Positions 1-52,064 of a stretch of 52,064 bases of DNA are shown in pieces. Location: contig CANSYK010000019.1 in assembly GCA_947651225.1 (NCBI GenBank), forward strand, positions 1-52,064, in the 5' to 3' direction. Below the pieces are notes generated by a model that made no database searches, was not told the DNA's origin, and worked only from the letters and a program-made list of their open reading frames with translations. The stretch comes from an uncultured bacterium (GTDB lineage: Bacteria > Bacillota > Clostridia > Lachnospirales > Lachnospiraceae). Numbering within the stretch: position 1 is the stretch's first letter; every line of letters starts with the position of its first letter. The position numbers were made by a program, and so were the translations under genes.

Positions 1-52
1 TATCCGGCGCTGTAAACGAAGCAAAACGCAAGCGTTTTTTTCGTTTACTATA
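1..52. repeat. 52-bp hairpin repeat, copy A
   Basis: This stretch recurs as its reverse complement at 4871-4922 with a single mismatch. Each copy is itself a hairpin: GTAAACG pairs with CGTTTAC, with an inner AAAACGC/GCGTTTT arm and a two-base loop (here 12-48). It lies directly upstream of the kinase gene and continues off the left edge of the window, so its full length is unknown. Confidence 0.8.
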
Positions 53-77
53 TAAAAGCTAACAAAGAGGGAATACT

Positions 78-1898
78 ATGACCAGACATTTTCTTTATCG
101 TTATTTTTCAAAAAACCGTATGAAACACCAGTTAATCACCTTATTTATCTGTTCTATTCTTATTCCGGTTTTTATTATCGGAAATATACTGGGAATTCTT
201 ACTTACCGACGGACTACTTCCCACTATGAAGAGCTGTCCCGCTCGCAGGTAAAACTGGCACATTCTACAATTGTATCCACCTCCATATACCTGCATGCCA
301 TTTATGAAACGGTACTCAATAACGCAGAACTCCAGGAACTATTATGTACTGATGACCCTGATTTTGATTCTATGGAAGCCTCTGCAAAATTGACTGATTT
401 ACTGAACAAAACTTTATCAAATACCGCTATGCTTTCTACGCTCAAAATATACGTACCTGCAAATTTGATACAAAATACAGAACCAAACAACTATATAGCG
501 CCATTCACTAAGGAACTGGAAGAAACACCCTGGTACCAAAAATCCAGGAAAATTTCTGGAAACTTCTGGATCAGCGATATCCAAACAGGCCAGAATGATA
601 TGGATTACTGGGAACTTCACTATTGCTGCCGCATCCCGGTTCCCAGGAAAAATACCTATGCTGTATTAATAATGTCTGTTTCAAACGACTATATCCGCAA
701 TCTGATATCTAATAAAAATTATCAGATCTACATCAATGTGAAGGAGGAACCTGTATTTATAAGCTCTGACCGCCAATATGCCGGCAAAAAATTTCCTTTG
801 GATATCGAAAAAGAAGAACAGTATCTGAAAACGGGATTTTTTATGCTATTTGGCGAAAAAACAATTGGTTCTTTTGCAACGGTCAATCTGTACCACTCTT
901 CGGACAAATTGCATATTTTCGTAGCAGATGCTAATGCTGTCGGTATTACACGCCAGTTGCTTATCCTCTTTGTCACCATCATGCTTCTTGCCCTGCTGAT
1001 CTCTGTAGTCATCATTTTTTTATACGCCAATTATTTTAGCGGACGTATCAATACACTTAGGATTGCTATGTCCAAGGTAAGCAATAATGATTACAAAATT
1101 GTAGACAATATCCAGGGGGATGATGAACTTACTGCGACCTTCCATGATATGAAGACCATGGTAGAAAAGTTGAAAATGGCAGAAGCACAGATTTATCAGG
1201 CACAGATACGGGAGCAGATGATTGAAAATCAGCAGCAGCAAATGAAACTGAAACTTTTAGCAAACCAGATTAATCCACATTTTCTGTATAATACACTGGA
1301 AACCATCCGCATGAAGGCTTTCGTAGATGGGAATAAAGAAATTTCCAGAGCAATTAAACTTTTAAGTAAATCCATGCGCTATGTACTCGACAATACCCGA
1401 ACCTCCTCCACTACATTGGATAAAGAACTGGATTATATCGCCACCTATATGGCAATTATGAAACTGCGTTTCGGCTCCCGCATTAATTATGACCTTCGCA
1501 TTGATGAGCGCATTACACCATCTGATTACCGGTTACTGCCACTCCTGCTGCAGCCGGTTATTGAAAACGCTATCTCCCACGGCCTTACAGATCTGGATGA
1601 GAATGGACGCATTATTCTTAAAATATCCCTCTCCAGAGATGGGAGGAAACTAAATGCCCATGTTTTCGATAATGGCATTGGAATGTCAAAAGAAAAGCTG
1701 TCAGAGGTAACTGCCCATCTTAACACACCAGTGAAAAATTCCGAACATGGAATAGGGCTTTACAACATAAACAACCGTATCCATCTCTTTTATGGACCGG
1801 AATATGGCATTCTGATCAGAAGCAAAGAACACTGGGGAACCTGTGTTACTTTAACACTTCCATTATACAGTGTTTTGCCAAAAGCTGATCCCCCTTGA
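78..1898 (+). CDS. YesM-type membrane sensor histidine kinase
   Basis: A 606-residue two-component sensor kinase of the YesM/LytS-like class. A short cytoplasmic N-terminus is followed by a membrane helix (about 19-41), a large extracytoplasmic sensor region to about 290, a second helix (about 292-316), a HAMP region, then the His_kinase motif NPHFLYNTLE with the phospho-acceptor at His401. The HATPase part shows NAISHGL, DNGIGM and GIGLYNI. The start follows AAAGAGGG. Kinases of this class normally pair with an AraC-type (YesN) regulator and control sugar-uptake ABC systems. No regulator lies downstream, so the partner is probably left of the window. The converging gene is a broken solute-binding protein, consistent with a decayed uptake locus. 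Confidence 0.9.
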   Translation: MTRHFLYRYFSKNRMKHQLITLFICSILIPVFIIGNILGILTYRRTTSHYEELSRSQVKLAHSTIVSTSIYLHAIYETVLNNAELQELLCTDDPDFDSMEASAKLTDLLNKTLSNTAMLSTLKIYVPANLIQNTEPNNYIAPFTKELEETPWYQKSRKISGNFWISDIQTGQNDMDYWELHYCCRIPVPRKNTYAVLIMSVSNDYIRNLISNKNYQIYINVKEEPVFISSDRQYAGKKFPLDIEKEEQYLKTGFFMLFGEKTIGSFATVNLYHSSDKLHIFVADANAVGITRQLLILFVTIMLLALLISVVIIFLYANYFSGRINTLRIAMSKVSNNDYKIVDNIQGDDELTATFHDMKTMVEKLKMAEAQIYQAQIREQMIENQQQQMKLKLLANQINPHFLYNTLETIRMKAFVDGNKEISRAIKLLSKSMRYVLDNTRTSSTTLDKELDYIATYMAIMKLRFGSRINYDLRIDERITPSDYRLLPLLLQPVIENAISHGLTDLDENGRIILKISLSRDGRKLNAHVFDNGIGMSKEKLSEVTAHLNTPVKNSEHGIGLYNINNRIHLFYGPEYGILIRSKEHWGTCVTLTLPLYSVLPKADPP

Positions 1899-1916
1899 AC
1901 AACAGAGTAGCAAAAA

Positions 1917-1936
1917 GGAATTTTCAAACACACTCT
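1917..1936. repeat. Right terminus of TA-flanked small repeat (family 1)
   Basis: AATTTTCAAACACACTC followed by TA matches, with one change, the right terminal inverted repeat of the full element at 27186-27366. No left terminus is seen here. The flanking TAG is the stop codon, read on the minus strand, of the neighbouring pseudogene's last reading frame. Confidence 0.6.
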
Positions 1937-3229
1937 AGGAAGCAGCGGCAGCTCTTGCTGATGTTTGTTTTTTTGCATTGATTAAATCCACATGATACAC
2001 GTCGCCATATCCCAATCCATTAAGCGTACTCTGCAGCTCCATTAGCAGCCTATCAAATTCTTTTCCTGGCGCAAATACCATTCTCCAGGAATAATTGATA
2101 ACCATTGTTTTACACTGCCCACGCACCGTTGTGATATTTGCATCCTCATCTGCTGTCGAATAATTTGCACCAGGAGCAACCAGAAGCATGTTATGTTTCT
2201 TAAGATACTCCATCGCTGTGTCTGCTCCCATGTAAGCCCCATAGGGCCTGCTGCGCCGTTTGCCTGCCCGTTCATCTCAACGCCTTCTGGTGAATACAGC
2301 CAGTCGATAAAATCCGCAATCCTCTGTGGATCTTCTGCTTCAGAGCCGATTGCAATAATATTTGTAGGATCTCCATCTGGAAAGCATCCAAAAGAAAATA
2401 TCTGCATATCTTTTACAGGCGCCATCTTAAATCCCTTGCCCGCAACCAGATTCTCAGCAGTATGAAACATGCTTTGCCCAACCCACGGCCATGGACTATA
2501 GAGAACCTTTCCCTTCTGATACTTCAACAGCCAGGCATCATAACTCTGTGAAAAAGATTCTGGATCTACCAGCCCTCTGGAATTCGCTTCGTTGAAAAAT
2601 CGAAGTACTTTAATATAGAAAGAATCACTCTCTATGATATCCTGATAATCTGAACCATCCGCTTTAGCCAGTACAAACCCCTGCTCATCATATCCATACA
2701 TACAGACTATCTGTTTTGCGTTGTTCATCATATTATAATCCCAGTTTCCAAACAAAGAAAAGGCATAGATGCCTTCTGCTTCGACTAATTCATTCGTTTT
2801 CACTACTGCATTCCCATATTTTTTCATGATATCTTTATTCTTTATTAATTCCGTGCAATCCATAATCAGTCCAGATTTTGCCAGCTCATTGAACTTGCCG
2901 TTTGAACTATTGATTAAAATCAGGTCTCCAAGGTTGCCTGTTGCCGCACGGGTCTGATAGAGCGTATCCCCTCCGCCTCTCACATTCGGCGCAATAATGT
3001 TAAGTTCCATATTAAACCGGTCTTTCACTACTTTGGCAAACCAACCGCTCTGGATTCCCTGGTAGTTCGCAAATTCATCATATACATCTACTGTAATAAA
3101 TTCTTTATAATTTTTCTTCTCTGAACCGCCGTCTCCCAATTCCCCGGTCTCTCTGCCGCATCCTGCTGCTTGTAGTACAAACAGCGCCATATAGAACAAT
3201 ATGCAAATCACTTTCTTTTTCATTTTCAT
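1935..3229 (-). pseudogene. Decayed ABC extracellular solute-binding lipoprotein (sugar type)
   Basis: The intact 5' part encodes a lipoprotein signal with a Cys after LQAAG, then a family-1-like sugar-binding protein (WDYNMMNNAKQ, YSPWPWVGQSMF, IADFIDWLYSPEG). Near 2235 the frame is lost: the upstream frame runs on into unrelated residues, while the true C-terminus (MGADTAMEYLKKHN to the stop at 1935) is in another frame. Compared with family proteins as I remember them (around 550 residues), about 70 residues also seem to be missing near 'EAEGIYAF/SLFGNW', and a block after 'GPMGLTWE'. So this looks like internal deletions rather than one sequencing slip. The permeases and other partners are absent here. 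Deletion sizes are inferred, not measured. Confidence 0.8.
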
Positions 3230-3361
3230 AGCCTCTTTCCCTCAATCTATCTTTATTGTCCAAGCGCACTGTATATCGTATACATAATAAAATTTATAGT
3301 TATTGTAACACGAAAACTATAGATTTTCCATTACTAACATTGTTATTATTGGTTACTTCAC

Positions 3362-3457
3362 GGCTATTCAAAACATCATGCGAAAAACCATCCGGCTATG
3401 CCGTCTGGCGCTGCAAAACCAGCAGCTTTTGTTTTTCTTATGATGTTTAGAACAGCC
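3362..3457. repeat. Small dispersed repeat (family 3), copy A
   Basis: About 96 bp with inverted ends: AAACATCATGCGAAAAAC near the left end and the near complement GTTTTTCTTATGATGTTT at the right. A closely similar sequence, including CTATGCCGTCTGGCGCTG, occurs at 23886-23966. It carries no coding capacity. Confidence 0.75.
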
Positions 3458-3463
3458 TACACG

Positions 3464-3530
3464 CTGATTTTAGAAAATAATCACCCTCTTACGTGCAAGC
3501 ACGACGAGTTTGACTATTTTCTAAAATCAG
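3464..3530. repeat. Long perfect inverted repeat
   Basis: CTGATTTTAGAAAATA (3464-3479) is perfectly complementary to 3515-3530, a 16-bp stem with a 35-base loop. The sequence after it (AATCAGCCGTGAATA) recurs near 37970-37985, so this is probably another mobile or palindromic repeat rather than a terminator for a particular gene. With the family 3 copy it fills much of the 3230-3582 gap, where I see no gene. Confidence 0.7.
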
Positions 3531-3582
3531 CCGTGAATAGTAACAATAATAACAAATAAATAAAAAAAATCTAAAAAAACAC

Positions 3583-3611
3583 TTGCATTATTTTTATTTC
3601 TTTGTTATAAT
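3583..3611 (+). promoter_or_regulatory. Promoter of tRNA-Lys
   Basis: TTGCAT (-35) and TATAAT (-10) are separated by exactly 17 bases, about 31 bases upstream of the tRNA 5' end. Confidence 0.8.
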
Positions 3612-3642
3612 AGCTTCGTTGTCAAAAAATGACAACGGTTGA

Positions 3643-3715
3643 GCGCGATTAGCTCAGCTGGCAGAGCACCTGACTCTTAATCAGGGTGTCCAGGGTTCGA
3701 ACCCCTGATCGCGCA
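3643..3715 (+). tRNA. tRNA-Lys (anticodon CTT)
   Basis: A complete cloverleaf: acceptor GCGCGAT/ATCGCGC, D arm, anticodon loop CTCTTAA giving CTT (reads AAG), T loop GGTTCGAACCC, discriminator A. The 3' CCA is not encoded. Confidence 0.96.
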
Positions 3716-3717
3716 TT

Positions 3718-3766
3718 AAAGTCCTTGTTTGGCAGTTAAACTGTTGGGTAAGGGCTTTATTTTTTA
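3718..3766 (+). terminator. Rho-independent terminator after tRNA-Lys
   Basis: AAAGTCCTT pairs with AAGGGCTTT around a loop that itself holds CAGTTAAACTG, followed by a T-rich tail (ATTTTTTAT). It may also serve the converging dehydrogenase gene. Confidence 0.75.
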
Positions 3767-3767
3767 T

Positions 3768-4544
3768 CTAATCTCTTTTTAAAACAGCCACCGCTTTTGA
3801 TTTCATTTTAACAGGTATCAAACGAAGAAGGCGGTTGAAAATCCCTGGCACAATAATCTCCCGATTCTTCATTAATCCATTATATGCGATATGTGCCACC
3901 CGATCTGGTGACATTGCCCAAAATGGCGTTTTCTTACCTGCCCTTCGAAAGAAATTCGTATGGGTTGTTCCTGGATACAATGTACATACCTGTATGCCCT
4001 TTCTTGCCGCCTCACTACGGATTGCCCGGCTATAACTTGCCACATATGCCTTGCTGGCATAATATGCGGCTGTATATGGTCCTGGCTGAAAGGCACCTAC
4101 AGAAGCCACATTTAAAATCTTTCCGCCGCCCTTTTGATACATTTCACGCAAAAATACAGTGCATAACTGTGTAACAGCCTGTATATTCACCTGAAGCATC
4201 TGGTTAAGTTTTTCTGCATCATTTGTCACTGCTTCTCCTATCAGTCCCACCCCGGCATTATTTACTAAAATATCAACCGAAACCTTTTTCTTCTTTAACT
4301 GTTGATTTATTTTCTGTGCAGCATCTGGCATACTTAAATCCTGGCAGATTGTCACTATCCCATTTTTCCCTCCCTGCATAAATTGCAGCAATTTTACTTC
4401 CGTCTGGTACAATCTTTCCTTAGAAGGCGAAACTAGAATCAAATCATATCCTTCTTTTCCAAAGCATTTCGCAAGCGCAAAACCAATTCCGCTTGTCGCA
4501 CCTGTGATTAAAACTGTCTTTCTTTTCTTCATAATTTTCACCAA
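3768..4544 (-). CDS. Short-chain dehydrogenase/reductase
   Basis: A 258-residue classical SDR, an NAD(P)-dependent oxidoreductase of unknown substrate. The Rossmann motif TGATSGIG lies near residues 14-21, LVNNAGVG near 95, the catalytic Ser region NVASVG near 147, and Tyr/Lys in YYASK near 160. It therefore has a complete Ser-Tyr-Lys triad and normal family length. Two starts are possible: GTG at 4544 or ATG at 4532 (MKKRKTVLITG); the ribosome site is weak for either. It stands alone between tRNA-Lys and a repeat-rich gap, so context does not suggest a substrate. Confidence 0.9.
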   Translation of the reverse strand: MVKIMKKRKTVLITGATSGIGFALAKCFGKEGYDLILVSPSKERLYQTEVKLLQFMQGGKNGIVTICQDLSMPDAAQKINQQLKKKKVSVDILVNNAGVGLIGEAVTNDAEKLNQMLQVNIQAVTQLCTVFLREMYQKGGGKILNVASVGAFQPGPYTAAYYASKAYVASYSRAIRSEAARKGIQVCTLYPGTTHTNFFRRAGKKTPFWAMSPDRVAHIAYNGLMKNREIIVPGIFNRLLRLIPVKMKSKAVAVLKRD

Positions 4545-4634
4545 GCCTCAAGCGAAGACGCTTGCATTTTATCCTTCCTTCTTTTTTTCTTTTCCCTCTC
4601 TACATAATCTTTCCTGCCTGCCAAATACACTCTA

Positions 4635-4712
4635 GAGCGTGTTTGAAAATTGCTTTTTTTGACTAAATGGGGGCAAATATTGCACAAAGCATAGAGTGCA
4701 GATTGTGAACCA
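4635..4712. repeat. Partial family 1 repeat
   Basis: It starts TA-GAGCGTGTTTGAAAATTGC and continues with internal sequence (TGACTAAAT..., GCACAAAGCATAGAGTGCAG) matching the full element at 27186-27366, but the right terminus is missing. Between here and 4870 I see nothing coding. Confidence 0.75.
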
Positions 4713-4870
4713 CCATTCATAGCAATTTACAGTCACCTGTTTTACTGTTTCTCCATAAGATATTATACCAGATCCTATTAAAAACAGCGATATTATAACG
4801 GTTTCCAGTCGATTTTTTTTAAATATCAGAAGCAAAACATTCTGATATTCCCAAAAGCCATTGTAAATAA

Positions 4871-4922
4871 TATAGTAAACGAAAAAAACGCTTGCATTTT
4901 GCTTCGTTTACAGCGCCGGATA
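4871..4922. repeat. 52-bp hairpin repeat, copy B
   Basis: Reverse complement of bases 1-52 with one mismatch. The two copies bracket the kinase, broken transporter gene, tRNA-Lys and dehydrogenase as an inverted pair about 4.9 kb apart. Confidence 0.85.
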
Positions 4923-5006
4923 CACGCTGCAAAGCAGCATAACTTCCTATGTGTATCCGTGTGCATCCATTATAGTTAACGCATGTATTTTATGCGTTTA
5001 CTATAA
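4918..5006. other. Run of stem-loops upstream of a small gene
   Basis: Directly after repeat copy B come GGATACA...TGTGTATCC (4918-4959, with inner GCTGC-AAA-GCAGC) and TTATAGTTAACGCAT / ATGCGTTTACTATAA (4970-4984 / 4992-5006, one mismatch, seven-base loop). With copy B this makes three consecutive hairpins ending about 20 bases before the ribosome site at about 5021-5027. TATAAT at 5002-5007 could be a -10 box embedded in the last stem. Confidence 0.55.
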
Positions 5007-5036
5007 TATAAAATCAACAAAAAGGAGATAACACCT

Positions 5037-5195
5037 ATGTCCAGATGCCCCAATAAGCTCGCCCGCCGCCTGCAATGCAACATCCCCCTGAACCGAAAAG
5101 CTCTCTGCTTAAAGCGTTCCTGGGATGAAGTCTCTGCCATATTAGACAAAGCCTGTGCCAAAAAATGCCCTTCCGAAAAGAAAAAACATCATTAA
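5037..5195 (+). CDS. 52-residue basic Cys-containing small protein
   Basis: An ATG after AAAGGAGATAACACCT (strong site, good spacing) opens 52 codons ending in TAA. The product begins MSRCPNKLARRLQCNIPL and ends in a Lys/His-rich tail (EKKKHH). It has five Cys (4, 14, 24, 40, 44), many Lys/Arg, no signal peptide and no membrane segment. I do not recognise a family. The Cys spacing (about ten residues apart, then CAKKC) could bind a metal, but that is a guess. It is preceded by three stem-loops and followed by a short family 1 repeat. Whether it is expressed cannot be judged here. Confidence 0.55.
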   Translation: MSRCPNKLARRLQCNIPLNRKALCLKRSWDEVSAILDKACAKKCPSEKKKHH

Positions 5196-5248
5196 TTGAC
5201 TTTCGGCCTCCCTTTTGTTACTATTCACAGTTAGGATCTTGTCTGCCA

Positions 5249-5315
5249 GAGCATGTTTGAAAAATGCAGATTGTAAGGAACGGAACGTTCCTGGAATTAT
5301 TTTTCAAACACGCTC
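5249..5315. repeat. Short family 1 repeat (internally deleted)
   Basis: Both termini are present (GAGCATGTTTGAAAAATGC ... TTTTTCAAACACGCTC), but only 67 bp long. The interior (GCAGATTGTAAGGAACG, then CGTTCCTGGAAT) equals the right-hand third of the full copy at 27186-27366. It sits just upstream of the HAD gene's ribosome site. Confidence 0.85.
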
Positions 5316-5339
5316 TGGTTCTGAAAGAGGGGGTTTTCT

Positions 5340-6095
5340 ATGTTTCAGCCAAAACTTATTGTCACCGACTTAGACGGAACGGCATTGAAGAAAAACAAAA
5401 CAATATCCAAAGCCACAGCAGAAGCCTTTACCTGGTGCAAACGTAACAAAATTCCATCAGCAATCGCCACAGCTCGTTACATCGGCGGCGCCATGCCATA
5501 TGCAAAGGCACTGCATGCAGATTTCCAAATCCTTACTGATGGAACTTTGGTCTATGAAAACGGCTCTTTGATTTATTCAAACGCAATGGACATTTCAACC
5601 ACAAATGCTATCCTTTTAGAACTAAAAAAACGCAGCTATACTTCCCACATCACAATCTCCACCACAAAAGGAATATACCGTTATCCGGCAAACTCCCGAA
5701 ACCGCAACAGCGGATTTTGCTTCTCACTTGAAGAAAATTTCCCTTATCCCGGAAATAAAATGGTCGTAGAACTTCCAGAAGATTGCGTTGCAGAAGAAAT
5801 TGCAAAACAATGCCACTGCCGCCAGTTTCGTTACCGTGATGAAAACCGTTATGCTTTTTGCAGCAAAACCGCCAGCAAACTGGATGCCATTTTACAGATC
5901 ACACAAAAAATCGGAATTACCCTAAATGATGTACTTGCCTTTGGCGACGACCTCAATGACCTTGATATGATTATCCATTGTGGTTATGGCGTTGCTATGG
6001 GAAATGCACTGGAAGAGGTAAAAACTGCAGCAAATGAAGTTGCTGAAAGCAACGAAAATGATGGCGTTGCCAAAATCCTTTCCCGATATCTTTAA
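5340..6095 (+). CDS. Cof-type HAD hydrolase
   Basis: A 251-residue HAD-superfamily phosphatase of the Cof/YidA type (subclass IIB), probably acting on sugar phosphates or similar small phosphomonoesters. Motif I is TDLDGT (Asp nucleophile and general acid near residues 10 and 12). A C2-type cap fills the middle, and motif IV FGDDLNDLDMI lies near 200-210. Length is slightly short for the family (usually 260-290). The start follows AGAGGGGG. It converges with rplL and shares its terminator. No substrate can be assigned from context. Confidence 0.9.
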   Translation: MFQPKLIVTDLDGTALKKNKTISKATAEAFTWCKRNKIPSAIATARYIGGAMPYAKALHADFQILTDGTLVYENGSLIYSNAMDISTTNAILLELKKRSYTSHITISTTKGIYRYPANSRNRNSGFCFSLEENFPYPGNKMVVELPEDCVAEEIAKQCHCRQFRYRDENRYAFCSKTASKLDAILQITQKIGITLNDVLAFGDDLNDLDMIIHCGYGVAMGNALEEVKTAANEVAESNENDGVAKILSRYL

Positions 6096-6129
6096 AAATT
6101 TTCTCAGATCGCTGATTTTTTACATACTT

Positions 6130-6161
6130 AAAAAGGACACTGCCATGCAGCATCCTTTTTT
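6130..6161. terminator. Bidirectional terminator between HAD gene and rplL
   Basis: AAAAAGGA pairs with TCCTTTTT around an inner CTGC-CAT-GCAG stem, giving an A-run on one side and a T-run on the other, as expected for converging genes. Confidence 0.85.
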
Positions 6162-6186
6162 ATCTTTATAAATAGAGAAATATTTC

Positions 6187-6552
6187 TTATTTAAGGGTAA
6201 CCTTAGCGCCTTCGCCTTCCAGTTTAGTCTTAATCTCTTCTGCCTCATCTTTAGAAGCACCTTCTTTAACAACCTTAGGAGCGCCATCAACAACTTCCTT
6301 AGCTTCCTTCAGTCCCAAACCGGTTACTTCACGAACAACCTTAATTACTTTAACCTTGTTTGGTCCAACCTCGGTAAGTTCTACATCAAACTCATCCTTT
6401 TCAGCTGCTGCATCAGCTGCCCCGCCTGCTGCTGCTACAACAACACCTGCTGCTGCAGATACGCCAAACTCTTCTTCACAAGCCTTTACTAAATCATTTA
6501 ACTCTAACACTGTCATGCCTTTAATAGCATCAATAAATTCCTGAGTAGTCAT
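6187..6552 (-). CDS. rplL: 50S ribosomal protein L7/L12
   Basis: 121 residues, the normal length. The N-terminal dimerisation domain ([19 protein letters not shown]) is followed by the Ala/Gly-rich hinge (near 38-52) and the C-terminal factor-binding domain ([32 protein letters not shown]). It binds L10 as dimers to form the ribosomal stalk that recruits translation GTPases. GGAGG precedes the ATG. It is the second gene of the rplJ-rplL unit, transcribed from the L10 leader. No rpoB follows, unlike in many bacteria. Confidence 0.98.
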
Positions 6553-6617
6553 TTTATTATACCTCCATATAAATTAATTAATCCTGCGCCCTTCTGTATC
6601 AGGGCTGTCAAACTGTA

Positions 6618-7118
6618 TTAAGCTTCTGCTGCACTATCACCCTTTTCCGCAATCTGATTAAGAACACGGGCAAGATTTGTAATAGGTGACTGCAAGGAAC
6701 CAAGCAGCTTGGAAATAAGTTCCTCTCTGGAAGGAATACTTGCAAGTGCCTTTACACCATCTACATCATAGAAATTGCCTTCTACAACAGCACCTTTGAA
6801 CTCCAGTGCCTCTGCTTCTTTCGCCATATTATTCAGAATTCTGATCGGCGCCGTAGCATCTTCCATGGAAATAGCAATTGAGGAAGGTCCATCCAACAAA
6901 TCATTTAACTGCGCAAAATCTGTCCCCTCAAATGCACGCTTCATCAAAGTGTTCTTGTACACCTTGTATTCACAGCCAGCTTCCCTGAGGTCTTTACGAA
7001 GTCTTGTATCCTGCTCTACCGTCAGTCCACGATAATCAACTAATACAACTGTTGCAGCACCGTCAACCTTAGACTTAATCTCGTCAACAATCGGCTGCTT
7101 TAACTCTACTTTTGCCAT
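6618..7118 (-). CDS. rplJ: 50S ribosomal protein L10
   Basis: 166 residues from ATG at 7118 (MAKVELKQPIVDEIKSKV), chosen because AAGGAG lies just upstream; a longer reading from 7160 would run into the leader RNA. L10 anchors L7/L12 dimers to 23S rRNA and is the autogenous repressor of this operon. Family landmarks include VVLVDYRGLTVEQ, YKVYKNTLMKRA and the C-terminal helix that binds L12. It is followed by rplL after a 65-base gap. Confidence 0.98.
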   Translation of the reverse strand: MAKVELKQPIVDEIKSKVDGAATVVLVDYRGLTVEQDTRLRKDLREAGCEYKVYKNTLMKRAFEGTDFAQLNDLLDGPSSIAISMEDATAPIRILNNMAKEAEALEFKGAVVEGNFYDVDGVKALASIPSREELISKLLGSLQSPITNLARVLNQIAEKGDSAAEA

Positions 7119-7305
7119 GAGTGAAATCTCCTTTCCTGGGTTGTCCCCATAATCTTTCACTGCTCGTATTAGAAAACCTCCCTGTCCGTAAACAGGGAGG
7201 TGTAAGATTCATACATTCATTCCATCTTCCTCGGCAGGCGATTCTTCTTACGCCGGTTCACCGGCACCTGCTGTCTACGGCAGTGTGTTCTGCTTTTGCA
7301 AAACC
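7119..7305 (-). promoter_or_regulatory. L10 leader RNA
   Basis: The untranslated leader of rplJ has the recognisable L10-leader blocks on the minus strand: ACTGCCGTAGACAGCAGGTGCC-like sequence near 7268-7290, GGCGTAAGAAG, and CCTGCCGAGGAAG. It ends in the strong hairpin CCTCCCTGT/ACAGGGAGG (7177-7200) followed by TTTTCT, an attenuator. By family knowledge the L10(L12)4 complex binds the leader and favours termination when in excess. Confidence 0.88.
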
Positions 7306-7311
7306 TCTAGT

Positions 7312-7340
7312 AGAGTAACATAATACCACACTGATGTCAA
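7312..7340 (-). promoter_or_regulatory. Promoter of rplJ-rplL
   Basis: On the minus strand TTGACA (7340-7335) and TACTCT (7317-7312) are 17 bases apart, just upstream of the L10 leader. Confidence 0.7.
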
Positions 7341-7351
7341 GTATTTTTTCA

Positions 7352-8314
7352 TTATTTCAGACACAAGCCGCAGGCTGAATATCCCTGACTTTCCAGTGTT
7401 TCTTTTGTCTCTGTAACAGTCTTCTTATTTTCCTTGTTCATATCTTTTACACCAGAACAAGAAGGCAGATGAAATTTCTTTGTATTCGTATTTAGAATAT
7501 ATTTCTTTACTTTATTATCCGCAGCACTTTCTGTTTTTTTATCTTTTGCGCCCCCTGTCGGCTTTGCAGCCTTCTTTACAGCGCTTCCTTCCAGATGGCT
7601 TTCCCCTGTCTCATAATCAATCTCTATGCCAGGCTGGTTATTGTAGACAAAAACATCAAAACAAACGCCTTCTCCTTTGTCCTCTACAGAATATGCCTCC
7701 ATACGGACACCCTTGGCAACCAGGTCATCTCCGTCATAGACTGGAGTAACACGATATAGAACATGATGATCTGTCTTTTTAACATACTCTGCCACTTCAT
7801 TTTCAAAGGGGAGCATTCCTTCCACATTCATATAACGAGTACCAGTAATCAGATTTTTTTCATTTGCATTTTCTCCGGCAAGCTGAAAACCAATCAAATG
7901 ACAGCGGTTATAGAGATATTTCCCTTCCACTCCCTGATATTTTACATTATGCCAGCCTGAGGGGTGTACTGCGCTGATTTTTCCTCGCTTTTCTGTTGGC
8001 ATAATATTCTGCCCGATATTTGCATATGCCACTCCACAGCGTCCAAGCGAATCTAATGCACTATACTCCTCAAAAGATTCTTCTGTCAAATCCTTTTTAT
8101 CAAAATCGGGGACATTATCTCCGATAACTACATATGCTTCTTCTGAAAATTCAGGAATATCCTCTAAACTGTCTGTAATTTCTGTAACGTTTCCCTGTCC
8201 ATCCTGCCCAGATTTTTGTTCCTGCAGAACCTCTTCTATCGAGCATCCGCAAAAACAGAGACTTAAAATAAAAAGAAGAGATAAGAAAACCTTTTTGAAT
8301 CTATTCACCTGCAT
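7352..8314 (-). CDS. Secreted DNA/RNA non-specific endonuclease, lipoprotein
   Basis: 320 residues from ATG at 8314 (MQVNRFKKVF), chosen for the GGAG site; two upstream starts are worse placed. A lipoprotein signal ends at CFCGC. The nuclease core (YNRCHLIGFQLAGENANEKN, then LITGTRYMN) matches the DNA-entry nuclease (EndA/NucA-like) family, with NRCH where classical members have DRGH; the catalytic His is kept. After a Lys/Ala-rich linker a C-terminal module (KKFHLPSCSGVKDM ... YSACGLC) carries one His and three Cys and may bind metal. A likely role is degradation of extracellular DNA for nutrients, or DNA uptake. Confidence 0.85.
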   Translation of the reverse strand: MQVNRFKKVFLSLLFILSLCFCGCSIEEVLQEQKSGQDGQGNVTEITDSLEDIPEFSEEAYVVIGDNVPDFDKKDLTEESFEEYSALDSLGRCGVAYANIGQNIMPTEKRGKISAVHPSGWHNVKYQGVEGKYLYNRCHLIGFQLAGENANEKNLITGTRYMNVEGMLPFENEVAEYVKKTDHHVLYRVTPVYDGDDLVAKGVRMEAYSVEDKGEGVCFDVFVYNNQPGIEIDYETGESHLEGSAVKKAAKPTGGAKDKKTESAADNKVKKYILNTNTKKFHLPSCSGVKDMNKENKKTVTETKETLESQGYSACGLCLK

Positions 8315-8362
8315 ATTAAACTCCATTCCTCTGCCCTTCGTTAAAAACAATCAATCATTAAC

Positions 8363-11300
8363 CTATTTCACCATAAGCGTAATTCCCTGTTTCTTTCCAT
8401 TATAAAGTTCCACCGTAATCTTACAGCTTCCTGTCTTTTTGGCTAAAATTAAACCAGAAGAAGAAATCGTTGCAACAGCTTTGTTACTACTTTTATAAGT
8501 TGCCTTTGTTGCATAACAGCCCATAGGCAATTCATAACGTATCTGTTTTGTCTTCCCTACCTCTAAAACCGGTTTTTTTGGCCTTACCGTAAATCGATAT
8601 GGAGCCCTGCGGACATGTACTACTACAGAACCCTTATAACCATTTTTTCCGGTTACCGTAATCTTTACATAACCCGATTTTTTAGTACGGACAATACCTT
8701 CCTGAGAAACTGTTGCAATCTCTTTATTTCCAGACTTCCACTTTACAATCTCTGCCTCATTAATATCTTTCCGGTATGCTGCTTTTAATTTAACTGTTTC
8801 GCCAGCTCCTACCCGGATTCCGCTTCCTGGCGTAATGGCAAGTTCTGTCACCCGTACCTTTACAGAAACCGATTTTCCATCTTCTGTTGTCGCCGTAACA
8901 GTTGCATTGCCAGCACCATTTCCATAAACGTTTCCATCAGAAGTGACCATGGCTACGGCCAAATTAGAAGTGGAATAGGTAACCTTCTCCGCAGCAGCTT
9001 TCGGAACAGTCTTTATCCCCAGCGAAGCCCTTTCCCCATATGCCAGTTCCAGCGTTTCCTTACTTGCTGTTATATTTTCTGTCACTGTTTCTTCTTCTGT
9101 ATATACCTTTCCTGATACTTCTACAGCGTCCAAATCCAGAGGCTCACTATTAAGCAGCTCAAGTTTCACAGTATGTTTCCCATTTTCCAAACCAGTAAGC
9201 TGATAAAAAGCACTCCTCATCCCTGTATCTTTCACAGAATAACTCTTATTTACAACCTCGCCATCTACACTGATTTTTATTTTCGAACCTGAGCTATTGC
9301 TCCCTAAGATACTAATGCCTGTTCCCTCAAAAGTAACAGAAACCGCAGACGACTTTTTCTTTAACTGCGAAACCGTCCTTCCAATATATAGATAACTCTG
9401 GCTCTGCAGACGGCTGTTTGAACCACTGAATTTCAATACGGAATTCAAATCATCCATTCTTGTAATATGCGTAATTCCACCTGAAACCGGAAGTACCTTT
9501 ACATTATCAAAGCTATTTTTGTAATAAGCACTTGCAAACGCCACCCTGCCAGAATTAACTGGTGATTTCTTAACTGTTTTTTTTGCCACCTGCTCATTAT
9601 TAATATAAGCTGTCACTGTATTGTCCAAAACCTTCAGTTTCAGATTCACAAATCGCCCCTGCTTCATACCGCTGATTTTTCCATTTGCAATCTTTCCTTG
9701 ATTACTGTACAGACGCCAGATGCCATCCTGATAAATACGCAGCCAATATCCATTATCCGCAATAGACTGCACTGCATTATATCTTGCACAGATTGCTGCG
9801 TAATTCTTGGCATTTTCATCAGAATCTAACATCACATCAGCCGAAACGATATAGTCCTTCCATGTGTCATCTCCTAAAGAAGTCACTGGATCCATTGGTG
9901 CCCCTGACCACCCGCTTGGCATATGATCTTTATTAATCTGCTGCCGCATGACACGATTCCCATTTGCCAGCTTCACTATCTCAAACGCACCATTTACATC
10001 GCTTGTATAACGTGGCGTCTTTCCCCGCCGTTTCAAATAAGCTTTTTTATATTCAAAATTATCTGTATATGGAAGTTCCAGTTTTTCATCTGTTTTTTCA
10101 GAATCAACACTGGTCGTCTTCTTCCTTTCCGCATATTCCTTCTGTCCTGTTGTCGTTGTCAAAGTCACCATGGAATACGGTTCTACAGTCACAGTATAAG
10201 TATATGTTTTACCAGACTTTGTCGGCGTAAGTGTCCCCGTCTTTTCCAGCCAATGCGCATCATATGCCTCTGACTTTTCATTGCTCTTTGTTTCCCAGAC
10301 GGAAACTTTAGAAGAGGCTTTTTTCAAATTAGATACTTTTACATTATAGGTTCTTGCCTTTTTACTGTCATTTGTAATTACAGTAGAATAATCGCCTGTC
10401 TTTTTATCTGCTGCTGTTAAATAAGTATTTTTTGTATCAGTAATACAATGATTTGTCTGCGTCCCATCTCCATGGGAACCACTTTTCACGATACACCAGC
10501 CCTTTTCTATAAAATTCGTAAAGTGCATAGACATAACCAATCCATTAGAAACAGAATAACCACCTGACCATGGCGTATTTGCCGCAAGAAGTTGTTTTGG
10601 AAAATATACCGTTCCATCATAATAAGCGGCAACAGATGGCTGAAATTCATAAAGCGTCATATCTGACTGCGCCATGCCAATAATAATTCGATTCGCAATA
10701 TCTAACATACCATTCAGCCCTGTAGTCGATTTTCCATTTTCTGTATTGTTCACACCAAAAATGGAATCCGTTGCCACGGAAGAACCCTCACTGAACCAGA
10801 CTTCCTTTTTATAGGTATCATGCAGTTTCTTTACATTTTTATCCATATAAGAGTTATAATGGCATCCTATCACATCTACGGCATCACGATATTCGCTGTC
10901 CGCTAACATCTCCTGCGCTACATACATATTATCTGTTTCATCAGCCGCCACAATCTTAACCTTGCTGTAATCATAACGTTGAATTTTTTCTGTATCAAGC
11001 GCCTTTCTCAAATATTTTGTCCACTCCTTTTCAATTACTCTCTCATTACGGTTTGCGCTGACATAGGAAAATTTTATTTTCCATGTATCATAGGCAGCGT
11101 CCATCGTTTCCTTATACCAGCGATATCTCGCTTTAAAACCTGCTTTATCACTCTTTTCATATTTTTCCTCTACCCATGCGGGTATTCCCCAGCAAAGCAT
11201 ATCCACCGTAATATCAGGATTAATTTCCAAAGCATCATGCGCAAACATAAAACCCGCTCCACGTTTCACATTTGCATCCTGCCCAGGATTCCGTTTCGTT

Positions 11301-11665
11301 GTCGGTTCCGCACCAGAAGAAGTATCAGAATCACAGCCAAGTTCTATTTTAATATGAGAAAGCCCCACACCATTCTTTGGATGAAAAAGCCAGTTCATAA
11401 TCTCCCAATACTGGTCAGGATTTTCCTCTTTATAGTCCATCAAAAGCCGGGAAGAACCATTACAGGTAACTGCCCCTAACCCCCGGAACAAACTGTTCGC
11501 ACTTTTTATCTGTGTATTCCCATCAATCTTTAATGTCTGTACTTTTTCCGCCGCACTTGCCTCTCTCTGCCCAGCCTGCATGCCTGAACCCGTCCCAGCA
11601 TACAAAGAACCAACAACTATACTGCCTGTAAGCAGCCACGTAATACATTTTTTCCATACCTTCAT
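8363..11665 (-). CDS. Secreted GH59-like (galactocerebrosidase family) glycosidase with Ig repeats
   Basis: 1,100 residues from ATG at 11665 (MKVWKKCITWLLTG), preceded by AAGGGGG. A signal peptide comes first. A GH59-like catalytic region (about 35-420) shows FRGLGAVTCNGSSRLLMDY and LSHIKIELGCDSDTSSGAEP. The likely acid/base is Glu in NRNER and the nucleophile Glu in VWFSEGSS. A laminin-G/lectin-like domain (about 520-720), a further beta module, and three Big_2-type Ig repeats to the C-terminus follow. GH59 enzymes cleave beta-galactosides, including galactosylceramide. The bacterial substrate is unknown. There is no LPXTG motif, so retention at the wall could be through the Ig repeats. Confidence 0.85.
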   Translation of the reverse strand: MKVWKKCITWLLTGSIVVGSLYAGTGSGMQAGQREASAAEKVQTLKIDGNTQIKSANSLFRGLGAVTCNGSSRLLMDYKEENPDQYWEIMNWLFHPKNGVGLSHIKIELGCDSDTSSGAEPTTKRNPGQDANVKRGAGFMFAHDALEINPDITVDMLCWGIPAWVEEKYEKSDKAGFKARYRWYKETMDAAYDTWKIKFSYVSANRNERVIEKEWTKYLRKALDTEKIQRYDYSKVKIVAADETDNMYVAQEMLADSEYRDAVDVIGCHYNSYMDKNVKKLHDTYKKEVWFSEGSSVATDSIFGVNNTENGKSTTGLNGMLDIANRIIIGMAQSDMTLYEFQPSVAAYYDGTVYFPKQLLAANTPWSGGYSVSNGLVMSMHFTNFIEKGWCIVKSGSHGDGTQTNHCITDTKNTYLTAADKKTGDYSTVITNDSKKARTYNVKVSNLKKASSKVSVWETKSNEKSEAYDAHWLEKTGTLTPTKSGKTYTYTVTVEPYSMVTLTTTTGQKEYAERKKTTSVDSEKTDEKLELPYTDNFEYKKAYLKRRGKTPRYTSDVNGAFEIVKLANGNRVMRQQINKDHMPSGWSGAPMDPVTSLGDDTWKDYIVSADVMLDSDENAKNYAAICARYNAVQSIADNGYWLRIYQDGIWRLYSNQGKIANGKISGMKQGRFVNLKLKVLDNTVTAYINNEQVAKKTVKKSPVNSGRVAFASAYYKNSFDNVKVLPVSGGITHITRMDDLNSVLKFSGSNSRLQSQSYLYIGRTVSQLKKKSSAVSVTFEGTGISILGSNSSGSKIKISVDGEVVNKSYSVKDTGMRSAFYQLTGLENGKHTVKLELLNSEPLDLDAVEVSGKVYTEEETVTENITASKETLELAYGERASLGIKTVPKAAAEKVTYSTSNLAVAMVTSDGNVYGNGAGNATVTATTEDGKSVSVKVRVTELAITPGSGIRVGAGETVKLKAAYRKDINEAEIVKWKSGNKEIATVSQEGIVRTKKSGYVKITVTGKNGYKGSVVVHVRRAPYRFTVRPKKPVLEVGKTKQIRYELPMGCYATKATYKSSNKAVATISSSGLILAKKTGSCKITVELYNGKKQGITLMVK

Positions 11666-11722
11666 AATAAAATCCCCCTTACCACATCTTCTGCGGCTCA
11701 AATAATAATGAAAAACACGCTC

Positions 11723-11769
11723 TAATTCGCAAAAAAGGACCATACATACATATGGCCTTTTGCTAATTA
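11723..11769. terminator. Strong hairpin between two minus-strand genes
   Basis: TAATT-GCAAAA-AGG-CCATA pairs with TATGG-CCTTTTGC-TAATTA around a short loop, with few mismatches. It lies just after the stop of the downstream fragment gene (minus strand). AACACGCTC-TA at 11715-11724, a possible family 1 end, touches it. Confidence 0.6.
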
Positions 11770-11776
11770 CGTTTTT

Positions 11777-12240
11777 TTATTTTACAGTAAAACTCTTTTT
11801 CTTTGCCGTATAACCAGACTTCTTTACAGTAACAGTAATTTTATTTTTCTTTACTAGTTTCTTACTCAGTTTTACAGTAAATACTCCTGATGCATTCGCT
11901 TTCGCCGTATATGTCTTTGAAGCAACTTTTACTGTAACATTTCCACTCTTTATCGTCTTTCCTTTGATTGTCTTACTTCCTGCCTTATAACTTGTCAGCT
12001 TTAACGTACTAATCGTCTTTTTCTTAGTAGTTTCAGGCGCAGGTGTTACTGTTGGTACATCGTCTGTATCTGTCGTTGTATCAGAAGAAACTTTTTCGGA
12101 TGTTACATCTACTGCTTCATCACTAGTATAACACGTTGCGCCAAGAATAGCGATACAAATCTGTTTTGTTTTTGCAGAATCTTCATCATCCGCAAGCTGA
12201 ACCGGCATTTCCAGGCTTCCAAAACCACTGCTGTTAAAGA
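11777..12240 (-). pseudogene. 3' remnant of a secreted Ig-repeat protein
   Basis: An open frame gives a Thr-rich linker (DTTTDTDDVPTVTPAPETT) and a C-terminal Ig-like module (TIKSGNVTVKVASKTYTA ... VKKSGYTAKKKSFTVK), the usual tail of a clostridial surface protein. It has no signal peptide and no convincing start. Upstream the frame runs through an AACACGCTC-TA end and into the CLC gene's 3' end, so the 5' part seems to be lost at about 12245, probably by a repeat-associated deletion. It could alternatively be a short gene starting at MPVQLADDEDS, but without export that makes little sense. Confidence 0.6.
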
Positions 12241-12257
12241 AAAAACACGCTCTAGCA

Positions 12258-13526
12258 CTATTCCTGCGCCTTCCGATTAATATATTCTGTCTTATATTTT
12301 GAATATACAATTGTCTGGTCATGATACAAGCCATAATATCCCGACATCAGATAACTCACACTGATAGCAATCAAAAAATAAGGAACTGCCTCATAACCAA
12401 ACAACTCAAAAGCAATCAGCATAGAAGTAATTGGACAGTTTGTAACGCCGCAAAATACCGCAACCATTCCCACAGCCGCACAAAGCGAAGGCGAAATTCC
12501 AGCAATCTGTCCAAAAAGACAGCCAAAGGTTGCCCCTACAAAAAAAGATGGGACAATCTCTCCACCCTTGAACCCGGCCTCTAAAGTCAACGCCGTAAAC
12601 AATATCTTTAGAAAAAATGCCTCCGGCCTCACATTCCCCCTGATCGCCTCCTCAATAACTGGCACACCAGCTCCCATATAATCTGCCGTACGCAAGACTA
12701 CAGTTAATCCAATAATCATGCAGCTTGAAAAAAGAATGCGGATATATGGATTTTTAAACTTCATGCGATAAATGTCTCCCAGCCCATGGAGCGCCATACA
12801 AAATAGAACACTTAACCCCGCACAGAAAATCGCAAGAAAAATAATCTTCGCACTGGGTATCAGATGAAATTCCGGAATATGCAAAATCGTAAACAATTCT
12901 GGATTAATCCCCATGTCTGTTGCAACCTTAGAAGCAATTAACGACGAAAAAACACAGGGAACCAATGCAGCATAATACATTACCCCAACACTTACTACCT
13001 CCATTGCGAAAATCGACGCAGCAACCGGAGTCCCAAAAATAGCAGCAAATGCCGCACTCATTCCGCACATCACAACAATACGTCTGTCCTTTTCGTCAAA
13101 ACGAAACCATCTCCCAAGCTGATTTCCAATGCTTCCACCAAGCTGCAAGGCAGCTCCCTCACGCCCTGCAGAACCGCCAAATAAATGTGTTAAAATCGTC
13201 GAAATAAAGATTAACGGCGCCATTTTAAAAGGAAGCTCCGTCTCTGCATGAATTGTTGAAAGTACCATATTCGTTCCTTTATCATTTTTGTATTGAAATA
13301 CTCCATATAAAAATACAATCACAACACCCGCAAGCGGCAAAAGAAAAATTATCCATGAATTCTCTGTACGAAAATCCGTTACCTGCCGCAGACAATAGGC
13401 AAACAGCGTACTAAAACCACCTACTACTACCCCTACAATTGTAGAAAAAATGCACCATTTCAAAAAAAGCGCAAAATTACGCCGAATCCTTCTTGCATAG
13501 AACTTAACCATTTCTATCTGTTTCAT
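12258..13526 (-). CDS. CLC-family anion channel/transporter
   Basis: 422 residues from ATG at 13526 (MKQIEMVKFY), with GGAG six bases upstream; ATG at 13538 is possible. An integral membrane protein with about ten hydrophobic segments. The CLC signature GSAGREGAALQLGGSIG holds the gating Glu, and GGEIVPSFFVGATFG is the later filter motif. The first filter element (GSGIP in chloride transporters) is replaced by GTNMV, so selectivity could differ, for example toward fluoride. However, no fluoride (crcB) riboswitch is visible upstream. No CBS domains are present. It is followed by a gene fragment and has no obvious operon partner. Confidence 0.88.
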   Translation of the reverse strand: MKQIEMVKFYARRIRRNFALFLKWCIFSTIVGVVVGGFSTLFAYCLRQVTDFRTENSWIIFLLPLAGVVIVFLYGVFQYKNDKGTNMVLSTIHAETELPFKMAPLIFISTILTHLFGGSAGREGAALQLGGSIGNQLGRWFRFDEKDRRIVVMCGMSAAFAAIFGTPVAASIFAMEVVSVGVMYYAALVPCVFSSLIASKVATDMGINPELFTILHIPEFHLIPSAKIIFLAIFCAGLSVLFCMALHGLGDIYRMKFKNPYIRILFSSCMIIGLTVVLRTADYMGAGVPVIEEAIRGNVRPEAFFLKILFTALTLEAGFKGGEIVPSFFVGATFGCLFGQIAGISPSLCAAVGMVAVFCGVTNCPITSMLIAFELFGYEAVPYFLIAISVSYLMSGYYGLYHDQTIVYSKYKTEYINRKAQE

Positions 13527-13699
13527 AAAAATCTCCATTCTGCCGCCTTTTAGTTAACGGCACAAATTTTTTCTGTTGTTACACTACTGCTTTCTACAGG
13601 TTCTTAACTCAAATACTGTTAGCCAAAGACATTAAAGCATTTTTTTAAAGTATATATCAATCTTCCCTTCTTGTGAATAGGATTTCCGGTTATTTCCTA

Positions 13700-13727
13700 T
13701 TGACTTTTCCAATAACGAAGCTATAAT
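13700..13727 (+). promoter_or_regulatory. Promoter of the Fur-family gene
   Basis: TTGACT and TATAAT are 16 bases apart. The AT-rich stretch after it (GATTACTATTATTA) resembles a PerR box loosely and may allow autoregulation. The rest of the 13527-13764 gap holds nothing I recognise. Confidence 0.65.
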
Positions 13728-13764
13728 TAAGAATGATTACTATTATTACATTAGGGAGGATCTT

Positions 13765-14154
13765 ATGTCGGCGATTAGACATAGCAAGCAAAGGGATGCC
13801 ATAAAAGCATATCTTTTGTCAACAACGGCACACCCTACTGCTGAAATTGTATATGAACATCTCAAAAAGGAATTTCCTAATATCAGCTTGGGTACAATAT
13901 ACCGCAACCTGAACTTCTTAGTAGAACATGACGAGGCACGCCGCCTAAACTGTGGTGATGGCTTTGACCATTTTGATGGCAATCTCTCTCCACATAATCA
14001 TTTCTTTTGCCGAGACTGCGGCCAGATTTTCGATTTGCATATGCAGGAAATTGACCATATTGATGTCCTTGCAAGTGCAGGCTTTAGCGGGAAAATCGAG
14101 GAGCATGTTATCTACTTTCGGGGGTTATGCGAAAATTGCCTGAAAAAGGATTAA
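13765..14154 (+). CDS. perR: Fur-family regulator, PerR-like
   Basis: 129 residues, slightly short for the family. The N-terminal winged helix (RHSKQRDAIKAYLLSTTAHP, GTIYRNLNFLVE) is followed by a metal-binding half with HNHFFCRDCG and GLCENC, the two CxxC pairs of a structural zinc site, plus His/Asp ligands (FDHFDGN, HMQEIDHID). The neighbouring peroxide-stress gene argues for PerR, an Fe/Mn-dependent peroxide sensor that derepresses its targets after His oxidation, rather than Fur. The start follows GGGAGG. Confidence 0.85.
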   Translation: MSAIRHSKQRDAIKAYLLSTTAHPTAEIVYEHLKKEFPNISLGTIYRNLNFLVEHDEARRLNCGDGFDHFDGNLSPHNHFFCRDCGQIFDLHMQEIDHIDVLASAGFSGKIEEHVIYFRGLCENCLKKD

Positions 14155-14171
14155 ATTTATTTAAAAAGGTG

Positions 14172-14230
14172 TTGACAATAAAAAGAATCATGTTATAATA
14201 ACATCATTAACAGTAACCATTACTGTTAAT
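14172..14230 (+). promoter_or_regulatory. Promoter and palindromic operator of reverse rubrerythrin
   Basis: TTGACA (14172-14177) and TATAAT (14194-14199) are 16 bases apart. Just after the -10 box lies a perfect inverted repeat, ATTAACAGTAA-CCA-TTACTGTTAAT (14206-14230), at the expected transcription start. That is where a repressor would block initiation. The repeat is not the standard PerR box, so the regulator is open. Confidence 0.75.
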
Positions 14231-14320
14231 AAATCTATTAACAACTCTTACAGCAAAATGAGGATACTTCAAATTACTGTAAGTTAAAAAAAATTATAAA
14301 CAAAAAAGGAGATTATTATT

Positions 14321-14863
14321 ATGGCAAAGTTTGTATGTACTGTATGCGGTTATGTTCATGAAGGAGATTCTGCTCCTGAAAAATGTCCACAGTGTGGTGT
14401 AGGCGCTGATAAATTTAAAGAGCAGTCAGGTGAAATGGCATGGGCTGCCGAGCATGTTGTTGGCGTCGCACAGGGCGTTGATGAAGAAATTATTCAGGGA
14501 CTTCGTGATAACTTCAATGGCGAATGTTCAGAAGTAGGTATGTATCTTGCTATGGCAAGAGTTGCTCATCGTGAAGGCTATCCAGAAATCGGCCTTTACT
14601 GGGAAAAAGCTGCTTACGAAGAGGCGGAACATGCTGCTAAATTTGCAGAGTTGCTTGGTGAAGTTGTTACTGACAGCACAAAGAAGAATCTGGAAATGCG
14701 TGTAGAAGCTGAATGTGGCGCAACAGCTGGCAAATTTGAATTAGCAAAGAAAGCCAAAGCTGCTAACCTTGATGCAATCCATGATACCGTCCATGAAATG
14801 GCAAGAGATGAAGCTAGACATGGTAAGGCATTCAAAGGACTTCTTGAGAGATATTTTGGTTAA
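14321..14863 (+). CDS. Reverse rubrerythrin (peroxide reductase)
   Basis: 180 residues with a rubredoxin-like FeS4 domain at the N-terminus ([20 protein letters not shown], residues 5-24) and then a ferritin-like di-iron domain ([44 protein letters not shown]). In ordinary rubrerythrin the order is opposite. Reverse rubrerythrins of clostridia reduce H2O2 and O2 with electrons from NAD(P)H through partner flavoproteins, and are strongly induced under oxidative stress through PerR. AAAGGAG precedes the ATG. Its position just behind the PerR-like gene, with its own promoter and palindrome, fits that role. Confidence 0.93.
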
Positions 14864-14945
14864 TCTGAAAATGGCTTGAAATAAGGCTTTACAGAGGAAT
14901 GAGTATGAAAGTGCTTGTTCCTCTTTTTTGGCAATAAGGAACTGT

Positions 14946-14984
14946 AAAAAAACTCCCGGAGAATCCATCCCCGAGAGTTTTTTT
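14946..14984. terminator. Bidirectional terminator
   Basis: AAAAAAACTCCCGG and CCCCGAGAGTTTTTTT form a stem with a run of A on one side and T on the other, between the converging rubrerythrin and BspA-like genes. The preceding AAGGAACTGTAAA resembles a family 2 repeat end. Confidence 0.75.
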
Positions 14985-15002
14985 ATCTGTAATAATCTTT
15001 TT

Positions 15003-16940
15003 CTATAACTTTGCTACAACTACTTTCTTACCCTGACCTTTGTTCTTAAATAAAATCTTATATGGCGCTACCTTTTTAGCAGGTACAGAAATCTTACAAT
15101 TATTTACTCCTGTCAATGCCCCTCCTTTTACTTTCTTAAGGACTTCAGAATAAATCAGGACACTTCTAAGGCTCTTACAATCCTTAAATGCAGATTTACC
15201 TATAATCTTTACAAGAGCATTAATAATTACTTTGTTTAATTTCTTACAATTCTCAAACGCTTTCGCACCAATATTAATTGTAACTGTTGAGGCACCATAT
15301 CGAATCTGACTTTCTTCAAATGACAGACCGCCTAAGTTCTTCTTTGGAGCATTCCCTATAGAAACCTTCTTCAAAGAGGTGCAGTTCTTAAAGGCCGCTT
15401 TTCCAATTTTTGTTACTGTTTTTGGCATACTTACCGTTTTAAGACTGGAGCAGCCATTAAAACTATTCTTCGAAATTGTCATTAACTTTGAAGGGAGTTT
15501 CACACTGGTAAGCTTTTTACATCCCTGGAAAGCACCTGCTTCAATTTTTGTAATATTTTTACCTAACTGCACCGTTTTAATCTTTGTATTATTCTTAAAT
15601 GCATTTTTATCAACACTAGTAACTTTATAACTTACACCATCTATCTTAACAGTTGATGGAATCGTAACCGTACTTGTTTTCACGTCACCCATATTGCTGA
15701 CGGAAACACTCTTTGTACTCTTGTTCACCTCATAGCTGACATTGTTCTTTACCACCACTGGTGCAACTGTTGGCTGTACTGGTGATGTAGTTTCAGCAGG
15801 TTTCTCTGGTACTGCTGTCACTGTTGGTGCCTCTGTTATCGCTGGCACTTCTGTTATTGCCGGTTTCTCACTTGCCGGTGCAGGTGTAATTACCACTTCG
15901 GTTGGTGCCACTGTAGGAGCCAGAGTTTCGCCTGGTGCCGGTGTCTGAACTACTGGTGCTGTCACAGTTGGTGTTGGTTCCACTGGTGTTGTACTTGGTG
16001 GCACTACTGGACGCCATGGCACCGTTGGTGTTGCCGTTGGTGATGCTGATGTTGTCACTGCCGGCGTTGGTGCTTCCGGTGTTGCTGTTGCCGGAGTTGC
16101 TGTTGCTGGTACTGGTACTGGTACTGCTGTTGGCGCATTACTTGGCACTGGTGACGGTTCACCACTAGGTACAGTACTTGGCGTATTGCCTGGTGTTGTA
16201 CCTGGTACCGCTGTTGGTTCCTGACCTGGTGTCTCCGATGCTGCCGGGCTTGGGGATACCTCTACCCTTGAAGAAGTATATCCTTTAACATTTGCATAAG
16301 TATTAACTTGAGAATTCATTGAAGAAAGTATACATTTCGGTGAACCTTCTAAAATTTCAGTTTCATTCCAGTTGCCAGCATTGTCTCCAATTTGAGCATT
16401 CTGAGCATCTGTTACCTGCCAATCAAGTTTTGTTAACTCTGGACAAAAAGCAAATGCTTTATCGCCAATAGTTGTAACACTCTCTGGAACAGTTACTTCT
16501 TTCAAAGTTGAACTTCCTGAAAAAGCATTCGCCTCAATTGCAGTTACCTTGCTCGGAGTCCTGTTGGTTGCCCCAAGCGATGACGTATCTTTTCCGTTAT
16601 TATTATACTTCGTATAATCAGTATAACTAATAGGGACTGTATCAGAAATCTTAACCGTATCACTCTGAGTTGGCCCACCACTGCCATTATAGCCAAAGCC
16701 GCATACCGTAGCTGTTATCCCATCCTTATTTAACTGATACCTAACTCCCTGACTATCCAATAGCACTCCATCCCCGCCATCAATGATATACCAGTCCTCA
16801 TTCTTATCCTGGAAAGAAAATTCTATTCCCGCTGCCGCCGCTGTCTTTCCATTCCCCGGATAAAACACACCACTTGTTACAACCATTGCCGCTGCTAACG
16901 CACACGACAAAAACTTCTTGTACATTTTTCCCTTTTGCAT
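15003..16940 (-). CDS. Secreted BspA-type leucine-rich-repeat protein
   Basis: 645 residues from ATG at 16940 (MQKGKMYKKF); AGGAGG lies seven bases upstream, better than the ATG two codons earlier. A signal peptide is followed by an N-terminal region with one LRR_5 unit (AIEANAFSGSSTLKEVTVPE). A long Pro/Thr/Ser/Val low-complexity linker (about 225-400) leads to a C-terminal block of LRR_5 repeats (AFKNCTSLKKVSIGN, AFKDCKSLRSVLI). BspA-like proteins are surface adhesins in gut and oral bacteria. No sorting signal is seen. Inverted GGAACTGTAAA ends lie on both sides (about 14935 and 16965). Confidence 0.85.
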   Translation of the reverse strand: MQKGKMYKKFLSCALAAAMVVTSGVFYPGNGKTAAAAGIEFSFQDKNEDWYIIDGGDGVLLDSQGVRYQLNKDGITATVCGFGYNGSGGPTQSDTVKISDTVPISYTDYTKYNNNGKDTSSLGATNRTPSKVTAIEANAFSGSSTLKEVTVPESVTTIGDKAFAFCPELTKLDWQVTDAQNAQIGDNAGNWNETEILEGSPKCILSSMNSQVNTYANVKGYTSSRVEVSPSPAASETPGQEPTAVPGTTPGNTPSTVPSGEPSPVPSNAPTAVPVPVPATATPATATPEAPTPAVTTSASPTATPTVPWRPVVPPSTTPVEPTPTVTAPVVQTPAPGETLAPTVAPTEVVITPAPASEKPAITEVPAITEAPTVTAVPEKPAETTSPVQPTVAPVVVKNNVSYEVNKSTKSVSVSNMGDVKTSTVTIPSTVKIDGVSYKVTSVDKNAFKNNTKIKTVQLGKNITKIEAGAFQGCKKLTSVKLPSKLMTISKNSFNGCSSLKTVSMPKTVTKIGKAAFKNCTSLKKVSIGNAPKKNLGGLSFEESQIRYGASTVTINIGAKAFENCKKLNKVIINALVKIIGKSAFKDCKSLRSVLIYSEVLKKVKGGALTGVNNCKISVPAKKVAPYKILFKNKGQGKKVVVAKL

Positions 16941-17266
16941 ACTCATTCCTCCTATTCCCGATTTTACAGTTCCTAAGAAACCATTATAAATACTTTATTG
17001 TTTCAACCTAATAAAAATGTAATGATGTACAACCATCTGCTAACAGTTCTCAAGAAGTATTACAAAATAATTCACAACAATTCCCTAATAATCTAATTAC
17101 AGCCTATTTGATAGAAGTACAGACTTACACGAATTAAACAACTATAATTTGTATTATTTATTATAACACGCCATTTCAGAATTGCAATGACCTTTTTGGT
17201 ATTTTATGACATAATTCCATGTTATCGGTTACTATTCAACAAAAAGCAATAATACCTTCCGCCCTA
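16941..17266. other. Intergenic gap without a gene
   Basis: About 326 AT-rich bases between two minus-strand genes. TTTACAGTTCCTAAG at 16965-16979 matches a family 2 repeat end. I see no coding frame, strong terminator or convincing promoter. Confidence 0.5.
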
Positions 17267-20260
17267 CTATTTTGCATACAAATGATATGTTTCAATCTGC
17301 TCTTTTGTAAACTTTGAACTGCCGACATACTCCTTTGCCTTTTCCATCAATTCTTCCACCGAATACAAAGGAACCTTATATAGCGTATGGTCACCATCAA
17401 ACACAACTACCTTTCCATCGCTTGTTGTAGCAACATAGTTTGGCACGACCCCTACAATTTCATTTGCATTTTCTTTGCTATAGAGATATGCAATATTCAC
17501 CCCGCTTGTTTTACCATTAGAAGAAGCATCGCCATTCTGGCACCACACCACAAAATATGGAATATTCATACTGGTTTGTACTCCATAAACTGAATTGTTG
17601 ATATCTGACAGATCTAATACTTTTTCCCATGTAGTCATATCATATACTTCACTGTAATCATTCAGGAAATACCTGCCGCCGCTAAAAAAGATCGTACAGG
17701 AATAACTTCCTGCCTGTCCCTCGCATACCGTCCTGTCCTCTTGTAAAGAATACACATACCAATGATCTCCTGCAGTATTCCTGTAAAAAAGAAGATTTCT
17801 TCCTGCATGAAAGGTATAAATTTGCGCATCCTGTATTACTTTTTTCTCATCTTCTGACTGAATCAGTATAGTATCGTCATTACCAAAAATTTTCCTGCAG
17901 CCAATTTTCAATCCTCTGTCATAGGAATCCGGTATAAAAAAACGCTCCTTCCGCTCTCCAGTCACTGCGTCATATTCCTGTATTGTATTGCCATCTGCAA
18001 CATACAGCATAGAACCATCTTCATTATAGTAATAATAAGAATCTTCATCAAAGTGCAGTACAGATTGAAAATTGTTCACATCATAGTGAGCATTTTCCCC
18101 ATAAGCATAATCATGGATGCTGATATAATCTGGATTTTCCAAATCAATACTCAGATTATCAAAATTACTGTACTCCAGATTTGCCAAAGTCTGTCCACCA
18201 AGAGCTGACAGATTTTCACTGTCAAAAATCTGTATCCCACCTATTGTTCCTTTCCGGTATCCAAGCATAATTTTAGCACCATTGGAACTACAGGTGTACC
18301 ATTGATCAGGATTTACAATTCCCACAGCAGAAAGATCCATGGATACGACATCGTCATTTTCATTATCCTGTCTCTTATACACACGGATATTTTGTCCCCA
18401 ATAATCTCTCATGCAGGCATAATTCTCATTAATCGCAAGCATATAAAATCCTTCGCCATTACCCTCCATGGAGTTAATAAGTTCCTTTGTACCCATATCG
18501 TAAAAATAACTTTGCCCATCATTACAAGTAATACCACAAATATTATCGGCTATTTCTATTGATAATACACTGTTTGAAAATTCATGTTCCCATTTTATTT
18601 TGCCAGACACAATATCTACTTCATATATCTTTTTCCCATGAAAATAGACACAAGTATTATTCTGTGTTGCACACACATCACGAATTTCCCAATTCGCATC
18701 ACATAGATAATTTTCCGCAAGGGACTTTGTATCACAGACTACAATATGTTTCAAGTCCTCCTCTGTATCTTCCCTGATAAAGCAAAGCTGTGTATCATCA
18801 ATAAAAAACACATTTTTACATTCGCCAGACTGATTTACAAAAGTACTTTCTCCTGTTTTGGTATCCAGAAGCATCAGACCTTCCGCCCCTTCTGCAATTA
18901 CAGTCAATACTACCTGGGAACTATCCGCATTTACATCACACAGTGTATATTTGTTTTCAGTGCCAAGATCACAATTTAGCGTTTCCTCACCCTTTTCATT
19001 GTAAAAACAGAGTAACCCCTTCATATAATCTGTTGTTACAATAACATCTTCCTGTCTGCTGACTACAAGTTCATCTCCCACATTTCCCTGAAATATTTTT
19101 TTTCCTGTATAGATATCAACTGCTGCCAGCCCATCGGTTCCCAAATACAAAAGCGTTTTGCTATCCTTCATTAGATAAGCACTTTTAGTAGAAGAAGTAT
19201 AGTAAGAACGGTTCATATCCGACAAGTTATACTGGCAGAGCAGGCTTTTATCTTGCAAACTGTAAACATAAACTTTCCTCTGCAGCATATTGCCTGCCGT
19301 ATAAACATACTTTTCAATCATAATTACCTGTTTGTCCGCACTAATCTGAGCTTTCGTATCATATGCTTCTTCCTCTAAAGAATATACGGTATCCGTACGG
19401 AAACCACTGCTGTAATCATATACTCCAAGCGCCTGTGTCAAAGACTGCATTACACTTTCTACAAAAGGCCTTTCCGGCTCTTTCAAATTTTGCGGCAAAG
19501 CTTCCAGCGCTAACAGCGCTGCCGTAGTCCTGTCTCCATCTTTATATGCTTCCGTTGCATACTCTGCCAGATAGTATGACTGCCCCCTCAAAGTTTGTTG
19601 CATAGAATCGTCTAAGGCAGTATAGGCTTGTTCCAATTCAATATTTTTTACCATAACAGTACCAACAAAAATACTGATGCTCGCAAAAATGACAGTCCCT
19701 ACTGCTATAATTTGCCGCTTTTTCCGTTCACGCTGCCTCTGGCGAAGGTCATCATAATCCAAATCCAGCATTCTTGCAAGAAAACGAAATTTTTCGTTTT
19801 TAACATTTTTAAGAATCTCTTTCTCAGAATCTGCCCTTACATCTACGGCAAGCGGTTCAATATGTACAATTTCTCCATCCTGCTCTATCTCAGTTAATAT
19901 TTTCGGGAAACTCTCATTTGGCTCTCCCTCGATTAAAACGACAATAACCCGGTCTCTTCCACGCAGTTCAATGAAATATTCTATCTCTTCCATACACCAC
20001 ACAGAATCCTGATACCGTCTTGTACAAAGTACAATAAGCCATTCCGACTCACGAATCGCCTCTCTGATAATTTCTGAAAGATTACTCGCTGCCCGCAATT
20101 CCTCTGCATCCCGAAAAATTTTTCCCAGAGTTTTCAGCCCTTTTGCCTTTGCAACTTTTCCTGGCAGGCGGTATCGCTCTATTTCTTTATGAATCTGGAT
20201 GGCAACTTTCTCATCAATCCCACCATGACGGTAACTGATAAATGCTGCATATTTGGACAT
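17267..20260 (-). CDS. Membrane-anchored TIR-domain protein with beta-propeller
   Basis: 997 residues from ATG at 20260 (MSKYAAFISYRHGG), preceded by GGGAGG; a longer frame would run into a repeat. Residues 1 to about 170 are a TIR domain (AFISYRHGG; ESEWLIVLCTRRYQDSVWC followed by MEEIEYF). The Glu in the WCMEE context is where catalytic TIR NADases carry theirs. A basic stretch (RQRQRERKKR) and one membrane helix (about 205-225) come next, then some 750 residues of repeated short beta-strands resembling a WD40/PQQ-type propeller, predicted outside the cell. This suggests an external sensor coupled to an internal TIR. Signalling or defence is possible, but no effector partner lies next to it. 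Confidence 0.8.
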   Translation of the reverse strand: MSKYAAFISYRHGGIDEKVAIQIHKEIERYRLPGKVAKAKGLKTLGKIFRDAEELRAASNLSEIIREAIRESEWLIVLCTRRYQDSVWCMEEIEYFIELRGRDRVIVVLIEGEPNESFPKILTEIEQDGEIVHIEPLAVDVRADSEKEILKNVKNEKFRFLARMLDLDYDDLRQRQRERKKRQIIAVGTVIFASISIFVGTVMVKNIELEQAYTALDDSMQQTLRGQSYYLAEYATEAYKDGDRTTAALLALEALPQNLKEPERPFVESVMQSLTQALGVYDYSSGFRTDTVYSLEEEAYDTKAQISADKQVIMIEKYVYTAGNMLQRKVYVYSLQDKSLLCQYNLSDMNRSYYTSSTKSAYLMKDSKTLLYLGTDGLAAVDIYTGKKIFQGNVGDELVVSRQEDVIVTTDYMKGLLCFYNEKGEETLNCDLGTENKYTLCDVNADSSQVVLTVIAEGAEGLMLLDTKTGESTFVNQSGECKNVFFIDDTQLCFIREDTEEDLKHIVVCDTKSLAENYLCDANWEIRDVCATQNNTCVYFHGKKIYEVDIVSGKIKWEHEFSNSVLSIEIADNICGITCNDGQSYFYDMGTKELINSMEGNGEGFYMLAINENYACMRDYWGQNIRVYKRQDNENDDVVSMDLSAVGIVNPDQWYTCSSNGAKIMLGYRKGTIGGIQIFDSENLSALGGQTLANLEYSNFDNLSIDLENPDYISIHDYAYGENAHYDVNNFQSVLHFDEDSYYYYNEDGSMLYVADGNTIQEYDAVTGERKERFFIPDSYDRGLKIGCRKIFGNDDTILIQSEDEKKVIQDAQIYTFHAGRNLLFYRNTAGDHWYVYSLQEDRTVCEGQAGSYSCTIFFSGGRYFLNDYSEVYDMTTWEKVLDLSDINNSVYGVQTSMNIPYFVVWCQNGDASSNGKTSGVNIAYLYSKENANEIVGVVPNYVATTSDGKVVVFDGDHTLYKVPLYSVEELMEKAKEYVGSSKFTKEQIETYHLYAK

Positions 20261-20304
20261 TTTATTCCTCCCTGTTCTCTTCCATCCATACCCTGCTGCT
20301 TTTC

Positions 20305-20364
20305 TAAGGAATTGCAAATAATTCATTTAACCAACTTGTTCCTTTAATTTATTTACAGTTCCTT
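20305..20364. repeat. Short family 2 repeat
   Basis: Two family 2 ends face each other in 60 bp: TAAGGAATTGCAAATAATTC at the left and AATTTATTTACAGTTCCTT at the right, with the interior lost. It fills the gap between the DHH gene and the TIR gene. Confidence 0.8.
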
Positions 20365-20366
20365 CC

Positions 20367-21929
20367 TTAGATTTTATCGTAGGTTTTATCAAAAATATCG
20401 CCACGCACAACATAGATGTCATGCAAATCATCTTCCCTTGCAACAAGATAGTCCCCGATTACGCCTCGGTAATACTTGTCTTCATCCCAGGAGGTAAAAA
20501 CTTTCACATTATGTTCCAGTTGTTTTGCATAAATTTTTGTTGTTCCTGTAGCAACGCATGTTTTCATATAACTCATAAGCTGATAAACTTCGCCGTCAAT
20601 ATTATTTCGGACATTTGGCGTATATTCCATAGCCATATCCGGCACTCCCTGCACTAATTCATATGATTTGTCAAACTTTTCCCTGCGGATTGGATATACT
20701 TCTCCTTCAACCCCCACCATAAAGCACAAATCTTCCTGTACTGTTAAATCCACATCTCCTTCTAAAGTACGTACCATGACAGGAGTTCCTTCCTTCAAAA
20801 ACTCATTTGCCATAACAACGCCTACAACAACTTTTTTCTTTTGATAACGCTGCATTTCTGTCAAATCTACTGTATAATCCTTTGCATAAATTACATCATA
20901 TGCTCTATGATAATCCAGAATACGCCCAAACAGTACATCTTCAATTGGCTGCTCTGCATATAGCTCCTTCAAAGGCTTCAAAGCAATAAATCCCCCTGCT
21001 TTTGTGAGATGTCCTCCCCCATTCCCAATGCCATTACAGATATATTCTGCCATCTCATTTGCTTTAATCTCTTTATCACAGCTTCGAAGTGATATTTTAT
21101 ATCCTCCCGAATTTGGATTAAAAGCAACACAGGTATTGACCTCCTGCACTTGTATAATAAAATCACTGATAATTCCCAAAATATTGGGATCACAGGTTTC
21201 TGCCGGAATTAACACAAAACGAAATTCTTCATTATATATCCTATTATTTAATGCATTACTTGCGATATTCAACTCTGCCAGAGATAAGTTTGTATTTTCC
21301 AACTGGAACAAAAGCTGCTCTTTTGTCTGTAAATAATCCCGCATATCCTTATCATAAGGGTGAAAAATCTCTTCAAAATGATTCGTATCCATATAAAGAC
21401 CATAATATAATGCCGTAGATAAATCCAAATCTTCTTCAAAAGGATACCCCAAATTATTCATCAATACCCAAACAGCTGTAGCACAACTTCCCAAGTTACT
21501 TTTAATCCAGTAATTTTCATTTTGCATCATGCCACACTGATGATGGTCGATTGTTGCAACTTCTGGAGCTTCAAAATATGTAACATTTCCCGAACCATAC
21601 TGACAGTCGGTTAGAAAAAGCAAATCACATTCCGGCAATTCCGTCACATATTGAAGCGGTATCGCCAAAGCCTGAATCATTAAAAGCAGATTCGGCTTCG
21701 TTATCTTATTATGACCACCATAAACAAATGTAACTTCAATTCCTTTGCTCTCATAAAACTTGTATAACGCAAATCCTGAAGCCACTGCATCCGCATCTGG
21801 ATTGTCATGGCACTGAATACAGATTTTTTTATGATTTACAAATTTTAATAAGAAATTCTCTTCTTTAAAACTATTTTCCGATTCATTGTCTTCTGATACT
21901 TCCATAACAATTCTATAATGATCCGCCAT
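20367..21929 (-). CDS. DHH-family phosphoesterase
   Basis: 520 residues from ATG at 21929 (MADHYRIVMEVSEDN), preceded by GGAGG. The N-terminal DHH domain carries HDNPDADAVASG, LFLTDCQYG and the signature DHHQ, which bind two Mn ions. A DHHA1-like C-terminal part contains GNGGGHLTKAGG. The fold is that of NrnA-type nanoRNase/pAp phosphatases and cyclic-di-AMP phosphodiesterases, but it is longer, with about 150 additional C-terminal residues I do not recognise. It lacks the membrane helices and GGDEF remnant of GdpP. It follows the TIR gene only by orientation; no functional link is evident. Confidence 0.8.
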   Translation of the reverse strand: MADHYRIVMEVSEDNESENSFKEENFLLKFVNHKKICIQCHDNPDADAVASGFALYKFYESKGIEVTFVYGGHNKITKPNLLLMIQALAIPLQYVTELPECDLLFLTDCQYGSGNVTYFEAPEVATIDHHQCGMMQNENYWIKSNLGSCATAVWVLMNNLGYPFEEDLDLSTALYYGLYMDTNHFEEIFHPYDKDMRDYLQTKEQLLFQLENTNLSLAELNIASNALNNRIYNEEFRFVLIPAETCDPNILGIISDFIIQVQEVNTCVAFNPNSGGYKISLRSCDKEIKANEMAEYICNGIGNGGGHLTKAGGFIALKPLKELYAEQPIEDVLFGRILDYHRAYDVIYAKDYTVDLTEMQRYQKKKVVVGVVMANEFLKEGTPVMVRTLEGDVDLTVQEDLCFMVGVEGEVYPIRREKFDKSYELVQGVPDMAMEYTPNVRNNIDGEVYQLMSYMKTCVATGTTKIYAKQLEHNVKVFTSWDEDKYYRGVIGDYLVAREDDLHDIYVVRGDIFDKTYDKI

Positions 21930-22047
21930 TCCCTTTCCTCCATTCCATACACCAATCCCCTCTGCCTTTTTCAAACATAAAAGGGAATATTTTTAGTTTT
22001 ACCTTTAGAATAGTAGCATAACCTTTTTTCAAATACAAGTCATTTTC

Positions 22048-23058
22048 CTAAACCACCATTTTATAAAATCTAATCCGAAATACCGCTCCACCCTGCTCCC
22101 TGTTTTTCACATCAATTGTGCCGTTTTGTCCAATTACAATCTTTTGTGCCAACGATAACCCAATCCCTATACTCTGGCTGTCATTTCCTTTTCCACGATA
22201 AAAACGCTCAAATAAATGAGGTAAATCTTCTGGTGCGATTCCGGTTCCGCTATCCTCAATCCGTATTTCTGTATAAATAGCATTCTCCTCTCCTATTAAA
22301 GAAATACTCCCGCCATCTGGCACATGCTCCAACGCATTTTTTATAATATTGCTGACTGCTTCCACACTCCAGGATAAATCTCCTGAAAAAGAAGCCTCTG
22401 GGGCAATTTGTGCACTCCACTGAATATTACGAATATCCATAGTTACCGCAACTAACTCATATGCTTTCCTTGCCAACTCCTGCACAGATACTTTCTCTGT
22501 TTTCATAACAGCAACCCCTGCATCCAAACGTGACATTTTTAACAATGCATAGACCAGCCAATTTATGCGTTCCAACAGCACCATAATTTCTCTTGCTATT
22601 TCACAACGGCGTTCCAAAGTAATGTTTTCCTCCTCTAAAAACCGAAGCAGTAAATGACTTGAGGTCAAAGGCGTTTTAATTTGATGGGAAATATCTGCAA
22701 GAGAATCTGCGAGTAATATCCTGTCTTTTCTTAAATCGCTGTTTTGCTGCCGGAATCTTCTCACCAATTTCACAAGTTGGGAATACAATATTGCCAATTC
22801 GCCCTCTTCACATTCCTGTAGTAACGCAACACTGTCATCATGTAAAATTTCATCCAAATTCTGGGACATAATTGCTATTTTTCTATAGCGGCGCCATGTA
22901 GAAAAATAGTGCAAAATCCCAAAAACAATTCCTGTCAAAAATACAACAGCCGATGTAACGGTTCCAACCACAAAAAATGTCACAATACATATGGCCATCA
23001 GAAAAAAAATCGAAAAGAGGATATCTTTCTGAATCTCAGGGTTACGAATAAATTTCAT
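22048..23058 (-). CDS. Sensor histidine kinase
   Basis: 336 residues. Two closely spaced N-terminal membrane helices (about 14-50) leave almost no extracellular loop, as in kinases that sense within the membrane. The H-box LADISHQIKTPLTSS follows near residue 120, then the N-box (NIIKNALEHV), DSGTGI and GIGLSLAQKIV. Its ATG overlaps the regulator's stop by four bases (translational coupling). Kinases of this shape often sit beside peptide-antibiotic ABC exporters, but none is adjacent here, so the signal is unknown. Confidence 0.9.
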   Translation of the reverse strand: MKFIRNPEIQKDILFSIFFLMAICIVTFFVVGTVTSAVVFLTGIVFGILHYFSTWRRYRKIAIMSQNLDEILHDDSVALLQECEEGELAILYSQLVKLVRRFRQQNSDLRKDRILLADSLADISHQIKTPLTSSHLLLRFLEEENITLERRCEIAREIMVLLERINWLVYALLKMSRLDAGVAVMKTEKVSVQELARKAYELVAVTMDIRNIQWSAQIAPEASFSGDLSWSVEAVSNIIKNALEHVPDGGSISLIGEENAIYTEIRIEDSGTGIAPEDLPHLFERFYRGKGNDSQSIGIGLSLAQKIVIGQNGTIDVKNREQGGAVFRIRFYKMVV

Positions 23059-23744
23059 ATGGAATCCCCTCCCTGCGCACGATATCCCATCCCTCGGACT
23101 GTGCGAATTAACTGCGGATTCTGCGAATCTTTTTCAATCTTCTCCCTTAATCTTTTAATATAAACCGTCAGCGTGTTATCGTTGACGTATTCTCCAGAAG
23201 CGTCCCAGATTTCTTCCAAAAGCCTGTTACGGCTCAATACAATTCCCTGATTATTTAAAAAAATAAGTAAAAGTTTGTATTCCAATGCCGAAAGCAAAAT
23301 CTCTTCTCCCGCTTTTGTAACCGTCCCACTCAATACATCCATCGTAATATCTCCCAGTGATAAAACAACATTCGGCCTGCTGCTCCTTCGCAACACATTT
23401 TTCATGCGGGAAATCAACTCCCTTGGGCGAAATGGTTTGGGAATATAATCATCTGCTCCCATATCCAGACCAGTAACCGTACTGTATTCATCACCAGAAG
23501 CAGTAAGGAAAATCACCGGAATCTTTGTATTTGCCTTGACCGCTGCACAGATTGCAAACCCATTTCCATCCACAAGAGACACATCAAGCAATATTAAATC
23601 AATTTCCTGCTCCCTTTGCTCTATGTACTCTAATGCCTCCTTCTGTCCTGATATGGCTTTTACACAAAACCCTTCTTCCTGTAAGAATTTTGTCAAATTT
23701 TTAACAATTTCCGCATCATCTTCCACCAACAAAATTCGATTCAT
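23055..23744 (-). CDS. OmpR-type response regulator
   Basis: 229 residues from ATG at 23744 (MNRILLVEDDAEIV), preceded by GGAGGGGGGAAGG. The receiver domain has the acidic pair EDD, the phospho-acceptor Asp in LILLDVSL, Thr in FLTASG and Lys in PKPF. The C-terminal winged helix shows LSALEYKLLLIFL and TLTVYIKRLREKIE. It is the partner of the kinase gene that it overlaps by four bases. Targets are not evident locally. Confidence 0.93.
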   Translation of the reverse strand: MNRILLVEDDAEIVKNLTKFLQEEGFCVKAISGQKEALEYIEQREQEIDLILLDVSLVDGNGFAICAAVKANTKIPVIFLTASGDEYSTVTGLDMGADDYIPKPFRPRELISRMKNVLRRSSRPNVVLSLGDITMDVLSGTVTKAGEEILLSALEYKLLLIFLNNQGIVLSRNRLLEEIWDASGEYVNDNTLTVYIKRLREKIEKDSQNPQLIRTVRGMGYRAQGGDSI

Positions 23745-23885
23745 CCTTCCCCCCTCCAAATTTATCAAACCCACTTTTAGAGCAGAAAAGGACAGTGCCA
23801 AACGACTGCCCTTTCCATTACTCCCATTATTATGGTAGAATCTAGCATTTCCATAGAAATCCCCATGCTGCGCCTTGTGGCTCGA

Positions 23886-23966
23886 ATAGTATTCTAAACA
23901 TCATGTGAAAAACCATCCAACTATGCCGTCTGGCGCTGAAAAACAGCAGCTTTTGTTTTTCACACT
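23886..23966. repeat. Small dispersed repeat (family 3), copy B
   Basis: AAACATCATGTGAAAAACC and CTATGCCGTCTGGCGCTG match the copy at 3362-3457 with few changes. The right end is truncated. It ends two bases before the glycogen phosphorylase stop codon. Confidence 0.75.
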
Positions 23967-23968
23967 AA

Positions 23969-26431
23969 CTACTTGTCTTCTAACTCTACCTTGACTTTTT
24001 CCAAATGCCAAATTTCTTTTGCATACTCTTCTATTGTCCTGTCAGATGAGAACTTGCCACATTTTGCTACATTTAACATAGCCATTTTTGCCCATCTTGT
24101 AGTATCTTTATAAGCTTCTTCAACTTTCCTTTGTGCTTCTGCGTAAGCACGGAAATCTGCCAGAATGAAATACATATCTGGGCGGCCTCCCTGGCTTTCT
24201 AACAGAGAGTTGTAAATATCACGGAACTCCTCTGAATTGCCTGGTGCATATGTTCCATCTACCAACTGTGTCAATACGGCACGAATTTCTGAATCCGTAT
24301 TATAAATTTCTTTTGGATTGTACTGATTATTATGCTCATATGCAATAACCTCATCAGAAGATAAGCCAAATATAAATGCATTTTCTTCACCGACTTCTTC
24401 CACGATTTCAACATTAGCGCCATCCATAGTACCAAGTGTCGGTGCACCATTTAACATAAACTTCATATTACCAGTACCAGATGCTTCTTTGCTGGCAGTA
24501 GAAATCTGCTCTGACACATCAGCAGCAGCAAAAATCAGTTCTGCATTAGAAACACGGTAATTTTCTATAAATACCACTTTAATCTTGCCCTGAATAGAGG
24601 TGTCGTTATTTACTACATCGCCAACACTGTTAATCAATTTAATAATCGCCTTTGCCCTGTGATACCCAGCAGATGCCTTTGCACCAAAGATAAAAGTTCT
24701 TGGATAAAATTCTTTGTCTGGATTTTTCTTCAAATCATTGTACAAATACATAATATGCAGAATATTTAAAAGCTGACGCTTATACTCATGAAGCCTTTTT
24801 ACCTGTACATCAAAGATGGAACGTGGATTTATCTCAATTCCATTGTGCTCTTTAATATATTTCGCCAGACGAACCTTATTCTGATATTTAATATTCATAA
24901 ATTCTTTCTGGCACAATTCATCATTCACATAAACAGAAAGCTCATTAATATGTGCTAAATTAGTAATCCACTCATCACCAATCTTTTTAGTAACCCAGTC
25001 AGCCAGAAGAGGATTTCCATGAAGCAGGAATCTTCTCTGTGTAATACCATTTGTTTTATTGTTGAATTTCTCAGGCATCATCAAGTAGAAATCCTTTAAC
25101 TCCTGATTCTTCAAAATCTCTGTGTGAAGTCTTGCCACACCATTTACAGAAAAGCTTGCTGCTATTGCAAGATGTGCCATCTTAACCTGTCCATCATAAA
25201 TAATAGCCATCTTTTCTACTTTGCTGAAATCACCTGGATATGCTCTCTGAATTTCTAAAACGAAACGACGGTTAATTTCCTCAATAATCTGATAAATACG
25301 CGGAAGCAGTCTGGAGAAAAGCTCTAATGGCCATTTTTCCAAAGCTTCTGACATAATTGTATGGTTCGTATAAGCACATGTCTTATTGGTAATCCCCCAT
25401 GCTTCTTCCCAGCCCAATCCGTATTCATCAACTAAAATACGCATTAACTCCGCAACCGTAACCGTCGGATGGGTGTCATTTAACTGGAAACATACCTTTT
25501 CGTGAATTTTGCGAATATCATCATGCTTCTCCATATACTTCCTTACAGCTCTTTGCACACTTGCAGATACAAAGAAATACTGCTGTTTTAAACGAAGCTC
25601 TTTTCCCGCAATATGGTTATCATTCGGATAAAGCACCTCACAAATTGTGCGGGCAAGGTTCTGCTGTTCTACCGCCTTCTGATAATCCCCCTTGTCAAAG
25701 GAATTAAGGTTAAATGTATCAACTGCCTCTGCATCCCAGATACGAAGTGTATTTACTACATTGTTATTATATCCTACAATTGGTAAATCATATGGAATAG
25801 CAAGTACAGACTGATAGTTCTCCTGAACAAATTTATTACGTCCGGTAGCCTCATCCTTATGTATGGCAACATATCCGCCAAACTTGATTTCTACCGCATA
25901 TTCCGGACGTTTAATCTCAAAAGGATTTCCATACTTTAACCAGTCATCTGGCCTCTCTACCTGATATCCATTCTCAATTGCCTGTTTAAACATACCATAT
26001 TTATAACGGATGCCACAGCCATAGGCAGGATAACCAAGAGTGGACAAAGAATCAAGGAAACAAGCTGCCAGACGGCCCAAACCACCATTTCCAAGCGCTG
26101 CATCCGGCTCCTGATCCTCAATCACATCCAAATCCATGCCCAATTCTTCAATTGCTTCTTTAATTGCTTTATTTCCCTTCAGATTAATAATAATATTTCC
26201 TAAAGCACGCCCTGTCAGGAATTCCATTGACAGATAATAAACAGATTTTACATCCTTTTTCTCATACTCTTTCTGTGATGCCATCCACTGATCCACGATA
26301 AAATCTTTTACCGCATAGGATACCGCTTGAAACAATTGCTGGTTATTTGCTTCTTTAATAGATTTACGGAATAATACTTTCACATAATCTTCTACTTCTT
26401 TTTTAAACTCTTCCTTATTTAATTCTTTCAC
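23969..26431 (-). CDS. glgP: Glycogen/starch alpha-glucan phosphorylase
   Basis: 820 residues from a GTG start at 26431, with AGGAGG nine bases upstream. It releases glucose-1-phosphate from alpha-1,4-glucans using pyridoxal phosphate. The PLP site is EASGTGNMKFMLNGAPTLGT; other landmarks are EDQEPDAALGNGGLGRLAAC, QLNDTHPTVTVAELMR and VKRLHEYKRQLLN. Length is normal for GT35. The protein probably serves glycogen turnover, which in many clostridia is tied to sporulation or stationary phase. No other glg genes lie nearby. Confidence 0.97.
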   Translation of the reverse strand: MKELNKEEFKKEVEDYVKVLFRKSIKEANNQQLFQAVSYAVKDFIVDQWMASQKEYEKKDVKSVYYLSMEFLTGRALGNIIINLKGNKAIKEAIEELGMDLDVIEDQEPDAALGNGGLGRLAACFLDSLSTLGYPAYGCGIRYKYGMFKQAIENGYQVERPDDWLKYGNPFEIKRPEYAVEIKFGGYVAIHKDEATGRNKFVQENYQSVLAIPYDLPIVGYNNNVVNTLRIWDAEAVDTFNLNSFDKGDYQKAVEQQNLARTICEVLYPNDNHIAGKELRLKQQYFFVSASVQRAVRKYMEKHDDIRKIHEKVCFQLNDTHPTVTVAELMRILVDEYGLGWEEAWGITNKTCAYTNHTIMSEALEKWPLELFSRLLPRIYQIIEEINRRFVLEIQRAYPGDFSKVEKMAIIYDGQVKMAHLAIAASFSVNGVARLHTEILKNQELKDFYLMMPEKFNNKTNGITQRRFLLHGNPLLADWVTKKIGDEWITNLAHINELSVYVNDELCQKEFMNIKYQNKVRLAKYIKEHNGIEINPRSIFDVQVKRLHEYKRQLLNILHIMYLYNDLKKNPDKEFYPRTFIFGAKASAGYHRAKAIIKLINSVGDVVNNDTSIQGKIKVVFIENYRVSNAELIFAAADVSEQISTASKEASGTGNMKFMLNGAPTLGTMDGANVEIVEEVGEENAFIFGLSSDEVIAYEHNNQYNPKEIYNTDSEIRAVLTQLVDGTYAPGNSEEFRDIYNSLLESQGGRPDMYFILADFRAYAEAQRKVEEAYKDTTRWAKMAMLNVAKCGKFSSDRTIEEYAKEIWHLEKVKVELEDK

Positions 26432-26491
26432 ACTACTAGCCCTCCTGTCATTTGCACAATTTATAGTATATCTGAATAAAACTCCGTTCTG

Positions 26492-26545
26492 CTAAAACAT
26501 ATTTGAAAATTGCCTTTTACAAAAGCAGATTTCAAACACATTCAG
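26492..26545. repeat. Degenerate short family 1 repeat
   Basis: CATATTTGAAAATTGCC at the left and GATTTCAAACACATTC at the right are mutated family 1 ends around a very short interior. Upstream of the next gene, AATTCTCATATATAATAACA offers a possible -10 box near 26698; nothing else is seen in the gap. Confidence 0.65.
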
Positions 26546-26733
26546 CATAACAACGGAATAATTCACCCAAACATTGTCACACTTTATTATTATATAACAC
26601 AGACACTTAAAAAGCAATTTCCTTATTTTTTTTCGTCAATCTATACATATTTTTTCCAGAATTTGTGTAAAAATGCATATTTTTCCGCAAATTCTCATAT
26701 ATAATAACAATCATACGCAACAGGAGATTTTGT

Positions 26734-27159
26734 ATGCTGCATCGTTTTGGCTGTTCGCTGCTCCATGTAGGAATTCTTTTCCTATTCTGCTTTTGTACAA
26801 TTCTGACTGGTTGCAGCAAAAGTGATACCCCAAAAAAGACAAATGCGGTGGAGTTTACTGTTGTATCAGGAACAGATATTCCAAAAGAACTGCAGGAATT
26901 AATTAAGGAGCGGCAAAAAAACGCTTTTGAACTGACCTTTTCCGACAACAACTGTCTTTATGTCATTAAAGGCTATGGCAAACAATCCAGCGGCGGATAT
27001 AGTATCGTAGTCCATGACTTTTATCAGTCCGATGACTGCCTTTACTTTGATACAGAGCTTTTTGGTCCAAAAAAAGATGAGCCTGTATCCGGTGCTCCCT
27101 CTTATCCCTATATTGTTATCAAAACGGAATACCGTGAAACTCCGGTAGTCTTTGATTAG
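26734..27159 (+). CDS. Lipoprotein with PrcB C-terminal-like domain
   Basis: 141 residues. A lipoprotein signal ends at ILTGC (Cys27 or so). The mature part contains LYVIKGYGKQSSGGYSIVV, then a short loop and PSYPYIVIKTEYRE, which matches the PrcB C-terminal domain pattern (a conserved GGY motif and a late P-Y-V/I-V-K strand). In spirochaetes PrcB assists a surface protease complex; in clostridia such lipoproteins have no assigned role. AGGAG precedes the ATG. It stands alone between repeats. Confidence 0.65.
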   Translation: MLHRFGCSLLHVGILFLFCFCTILTGCSKSDTPKKTNAVEFTVVSGTDIPKELQELIKERQKNAFELTFSDNNCLYVIKGYGKQSSGGYSIVVHDFYQSDDCLYFDTELFGPKKDEPVSGAPSYPYIVIKTEYRETPVVFD

Positions 27160-27185
27160 AATCCGCCAGAAACAATTTGTTCTGC

Positions 27186-27366
27186 TAGAGCGTGTTTGAA
27201 AATTGCTTTTTGCAAGATGCGCTTCTCGCTTTGTGGGAGATTTGGCTCAAATTTAGGAAGTGTAGCGGGCTACATTGACTAAATTTGAGCTAAATATAGC
27301 GCAAAGCATAGAGTGCAGATTATAAGGAACTGAAAGTTCCTGGAATGAATTTTCAAACACGCTCTA
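27186..27366. repeat. Full-length family 1 MITE-like element
   Basis: TA-GAGCGTGTTTGAAAATT ... AATTTTCAAACACGCTC-TA: 17-base perfect terminal inverted repeats flanking 177 bp without a gene. The interior has smaller inverted pairs (GGCTCAAATTTAG/CTAAATTTGAGC; GTAGCGGGCTAC; GGAACTGAAAGTTCC). TA on both flanks is the target duplication typical of IS630/Tc1-mariner-mobilised elements. The right TA abuts a family 2 element. Confidence 0.88.
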
Positions 27367-27523
27367 AGGAACTGTAAATAAATTAAATGAACAAGTTGCG
27401 AAGAATGTTTTTCCAGGTGCAAAGAAAAAAACGTAGGCGTAGTGGGCTACGGCGAGGCTTTTTGATGGTGCAATCGAAAAAACAGGCAAGCAAGTTGTTT
27501 CATTTAATTATTTACAGATCCTA
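27366..27523. repeat. Full-length family 2 MITE-like element
   Basis: Ends GGAACTGTAAATAAATTAAA... and ...TTTAATTATTTACAGATCC form imperfect terminal inverted repeats of about 30 bp, including GAACAAGTTG/CAAGTTGTTTC. The interior has GCGTAGTGGGCTACGGC and no gene. It directly follows the family 1 copy and ends three bases before the FHA gene's stop. Confidence 0.85.
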
Positions 27524-27525
27524 AC

Positions 27526-28461
27526 CTAAAGAATTTCAAAACAGTAAGAAATATCTGCAAATGTAATCACATCCTTCTCCCTGCATCGTGTCTTCACATA
27601 TGCAGACATCTTTTTACTGTTAAGATATGTCCCATTTTTTGAGGAAAGATCCATTACATACAATTCGTTTTCTTCATATATAAATGCTGCGTGCGCTCTG
27701 CTAATCACGGCAAATGGCAGATAAATATCACTTCCTGGCTGTCTCCCAACAACAAGTTCCCGTCCTTCTTCCAGTTTTACTTCTGTTTTCTGCTCTTTAG
27801 CAATTCTGTCCTGCAGTCTTTTGGTAAAACTGTTTTTTACCAGACTGAGTGAAAAATACCCCCTGCTTTCTTTCCGGTCATCTATTTTTGCCTCTCCCGT
27901 CCTTGTCCATTTACTTTCTTCTCCTTTTTGAAGATAAAGTAAAAGATCTTCTATAATAAAACGATCAGAAACTAACATATCATATAACCCATAAATCAGA
28001 GAAACCGCCCTTTTATCCGAGTGATTGGTATGCTGCATCAAATACTCAACCAAAGCCATATATTCATCCCTTGCTGATTCCCTTCTTCCCGGCAAATAAC
28101 AAACCGCCACTTTCCCTTCAAAACGATTCCAGAATATCCATTCTGGCAAAAGAAGATAGCCCTCCTTTCCTAGCAGATATTCTTCTCCCCGCTCCAAAAT
28201 CTTTAAAATTTCTTCACAGATACAGAAAATGCTTTCAAAGCTTCCCTGATTTTTATGAAAATAGCAGTCAATCCTCTCAAGTGGAGCATAAGAACACCGA
28301 AAATAAATCTGGTCATCTATATAGTAATAATCAAAGGGCAGAATTCCTAAAATCGCATTATTTTCTATCATTCTCCACCCCAGGAGAGAACTCTTGGCCT
28401 GCTCTGCCGATGTATTCCATACAACCTGACAATTCTTTTCATCCAACTCTAATTCTCCCAC
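27526..28461 (-). CDS. FHA-domain protein at the end of the Tad pilus operon
   Basis: 311 residues from a GTG start at 28461 with GGAGG upstream. The N-terminal about 170 residues correspond to the DUF6382-like region found with clostridial Tad loci. The C-terminal FHA domain (GRQPGSDIYLP, ISRAHAAF, DLSSKNGTYLN) binds phosphothreonine peptides. It is the last gene of a minus-strand run and starts after the preceding gene's stop by a few bases. It probably links pilus assembly to Ser/Thr-kinase signalling, but this is inferred from position. Confidence 0.82.
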   Translation of the reverse strand: MGELELDEKNCQVVWNTSAEQAKSSLLGWRMIENNAILGILPFDYYYIDDQIYFRCSYAPLERIDCYFHKNQGSFESIFCICEEILKILERGEEYLLGKEGYLLLPEWIFWNRFEGKVAVCYLPGRRESARDEYMALVEYLMQHTNHSDKRAVSLIYGLYDMLVSDRFIIEDLLLYLQKGEESKWTRTGEAKIDDRKESRGYFSLSLVKNSFTKRLQDRIAKEQKTEVKLEEGRELVVGRQPGSDIYLPFAVISRAHAAFIYEENELYVMDLSSKNGTYLNSKKMSAYVKTRCREKDVITFADISYCFEIL

Positions 28462-28464
28462 TTT

Positions 28465-28923
28465 CTACTCTCCTCCTTCCTCTTTCATAAAATTTGCTCC
28501 ATAACGAATAATTTCTTCCGGCTGGATTGCGCTATAACTCTCCGAAAGTGATAACTTTTGTTTCCCATTAATAAAATAGGTTAAAACTGGTACTTTCCAA
28601 AAAGCTTCTGCCTCCACATTCCCTCGAATCCAAACCATACTATCTGACAATTCCGCCTCCTGTATTTCCATGCACCATAAAGATTTCTGAAGATAGTTCT
28701 GGCATTCCTGTTTACAATTATCATCCCCCTCTGCTGCCAGAAAAAGGGTATTGTCCAGATTTGCCTGCAAAATCACCCTATCATGTTGTAAAAACAGTGT
28801 ATACAAAATTAAAAAGGCAATGCCCAACACAATAGGTACAATAAAAGCGGCTTCTACAGTATAACTACCATTTTCTTCCATTTTTATTTCTCTTTTTCTC
28901 CCATAAAACTTTCCTGTTCCCAT
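28465..28923 (-). CDS. TadE-like pseudopilin
   Basis: 152 residues from ATG at 28923 (MGTGKFYGRKREIKM), preceded by GAGGAAAATT; ATG at 28881 (MEENGSYTVEAAF) is an alternative. The segment GSYTVEAAFIVPIVLGIAFL is the TadE-type processing site and hydrophobic helix, with the Glu expected after cleavage. A small extracytoplasmic domain with several Cys follows. TadE-like minor pseudopilins are cleaved by the Tad prepilin peptidase and needed for Flp pilus assembly. It lies between a peptidase and the FHA gene. Confidence 0.82.
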   Translation of the reverse strand: MGTGKFYGRKREIKMEENGSYTVEAAFIVPIVLGIAFLILYTLFLQHDRVILQANLDNTLFLAAEGDDNCKQECQNYLQKSLWCMEIQEAELSDSMVWIRGNVEAEAFWKVPVLTYFINGKQKLSLSESYSAIQPEEIIRYGANFMKEEGGE

Positions 28924-28972
28924 AATTTTCCTCACTTCTGTACCATTTTTCCAGTTTTCCCAATTCTCATTA

Positions 28973-29431
28973 TCACAAAAAAACATACAATAACTTTTCT
29001 GCCATCAGCAGGCAAAACGATGTTAACACAAAAGGAGCTAATGGCATTCTATAATCTTTTCTCGTTTTCTTAATCAGCCATAAAAACGCAGCGGCAAAAA
29101 AAGCAATGAAAAAAGTAAGGTAAATCAGTTTTATGTTCCCTACAACCCCCATACCTGATCCTGTCATTACAAAAAGAAATGCATCTCCCTTTCCTATCTG
29201 CCCCCTTGTCACAACACTAATGAAATAAAAGACAGCTCCTGTTCCAATTGAAACAATCCACAATAGCATTCCACCCTTTCCAAGTAAGTAATTTAATCCT
29301 GACAACAGCAGAACTTCTACTAAAATTGCTGGAATCCATATTTTCTGCTTTCGTATATCAATTGCTGTTTCTAATATCAGACCAGCAAAAAGTAAACCAT
29401 AAATCATCCACTCTAAAACTATATTCTGCAT
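28973..29431 (-). CDS. Prepilin peptidase, A24 family (second in locus)
   Basis: 152 residues, almost all hydrophobic with about five or six helices. The two aspartates of A24 peptidases are in AIDIRKQKIW and GKGDAF. It lacks the N-terminal methylase half of PilD, as usual for TadV/CpaA. It would cleave Flp and TadE-like prepilins in the membrane. The start follows GGGGGATTT. A second A24 peptidase lies at 36926-37438 in the same operon. Confidence 0.88.
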   Translation of the reverse strand: MQNIVLEWMIYGLLFAGLILETAIDIRKQKIWIPAILVEVLLLSGLNYLLGKGGMLLWIVSIGTGAVFYFISVVTRGQIGKGDAFLFVMTGSGMGVVGNIKLIYLTFFIAFFAAAFLWLIKKTRKDYRMPLAPFVLTSFCLLMAEKLLYVFL

Positions 29432-29482
29432 AAATCCCCCTATATACTATTATAAAGCGCTTCGTTATCATTCCCTGTGCCG

Positions 29483-29515
29483 GAGCGTGCTTGAAATTCC
29501 TTCTCACAATCCACA
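29483..29515. repeat. Partial family 1 repeat inside the Tad operon
   Basis: GGAGCGTGCTTGAAATTCC, then CTCACAATCCAC, resembles a mutated family 1 left end. No right end is present. It occupies the gap between two Tad genes. Confidence 0.5.
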
Positions 29516-29535
29516 TAATCCAGGCATCCTTGCTT

Positions 29536-30351
29536 TTATTTTGCACACTTACTGCACGGCGGCAAATTTCCTGCTGTGGACAGTAAAATCTTTCGGATTG
29601 TTCTTTTTAAACCACTACACCTTTTATCTGTATGGAAACTGTCACCATATGGAGTAATATAGACTACTGTTTTTTCTGTAATTTCCTTGCTTTTGCAGCA
29701 ACTTTTACAACTTCCGTATTTTCCACCAGAACGGTTTCTCTGGCTTTCCACACGACTAAACCGCATACTTTGTATTCCCGGATTCAAATAAACGCATCCT
29801 CTGTCAAAATGATATACTTTTCCATTTTCCGTAACATACACATATTTTCCATCTGATTCCTGCGAAGAAACCATACTTTTCCCTTTGTAATCATTAATCC
29901 GCATCTGCTGATAAAGTGAAATCCCGAAAAACTGTCCACCTAAAAAAGGAATCTCTTTTTTCTGTTTCACATAACAAATTCCTTTTTCCTCATCCCACTG
30001 AATCAATACAGATTGTTTTAAAATCCCTTCGATTGTCCCAGATTTCACACCAAAACATTCATACTGCTGCGCCACCGACGCCAGACGCATCTGAACCCGA
30101 CACACACCAAAAATCAGAGAAAACAGATATAACAAGGAAAAAAGAGCAAGAAAGAATAATGTTACGCTAAAGGCTGCTTCTACAGTAAGGGACCCATGAA
30201 AAAGCAAACAGGGATATCCTCTGTTCTGAATTTTTATATTTTGGGGAGTCTCCTTTGACTTATGCAAGATTTTTAAATTATTTGATAGTTTTTTTGACAC
30301 TTTATCTGTGTTCTCAAAACAGAGGACATCCCTATCTGCTTTTGTACCCAT
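29536..30351 (-). CDS. TadE-like pseudopilin with Cys-rich tail
   Basis: 271 residues from ATG at 30351 (MGTKADRDVLCFEN) with GGAGGTGAATT upstream; the start overlaps the preceding gene by 20 bases. A long cytoplasmic leader (about 52 residues) precedes the site GSLTVEAAFSVTLFFLALFS. The C-terminal half has two His/Cys modules: YHFDRGCVYLN ... CKSCCKS, and SFHTDKRCSGLKR ... PPCSKCAK. The same kind of module ends the secreted nuclease at 7352. Role: minor pilus component, with a possible metal-binding or disulphide-bonded tip domain. Confidence 0.78.
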   Translation of the reverse strand: MGTKADRDVLCFENTDKVSKKLSNNLKILHKSKETPQNIKIQNRGYPCLLFHGSLTVEAAFSVTLFFLALFSLLYLFSLIFGVCRVQMRLASVAQQYECFGVKSGTIEGILKQSVLIQWDEEKGICYVKQKKEIPFLGGQFFGISLYQQMRINDYKGKSMVSSQESDGKYVYVTENGKVYHFDRGCVYLNPGIQSMRFSRVESQRNRSGGKYGSCKSCCKSKEITEKTVVYITPYGDSFHTDKRCSGLKRTIRKILLSTAGNLPPCSKCAK

Positions 30352-31942
30352 AATTCACCTCCAAACTTCTGTTATTTCCCTTTCCTTTTTCTATTCCTGA
30401 CAAATACGGCAAATTGTCAAATAAATATGGTACAGAATACTGAATCACATATTGACTTGCGCAGATACAATCCTCAATACAAAAAGTCTGATTGTATTTT
30501 TCCCTTAAATCATACTGGATCAAATCAAAAATATGGCTTCTTAATTCCTCGCTGGAAATGGTCAGTAGAAACAGGCACAAATATTGTTGGTAAGTAATAT
30601 CTGCTGCCGATTTTCCTTCCACAGGATATGTTGCTGCCTTAGAAGCAAAAAGTGTTTTTGATGCCAAACAGACTTCTTCATAAGTCATCTTAAGATTTTT
30701 TGCACTTTTTACCATTGGAACACTTCTTCCTTCCAAAAGTGCTGTTACATCCACACACGCTTCTTCAAAGGCAAGAATTAGTAATATAACATACTGTACT
30801 GCCTTAACTACTGGCGGCAGTCCAGTAAATCCGGCAAGCGCTGTTGCTGTTGCAAAACTTTTTTCCTGTAACACTGCATTTGATACTACAGCTACAAAAT
30901 TTATCATTGTGCGAATTCCCAAAAGCCGGTTAACAATATAAGATAAATTGTCCCGCTCCTCTTTCTTTCCGGCCGCAAGGTACTCCATCCCATACTTCGT
31001 TGTGCGGTTTTTATCTGAGGCATAAAAACTGAACTGCTTGTTTGCATAAGAAATATACGCAAGCTTTTGTATCTCCTTTTCCAGAATATTTTGCTCAAAT
31101 GAAAGTTCTGTACCTTCAAGCATTTCCTGCAAATACTCTGACGCACATTTATCTTCTCCCTTATCGCCTCTTTCCTCTGTCTCCTCCACAAGATTTTCTA
31201 TAGGCTCTATAACACCATCCGACAAACGGCTGGCATCACAGACCAGATTCAGTATGCCATCCCTTACCATATCTTTAAATATTTCCAATGGATTACCGCC
31301 TGCCACATCTTCTGGCATATTACTATCTGCCACATCAGATTCTTCCACCGTCTCTGTGTCTGTTTCCTGCTGCCCGTCAAACTCTCCATTTTCATATTCC
31401 CTGGTCAAAGCAAGCTTTTCATCCATCGCATTGTCAGCTAGATCACCAGAAATTTTCCCTTTCAGACTTTCCTTTAAATCTTCAACCGCAGCTCCTTTTA
31501 AATATGCCTTTACTTGCCCGTCAAATATTTCCTGTTCAACCAGTTTTTTTTCATTTTCCACACTGCTTTCTACTTCACCAATCCGATACAGATTGCTATA
31601 GGTACTCTGTTCCTTCTCTGGTTTTGTCTGTATATTCTGTACCAAAATCTCATTAAACTCTTCTGCTAAATCCTCTTTTTCTTTTCCGTCATAGCCCCCA
31701 TATGCAAAAAATCCATATTCCTCATACAATTCTTTATTATAGTTTCCAAAAACAGTCATAGCTGCAGCGTATGCTGCTGTCCGCATATATCCTTGCGAAG
31801 ACAGCACACGCACATTTTCAAAAGCTACACCAAGCAAGGAAAAAAAGAGCAGGAATAAAATACATAAAAATACAGTAATACTTCCTGAATCTGCTGCCTG
31901 TCCCTTTGGCAGAATTTTCTTTTTATCATTTTCCCATTCCAT
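30332..31942 (-). CDS. DUF5702-type Tad locus protein (TadG-like)
   Basis: 536 residues from ATG at 31942 (MEWENDKKKILPKG), preceded by GGAGGG. After a short cytoplasmic part, SGSITVFLCILFLLFFSLLG forms the pseudopilin-type helix. A long extracytoplasmic part rich in Glu/Asp and coiled coil (about 80-330) follows, with hydrophobic segments near 380-440. This is the DUF5702 family found in Firmicute Tad loci in the place of TadG. The function is probably envelope anchoring of the pilus. It is followed by, and overlaps, a TadE-like gene. Confidence 0.75.
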   Translation of the reverse strand: MEWENDKKKILPKGQAADSGSITVFLCILFLLFFSLLGVAFENVRVLSSQGYMRTAAYAAAMTVFGNYNKELYEEYGFFAYGGYDGKEKEDLAEEFNEILVQNIQTKPEKEQSTYSNLYRIGEVESSVENEKKLVEQEIFDGQVKAYLKGAAVEDLKESLKGKISGDLADNAMDEKLALTREYENGEFDGQQETDTETVEESDVADSNMPEDVAGGNPLEIFKDMVRDGILNLVCDASRLSDGVIEPIENLVEETEERGDKGEDKCASEYLQEMLEGTELSFEQNILEKEIQKLAYISYANKQFSFYASDKNRTTKYGMEYLAAGKKEERDNLSYIVNRLLGIRTMINFVAVVSNAVLQEKSFATATALAGFTGLPPVVKAVQYVILLILAFEEACVDVTALLEGRSVPMVKSAKNLKMTYEEVCLASKTLFASKAATYPVEGKSAADITYQQYLCLFLLTISSEELRSHIFDLIQYDLREKYNQTFCIEDCICASQYVIQYSVPYLFDNLPYLSGIEKGKGNNRSLEVNYGYKSR

Positions 31943-31974
31943 AAAAACCCTCCACTCTGTGCTTTCTGTAAAAT

Positions 31975-32046
31975 TAAGGAACTGTAAATCAATTAAATGA
32001 ACAAGTTGCGAAGAAAGTTTTTCTGAGTGCAAAGAAAAAGATCCTA
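31975..32046. repeat. Internally deleted family 2 repeat
   Basis: TAAGGAACTGTAAATCAATT and GAACAAGTTGCGAAGAAAG match the left part of the element at 27366-27523, then the sequence jumps from GCAAAGAAAAA to the terminal GATCC-TA. The terminal TA supplies part of the stop codon of the pilin gene read on the minus strand. Confidence 0.8.
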
Positions 32047-32229
32047 AATACTTATTTTTTTGTTGACCGAATCAGCGCCACCATTAATTTCTTCAAATGC
32101 CTTTGTAACAATCTCTGTAATCTGTTCTCGAAAAATCACAATAATCATGATCAAAATAACCAGTATCAAAATAATCTCAATAATTCCAACGCCGTCCTCT
32201 TCTTTCCAAAACGCTTTTAACTGTTCCAT
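32044..32229 (-). CDS. flp: Flp-type major pilin precursor
   Basis: 61 residues. A short charged leader (MEQLKAFWKEEDGVG) precedes IIEIILILVILIMIIVIF. Cleavage after Gly with Glu three residues on is the type IVb prepilin pattern, followed by a short polar tail. This would be the main subunit of the Tad/Flp pilus, processed by a TadV peptidase. Length suits Flp pilins. A good ribosome site (GGGGGATTTTT) precedes the ATG. The stop overlaps a family 2 repeat end, so the original C-terminus may have been altered. Confidence 0.88.
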   Translation of the reverse strand: MEQLKAFWKEEDGVGIIEIILILVILIMIIVIFREQITEIVTKAFEEINGGADSVNKKISI

Positions 32230-32351
32230 AAAAATCCCCCTTCCTGGTACAGTATTGCATTAATAATGAAGTAATACAACACTGTACTGATTGTGTTCTA
32301 AAATTTATTCTGGAACTTTCAGTTCCCCAACCATTTGCATCACTATACAGC

Positions 32352-33818
32352 TTACATATTATAAAATGCGGCATACAGAATAATTGCAAAAACAACAACA
32401 AGCATAATCATCATGGGCATTAAAAGTTTTGTTCCTGCCTCCTCTCCCAGTGTCCTGGCACTCTCTTTCCTGTCTCGAAATGCATCTGTCACTTCATATT
32501 CCAAAAGCTCCAGTAAATCTTCCGAACCTTTTCTCAAATTCTGGACAATCAATGTACAAAATTTCATATATTGCAAAAGTCCTGTCCGCTTTCCAAAAAG
32601 TTCATATGCTTGTGCTTCGCTCATTCCATTTTCCATCTCACAAAGAGAGACCATCATTTCTTCGTAGACATAATGTGTTTTTTCTGCCTGCTTTGTTTCC
32701 TGATAATCACGGACAATCCGCTCCCATGCCCCCTTTATATTCATCCCTGCTCCGATTAACAGCACAAAATATTCTACGAACTCCGGGTAATCACCCCGCA
32801 GTTCCTTTTCCCGGACAGAAAGCTCTTTTCGTAGCTTTTCCTCCTGCAAAAGATATACTGCAATGATTCCAAACAGGGATAGTCCAAATACAATATTGGT
32901 AACAGACATCTTTTTTTCCTGATAATAAACCTCCTTCCCTTCTACTTTTCTCGGAAGTTCCAGGTACTCTTTTGTAAGACTTTCCTCCTGGTTCCTTTCC
33001 AAATGCTGTTTCCAGCTTTCCCAGCCAAGCTCTGATTCTGACTTCTTCTTTGGTAAAATAGTTAATTGTTTTGTCAGGCTTTCTTCCCTGTCATCATAAG
33101 AAAAAACAACGGTAATCTCAGTCTGGAAACTCTCATTTAAATCCTCGTTGAAAAGGCTTCCATCTTTTTGAATTACTCCATCTGCCCCAAGCTTCCACTC
33201 CACCTCAATGCAGCTTTCCGGTATCGAACCTGCAAGAAAAAGCGGCTTACAAACCTGTTCTGGCGAAATATTTCCTCCCAGATAACTGTGCTCCACATAT
33301 TCTTTCGCTTCTTGGAATTTTTGTGTAAGTTCTTTCGTGTCGTAGCGCTTATTAGGAACCTCTATAGCAACTTCTTTTTCTTCTCCATCCAAATTTGCAG
33401 ACAGAGAAACCGTTTTTTCTTTTCCCATGAAATCTTCCCGTTTTAAAAAGTATCCCTCCAAAAGCTGTCCTTTCTGCACAATCAACCCACTTAATGAAAC
33501 ACCCAAAAGACAAAGCATAATAACGGCAGATAACACACATCCCGTTTTTAAGTAATGGATAAAAAAAATATTCTTTTCTCCTCTTCCAACATAAATCTTT
33601 TTCATGGTTTCCAATCGTTCTCCCCTAAGCTGCATACCAAAGCGCCTTCTCCCTGTTACAAGAAGAAACCCGACCCCAAACACAAATATACCATACCAAC
33701 ACTTATTTTCCTTCCTTTCCACTATTTCCTTTCTCCCGCTTCCTTTCCAAAATCTGTCTGCCCAAAGAAAATATCCCCCAAAAAGAAAGAATAGAATAAA
33801 ACAAATCTCTCCCACCAC
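32352..33818 (-). CDS. tadC: TadC-like pilus platform protein with long N-terminal insert
   Basis: 488 residues from a GTG at 33818 (VVGEICFILFFLFGG), six bases after AGGAGG; a frame extending to 33932 has no ribosome site. The C-terminal part (about 350-488) is a T2SSF/TadC domain (EKELRGDYPEFVEYFVLLIG, AGMNIKGAWE, LMPMMIMLVVVFAIIL). Before it lie two helices and an extracytoplasmic beta-rich region of about 200 residues (about 110-320) that ordinary TadC proteins (near 300 residues) lack. It forms the inner-membrane platform with TadB. The 134-base gap to TadB contains only a short repeated CAATTCC(C)AGT motif. Confidence 0.82.
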   Translation of the reverse strand: MVGEICFILFFLFGGYFLWADRFWKGSGRKEIVERKENKCWYGIFVFGVGFLLVTGRRRFGMQLRGERLETMKKIYVGRGEKNIFFIHYLKTGCVLSAVIMLCLLGVSLSGLIVQKGQLLEGYFLKREDFMGKEKTVSLSANLDGEEKEVAIEVPNKRYDTKELTQKFQEAKEYVEHSYLGGNISPEQVCKPLFLAGSIPESCIEVEWKLGADGVIQKDGSLFNEDLNESFQTEITVVFSYDDREESLTKQLTILPKKKSESELGWESWKQHLERNQEESLTKEYLELPRKVEGKEVYYQEKKMSVTNIVFGLSLFGIIAVYLLQEEKLRKELSVREKELRGDYPEFVEYFVLLIGAGMNIKGAWERIVRDYQETKQAEKTHYVYEEMMVSLCEMENGMSEAQAYELFGKRTGLLQYMKFCTLIVQNLRKGSEDLLELLEYEVTDAFRDRKESARTLGEEAGTKLLMPMMIMLVVVFAIILYAAFYNM

Positions 33819-33952
33819 TTTCGTCCTCCTAAAATTTCCATATTTATTGTGCCAAAACTTCCAGTAAATGAACCTGCCTTCTGCCGCCTTTACTCCCTTA
33901 TATGCAAAGTCACACTGGGAATTGTCAATCAATTAACTGGAATTGACAGTTT

Positions 33953-34681
33953 CTATACCTGTATATCACTAATCTTTCCACTCCACCAATATGCAAGCAA
34001 GTATAACCCCAGCAGCACAGTCATAACTCCTCTTCCGGAAGAACGATAAAGGCAGTCCAAAAAATCCGGTGAACTAATCCAGAAATAAAGAATAATCCCA
34101 AGAGGTATCATATTCATAATTTTCCCTTCCATTTTCTTTCCGGCTATCATTGTATGAATCTCCCTCTTTACTTCAATTTTTTCCCCTATTTTTTCTGCTG
34201 TCATCCTTGTAATCGCAATCAAATCACCACCTGTGCGCTTCGCTGTCTGGAATACCTGTACAAAATGCAGTATATCCTCTGTTTTCCATCGTTCTGCAAA
34301 TTCCTGATATACCCTTTCCAATGGCTGATTCAAATCCAGCTTTTGTCTCATCTGGCTAAACTCTTCTGCCAGAAGAGAATTCTCCCCATATAAAAGCACT
34401 AAATCTTTTCGAGCCTCCTCAATCGCATTCTCCATTGCATAACCAGCTCCCAATGCCGCCGCAATCCCATAAAGCCCCTCCCGAAATTGCAAGGTAATAT
34501 CATAGTATTGCTTTTTCTGGCACTCCTTTCTTTCCAGAAAAACAGACACCATTCCATATCCTATAGAAACAACCAGACTAAGCCAGACAGTTCGGTAAAA
34601 AAGATAGCTGACAAACGCTGCCTTACATACTCCTCTCCCAAATCCTTTTACATATATTTTCCAATCCGTTCCCATTCTCAT
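33953..34681 (-). CDS. tadB: TadB-like pilus platform protein
   Basis: 242 residues, with two N-terminal membrane segments, a T2SSF cytoplasmic domain (GLYGIAAALGAGYAMENAIE, VFQTAKRTGGDLIAITRM) and a C-terminal pair of helices. It works with TadC as the membrane platform that couples the TadA ATPase to Flp assembly. The start overlaps the tadA stop by four bases. Slightly shorter than typical TadB (about 300), mainly at the N-terminus. Confidence 0.88.
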   Translation of the reverse strand: MRMGTDWKIYVKGFGRGVCKAAFVSYLFYRTVWLSLVVSIGYGMVSVFLERKECQKKQYYDITLQFREGLYGIAAALGAGYAMENAIEEARKDLVLLYGENSLLAEEFSQMRQKLDLNQPLERVYQEFAERWKTEDILHFVQVFQTAKRTGGDLIAITRMTAEKIGEKIEVKREIHTMIAGKKMEGKIMNMIPLGIILYFWISSPDFLDCLYRSSGRGVMTVLLGLYLLAYWWSGKISDIQV

Positions 34682-35910
34682 ATCGTAATCCCCGCCGCAT
34701 GAAGCTTCTCCTGATGAAACAGGTCACCTGCCATTCCGCAAAGCATTCCCTTTACCCTGCCTGCTTCATCCTGTCCCTCCTCCTGAAAGGAAAAGAGCGG
34801 CTGTACCTGAACCTCCCCCTGTTCCATCCCAAGTATCTCATCAATCTCCAATACTCTGCGGGATTTATCCCTCAAACGGCCCAGATGGACAATAATGTCA
34901 ATTGCTGAAGCAACTTGGCTGCGCACTGCCAGAAGCGGAATGTCCATCCCTGTCAGCACAAGGGTCTCAAGGCGGTTCAACATATCCTTTGGACTGTTGG
35001 CATGACCGCTGCAAAGACTTCCATCATGCCCGGTATTCATTACATTTAATAACTCACATGCTGCCGCATCGCGGACTTCGCCCAGTATTATTCTGTCCGG
35101 CCTCATGCGCAAAGCTGATTTCATCAAATCCCGTATAGTCACAGCATTTTTTCCCTCGATATTGGCGTTGCGCACCTCCAATCTGACCAGATTAGGAATT
35201 CCCCTGATTTGAAGTTCTGCAGCGTCCTCAATAACAATCAACCGTTCTTCTGAAGGAATATATTCTGACAGCGCATTTAAAAAAGTTGTTTTCCCACTGC
35301 CTGTCCCGCCACTGACAAAAATGTTATATTTTGCTTTTACCAGCTTTTCAAGCATTGTCGCTGCCTCTTTTGTAATTGAACCAAGTTCAATCAGTTTGTC
35401 CATTGAAATTGGCTGTTCTGGAAATTTACGAATTGTTACTACCGGACCTTCCAGTGCAATCGGCGGCAACACAACATTTACCCTGGAACCATCCAGGAGC
35501 CTGACATCTGCAATCGGGTTTGCTTCATTTACTCTGCGGTTTACTTTTCCTACAATTTGCTGCACAACATCCTCTAATTTATCCTGACTGGAAAACTTTT
35601 TAGGATATGGCTGTAACCGTCCATTTTTTTCAATAAAAATATGATTCGGTCCATTGACCATGATTTCTGTGATGCTGCTGTCCTCTAATATTTCCTGCAA
35701 GACATCCAGCTTACGAATTGAATTAAAGATTGTCCGAATCATTTCCTCCTTTTTCCCTGCGGACAAATAGACCGTATGTCCCATTTTCAGAACATGCTCT
35801 TCGATACATTCTAAAATTTCACCATCTGATATTCCTCTTTCGCAATCTATCTCATTTACAATCAACTCCCGTATCTGACTGCATTTAATTTTCTCCTCCT
35901 CTTCTGTCAT
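34678..35910 (-). CDS. tadA: TadA/CpaF secretion ATPase
   Basis: 410 residues. The N-terminal domain leads into a T2SSE-type ATPase with Walker A SGGTGSGKTTFLNAL, Asp box (VIEDAAELQI), Walker B (IILGEVRDAAACELL) and a His box (NTGHDGSLCSGHANSP). It is the hexameric motor for Flp pilus extension, on the inner face of the membrane. Its ATG overlaps the upstream TadZ gene by four bases, and its stop overlaps tadB, so the three are coupled. Confidence 0.95.
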   Translation of the reverse strand: MTEEEEKIKCSQIRELIVNEIDCERGISDGEILECIEEHVLKMGHTVYLSAGKKEEMIRTIFNSIRKLDVLQEILEDSSITEIMVNGPNHIFIEKNGRLQPYPKKFSSQDKLEDVVQQIVGKVNRRVNEANPIADVRLLDGSRVNVVLPPIALEGPVVTIRKFPEQPISMDKLIELGSITKEAATMLEKLVKAKYNIFVSGGTGSGKTTFLNALSEYIPSEERLIVIEDAAELQIRGIPNLVRLEVRNANIEGKNAVTIRDLMKSALRMRPDRIILGEVRDAAACELLNVMNTGHDGSLCSGHANSPKDMLNRLETLVLTGMDIPLLAVRSQVASAIDIIVHLGRLRDKSRRVLEIDEILGMEQGEVQVQPLFSFQEEGQDEAGRVKGMLCGMAGDLFHQEKLHAAGITI

Positions 35911-36842
35911 TCCATTCCCCCTCCTTTTATCCTCTGAAAGCTCTGCATCATAGACTCACGGTTCTCCCTGTATAAAAATCTTTGGAAAGCAGACTCTTTT
36001 GATTTCTGCTGTTTCGTCTCTGCCTGTGGCATATAAAGCTTGTCACAGTGTTCCATCAGATACAGTACCGCTTCACTAAGATATCCAATATCAAAAATAA
36101 CGGTCTCGTAATCTGTCTGCTGTGATAATACTTCCAGGAACTGGCAAATATCTTCCCATTTTAAAGTATATAAATCCCTGTAGTCCTCCACCGCAAAAAT
36201 ATAATCCTTTCCCTCCTTTGATGTCACTACCGTTTCCAGTTTTAAAGCAAGCTTTTCTTTCCGCTGCTTTAAATAAAAAACAACCTCCGACATCCCTCTG
36301 TACGATGTTTTATCCTCCCCTGCACTCTGTAAAAAATCCAGGCTGTGAAACTGTTCTAAACTAACATACAAAACTTTCTCCTGTTTTGCCATTCTTTCAG
36401 CCATAGAAAGTGCATACTCTGTTACACCACTTCCTCCAAAGGGCGCATAAATCCCAATAAAACTGACTGTCCTTTTTGTGGTAAAAGCCTTTGTAAATGC
36501 AATATTATCATCCTCTGCTATCTGCTCTAAAACTTCTTTTACAATTTCCTGTGCCGACTGGTACTTAAATAAAAGATAATAGCCCGCCCCCTCTTTTACC
36601 TGATTCCCCTCCGACAAGAGCATAATCTTTGCAATTTTCTCTTCCAGTTCCCTGATTTCCTCTACCACTTCCTCGCCCGCCAAAAGCACATCAATTTTCC
36701 CCGCTCCTGCGCACTCTTTCAGCATATCCAGACTGGAAAAAAGTCTTGTTTCAAGCATGCTGTGTCCCTTTTTACAAAGATAATCCAAAAGACATGACAT
36801 ATACCCCTCTCTGTCATACAATGCAATCTGTATTTTCCTCAT
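35907..36842 (-). CDS. tadZ: TadZ/CpaE-like pilus localisation protein
   Basis: 311 residues. A receiver-like N-terminal part without a clear phospho-acceptor site is followed by a MinD/ParA-type domain. The P-loop reads FGGSGVTEYALSMA, so the Lys of the normal GKT is replaced by Val and the lysine-dependent ATPase is probably lost, as in several TadZ proteins. TadZ marks the cell site where the Tad machine assembles and recruits TadA. The start follows GGAGG. Confidence 0.82.
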   Translation of the reverse strand: MRKIQIALYDREGYMSCLLDYLCKKGHSMLETRLFSSLDMLKECAGAGKIDVLLAGEEVVEEIRELEEKIAKIMLLSEGNQVKEGAGYYLLFKYQSAQEIVKEVLEQIAEDDNIAFTKAFTTKRTVSFIGIYAPFGGSGVTEYALSMAERMAKQEKVLYVSLEQFHSLDFLQSAGEDKTSYRGMSEVVFYLKQRKEKLALKLETVVTSKEGKDYIFAVEDYRDLYTLKWEDICQFLEVLSQQTDYETVIFDIGYLSEAVLYLMEHCDKLYMPQAETKQQKSKESAFQRFLYRENRESMMQSFQRIKGGGME

Positions 36843-36925
36843 TCTATTCCTCCCAATCTTCCCTTACGTATCTAGTTTATCCCCCTATCTGACCGAACAA
36901 AAATCTGTTTGCGCCTGGCTCTTTT

Positions 36926-37438
36926 TCAAAAGCTTTCCAATAGTACCAGCAAATAGCCTGCTGCCAGAAACGGTGCCAGTAAAATTGTACAATCTGTACC
37001 ATCCCTGCTTTTATCATAATATAGTTTCCTACCTGCCTCTCCCGCCGTAAAATACGACCATGCATAGCGAAACCGTTTTGCAAGCAACCGTTTTTTTGTC
37101 AATTTGGCAAATGACCAAATTCCTGCCAAAAAAACTGAAACAGCCAGTATATGAACACAGACAGCCATTCCCTGTATACCGCCAATAACAGAACACAGCT
37201 TTATATCACCTGCACCAACTGCACGAATTAAAAAGAGCAAAAATCCTGTTGCTAAAATCACAAGAACTGTCATAACACTTTTAAAAGCGCCTTCCAGCCC
37301 ACACTGCAAAAAGTGAAAAATCAGACTGAAAAGCCAACCGATAAGTACCAGCACATTTGGAACTTTTCTCTTTTTCAGATCACAGAACGCCGCTGCTAAA
37401 AGCAGGATTCCCAAAACGGCATTTTGCAGAAGCAGCAC
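36926..37438 (-). CDS. tadV: Prepilin peptidase, A24/TadV family (first in locus)
   Basis: 170 residues, about six membrane helices. Aspartates of the A24 family are in AFCDLKKRKVPN and GAGDIKLCSVIGG. It would process Flp and TadE-type prepilins. The frame opens with a GTG at 37438 that lies too close to AGGAGG; an alternative codon a few residues later (CTG) is better spaced, so the exact start is uncertain. It heads the Tad operon. A second A24 peptidase at 28973 suggests a division of labour between pilin and pseudopilins. Confidence 0.88.
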   Translation of the reverse strand: MLLLQNAVLGILLLAAAFCDLKKRKVPNVLVLIGWLFSLIFHFLQCGLEGAFKSVMTVLVILATGFLLFLIRAVGAGDIKLCSVIGGIQGMAVCVHILAVSVFLAGIWSFAKLTKKRLLAKRFRYAWSYFTAGEAGRKLYYDKSRDGTDCTILLAPFLAAGYLLVLLESF

Positions 37439-37527
37439 CTCCTTTCGTAGAATGTGCAGCCACTATAGCAAACCTCTTTTTTGCTGTCAAGCGCCGTCCT
37501 TTTTGTCAGATTTTAACAAAGATCTCA

Positions 37528-37803
37528 TCATGTAATTGTAAAATAGTACTGTAACGCATAGAGTAAAATCACGCCCCAAATCCCTAAAAATCCCGAAACA
37601 CCAATTGTAATTTCGTTAATATTTACAATAAAATTTCCACCAAAATATTCAACCAAAAAATTGACAACATAAATAATTACAAGGCCTGACAGGCATCTTA
37701 CCAGAAAATTCAGAACCAGCCTGATTACATCTACACCCATTGAACCTAAAAAAACAAGAAAACCACCTACAAACAACATAATAAATATGGTATTTTCCAT
37801 CAT
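37528..37803 (-). CDS. bofA: BofA-like sporulation membrane protein
   Basis: 91 residues with two or three hydrophobic helices, ending in EYFGGNFIVNINEITIGVSG and GIWGVILLYALQYYF. This is the BofA (pro-sigma-K processing inhibitor) pattern. In Bacillus BofA holds the SpoIVFB protease inactive in the forespore outer membrane. The divergent YaaL-like gene recalls the Bacillus recR-yaaL-bofA order, rearranged. It supports a spore-forming host. Confidence 0.85.
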   Translation of the reverse strand: MMENTIFIMLFVGGFLVFLGSMGVDVIRLVLNFLVRCLSGLVIIYVVNFLVEYFGGNFIVNINEITIGVSGFLGIWGVILLYALQYYFTIT

Positions 37804-38022
37804 ACACCTCTTTCATCAAGTATCTATGTGCTGACAAGCACCTCTTGTTATATCAATATGCAGAAGATATTTTTTTCATTCCTGTTTGTCCCCTATGACT
37901 ATTCACAATAATTTTTTTGCATAATTTTGGTATCAAGCGTCTATACTTATCATATAAAAATTAATGAAATCAGCCGTGAATATTAACAAGCAATAACAAA
38001 ATAAAGAAAAGGGGGACTGGCT

Positions 38023-38250
38023 ATGAAGAGCAGAAGAAAGCAAGAAAAACTCCCTAAAAAGGAAGTTTTTCTGAAAAAAGCATTGCTAGATGCCCAAAGA
38101 AACCTAAAAGATGCCTATAATGGACTTGCAAATGTAAATGACCCTGATCTGATTGACAGCTATATTTATGAAGTTAACGCCGCCAACCTGCGCTATCAGG
38201 TAATCCTGCGCGACTATAAACTGCTAGAAAGCCAGAAACCTTCTGTCTGA
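38023..38250 (+). CDS. YaaL-like (DUF2508) protein
   Basis: 75 residues, charged and mostly helical (KKALLDAQRNLKDAYNGLAN, DPDLIDSYIYEVNAANLRYQ). This matches the DUF2508/YaaL family, small cytoplasmic proteins of unknown function encoded next to bofA in spore formers. AAGGGGG precedes the ATG. It diverges from bofA across a 219-base spacer that contains AATCAGCCGTGAATA, the flank of the inverted repeat at 3464-3530. Confidence 0.8.
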   Translation: MKSRRKQEKLPKKEVFLKKALLDAQRNLKDAYNGLANVNDPDLIDSYIYEVNAANLRYQVILRDYKLLESQKPSV

Positions 38251-38282
38251 TTCATATTATCATTATCTGCCACGGATAAAAG

Positions 38283-39716
38283 CTACGCCTGTGGCGAACG
38301 AAGCCAGTCAAATGTGCTATACAAATTCAGTGTTCCATTTCCCCATTCACGGCTCGGAACCGTAATTCCTGACCGATCTGCTCCTCGTATCAGATATTTT
38401 TTTGCTTTCTGTGTATCCATCGCAATGTCATTTCCTCGGACGATTGCCCATTCTGCCAGGAGCGCAATGGCGCCTGATGCCACTGCCGTTGATTCGCTGG
38501 AACCACTGCGAATTCCATAACGCGCCCTGCTGTCACGCTCTTCTTCTCCCACCGGATAATTTCCGGCAAAAGGAAGCGTTCCATAAATATTCATTCCCGG
38601 AGCCGCAATATCCGGTTTTATTTCCTGCTCCCTAGTGAATCCTCTGCTGGATTCAATTACAACGGAACGATTCATAGAATCAAAAAAAGCAAATGTAATA
38701 ATTCCTGGATTATTTCCTGGATCACAAATCGTCGTATCTGGATTTGCCCTTAAAAAATAAGTGTCTGCATCAAGAAAATTTGTCATAGGAAGCCACATAT
38801 CAAATCGTCCAAAATAATGTGTATCATTAAAGACCCGAATTTTCCAAATCCCTTCTGACGGATTCTGAAAACGGATACGGATGCATTCATCCCCGTTTTC
38901 AAAAGAAACTAGCAGATATTCTATATACACCACTGTCCCTTCGAATAAAAAATTTACCTGTCTTTTTTCTCCTAATCTTGCCTGAGTCTTTCCAGAATAC
39001 TCCCCTCCTGGTGAAATCAGCCCAACAGAATAAAGCTCTGTGGTAGCTGCCCAAAGTTCCAGCGTAAAACCGCTTTCATTCCCTCCAACCCTAACCTCAA
39101 CCTCAACTTCGCTCTCCGAACTGATCGGAGCATTCAAATAGTGATGGGAAGCATTCGCTTCATTGCCACCTGCGGCCGCCACAAAAAATCCACGATAATC
39201 TCCATAATCTGCCAATAATTTTCCTAAAATTCCCCCAAGATTGTGTCCTCCCTGATTTGTCCCCATTCCAAGGCAAACCACTAAAGGCATTTTCAGCAAA
39301 CTCGCCTGTTTCGCTAAATAGCGTATTGCCAGCATAATATCATTTTCTGCGTAACAGGGCTCTGACGTGTTGATAAAATAGTAATCTCGCAGATTTTGTT
39401 TGGCCTGTTTGCATTTTACCATGCAAATGCCAGCCAGCGGAGCCACACCAGAAAACCCCTGTGCTTCCATCTCATTTCCACAGGCAACCCCTGCCAGAAA
39501 AGTTCCATGCCCCTCTATATCACGGCTTGGAACAATTTCTAAGGGGTTATCACTCTCTAAGGCACGATTAATATCCTCCTGAGTATATTCTACCCCATAA
39601 TCAAAATATTCTGGCGCATGATCTCCCTTGCGCAATTCCTCCACCGTCTGATCCCATATAGAAACAATTCGCGTCCTCCCATCACTGCCTATAAAAGCCG
39701 GATGGGAATAATCTAT
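38283..39716 (-). CDS. 3' part of a split Csp-type S8 protease gene
   Basis: From IDYSHPAFIG at 39716 to the stop, 477 codons of a subtilisin-like protease follow. The active-site His is in EGHGTFLAGVACG, the Ser in SGSSESTAVASGAIALL, and a jelly-roll insert (about 220-340) is typical of clostridial Csp germination proteases. The frame stays open upstream to 39824, but those 36 codons belong to the inserted element and have no ribosome site. The missing front is at 43006-43332. Joined, the two parts give 584 residues, a normal Csp length, with all three catalytic residues. Csp proteases cleave pro-SleC to start spore cortex degradation. Confidence 0.88.
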   Translation of the reverse strand: MDYSHPAFIGSDGRTRIVSIWDQTVEELRKGDHAPEYFDYGVEYTQEDINRALESDNPLEIVPSRDIEGHGTFLAGVACGNEMEAQGFSGVAPLAGICMVKCKQAKQNLRDYYFINTSEPCYAENDIMLAIRYLAKQASLLKMPLVVCLGMGTNQGGHNLGGILGKLLADYGDYRGFFVAAAGGNEANASHHYLNAPISSESEVEVEVRVGGNESGFTLELWAATTELYSVGLISPGGEYSGKTQARLGEKRQVNFLFEGTVVYIEYLLVSFENGDECIRIRFQNPSEGIWKIRVFNDTHYFGRFDMWLPMTNFLDADTYFLRANPDTTICDPGNNPGIITFAFFDSMNRSVVIESSRGFTREQEIKPDIAAPGMNIYGTLPFAGNYPVGEEERDSRARYGIRSGSSESTAVASGAIALLAEWAIVRGNDIAMDTQKAKKYLIRGADRSGITVPSREWGNGTLNLYSTFDWLRSPQA

Positions 39717-39764
39717 CCCCTCTCCTGTTAAATAACTGTTATAAAAACAGATCCTCATGCCAAA

Positions 39765-39795
39765 AAGGCAGGATACCTTATAAGATTCCTGCCTT
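39765..39795. terminator. Hairpin near the element's inner end
   Basis: AAGGCAGGA and TCCTGCCTT form a perfect nine-base stem inside the element, downstream of the hemerythrin gene. It lacks a strong T-run. Confidence 0.6.
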
Positions 39796-39808
39796 AGTTC
39801 TTGCAAAA

Positions 39809-39858
39809 AGCAATTTTTAAACACACTCCAAGCTCTGTAAATAAATTATTTACAGAGC
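39809..39858. repeat. Family 1 right end fused to a minimal family 2 palindrome
   Basis: GCAATTTTTAAACACACTC (39810-39828) is a mutated family 1 right end. It is followed by the perfect palindrome GCTCTGTAAATAA-A-TTATTTACAGAGC (39832-39858), whose halves resemble family 2 ends. It may also stop transcription of the hemerythrin gene. Confidence 0.6.
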
Positions 39859-39877
39859 CTTGCTATGTATGCACATT

Positions 39878-41254
39878 TTATATAACTTGCCGTGTCCCAC
39901 TATCCTTTTTTACAAAATAGTCATCAATATTTTTCTTAATTTCAGCAATCTTTGGTCCCTTTAAGAAATAACCCTCCGGTTTTAAAGGCACTATCTTGCT
40001 GATGCTCTCCTTATCACTCCTGCTTGTCAAAAAGATAACCGGAATATCTGTGAATGCAGCCTCAGAGCGAATCATCTGAAATATCTGTGCGCCATCGCAG
40101 ACGGGCATTTCATAATCCAGAAGCACAAGATCTGGCCGTTCCAGTGTCAGACACCGGATGGCGGATATACCGGACTCTGCCAGTGAAATCTGATAGTCCT
40201 CCTGCAAAAGTTCCTTCATAGCCTGACGTACCGTCGCAGAATCATCCACTAAAAGTAATTTCTTTTTCCCAATATTGCTTTCGCTTTCCTCTTCTTTCTT
40301 TGAAAGGTACTCCCGAATCTCTGCCATAGCATTTTCTGGATCAATCGAAACACCACTTTTTCCTAACCTCAAATTTGATGCCATAACACAAAAAGCAAAA
40401 TACCCTGACCTTGTACCAAACAGTAAACTGTGCTGTGGAGGCTGCCTGTCAAAAGCCCTGTAGAATTGCTCATATGTAAGCAGATTTTCACTTCTCAATT
40501 TATTTGACTGACTAAATGTAAAACTATTCTTGATACATTCCACGAACTGCTTTGCCATATATCTCGCAGCATTCATCTGCATAACATCCACTTTCTCTGA
40601 TTGATCCCCAATTAATTTTCCAGCTGTATCAATCAGCAGCTTTTCCTCAAAAACCAGAATAATCTCCTGACATCCACCGTCCTCTTTATCATAGGTAAGG
40701 CGATAATAAATTCCTTTTCCAAACTTTTCGCCGCCATAGCACTCACTGACTATCCGTACATCTAATTGAAACAGCTCTCTTAATACCCTCGTGATTACCT
40801 CAATTACCGCAGTCTGCTCCTCCTCTGGCAGCAGCCTTCCCCACTTTTTAATTTTCTCACCCACAATCGCATGATCTTCCGTCAAGGTATGAGCAATCAA
40901 CCAACCGGCACAAACACCTATAAAATGACGGATTGACTCTTTTGAAAAGTTAGTTAATTCCATCTCACTTTCTAGTGCCGGAAGGATACGCCAGCGGAAA
41001 TCTTGATGGAGACGCTTATGCGTTTCCAGCTCTGGGTAATGTATAGACTCCATATAGCCCTCTTCTTCCGCAAAATGTTTCAACGCATGGCCTTTAAAAT
41101 ATTTAATTCCTTCCTGACAAACCCAAGAACTCTTGTCTTCCTCTTCAATAAATGAAAACAACCTGTTAATAACTCTAAAAAGTTTCTTATGCTCTGTATC
41201 AATAATATCTACACCAATATTATATCGCTCTTCCCACATCAGCTGATTTCCCAT
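39878..41254 (-). CDS. Hemerythrin - CheX-like - receiver protein
   Basis: 458 residues from ATG at 41254 (MGNQLMWEERYN), with AAGGAGGG upstream. Residues 1-140 form a bacteriohemerythrin domain with di-iron ligands in DTEHKKLF, HALKHFAEEEGYM, HKRLHQDF and HTLTEDH. The middle part (about 150-330) has a CheX-like phosphatase feel (YMAKQFVECIKNSF). The C-terminal receiver domain (LLLVDDSATVRQAM, DLVLLDYEMPVCDG, PVIFLTSRSDK) keeps its acidic pocket. It could couple O2 or redox sensing to phospho-signalling. It lies inside the element as cargo, minus strand, 115 bases downstream of the recombinase. Confidence 0.8.
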   Translation of the reverse strand: MGNQLMWEERYNIGVDIIDTEHKKLFRVINRLFSFIEEEDKSSWVCQEGIKYFKGHALKHFAEEEGYMESIHYPELETHKRLHQDFRWRILPALESEMELTNFSKESIRHFIGVCAGWLIAHTLTEDHAIVGEKIKKWGRLLPEEEQTAVIEVITRVLRELFQLDVRIVSECYGGEKFGKGIYYRLTYDKEDGGCQEIILVFEEKLLIDTAGKLIGDQSEKVDVMQMNAARYMAKQFVECIKNSFTFSQSNKLRSENLLTYEQFYRAFDRQPPQHSLLFGTRSGYFAFCVMASNLRLGKSGVSIDPENAMAEIREYLSKKEEESESNIGKKKLLLVDDSATVRQAMKELLQEDYQISLAESGISAIRCLTLERPDLVLLDYEMPVCDGAQIFQMIRSEAAFTDIPVIFLTSRSDKESISKIVPLKPEGYFLKGPKIAEIKKNIDDYFVKKDSGTRQVI

Positions 41255-41369
41255 AATGCCCTCCTTGCCATCGTGCAATCCAAATGTTGCATATAATGAA
41301 TATTATAACACAAAACATTCTAAAAGTCAGCAAAAATTATTTTTATCAGTGTTAGCCTCCTCTATCTAT

Positions 41370-42929
41370 TTACTCTTCCAAATCGATTTTTATTTGATGG
41401 TTTTGATACACCGCAATCCGTTTTATTAAAATTTGTAAGATTTCTTTTGTCAAAACAAACGCTTCCCTTCCTTCCATAATTCCTTTCAATGCCTCTTCTT
41501 CTGCTACAGCTTCCCGTTTCATATTATGATACTGTCTCTTTATGCTTTCCTTCCTTTCCAGTATTTCATCCATCCAATCCCTATTTTCTTTTTTACGTTT
41601 CTGATACTCTTGCAAAGAAATCTCTCCCATATAATATTTAAGATATTCTTCACTGTCCTGCCTTTTTCTGTTTTCCAGTTTTCTGTCACACTTTGTAATC
41701 TCCCATCTGAACTTATTTTCCATATCTTCTGTCTGCCTTTTCCGCTTTTCCTCCAGTCTCTTCCGATGCTCACCTGCCAAAACAAACTCCCGCTGCAAAG
41801 CATTTTTTACCAATTTCTCCAAAGCAGATGCTCCAATACTTTTTGAGGGACATTTTAAAGCATCCAGCCTCTTAGAATCAGGACAATAATAACTATAATT
41901 GCTAACCACTTCGCCAGAACACAGCTTTTTTACACTCACTGCCTTTCCCATTCTTTTTCCACAGTCTCCGCAATATAATATTCCGCCAAAAATGTCTTCC
42001 CTGACAGGCATTTTCTTAAAACGCTCTTTCTGCTCGCAACATCTTTTAGCTGCATTTTCAAGCCTCGCTGCTGTCTGAAAAAAGATTGATTCACTGACGA
42101 TTGCATCCTGTGTATAACAATCTCTTCCCATATAAACAGAATTGGTCAAAATCCATTTTACCGTTGCACTTGTCCACTGCTCCAAAAGTTCCCCATTCCT
42201 GCAGAATACATGGCCTGTTTTTCGGTAAGTAGATGGTCTGTGTATTTTTAATATATACAATTCTTCTATAATCCGTTTCAGCCCTTTCCCTGACAAATAC
42301 ATCCTATAAATATCCTGCACAACCTTTGCTGCCTCCTTATAGATTAATAGCTTTTTCTTCCCATTTTTCCATTTGGCAATATAACCATATGGCGGTATTC
42401 CTCCTGTATAGTTTCCCTGTTCTCTACGAATCTGAACACTGGATTTTACTTTTGCCGCAATATCTTTTGCATACATTTCATTTAGCAGATTTTTCAAATT
42501 CATCGTCAGCTCATCCGTTTTCTCACCCATCTGGTAGGTATCAATTCCATCTGAAACCGCAATAAAACGCACTCCCATAAAAGGAAAAATTTTTTGAATG
42601 TAATTTCCTGTTTCTATATGATTTCGGCCAAACCGGGACAAATCTTTTACAATAATGCAGTCAATCCGGTTTTTGCGTACATCCTCCATCATCCGCTCAA
42701 ATCCTTCCCGCTTAAAATGGGTTCCCGTTTTTCCTAAATCTATATAACAATCAAACAACTCAATTTCTTTGTGTTCCTTAATATATTCCTTTGCAAGAGC
42801 AATCTGCGTATCAATTGACTCATTTTTTCTCGCATCTGCTTCCACAGACAATCTTACATAAATTCCTGCCAGAAAACGTTTACCGCCTGTCCCCTGCTCC
42901 TCTTTTCTTTTCCTGGAGGTTTTTGCCAT
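41370..42929 (-). CDS. Large serine recombinase
   Basis: 519 residues from ATG at 42929 (MAKTSRKRKEEQGTGG), with GAGGTGG upstream. The resolvase domain has the catalytic Ser in GIYVRLSVEAD and conserved Arg in KDLSRFGRNHIETG. A recombinase domain (GGIPPYGY, ILTNSVYMG) and a zinc ribbon (FGGILYCGDCGKRMG ... YYCPDSKRLDALKC) follow, then a long C-terminal coiled coil. This is the layout of phage integrases, TnpX and skin-element recombinases. Its start lies about 80 bases inside one element end. It is the obvious enzyme for integration and, with a directionality factor, excision. No excisionase was recognised. Confidence 0.95.
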   Translation of the reverse strand: MAKTSRKRKEEQGTGGKRFLAGIYVRLSVEADARKNESIDTQIALAKEYIKEHKEIELFDCYIDLGKTGTHFKREGFERMMEDVRKNRIDCIIVKDLSRFGRNHIETGNYIQKIFPFMGVRFIAVSDGIDTYQMGEKTDELTMNLKNLLNEMYAKDIAAKVKSSVQIRREQGNYTGGIPPYGYIAKWKNGKKKLLIYKEAAKVVQDIYRMYLSGKGLKRIIEELYILKIHRPSTYRKTGHVFCRNGELLEQWTSATVKWILTNSVYMGRDCYTQDAIVSESIFFQTAARLENAAKRCCEQKERFKKMPVREDIFGGILYCGDCGKRMGKAVSVKKLCSGEVVSNYSYYCPDSKRLDALKCPSKSIGASALEKLVKNALQREFVLAGEHRKRLEEKRKRQTEDMENKFRWEITKCDRKLENRKRQDSEEYLKYYMGEISLQEYQKRKKENRDWMDEILERKESIKRQYHNMKREAVAEEEALKGIMEGREAFVLTKEILQILIKRIAVYQNHQIKIDLEE

Positions 42930-43005
42930 AGCACACCACCTCAATTGCCGCATCCTCACTTCATTCTTATTAAGAAAACCAACCGCTTTATGACAATAAA
43001 ATAAC

Positions 43006-43332
43006 TCACTCCCCTGTATCAATAAACCCTACTAAGACCCCCTGTCCATATAGGTTCAGCCCTGCCTGCCTCCGCACTCTGGCAATTCCTGCCCGTTCTA
43101 ACACCTCGTCAGAAGTAAGCAAGCCATAACAATGGGGAATTACCTTTACTCCAGAATAACTGTTAAGTGTGTAAGCGTCCCCCTCTTCATATAGTACGGC
43201 AAAATGGCCGGAAGCCGCCTTGTAGCAATAATACTTATCTGCGTCCTCCAGTACCAGACTATTCCATGCGTATTCCACTAAAAAATCCAGATATTCTTCT
43301 GAATAAATCCGTTTCCTGCACTCTTCTGGCAT
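43006..43332 (-). CDS. 5' part of a split Csp-type S8 protease gene
   Basis: 108 codons from ATG at 43332 (MPEECRKRIYSEEYLDFLVE), with GGAGG upstream. A prodomain-like region is followed by LNLYGQGVLVGFIDTG, ending in the S8 catalytic-Asp motif; one element-encoded Glu and a TGA then stop translation. In related proteases this motif continues IDYTHPAF, which is how the 3' part at 39716 begins. In the integrated state only this inactive fragment would be made. Confidence 0.9.
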   Translation of the reverse strand: MPEECRKRIYSEEYLDFLVEYAWNSLVLEDADKYYCYKAASGHFAVLYEEGDAYTLNSYSGVKVIPHCYGLLTSDEVLERAGIARVRRQAGLNLYGQGVLVGFIDTGE

Positions 43333-43434
43333 AAAAATCCTCCATGCTGCATTTTTTGCGGCTCAAATAAAGAAAAGAAGTGTTTGCCGCAATTTACAAA
43401 CTCTTCCTGTTTTCTATCTATTCTATTCAAAATA

Positions 43435-43463
43435 CGGCAAAAGGAACCTTTTTCCTTTTGCCG
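43435..43463 (-). terminator. Terminator after clpX
   Basis: CGGCAAAAGGAA and TTCCTTTTGCCG form a perfect 12-base stem with a five-base loop, 50 bases past the clpX stop, followed on the minus strand by TATTTTG. Confidence 0.8.
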
Positions 43464-43514
43464 CTTAATTGATAAATTCTATCCTGGCATCACATTTAGA
43501 TTATAGAATAAACA

Positions 43515-44951
43515 TTAATTTTCTGTTTTATCTGGAAGTTCATCCCTTTGCATCAAAAGTTTTGCCTCACCACTTCCGCGCATTTCAATCACCGTAGCAC
43601 CTTTTTTCTCAATATAATCTTTTGTAATTGTCACCCTGCCAATCAAGTCATCTTTTGGTATTTCGTACATAATATCCAGCATAAATTCTTCAATAATCGC
43701 ACGCAAAGCCCTTGCGCCGGTTTTCTTTTCCACTGCCTTTTTTGCAATCGCACTGATTGCTTCCTCATCAAAACGCAAATCTACTTCATCCAACGCCAAT
43801 AGTTTTTGGTATTGCTTTGTAATTGCATTTTTCGGCTGTGTCAGCACTTTTGCCAACATTTCCTCGGTCATTGCCTGCAGAGAAAAAACTACTGGCAGAC
43901 GCCCTAAAAATTCTGGAATCATTCCAAATTCCCTCAAATCTTCTGTTGTTACTTTTTGAAGGATATTTTCATCCTTGTCAAATTCATCATGAAGCTGCCC
44001 GGTAAAACCAATGGAAGAGCTTCTTGTCAGACGGTTCTTTATCACTTTTTCTAACTCTGGGAAGGCACCACCGCAGACAAAGAGAATATTTCTTGTATTT
44101 ACTGTTGCCATCGGTACCATCGCATTTTTACTGGTGGCTCCTACTGGCACCTCCACATCGCTGCCCTCTAAAAGTTTTAACATTCCCTGTTGCACAGATT
44201 CTCCACTGACATCTCTACTATTCGTATTCCTTTTCTTTGCAATTTTATCAATCTCATCAATAAAAATGATACCATGCTCCGCTTTTTCCACATCATTGTC
44301 CGCCGCTGCCAGAAGTTTTGACAATACACTTTCCACATCATCCCCAATGTAACCTGCTTCTGTCAGAGAAGTCGCATCTGTAATCGCAAGCGGCACCTGT
44401 AAGATTTTAGCAAGCGTTCTAACAAGATATGTCTTACCAGAACCAGTCGGCCCAATCATTAACATATTAGACTTTTCAATCTCAATATCGTCCTCTTCCC
44501 CTGTATCCGTCAACACACGCTTATAATGATTGTAAACGGCAACCGACATAACCTTTTTCGCAAATTCCTGTCCGACTACATATTCGTCCAGTGTGCCTTT
44601 AATTACATGCGGCGCAGGTAAATGTTTAATATCAAAAATGCCCTCTGGCTGTTTGTTTTTCGCTGCCTTCTTTTCTTCTTTTTTCTTTTTCAGTTTTTGA
44701 TTCTTTGGCACTTCCGCATGCTGTGGCGGCTGCCCCATCGTAAACATATCCATATATGGCATTCCCGCAAATGGGCCGCCCATTTTTTCCATAGAATCGA
44801 ATGTTTTTTGCATGCAATCCTTGCAAATACATATATTATTCGGTATATGAATCATTTTTCCAGCAACTCTTTCTGACCTTCTGCAAATATAGCAGACATC
44901 TTCATATTCCGATCCATTATTCTTGTTATTATTTTTGTTCTCTTCCGACAT
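43515..44951 (-). CDS. clpX: ClpX-like AAA+ unfoldase
   Basis: 478 residues from ATG at 44951 with GAGGTGG upstream. The N-terminal C4 zinc finger (CYICRRSERVAG, CICKDC) is followed by a Lys-rich low-complexity linker (QKLKKKKEEKKAAKNKQ, near 80-100) not usual in ClpX. The AAA+ core then has Walker A GPTGSGKTYLVRTLA, Walker B IIFIDEID, sensor and RSSSIGF-like loops, and a C-terminal domain. The pore-loop region reads EAGYIGDDVES. It unfolds substrates for ClpP; no clpP is adjacent. It is about 50 residues longer than standard ClpX, so it may be a second, specialised copy. Confidence 0.92.
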   Translation of the reverse strand: MSEENKNNNKNNGSEYEDVCYICRRSERVAGKMIHIPNNICICKDCMQKTFDSMEKMGGPFAGMPYMDMFTMGQPPQHAEVPKNQKLKKKKEEKKAAKNKQPEGIFDIKHLPAPHVIKGTLDEYVVGQEFAKKVMSVAVYNHYKRVLTDTGEEDDIEIEKSNMLMIGPTGSGKTYLVRTLAKILQVPLAITDATSLTEAGYIGDDVESVLSKLLAAADNDVEKAEHGIIFIDEIDKIAKKRNTNSRDVSGESVQQGMLKLLEGSDVEVPVGATSKNAMVPMATVNTRNILFVCGGAFPELEKVIKNRLTRSSSIGFTGQLHDEFDKDENILQKVTTEDLREFGMIPEFLGRLPVVFSLQAMTEEMLAKVLTQPKNAITKQYQKLLALDEVDLRFDEEAISAIAKKAVEKKTGARALRAIIEEFMLDIMYEIPKDDLIGRVTITKDYIEKKGATVIEMRGSGEAKLLMQRDELPDKTEN

Positions 44952-45141
44952 TATTCCACCTCATTCCTACACTGCCTCTTATTCCATACAGTGTATCTAT
45001 ATCTTCTTACTCTAACAGAAAATCCTTCATATGAAAAGTATTTGAAACAATTTTTATACTTTTTTTACTTCAATCGTTACTGTTCACTCCGTTACCAGTA
45101 ACCTAACAATAAGACTAATTGCAAGTTTTTTCAATTTTTTC

Positions 45142-45170
45142 TTGACGCTCCACATATGGTATGCTAAAAT
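45142..45170 (+). promoter_or_regulatory. Promoter of tRNA-Arg
   Basis: TTGACG and TAAAAT are 17 bases apart, ending 22 bases before the tRNA 5' end. Confidence 0.78.
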
Positions 45171-45192
45171 ACAATACAGTGTTTTGAAAATT

Positions 45193-45266
45193 GTCGCTAT
45201 AGCTCAGCTGGATAGAGCGACCGCCTCCTAAGCGGTAGGCCGGAGGTTCAAATCCTCTTAGCGACG
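45193..45266 (+). tRNA. tRNA-Arg (anticodon CCT)
   Basis: Acceptor GTCGCTA/TAGCGAC, anticodon loop CTCCTAA giving CCT (reads AGG), T loop GGTTCAAATCC, discriminator G, no encoded CCA. Its last 42 bases recur at 46779-46820. Confidence 0.96.
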
Positions 45267-45496
45267 TGCTAAAAAATACCGAGGATACTGGGATTCCAGA
45301 ATTCTCGGTATTTTACTATATCTGAGTTTGCTAATAAAAATAGTGTTTCTGCTAATTATCCGAAAAATTTTGTTGAAAATCTTGCTAATTGAAAAGGCGA
45401 GAGTTTCTTTTCTATTGAGAAGGAAAGATTATGGCTATCCCTTTAGAAAAATGTGTGATATACTGTAAAAGCAAATAATAAGCGCACATAAAACTT

Positions 45497-45612
45497 GGTA
45501 TTCCGATTTGGAATCTCAAGTTTAAGCATATACGAAGTAACAGAACTTGAAGTCGCAAATTGTGATTTCAAGTTACTCATAGTTTTGAGATTCCAATCTG
45601 GCATTTCAAAAT
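45497..45612. other. Nested inverted repeats upstream of the ORF6N gene
   Basis: An outer stem (GATTTGGAATCTCAA near 45510 with TTGAGATTCCAATC near 45590) encloses a near-perfect 31-base palindrome (45544-45574, arms AACTTGAA.. and ..TTCAAGTT). The inner palindrome is a variant of one inside the ORF6N coding sequence (45874-45906). It may fold as leader RNA or act as an operator. Confidence 0.65.
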
Positions 45613-45628
45613 AGAAAGAACGATAAAG

Positions 45629-46590
45629 ATGGCTGATACAGAACAAACAGCTCTGATAAAAGTAAATGATGATACTCAAGAAATAAGCATTGAATCAGCA
45701 GAGTCCGATATAAAAAGCATGATATATGTTATTCGTAACCAGCAGGTTATGATAGACAGTGATTTAGCGATGCTGTATCAAGTAGAAACGAGAGTATTAA
45801 ATCAGGCAGTAAAGCGTAACATTTCAAGATTTCCAGAAAGATTCCGATTCCAACTGACGAAAGAGGAATATGAAAACTTGAAATCACAATTTGTGATTTC
45901 AAGTTTGGAGGATGATAATGGATATGGCGGACGTAGGAAATTGCCATTTGTATTCACAGAACAAGGAATCGCAATGCTTTCTGCTGTTTTGCGTAGTGAT
46001 GTTGCTATCCGAGTAAGCATTAGAATTATGGACACTTTTGTGGAGATGCGGAAGTATATGGCAAATACATCTTTGCTGTATGAGCGGTTAAATGCAATGG
46101 AGATTCGCCAGATAAATTACCAAACGGAAACAGACGAGCGTTTTGAAAGAGTTTTTGAGTACATATCCGAACATGAGGAATCCAGTCAAAAGGTATTTTT
46201 TGACGGACAGATTTGCGATGCGTTCAGCCTGGTAGTAAGCCTAATTCAAAAAGCAAAGAAATCACTCTGATAGACGGATATGTAGATGTTGGGACATTGA
46301 ATCTGCTTTCAAAGAAAAAGCCTGATATTGCAGTAACTATTTATACACAGAAACAGCCGAAGCTAACGAAAGCCGATGTTAAGAATTTCAATGCACAGTA
46401 CCCGACATTGAAAATAAAATATACAAAAGTATTTCATGACAGGTTTTTGATTCTTGATGGAACGACAGCCTATCATGTAGGAGCGTCTTTGAAAGATGCA
46501 GGAAAAAAGTGTTTTGGAATCAATCTAATCCAAGATGCAGGCATCATCAAAGACATTCTGCAAAGGTTGGAACTGGAAACGGAGAAATAA
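45629..46590 (+). pseudogene. Frameshifted ORF6N / PLD-like phage-type protein
   Basis: The first frame (45629-46270) encodes an ORF6N domain (IRNQQVMIDSDLAMLYQVET, LPFVFTEQGIAMLSAVLRSD) as in phage antirepressor-like proteins. The continuation (ITLIDGYVDVGTLNLL ... HDRFLILDGTTAYHVGASLK, to 46590) is a PLD-like tail in the next frame. Near 46255 the text GCAAAGAAATCAC would be in frame if GAAA were present twice (GCAAAGAAAGAAATCAC), so loss of one four-base unit explains the shift. Inactivation or slipped-strand phase switching are both possible. A 33-base perfect palindrome lies at 45874-45906, coding for LKSQFVISS. Confidence 0.78.
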
Positions 46591-46601
46591 GAAGTTCTTT
46601 G

Positions 46602-46620
46602 AGGTCACAATTTGTGACCT
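46602..46620. repeat. Palindrome after the ORF6N gene
   Basis: AGGTCACAA-T-TTGTGACCT is a perfect palindrome sharing TCACAATTTGTGA with the one inside the gene. It is 12 bases past the stop. Confidence 0.7.
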
Positions 46621-46655
46621 TAGAAAAATGTAAACAGCTTAATAAAAGGAGCATC

Positions 46656-46740
46656 TAAAACGCCTTAAAATTAGCAGTCACAGGTCGGTACGAGATAACA
46701 TTCTGAATCCGGTAAAGCTAAGGAAATAAAGGGATTATAT
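46656..46740. repeat. Direct repeat, copy A (about 85 bp)
   Basis: CCTTAAAATTAGCAGTCACA, GAGATAACATT and AAGGAAATA recur in the same order at 48469-48553. The copies are imperfect. They bracket the Abi gene region and may mark ends or scars of another integration event. Confidence 0.65.
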
Positions 46741-46820
46741 AACACTAAGAGGGAGCTGTCTACTAGCAAATGGGGCTACTCCTAAGCGGTAGGCCGGAGG
46801 TTCAAATCCTCTTAGCGACG

Positions 46821-47257
46821 TTATAAGAAATGCCGAGAAGTATATAGCAGTGACTCATGGCAACGAAAGAGTGTGGAATAAATGGAAATAGGAAGAAGAA
46901 AGAGGATGAGGGATGACATATAAGTTGAAATTATGGGCGAAAGCAAAGAAAAAGAAGAACACAACGGCAATATTTTAGTCTGACCCTGACAGAACGGGTA
47001 GAATTGATTGATAAGAGGTGTCTACTGTAGATAAGAGATGCGGCAGTTATGGCACAGATCAGCTATGCTTTGCAAATATAGATCGGAACAATAAATGAGT
47101 ATAACTAAGAGGACAATCGGTCATTGTGATTGTCTGCTTTTTGATGTAAGCAAAAAGCAGAATCAGACGCATCCGATTCTCCCAAGTACGCTCCATAGAG
47201 ACGCACCGCTATTTACATTTATAGTATACAAGAAAGGAATAGAAAATGCAAGGACTT
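46821..47257. other. Gap with scattered non-coding remnants
   Basis: About 440 bases after the second att copy. I find no coding frame that I can support. The one clear structure is CTGCTTTTTG-ATGTAAG-CAAAAAGCAG (47134-47160), a perfect ten-base stem near the 3' end of the Abi gene that may end its transcript. Confidence 0.5.
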
Positions 47258-48283
47258 TCACAACTTAACAAAATTTTTTAATTTTGTGAGTTTGGCATTA
47301 TTATCCGTATGGATAATTTGATTGAAAATGCTTATTGGAACATTGCTACGTAATTTTTCTACAATTTCTTCAAATCCTGAAATAATTCGTTTCATTTCTG
47401 TTTTTGATACATGAAGAAGTTTCAGTTGACAAATTACCAAAATTAAATAGTCTGTGATAGTTCCAAAAGTTAATCCTTTTACTCCGGTTGCATTGGAAAT
47501 AGCATTCCCCACCTGTTTATCAATACTTCCAGTTCGGAAACGTGTATCAAAAATTACATCGTTATGTGCAATGGCATTTCGAAGGTCTTTCGTGGCATAA
47601 ATCAGACGTTGATGCATCATGGCATTTGAATCATCAGAATGTCGTATTCCAAGTTTTTCTGAAATATCTGATCTGCAATTTTGATTTAAGCATGAAACAA
47701 AATGACCAAACTCACCTAAACTAAGTAATTCAAAAGTCGCCCATATTGGTAGGTTAGCATCTTTACGAAAATAGTGATCTGCAATTTTATTTCCATTTCC
47801 ATAAGCATCTGTCTGAACCTTATAAATACGATTACGCAAATCTAACCGTTTTTTTAACTCTCGTTTGAATTTTTCTTCTGCCTTTTGACGGTCGTAGGTA
47901 TTTTTATATATTTTTCCTTTGGTGGAAAACATTTTATAATTATCCAACAACTGATTATAGATGTCGATAAAATTTTCAGAATTTATTGAAGCTACCAAAA
48001 TGTCCAGAACATAATTCTTGACAGCTGTTTCAATTAGCATTACGTTAGGATAATATAATGATCTTAATTGTGCATCAAAGCCATAGACAGCAACCAATTC
48101 TTCAAATTTAGTATAAAGGGCATGGTTTGAAGGGGAATTTATGTAACGATACCCTTTATATCCATGATAGTACCCTATATTCATAAGTTTGCGTTTTTGC
48201 GATGAACCTGAAATAGAAATTCCTTTTTTGTCTCGCAGATAATGCATTAAACCATCCGTGCTCTGGGGATGTGGGTCTGACAT
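47258..48283 (-). CDS. Abi-family (AbiF/AbiD-type) HEPN protein
   Basis: 341 residues from ATG at 48283 (MSDPHPQSTDGLMHYLRD), with GAGGTG upstream. The N-terminal KPPLTIEQQI-like block of Abi_2 is replaced by a similar DGLMHYL..KKGI segment, then YYHGYKGYRYIN, LRSLYYPNVMLIETAVKN and, near residue 235, RNAIAHND, the R-x4-H motif of HEPN ribonucleases. Abi_2 proteins abort phage infection by cleaving RNA. Some AbiF proteins work with a small structured RNA and are relatives of Cas13. The gene is isolated, minus strand, in tRNA-linked accessory DNA, which fits a defence role. Confidence 0.85.
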   Translation of the reverse strand: MSDPHPQSTDGLMHYLRDKKGISISGSSQKRKLMNIGYYHGYKGYRYINSPSNHALYTKFEELVAVYGFDAQLRSLYYPNVMLIETAVKNYVLDILVASINSENFIDIYNQLLDNYKMFSTKGKIYKNTYDRQKAEEKFKRELKKRLDLRNRIYKVQTDAYGNGNKIADHYFRKDANLPIWATFELLSLGEFGHFVSCLNQNCRSDISEKLGIRHSDDSNAMMHQRLIYATKDLRNAIAHNDVIFDTRFRTGSIDKQVGNAISNATGVKGLTFGTITDYLILVICQLKLLHVSKTEMKRIISGFEEIVEKLRSNVPISIFNQIIHTDNNAKLTKLKNFVKL

Positions 48284-48394
48284 ATTTATACACCTCGCCC
48301 GTTAGTGATAATCTTCGGTATATATCAAAAATTAATATTCGTCAAAGTTTTTGATTAAACTATTCTGGGATTCGTTGTGAAATGCAGATATTAA

Positions 48395-48463
48395 TCGGGA
48401 AAGGGTTCGCAGCATACCATTTCCCTAAATTCAAGCCCCTTGCTAATCGTTTGCTAAAAGGGG
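48395..48463 (-). other. Candidate structured RNA upstream of the Abi gene
   Basis: On the minus strand two hairpins follow each other: CCCCTTTTAGC ... GCAAGGGG (48463-48436) and GGGAAA ... TTTCCC (48425-48397). They lie 110-180 bases upstream of the Abi start, in a 337-base gap without a gene. A start or stop of this RNA cannot be set. That it pairs with the Abi protein is inference from AbiF systems. Confidence 0.35.
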
Positions 48464-48468
48464 AAATT

Positions 48469-48553
48469 TAAAACACCTTAAAATTAGCAGTCACAGGTAG
48501 ATATGAGATAACATTTTGATTCCATGACAAGCAAGGAAATACAGAGATTAGAT
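48469..48553. repeat. Direct repeat, copy B
   Basis: Imperfect second copy of 46656-46740, same orientation, sharing CCTTAAAATTAGCAGTCACA and GAGATAACATT. It ends about 17 bases before the promoter box of the response-regulator gene. Confidence 0.65.
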
Positions 48554-48569
48554 AATAAAAATAGTGTGA

Positions 48570-48590
48570 TTTCACATACATTCCATATTG
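48570..48590 (+). promoter_or_regulatory. Shared upstream box 1 (response regulator gene)
   Basis: Starts TTTCACATACATT, ends CATATTG; 20 of 21 bases equal the box at 50465-50485 upstream of the ABC permease. Probably the binding site of the regulator encoded next to it. Confidence 0.65.
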
Positions 48591-48620
48591 ATGTGCTATG
48601 CTTAAAAAGAGGTGATTTAT

Positions 48621-49286
48621 ATGGCTACATTACTTATTGTAGAGGATGATATAAAAACGAACGAAGCAATATGTGAGTATCTAAAATCAGCAGGGCATAA
48701 GCTAATATCAGCATATGATGGTGCTTCTGCATTACAATCTTTTGATGAATTCAATATAGACCTAATTGTGCTTGATATTATGCTCCCTAAAATATCAGGG
48801 ATTTCCGTTTTGCATGAAATAAGGCAAAAAAGCTCTGTTCCTATACTTATGCTAACAGCGATTGAAGATGAATATACACAAGTTACAAGTTTTGATGAAC
48901 AAGCAGATGACTATATCACAAAGCCCTTTTCTATGGTTTTATTGGGGCGGCGTATCACAGCTCTTTTAAGAAGAAGCGGAAAAGGGATAATGCCTAATAC
49001 AATGGCATTTGGTGATGTAATTGTGGATTTCTCTGGTTATTCCGCAAAAGATAGTAATGGAAAAATTGATATTACTCCAAAAGAAATTGATTTGCTAAAG
49101 CTGCTTGTGGAACATAAAGGACTGGTTCTTACTCGTACCCAAATACTTGATGATTTATGGGGCGACAGTTATCCTATTATTGACAGGACAATAGATACTT
49201 ACATTAAAAATTTGCGAAAGAAACTACGACTCGAATGTATAGTTACTGTTAAAGGTATTGGTTACAAATTTGAGGTGAATACATGA
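48621..49286 (+). CDS. OmpR-type response regulator
   Basis: 221 residues from ATG at 48621 (MATLLIVEDDIKTNEA), preceded by AGAGGTGAT; a GTG three codons earlier overlaps that site. The receiver has EDD, phospho-acceptor Asp in LIVLDIML, Thr in MLTAIED and Lys in ITKPF. The winged helix shows ITPKEIDLLKLLVEHKG and TIDTYIKNLRKKL. The kinase gene overlaps by four bases. With the permease gene after it, this has the layout of a peptide-antibiotic or stress sensing module. The repeated upstream box suggests it regulates both itself and the permease. Confidence 0.93.
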   Translation: MATLLIVEDDIKTNEAICEYLKSAGHKLISAYDGASALQSFDEFNIDLIVLDIMLPKISGISVLHEIRQKSSVPILMLTAIEDEYTQVTSFDEQADDYITKPFSMVLLGRRITALLRRSGKGIMPNTMAFGDVIVDFSGYSAKDSNGKIDITPKEIDLLKLLVEHKGLVLTRTQILDDLWGDSYPIIDRTIDTYIKNLRKKLRLECIVTVKGIGYKFEVNT

Positions 49287-50401
49287 AGAAAATAAAGATA
49301 TTTCCAAAGACTTTTATATATACCTTAGGATTGATGCTCTCTATCGTTGAAATTGCTCATTTATTGCTTTACTTGTTTATTCCACATGAGATTTTTAATA
49401 TTTCTATCAAATCGAATGAGTCATTATCATTAAGTTCAGGGTTTAATATAGCACCTTATGTTAGGCAGACAATCGTAGATGCTCTGCCAGTATCTCTTGT
49501 TTGCTGTATTATTATTTCCATAGTCTGCTCTTTCCTGTTTTCCAGAAAAATAACTGTTCCGATTAAGCACATCAATATAGTAACAAGACAAATGGCACAA
49601 ATGGAGAAAAATGCTGTCTGTAATATCAGCTCAAAAGATGAAATCGGTGCGTTGGCGGATAACATAAACCATTTGTACCAAAGCCTGCTGTCAGCAATTC
49701 ATAATCTTGAAGTGGAAAAACAAAATGTAAGCGAAAGTGAAAAATCAAAAGTTGATTTTTTGCGGGTTGCTTCACACGAATTAAAAACGCCTGTTACGGC
49801 CTTAAATGCTACTTTAGAAAATATGATACTCGGTGTTGGAAAATATAAAGACTATGATACTTACCTGTTAGAATGTAAAGAAATGACAGAACATCTTACT
49901 GATATGATACATGATATTCTTGAAACCTCACGGCTAAACATATCATCCGAAAAGGAAACAGCAGTACAAACTGATTTATCAGAAATGATTTCTGCCTTAT
50001 GTGAACCATATATGTTGATTGCAAAAGCAAAAGGCATTATATTTAGACTCGAATTATTTGAAAATTTTTCGGCAGTTTTGCCACAACATTTGTTTGAAAA
50101 AGCCATTTCCAATATTCTTGCCAATGCGGTAGCATATACAGAAACAGGCAAAACAATTTATATATATTTTGATGAAAAAAATCTTATTATAGAAAACGAA
50201 TGCCCGCCAATTCCTGATAAAATATTACAGCATTTATTTGAGCCATTTTATCGTCCAGATTTTGCCCGAAACCGTGATAATGGCGGAAACGGGCTTGGGC
50301 TTTACATTGTCGCAACCTTGTTTCATACAATGGGTATTTCATATTCATTTATTCCCATGAAACAGCCACAAGGAATGCGATTTATTATCAATTTAAAATA
50401 G
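49283..50401 (+). CDS. Sensor histidine kinase
   Basis: 372 residues. Two membrane helices (about 12-34 and 72-92) flank a short extracytoplasmic loop of about 37 residues. A HAMP region (RKITVPIKHINIVTRQM), the H-box RVASHELKTPVTAL near residue 165, N-box (ISNILANAVAYTE) and G-box (DNGGNGLGLYIVATLF) follow. It overlaps the regulator gene by four bases and is followed by a terminator, so the two form their own transcript. Confidence 0.93.
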   Translation: MKKIKIFPKTFIYTLGLMLSIVEIAHLLLYLFIPHEIFNISIKSNESLSLSSGFNIAPYVRQTIVDALPVSLVCCIIISIVCSFLFSRKITVPIKHINIVTRQMAQMEKNAVCNISSKDEIGALADNINHLYQSLLSAIHNLEVEKQNVSESEKSKVDFLRVASHELKTPVTALNATLENMILGVGKYKDYDTYLLECKEMTEHLTDMIHDILETSRLNISSEKETAVQTDLSEMISALCEPYMLIAKAKGIIFRLELFENFSAVLPQHLFEKAISNILANAVAYTETGKTIYIYFDEKNLIIENECPPIPDKILQHLFEPFYRPDFARNRDNGGNGLGLYIVATLFHTMGISYSFIPMKQPQGMRFIINLK

Positions 50402-50416
50402 CCTGTCACAGTGAAG

Positions 50417-50445
50417 AAGCTCTCCAACAATCGGGGAGCTTTTTT
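50417..50445 (+). terminator. Terminator after the two-component genes
   Basis: AAGCTCTCC and GGGGAGCTT form a stem around AACAATC and run into TTTTT. Confidence 0.88.
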
Positions 50446-50464
50446 AGTTAAAAAGCTCCCTGAA

Positions 50465-50485
50465 TTTCACATACATTTCATATTG
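50465..50485 (+). promoter_or_regulatory. Shared upstream box 2 (ABC permease gene)
   Basis: 20 of 21 bases match box 1 at 48570-48590. Immediately after it TTCCATATTGGG repeats the half-motif TTTCATATTGG, so two sites may lie in tandem. Weak -10 like TATGATAT is about 20 bases downstream. Confidence 0.62.
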
Positions 50486-50552
50486 GTTCCATATTGGGAG
50501 ATTATGATATAGCTGTTCACTAAAATTAACATCAGAAAACGGAGGTAATAAA

Positions 50553-52010
50553 ATGGGTACAATTAAACGAGCATTTTTATATGTCACAAGAAAAAAAGGA
50601 AAAAGTATATTGCTTTTTTTCGTCCTTCTTATTATGGCAACCTTTGTGCTGTCTGGACTTTCGATTGAAAAGGCAACACAGTTAGAACAGAAAAAGCTAC
50701 GGCAAACAATGGGAGGAATATTTGAACTATCGCCCGAATTTTCTGAAAAAAACCCATATTTTAAGTCAGCCAATGATGATGAGGGCTGTATGTCATTATA
50801 CACGGAACGTCCTTTAACACAGGAAATGATTGATTTAATCTTGAAAATGGACGGGATAAAAAGTTGTGATGCAGACACACAAAGCAATGTTCAGCCTAAT
50901 CTTGAAATATTTAAGGGAAATGTCCCATTAAAAGGCGAATTATACAATTCCGTATACGCAAGAACCGTTTATTCAAGTGAAACCAATGCTTTTTTTACAT
51001 CACAGAAAGTGCAGCTAATTGAGGGAAGGCATATTACGAACGCCGAAAAGCATTCAGCCATAATAAGTAAAGAATTAGCAGATAAAAACGGCTTGAAAAT
51101 AGGAGACAGTTTTTCGATAAAAGCGGATTATAAAGTAGAAATAAAGATTATCGGGGTTTATGAAATCCTTAAACCCGACTCTGCATTCGAAAATATCGCT
51201 ACTTACGCAAAAATAGAAAACCAGATTTTTGTTGATTATTATACGTTGCAAGAACTTTTTAGAGATACTCCTGTGGGCTTTATTTCGGCAAAATTTTCGG
51301 TCGATGACCCCGCAAACCTTGAAAAAATCGTTAAAGAAGTAAGGGAAAATTCTGAAATTGATTGGCAGGCATTTACACTTACTACCGACAATACAGAGTA
51401 CCAAGAAGCCGCTGCTCCATTTCAAAAGCTACAATCCTTGGTTACATCAATTATTTGGGTTATTGCATTGGTCAGCGGAATCATTCTTGCTTTAATACTT
51501 ACTATGTGGGGAAGAAGCCGTATCCATGAAACAGGAGTATTCCTTTCTTTTGGCATTGGAAAAGGTAAAATCGTTAGTCAATATCTGACAGAAATTTTGA
51601 TGATTGCCGTAATCGCTTTTTCTTTATCTTTCTTTGCGAGTAATGCAGTTGCAAATCAACTGGCAAACAAACTGATGGAAAGTCCGTCAAGTGATGAAAA
51701 TTTAAGCAATGATAAAGATGTGGTTTTGGACATTAAGGACGATTATGGTCTTGATTTGGACGATGTCCAAGTCACAATGAAGGATGATAGTGAGATTTCT
51801 ACATCACAAAATGAACAGGACATAACGCCGCCTGAAACAGATGTATCCGTTGATATTGCGGAAACGGAGCAAATCCACGTTTCAGTTGATATTTTCGATA
51901 TGCTGCAGTTATATCTGATTGGTATTGCAATCATTACGGTTTCTGTTATTGTCTCATCTGGTACGGTAATGCGTTTGAAGCCAAAAGAAATTTTATCAAA
52001 AATGAGTTAA
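50553..52010 (+). CDS. ABC transporter permease, MacB/FtsX-type
   Basis: 485 residues from ATG at 50553 (MGTIKRAFLYVTRKKGKS), preceded by CGGAGG. A first helix (about 18-35) is followed by a periplasmic-core-like extracellular domain (about 45-290), then three helices near 298-320, 345-365 and 450-472: the four-helix FtsX/MacB plan. Between helices three and four lies an acidic insert of about 80 residues (SNDKDVVLDIKDDYGLDLDD ... DITPPETDVS) where the family usually has a short loop. No ATPase precedes it; one may follow past 52064. Likely an exporter for, or resistance to, a peptide or hydrophobic compound, under control of the two-component pair upstream. Confidence 0.88.
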   Translation: MGTIKRAFLYVTRKKGKSILLFFVLLIMATFVLSGLSIEKATQLEQKKLRQTMGGIFELSPEFSEKNPYFKSANDDEGCMSLYTERPLTQEMIDLILKMDGIKSCDADTQSNVQPNLEIFKGNVPLKGELYNSVYARTVYSSETNAFFTSQKVQLIEGRHITNAEKHSAIISKELADKNGLKIGDSFSIKADYKVEIKIIGVYEILKPDSAFENIATYAKIENQIFVDYYTLQELFRDTPVGFISAKFSVDDPANLEKIVKEVRENSEIDWQAFTLTTDNTEYQEAAAPFQKLQSLVTSIIWVIALVSGIILALILTMWGRSRIHETGVFLSFGIGKGKIVSQYLTEILMIAVIAFSLSFFASNAVANQLANKLMESPSSDENLSNDKDVVLDIKDDYGLDLDDVQVTMKDDSEISTSQNEQDITPPETDVSVDIAETEQIHVSVDIFDMLQLYLIGIAIITVSVIVSSGTVMRLKPKEILSKMS

Positions 52011-52064
52011 AGAAAGCTTCCTGTATAATTTAAAGTGTAAAGGGAGTTGACCAAAGAAAATACC

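Follow-up and report, generated by a model that had tools for sequence, protein, structure and literature searches.

The window, by which we mean the whole stretch of 52,064 nucleotides that was analyzed, carries a cspA-like germination protease gene in two pieces. The piece of DNA that separates them is probably a reduced, domesticated integrative element, which would be excised during sporulation to give an intact cspA. It is located at the GG of a Gly codon, has arms of the large serine recombinase (LSR) type at both ends and encodes an LSR. Without it, the gene has the same reading frame as in the relatives. The phenomenon is wider than first noted: several germination genes are affected, some inserts lack a recombinase, and some gene copies consist of three parts.

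In the split gene (38283-43332, minus strand) the interruption falls at the Gly codon of the catalytic Asp-Thr-Gly motif. Fragments, coordinates and contents of the locus were all as described in an earlier sequence-only reading (Table 1), and the family matches of the two neighbouring genes agreed with the bofA and yaaL-like genes it had named. The in-frame restoration it had claimed was reproduced as well: joining the flanks of the element resulted in 1,755 nt, corresponding to 584 codons and one terminal stop, with the complete catalytic triad in the motifs DTGID (residue 105), GHGT (176) and GSSES (512). The 5' fragment, for which intact orthologues showed homology over their residues 1-107, had no family match on its own in the family search. 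The 3' fragment matched Peptidase_S8, and within the CspBA model its best stretch fell on the CspA half. The NCBIfam cut-offs were not reached for the CspBA fusion model (227 vs 1250 bits) and for CspC (196 vs 675 bits), both of which are exception-type models. Among solved structures the best matches of the 3' fragment were germination proteases (9pr8, E 4.4e-52; CspB 4i0w, E 2.5e-50), in line with the proposed germination-type S8 protease, the family being Csp. With its S8 domain, the Asp, His and Ser residues and the closest similarity to solved Csp proteins, the split gene is, judged by sequence, a Csp-type S8 germination protease gene closest to cspA.

Table 1. Features of the split cspA-like locus and its surroundings (positions in the window)
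Feature	Position	Strand	Remarks
bofA	37528..37803	-	PF07441; neighbour, outside the element
DUF2508/YaaL-type gene	38023..38250	+	PF10704; neighbour
cspA-like gene, 3' fragment	38283..39716	-	477 codons from IDYSHPAF, with GHGT (His) and GSSES (Ser) motifs, and stop
Right attachment site (extent approximate)	39700..39745	-	Element arm GTTATTTAACAGGAGAG, GG core 39719-39718; from junction comparison and pattern search
Intervening element	39717..43011	.	3,295 bp; removal restores the frame; no insert in 11 relatives
Cargo gene	39878..41278	-	Hemerythrin and response-regulator receiver domains (Pfam); no Pfam match in the middle part
Large serine recombinase, LSR2 type	41370..42929	-	519 aa; PF00239, PF07508, PF13408
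Left attachment site (extent approximate)	42990..43030	-	GG core 43014-43013, element arm GGAGTGAGTTATTTTATTG; from junction comparison with relatives
cspA-like gene, 5' fragment	43006..43332	-	107 codons up to Gly of the catalytic DTG, then one element codon and stop
Sigma-E/K type -10-like motif	43419..43427	-	AATAGAATA; 95 nt ahead of the 5' fragment start
Presumably clpX	43515..44951	-	Neighbour on the 5' side of the split gene

The element contains the LSR gene and a hemerythrin/response-regulator gene. The LSR gene lies on the same strand as the 5' fragment, 76 bp behind its stop, and the resolvase catalytic (PF00239), Recombinase (PF07508, 2-59 of 102 only) and zinc ribbon (PF13408) domains of its product were all above the cut-off. 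An RLS motif, the Ser of which we take to be the catalytic one, was invariant in all five aligned LSRs. The window LSR shared 52% with the middle gene of the LSR triplets described below. In the alignment it lacked 26 linker residues that four homologues have, and its activity is therefore uncertain. A 67% identical homologue of the cargo gene is the main gene of the G008/D16-51 element. No recombination directionality factor was recognised among the ORFs of the 3.3-kb element; such factors are small and diverse. The LSR leader in seven loci gave no Rfam match at gathering thresholds, the sole match being an HTH-XRE RNA elsewhere in locus L135.

The GG crossover core suggested earlier was supported; alignment of the GGGG runs shared by both junctions, however, leads to a 3,294-bp deletion that is out of frame. 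The in-frame deletion of 3,295 bp corresponds to a crossover between the two GG cores of Table 1 at positions 1-2 of the Gly codon. This is supported by the relatives, since their third codon base goes with the 3' half (GGC, loci L044 and L045). The arm plan ACA-N6-GG-N6-TGT is common to the cspA and cspB-type elements, and the window left arm has AGT where the relatives have TGT. The dyad arms around the GG core, together with the empty sites and the selection on both halves presented below, support the precise excision of a serine-recombinase element that had been claimed.

A search of relatives for the empty site and the intact protease, as the sequence-only reading had proposed, found 11 of 25 congeneric cspA loci empty. 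In these 11 species DTG of the one half is followed directly by ID of the other (DTG|ID), without any residue in between. The other 14 loci were split at the same Gly codon, both halves being seen in 12. Of the 20 loci fetched for a second paralogue (cspB-type), 8 had the split at the homologous codon (both halves seen in 3), and the same junction was present in six other genera (both halves seen in 2). Since the same codon is thus affected in two paralogues and seven genera, chance or misassembly is ruled out as the cause of the split. On the protein tree the split states were clustered (4 changes compared to a shuffled mean of 12.3). Across the genus, which we take to be probably gut Lachnospiraceae, the inserts included large islands and prophage-like forms at one extreme and bare cassettes of 1.7-3.3 kb at the other. 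The full islands carried three LSR genes in tandem and other inserts were reduced to one or none. Some gene copies lie in three pieces.

In the genome of the window sleC and sigK were split as well. Strain D16-51 (G008) also has these two genes split, in addition to cspA and the cspB-type gene. The identity of SleC was assigned from the intact G017 protein, which matched 9h68 over residues 13-420 (E 1.7e-129) with full-length similarity to pre-pro-SleC. The sleC product is a substrate of Csp. A literature search of titles and abstract openings, with most subscription papers and all preprints outside its reach, returned no report of split csp or sleC genes.

The cspA inserts of strain G008 and of eight group B species contained no LSR, which rules out a model of one recombinase for each insert. 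The attachment ends were largely conserved in eight species with LSR-less inserts, and the arms of the recombinase-less inserts matched those at other split germination genes. Judged by these sequences, this suggests that recombinases act on them in trans. A strict pairing of the short recombinase pair SA/SB with the group B cspA inserts was rejected: short SB-like genes were also found in G003, G011, G025 and G016, the copy in G002 has a stop codon, and G007 had no short SB-like gene among those listed. Because this profile is not clean, the trans assignment is based on the similar arms and not on presence or absence.

Upstream of the 5' fragment the window carries the -10-like motif without a match to the AC of a -35 element. 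Of 23 species, 22 had the pattern [CA]ATANNNTA upstream (mean of 4.0 and maximum of 10 in 300 shuffles) and 12 had AC-N15-17-[CA]ATANNNTA (shuffles: mean 0.39, maximum 2), the motif having been chosen in both cases after viewing the same sequences. For C. difficile, PMC3789822 describes very similar -10 elements for sigma-E and sigma-K, which drive csp and sleC. From the mother-cell-type -10-like motif and the split sigK and sleC genes we infer that the excision may be under developmental control. A reversible or stochastic switch in growing cells, with excision and reinsertion in a fraction of the population yielding both readily germinating and non-germinating spores as bet hedging rather than a terminal mother-cell event, would also make use of the LSR and the arms, and the related yin element was found in both states in pure culture (PMC10747680). 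We nevertheless consider it unlikely, as the upstream motif is of the mother-cell type and sigK is split in the same genome. Moreover, phage-encoded serine recombinases are described as requiring an additional factor in order to excise (PMC5595907), so that free switching in both directions is less likely.

In G004, G006 and G025 the same cspA site is occupied by large LSR islands, the unrelated cargo of which was named from ORF reading, so this site is a target of mobile elements. One might hence suppose that a mobile element simply broke a protease the species no longer needs and that the fragments decay. Such a dead gene is improbable in view of the selection on the halves. Between split orthologues dN/dS of both halves was 0.03-0.17, taken only where dS was unsaturated and above zero, and it was 0.077-0.145 for intact pairs; the two halves of the G000/G008 pair gave 0.118 and 0.064. 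The values were well below 1 over a dS of about 0.4-1.7 between split lineages. For the untranslatable head of the 3' fragment dN/dS was 0.76 in one of five comparisons (G002/G019) and 0.197 when pooled. Both halves are thus under purifying selection with the same constraint as the unsplit copies. In addition, the frames are open, the His and Ser motif regions of the 3' halves are conserved, and the attachment ends have largely been kept even where the LSR is missing.

Twelve of 21 split csp 3' halves had no ATG, GTG or TTG between the conserved frame and the stop before it; in 11 of these 12 the first internal start was at residue 17 or later, and in 7 an in-frame stop was located two codons ahead of the conserved frame. 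Separate translation of the two fragments, followed by their assembly into an active protease with the DNA left unrearranged, is therefore very improbable, even though in the window the open 3' frame extends upstream and offers start codons 36, 30 and 14 codons before the conserved part. The cut also falls at the catalytic Asp, and close relatives have unsplit orthologues. Given the purifying selection on the halves and the 12 start-less 3' halves, a gene that is excised and rejoined is the best reading.

According to this excision reading, the mother-cell promoter of the protease gene would in sporulation drive transcription that passes the 5' fragment and continues into the recombinase gene behind it. 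The recombinase would join the two attachment sites, the element would leave as a circle and an intact cspA would be available for the spore in formation. As the mother cell dies, the germ line would keep the split copy. In relatives with a recombinase-less cspA insert the recombinases in split cspB and sleC probably act in trans on the similar arms. More tentatively, and with somewhat less than even confidence, the cortex-lysis pathway of this genus may be assembled by DNA splicing, with sigK, cspA, cspB and sleC kept in two to three germ-line pieces, trans-cutting recombinases and ordered excisions in the dying mother cell. The order would be sigK first, followed by the sigma-E/K-driven protease and hydrolase genes. 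If so, the spore would be supplied with germination machinery that the vegetative genome cannot encode.

Among spore formers, the developmental excision of DNA has so far been known for one gene at a time. In the present genus, different recombinases repeatedly interrupt one pathway (CspA, the CspB-type protein and SleC, together with sigK) at fixed places. Since the cspA insert encodes a likely excision enzyme and other germination genes are similarly interrupted in related species, germination may depend on DNA excision during spore formation. The stages by which mobile elements were domesticated to serve as developmental switches can be compared directly, and cross-acting recombinases are predicted. 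In addition, the annotation of draft genomes may wrongly call such bacteria germination-deficient.

The locus shows the features of intervening elements of the skin, gin and yin kind, namely one precise site, an empty site in relatives, in-frame restoration, a recombinase and attachment sites at both ends. By this analogy we read the element as a sporulation intervening element of the skin type, in a version that involves several genes of one pathway. Known examples are skin in sigK of B. subtilis and C. difficile, SPbeta in spsM and an element in spoVFB (PMC5595907, PMC10747680). In common with these, a recombinase element splits a sporulation gene and its precise excision between attachment sites at both ends restores the frame. 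In contrast, the present element targets the catalytic codon of a germination protease and measures only 3.3 kb, without recognised phage genes, and in relatives some inserts lack a recombinase and several genes of one pathway are split. The gin element in gerE of Bacillus cereus ATCC10987 is described as likewise non-phage, inside a sporulation gene and with three serine recombinase genes (PMC5595907), but it is 28.6 kb in size with girC distant from girAB, whereas the full islands found here have three LSR genes in tandem and a different target. The yin element in yabG of Clostridium botulinum also splits a sporulation protease gene and has its recombinase gene behind the 5' part in a reportedly similar orientation; in C. 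difficile, CspBA and pre-pro-SleC are substrates that the yabG product processes (PMC10747680). The yin element is prophage-like and originates from an environmental isolate, whereas the reduced inserts here are kept across species and in the Csp and SleC genes themselves. Three serine recombinases also form the integration module of cargo islands in the Streptococcus suis ICEs; these differ by other integration sites and conjugation modules, and the accessible text of PMC5053989 describes no gene-restoring role for them.

The cspA-like gene of the window is divided by an insert of 3,295 bp carrying two genes, both on the cspA strand. Joining the flanks in silico yielded the frame that the sequence-only reading had claimed, 584 codons with one terminal stop, and the joined protein contains DTGID at 105, GHGT at 176 and GSSES at 512. 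When the 3' fragment was compared with the CspBA model, the best stretch lay on the CspA half (227 bits, positions 661-1099, under the model cut-off), and its top matches among solved structures were germination proteases (E 4.4e-52 and weaker). These matches place the window protein among Csp-type germination proteases. L090, a second S8 paralogue of the window genome, matched the CspB half of the model (417 bits, also under the cut-off). The large serine recombinase (LSR) gene starts 76 bp past the stop of the 5' fragment, and according to the alignment 26 residues of a linker found in four homologues are missing from its product. Among the element ORFs examined, none was recognisable as a directionality factor.

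Split genes of the window genome (G000) and genes of the cspA insert
Feature	Location	Strand	Description
cspA-like 5' fragment	43006-43332	(-)	ends one codon past Gly of the catalytic Asp-Thr-Gly motif
cspA-like 3' fragment	38283-39716	(-)	first residues Ile-Asp-Tyr, next after Gly of DTG
LSR gene	41370-42929	(-), same as cspA fragments	PF00239, PF07508, PF13408
Hemerythrin and response-regulator domain protein	39878-41278	(-)	Pfam domain matches
sleC interruption	L192 (G000:C88), about 212-3912		insert of ~2.4 kb
sigK	L144 (G000:C14), about 1290-6903		split at ~residue 91/92; halves flanking a separate serine recombinase gene

The comparison set held 28 genomes of the genus, and the genomes compared were mostly many-contig drafts, several of them incomplete. 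Relatives were searched for the empty site and the intact protease, as had been proposed, and both were found: among 25 congeneric cspA loci the halves abut in 11 (DTG/ID, the slash marking the junction) and are split at that codon in 14, two of which (G025 and G020) show the right junction only. The search for the locus gave none in G005, G023 and G024. Split and intact states cluster on a protein tree of 29 rows, with 4 changes against a shuffled mean of 12.3, which fits the inheritance of most splits.

The inserts themselves differ widely. That of G008 (Bacterium D16-51) has 1,674 bp with a hemerythrin gene and no LSR. Islands of 18.5 and 20.7 kb with a tandem LSR triplet are present in G004 and G006; from reading of the ORFs we take their cargo to be unrelated. 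A similar triplet was found in the G025 insert. In eight species, here named group B, the inserts of 4.5-5.4 kb encode a MoxR-type ATPase, a transglutaminase and one protein without Pfam match (families searched in G001 only), together with araD in five of the eight; a recombinase gene is absent from all eight. An inverted repeat, CAGGA...TCCTG, was seen in the leader ahead of LSR triplets (upstream of LSR1) at L071, L072, L037 and L084, less alike at L135, and this leader had no Rfam match. Further serine recombinase triplets or pairs of the genus (L102, L103, L104, L105, L106, L107 and L109) had no csp fragment within the stretch examined.

Left and right cspA junctions have GG in common, at codon positions 1-2 of the catalytic-motif Gly, as expected from the proposed GG crossover core; the third base of this codon stays with the 3' half of the gene. 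In type A the ends are ..TTGACATAAGAG-GG and GG-GGAACGTGTTATTATATTG.., in group B mostly ..ACACCAGCG-GG and GG-GNCTGGTGT... Either pair fits the scheme ACA-N6-GG-N6-TGT and, like LSR attP sites, forms a dyad around the core. The window ends are of type A, the left arm reading AGT instead of TGT.

The cspB-type paralogue is affected as well. Of its 26 loci in the genus we examined 20, including all those noticed with a short open frame: eight are split at the homologous codon (DSG/ID), 11 are continuous there and G011 was assigned to neither class. Both halves were seen in three of the eight (G008, G013 and G014) and only the right junction in five. Since G002 and G019 have a practically identical contig here and G002 carries a continuous copy in addition, they were counted once.

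A second frame break at a later Gly codon (EWG/I), with similar left arms, was found in cspA of G007 and G019 and in the cspB-type gene of G008 and G002/G019. The C-terminal pieces lie on other contigs near LSR genes, for cspA in G007 and for the cspB-type gene in G008, G002 and G019, so that the latter gene of G008 consists of three pieces; a search did not locate the cspA piece of G019. Near its end cspA of G015 diverges from the family. The cspB-type gene of the window genome is continuous at DSG and diverges after DPYLY, and a search for the remainder found none.

A pattern of the type A right junction plus the Ile-Asp-Tyr codons matched 8 of 397 family genomes (reversed pattern 0/397). 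Two were G000 and G002; the other six, in other genera, each open the 3' portion of a Csp-like gene. LSR genes adjoin four of these (L134, L135, L136 and L139); both halves were seen in L134 and L139, and L137 and L138 begin close to the end of a contig. At L061 (G036:C19, ~1723-3606), in another genus, 1,577 bp separate the halves of a Csp-like gene; the break follows DSGID, and arms like those of type A or group B were not seen there.

Tracing the short recombinase pair SA/SB of the group B genomes led to sleC, whose product is the target of Csp proteins, identified through the intact 421-aa protein of G017 (match to 9h68, pre-pro-form, E 1.7e-129). The 5' part was found in 18 of 21 genomes searched: nine are cut after VVIP (site 1), three further on (site 2: G000, G008 and G006), five are whole, and in G011 an open frame of 410 aa lies at the edge of a contig. 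Five of the nine site 1 genomes also showed the 3' part (G025 partly); at site 2 it was seen for G000 alone. In the five site 1 genomes the inserts show a recurring order, one recombinase gene or two as a pair, then an esterase-like, a zinc-ribbon-like and a 427-488-aa protein, of which the esterase alone was checked in Pfam, in G001. Site 1 ends in most species read ..ACACCAGC-CC.. and ..CC-GCTGGTGT... These arms equal those of group B cspA, the coding-strand core being CC in sleC versus GG in cspA, which makes SA/SB a candidate to act on both genes.

Site 2 holds what we take from ORF reading to be a tyrosine integrase. Behind it G008 and G006 have presumably phage-type ORFs, and the window genome has only two, one small and apparently excisionase-like, the other apparently flavin reductase/rubredoxin-like. 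In G025 (L196, L205 and L206) sleC is seemingly cut twice, and two more sleC-like copies, close to other serine recombinase genes, lose the match at ~residue 231.

Of 17 genomes searched, seven have sigK in separated halves (G000, G001, G004, G008, G015, G025 and G027), nine have it whole and G019 shows the N half only. The halves flank a separate serine recombinase in six of these seven; those of G027 are on two contigs. The inserts L147 (G001) and L148 (G015) presumably carry nucleoside-metabolism genes (phosphorylase, phosphopentomutase, transporter, aldolase). If this ORF reading holds, ordinary metabolism is parked inside a sporulation gene.

For split csp orthologues with unsaturated non-zero dS, dN/dS of both halves was 0.03-0.17 (G000/G008 0.118 and 0.064; G013/G014 0.030 and 0.050; the identical G002/G019 cspB-type pair is uninformative), and 0.077-0.145 for intact pairs. 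Split sleC 5' halves gave 0.085-0.189 in five pairs, with dS saturated in two more; for the 3' halves dS was saturated and dN near 0.15 in three pairs. In 12 of the 21 split csp loci the stretch from the last stop to the conserved 3' frame contains no ATG, GTG or TTG, so the split form can hardly yield this part of the frame. The codons preceding the first internal start codon had a pooled dN/dS of 0.197 over 177 codons; one of five pairs reached 0.76, for which a variable stretch may account, the only explanation we offer.

Upstream of the 5' fragment, [CA]ATANNNTA occurs in 22 of 23 species, against a mean of 4.0 and a maximum of 10 in 300 shuffles, and AC-N15-17-[CA]ATANNNTA in 12 of 23, against a mean of 0.39 and a maximum of 2, a motif picked after viewing the same sequences that were counted; the window has the form without AC-N15-17. 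According to the available text of PMC3789822, the sigma-E and sigma-K -10 elements of C. difficile are very similar, csp is sigma-E-dependent and sleC sigma-K-dependent, and an AC -35 is given for one sigma-K promoter. We infer that a putative mother-cell promoter would read through the 5' fragment into the LSR gene, by which excision would become part of sporulation.

In the literature searched, which included few subscription papers and no preprints, we found no report of such splitting in csp and sleC, of several split genes of one pathway or of recombinase-less inserts. A supporting-figure legend of PMC3567191 mentions a CspBA homologue, from a different spore former, that is truncated at the N terminus, lacks the first catalytic Asp and was set aside by the authors; it may be a similar split. 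As far as the text available of PMC6957869 goes, the recombination units of distinct elements can be exchanged for one another, which loosely fits action in trans. By analogy the cspA element would work like skin, gin and yin, with which it shares the precise place in a sporulation or germination gene, the empty site in relatives with a restored frame, and a recombinase gene with attachment sites at its two ends; its excision during sporulation is predicted. Three serine recombinases also occur in gin, where GirC with GirX is required (PMC5595907, in the portion available), and yin interrupts yabG, the C. difficile product of which processes both CspBA and pre-pro-SleC (accessible text of PMC10747680).
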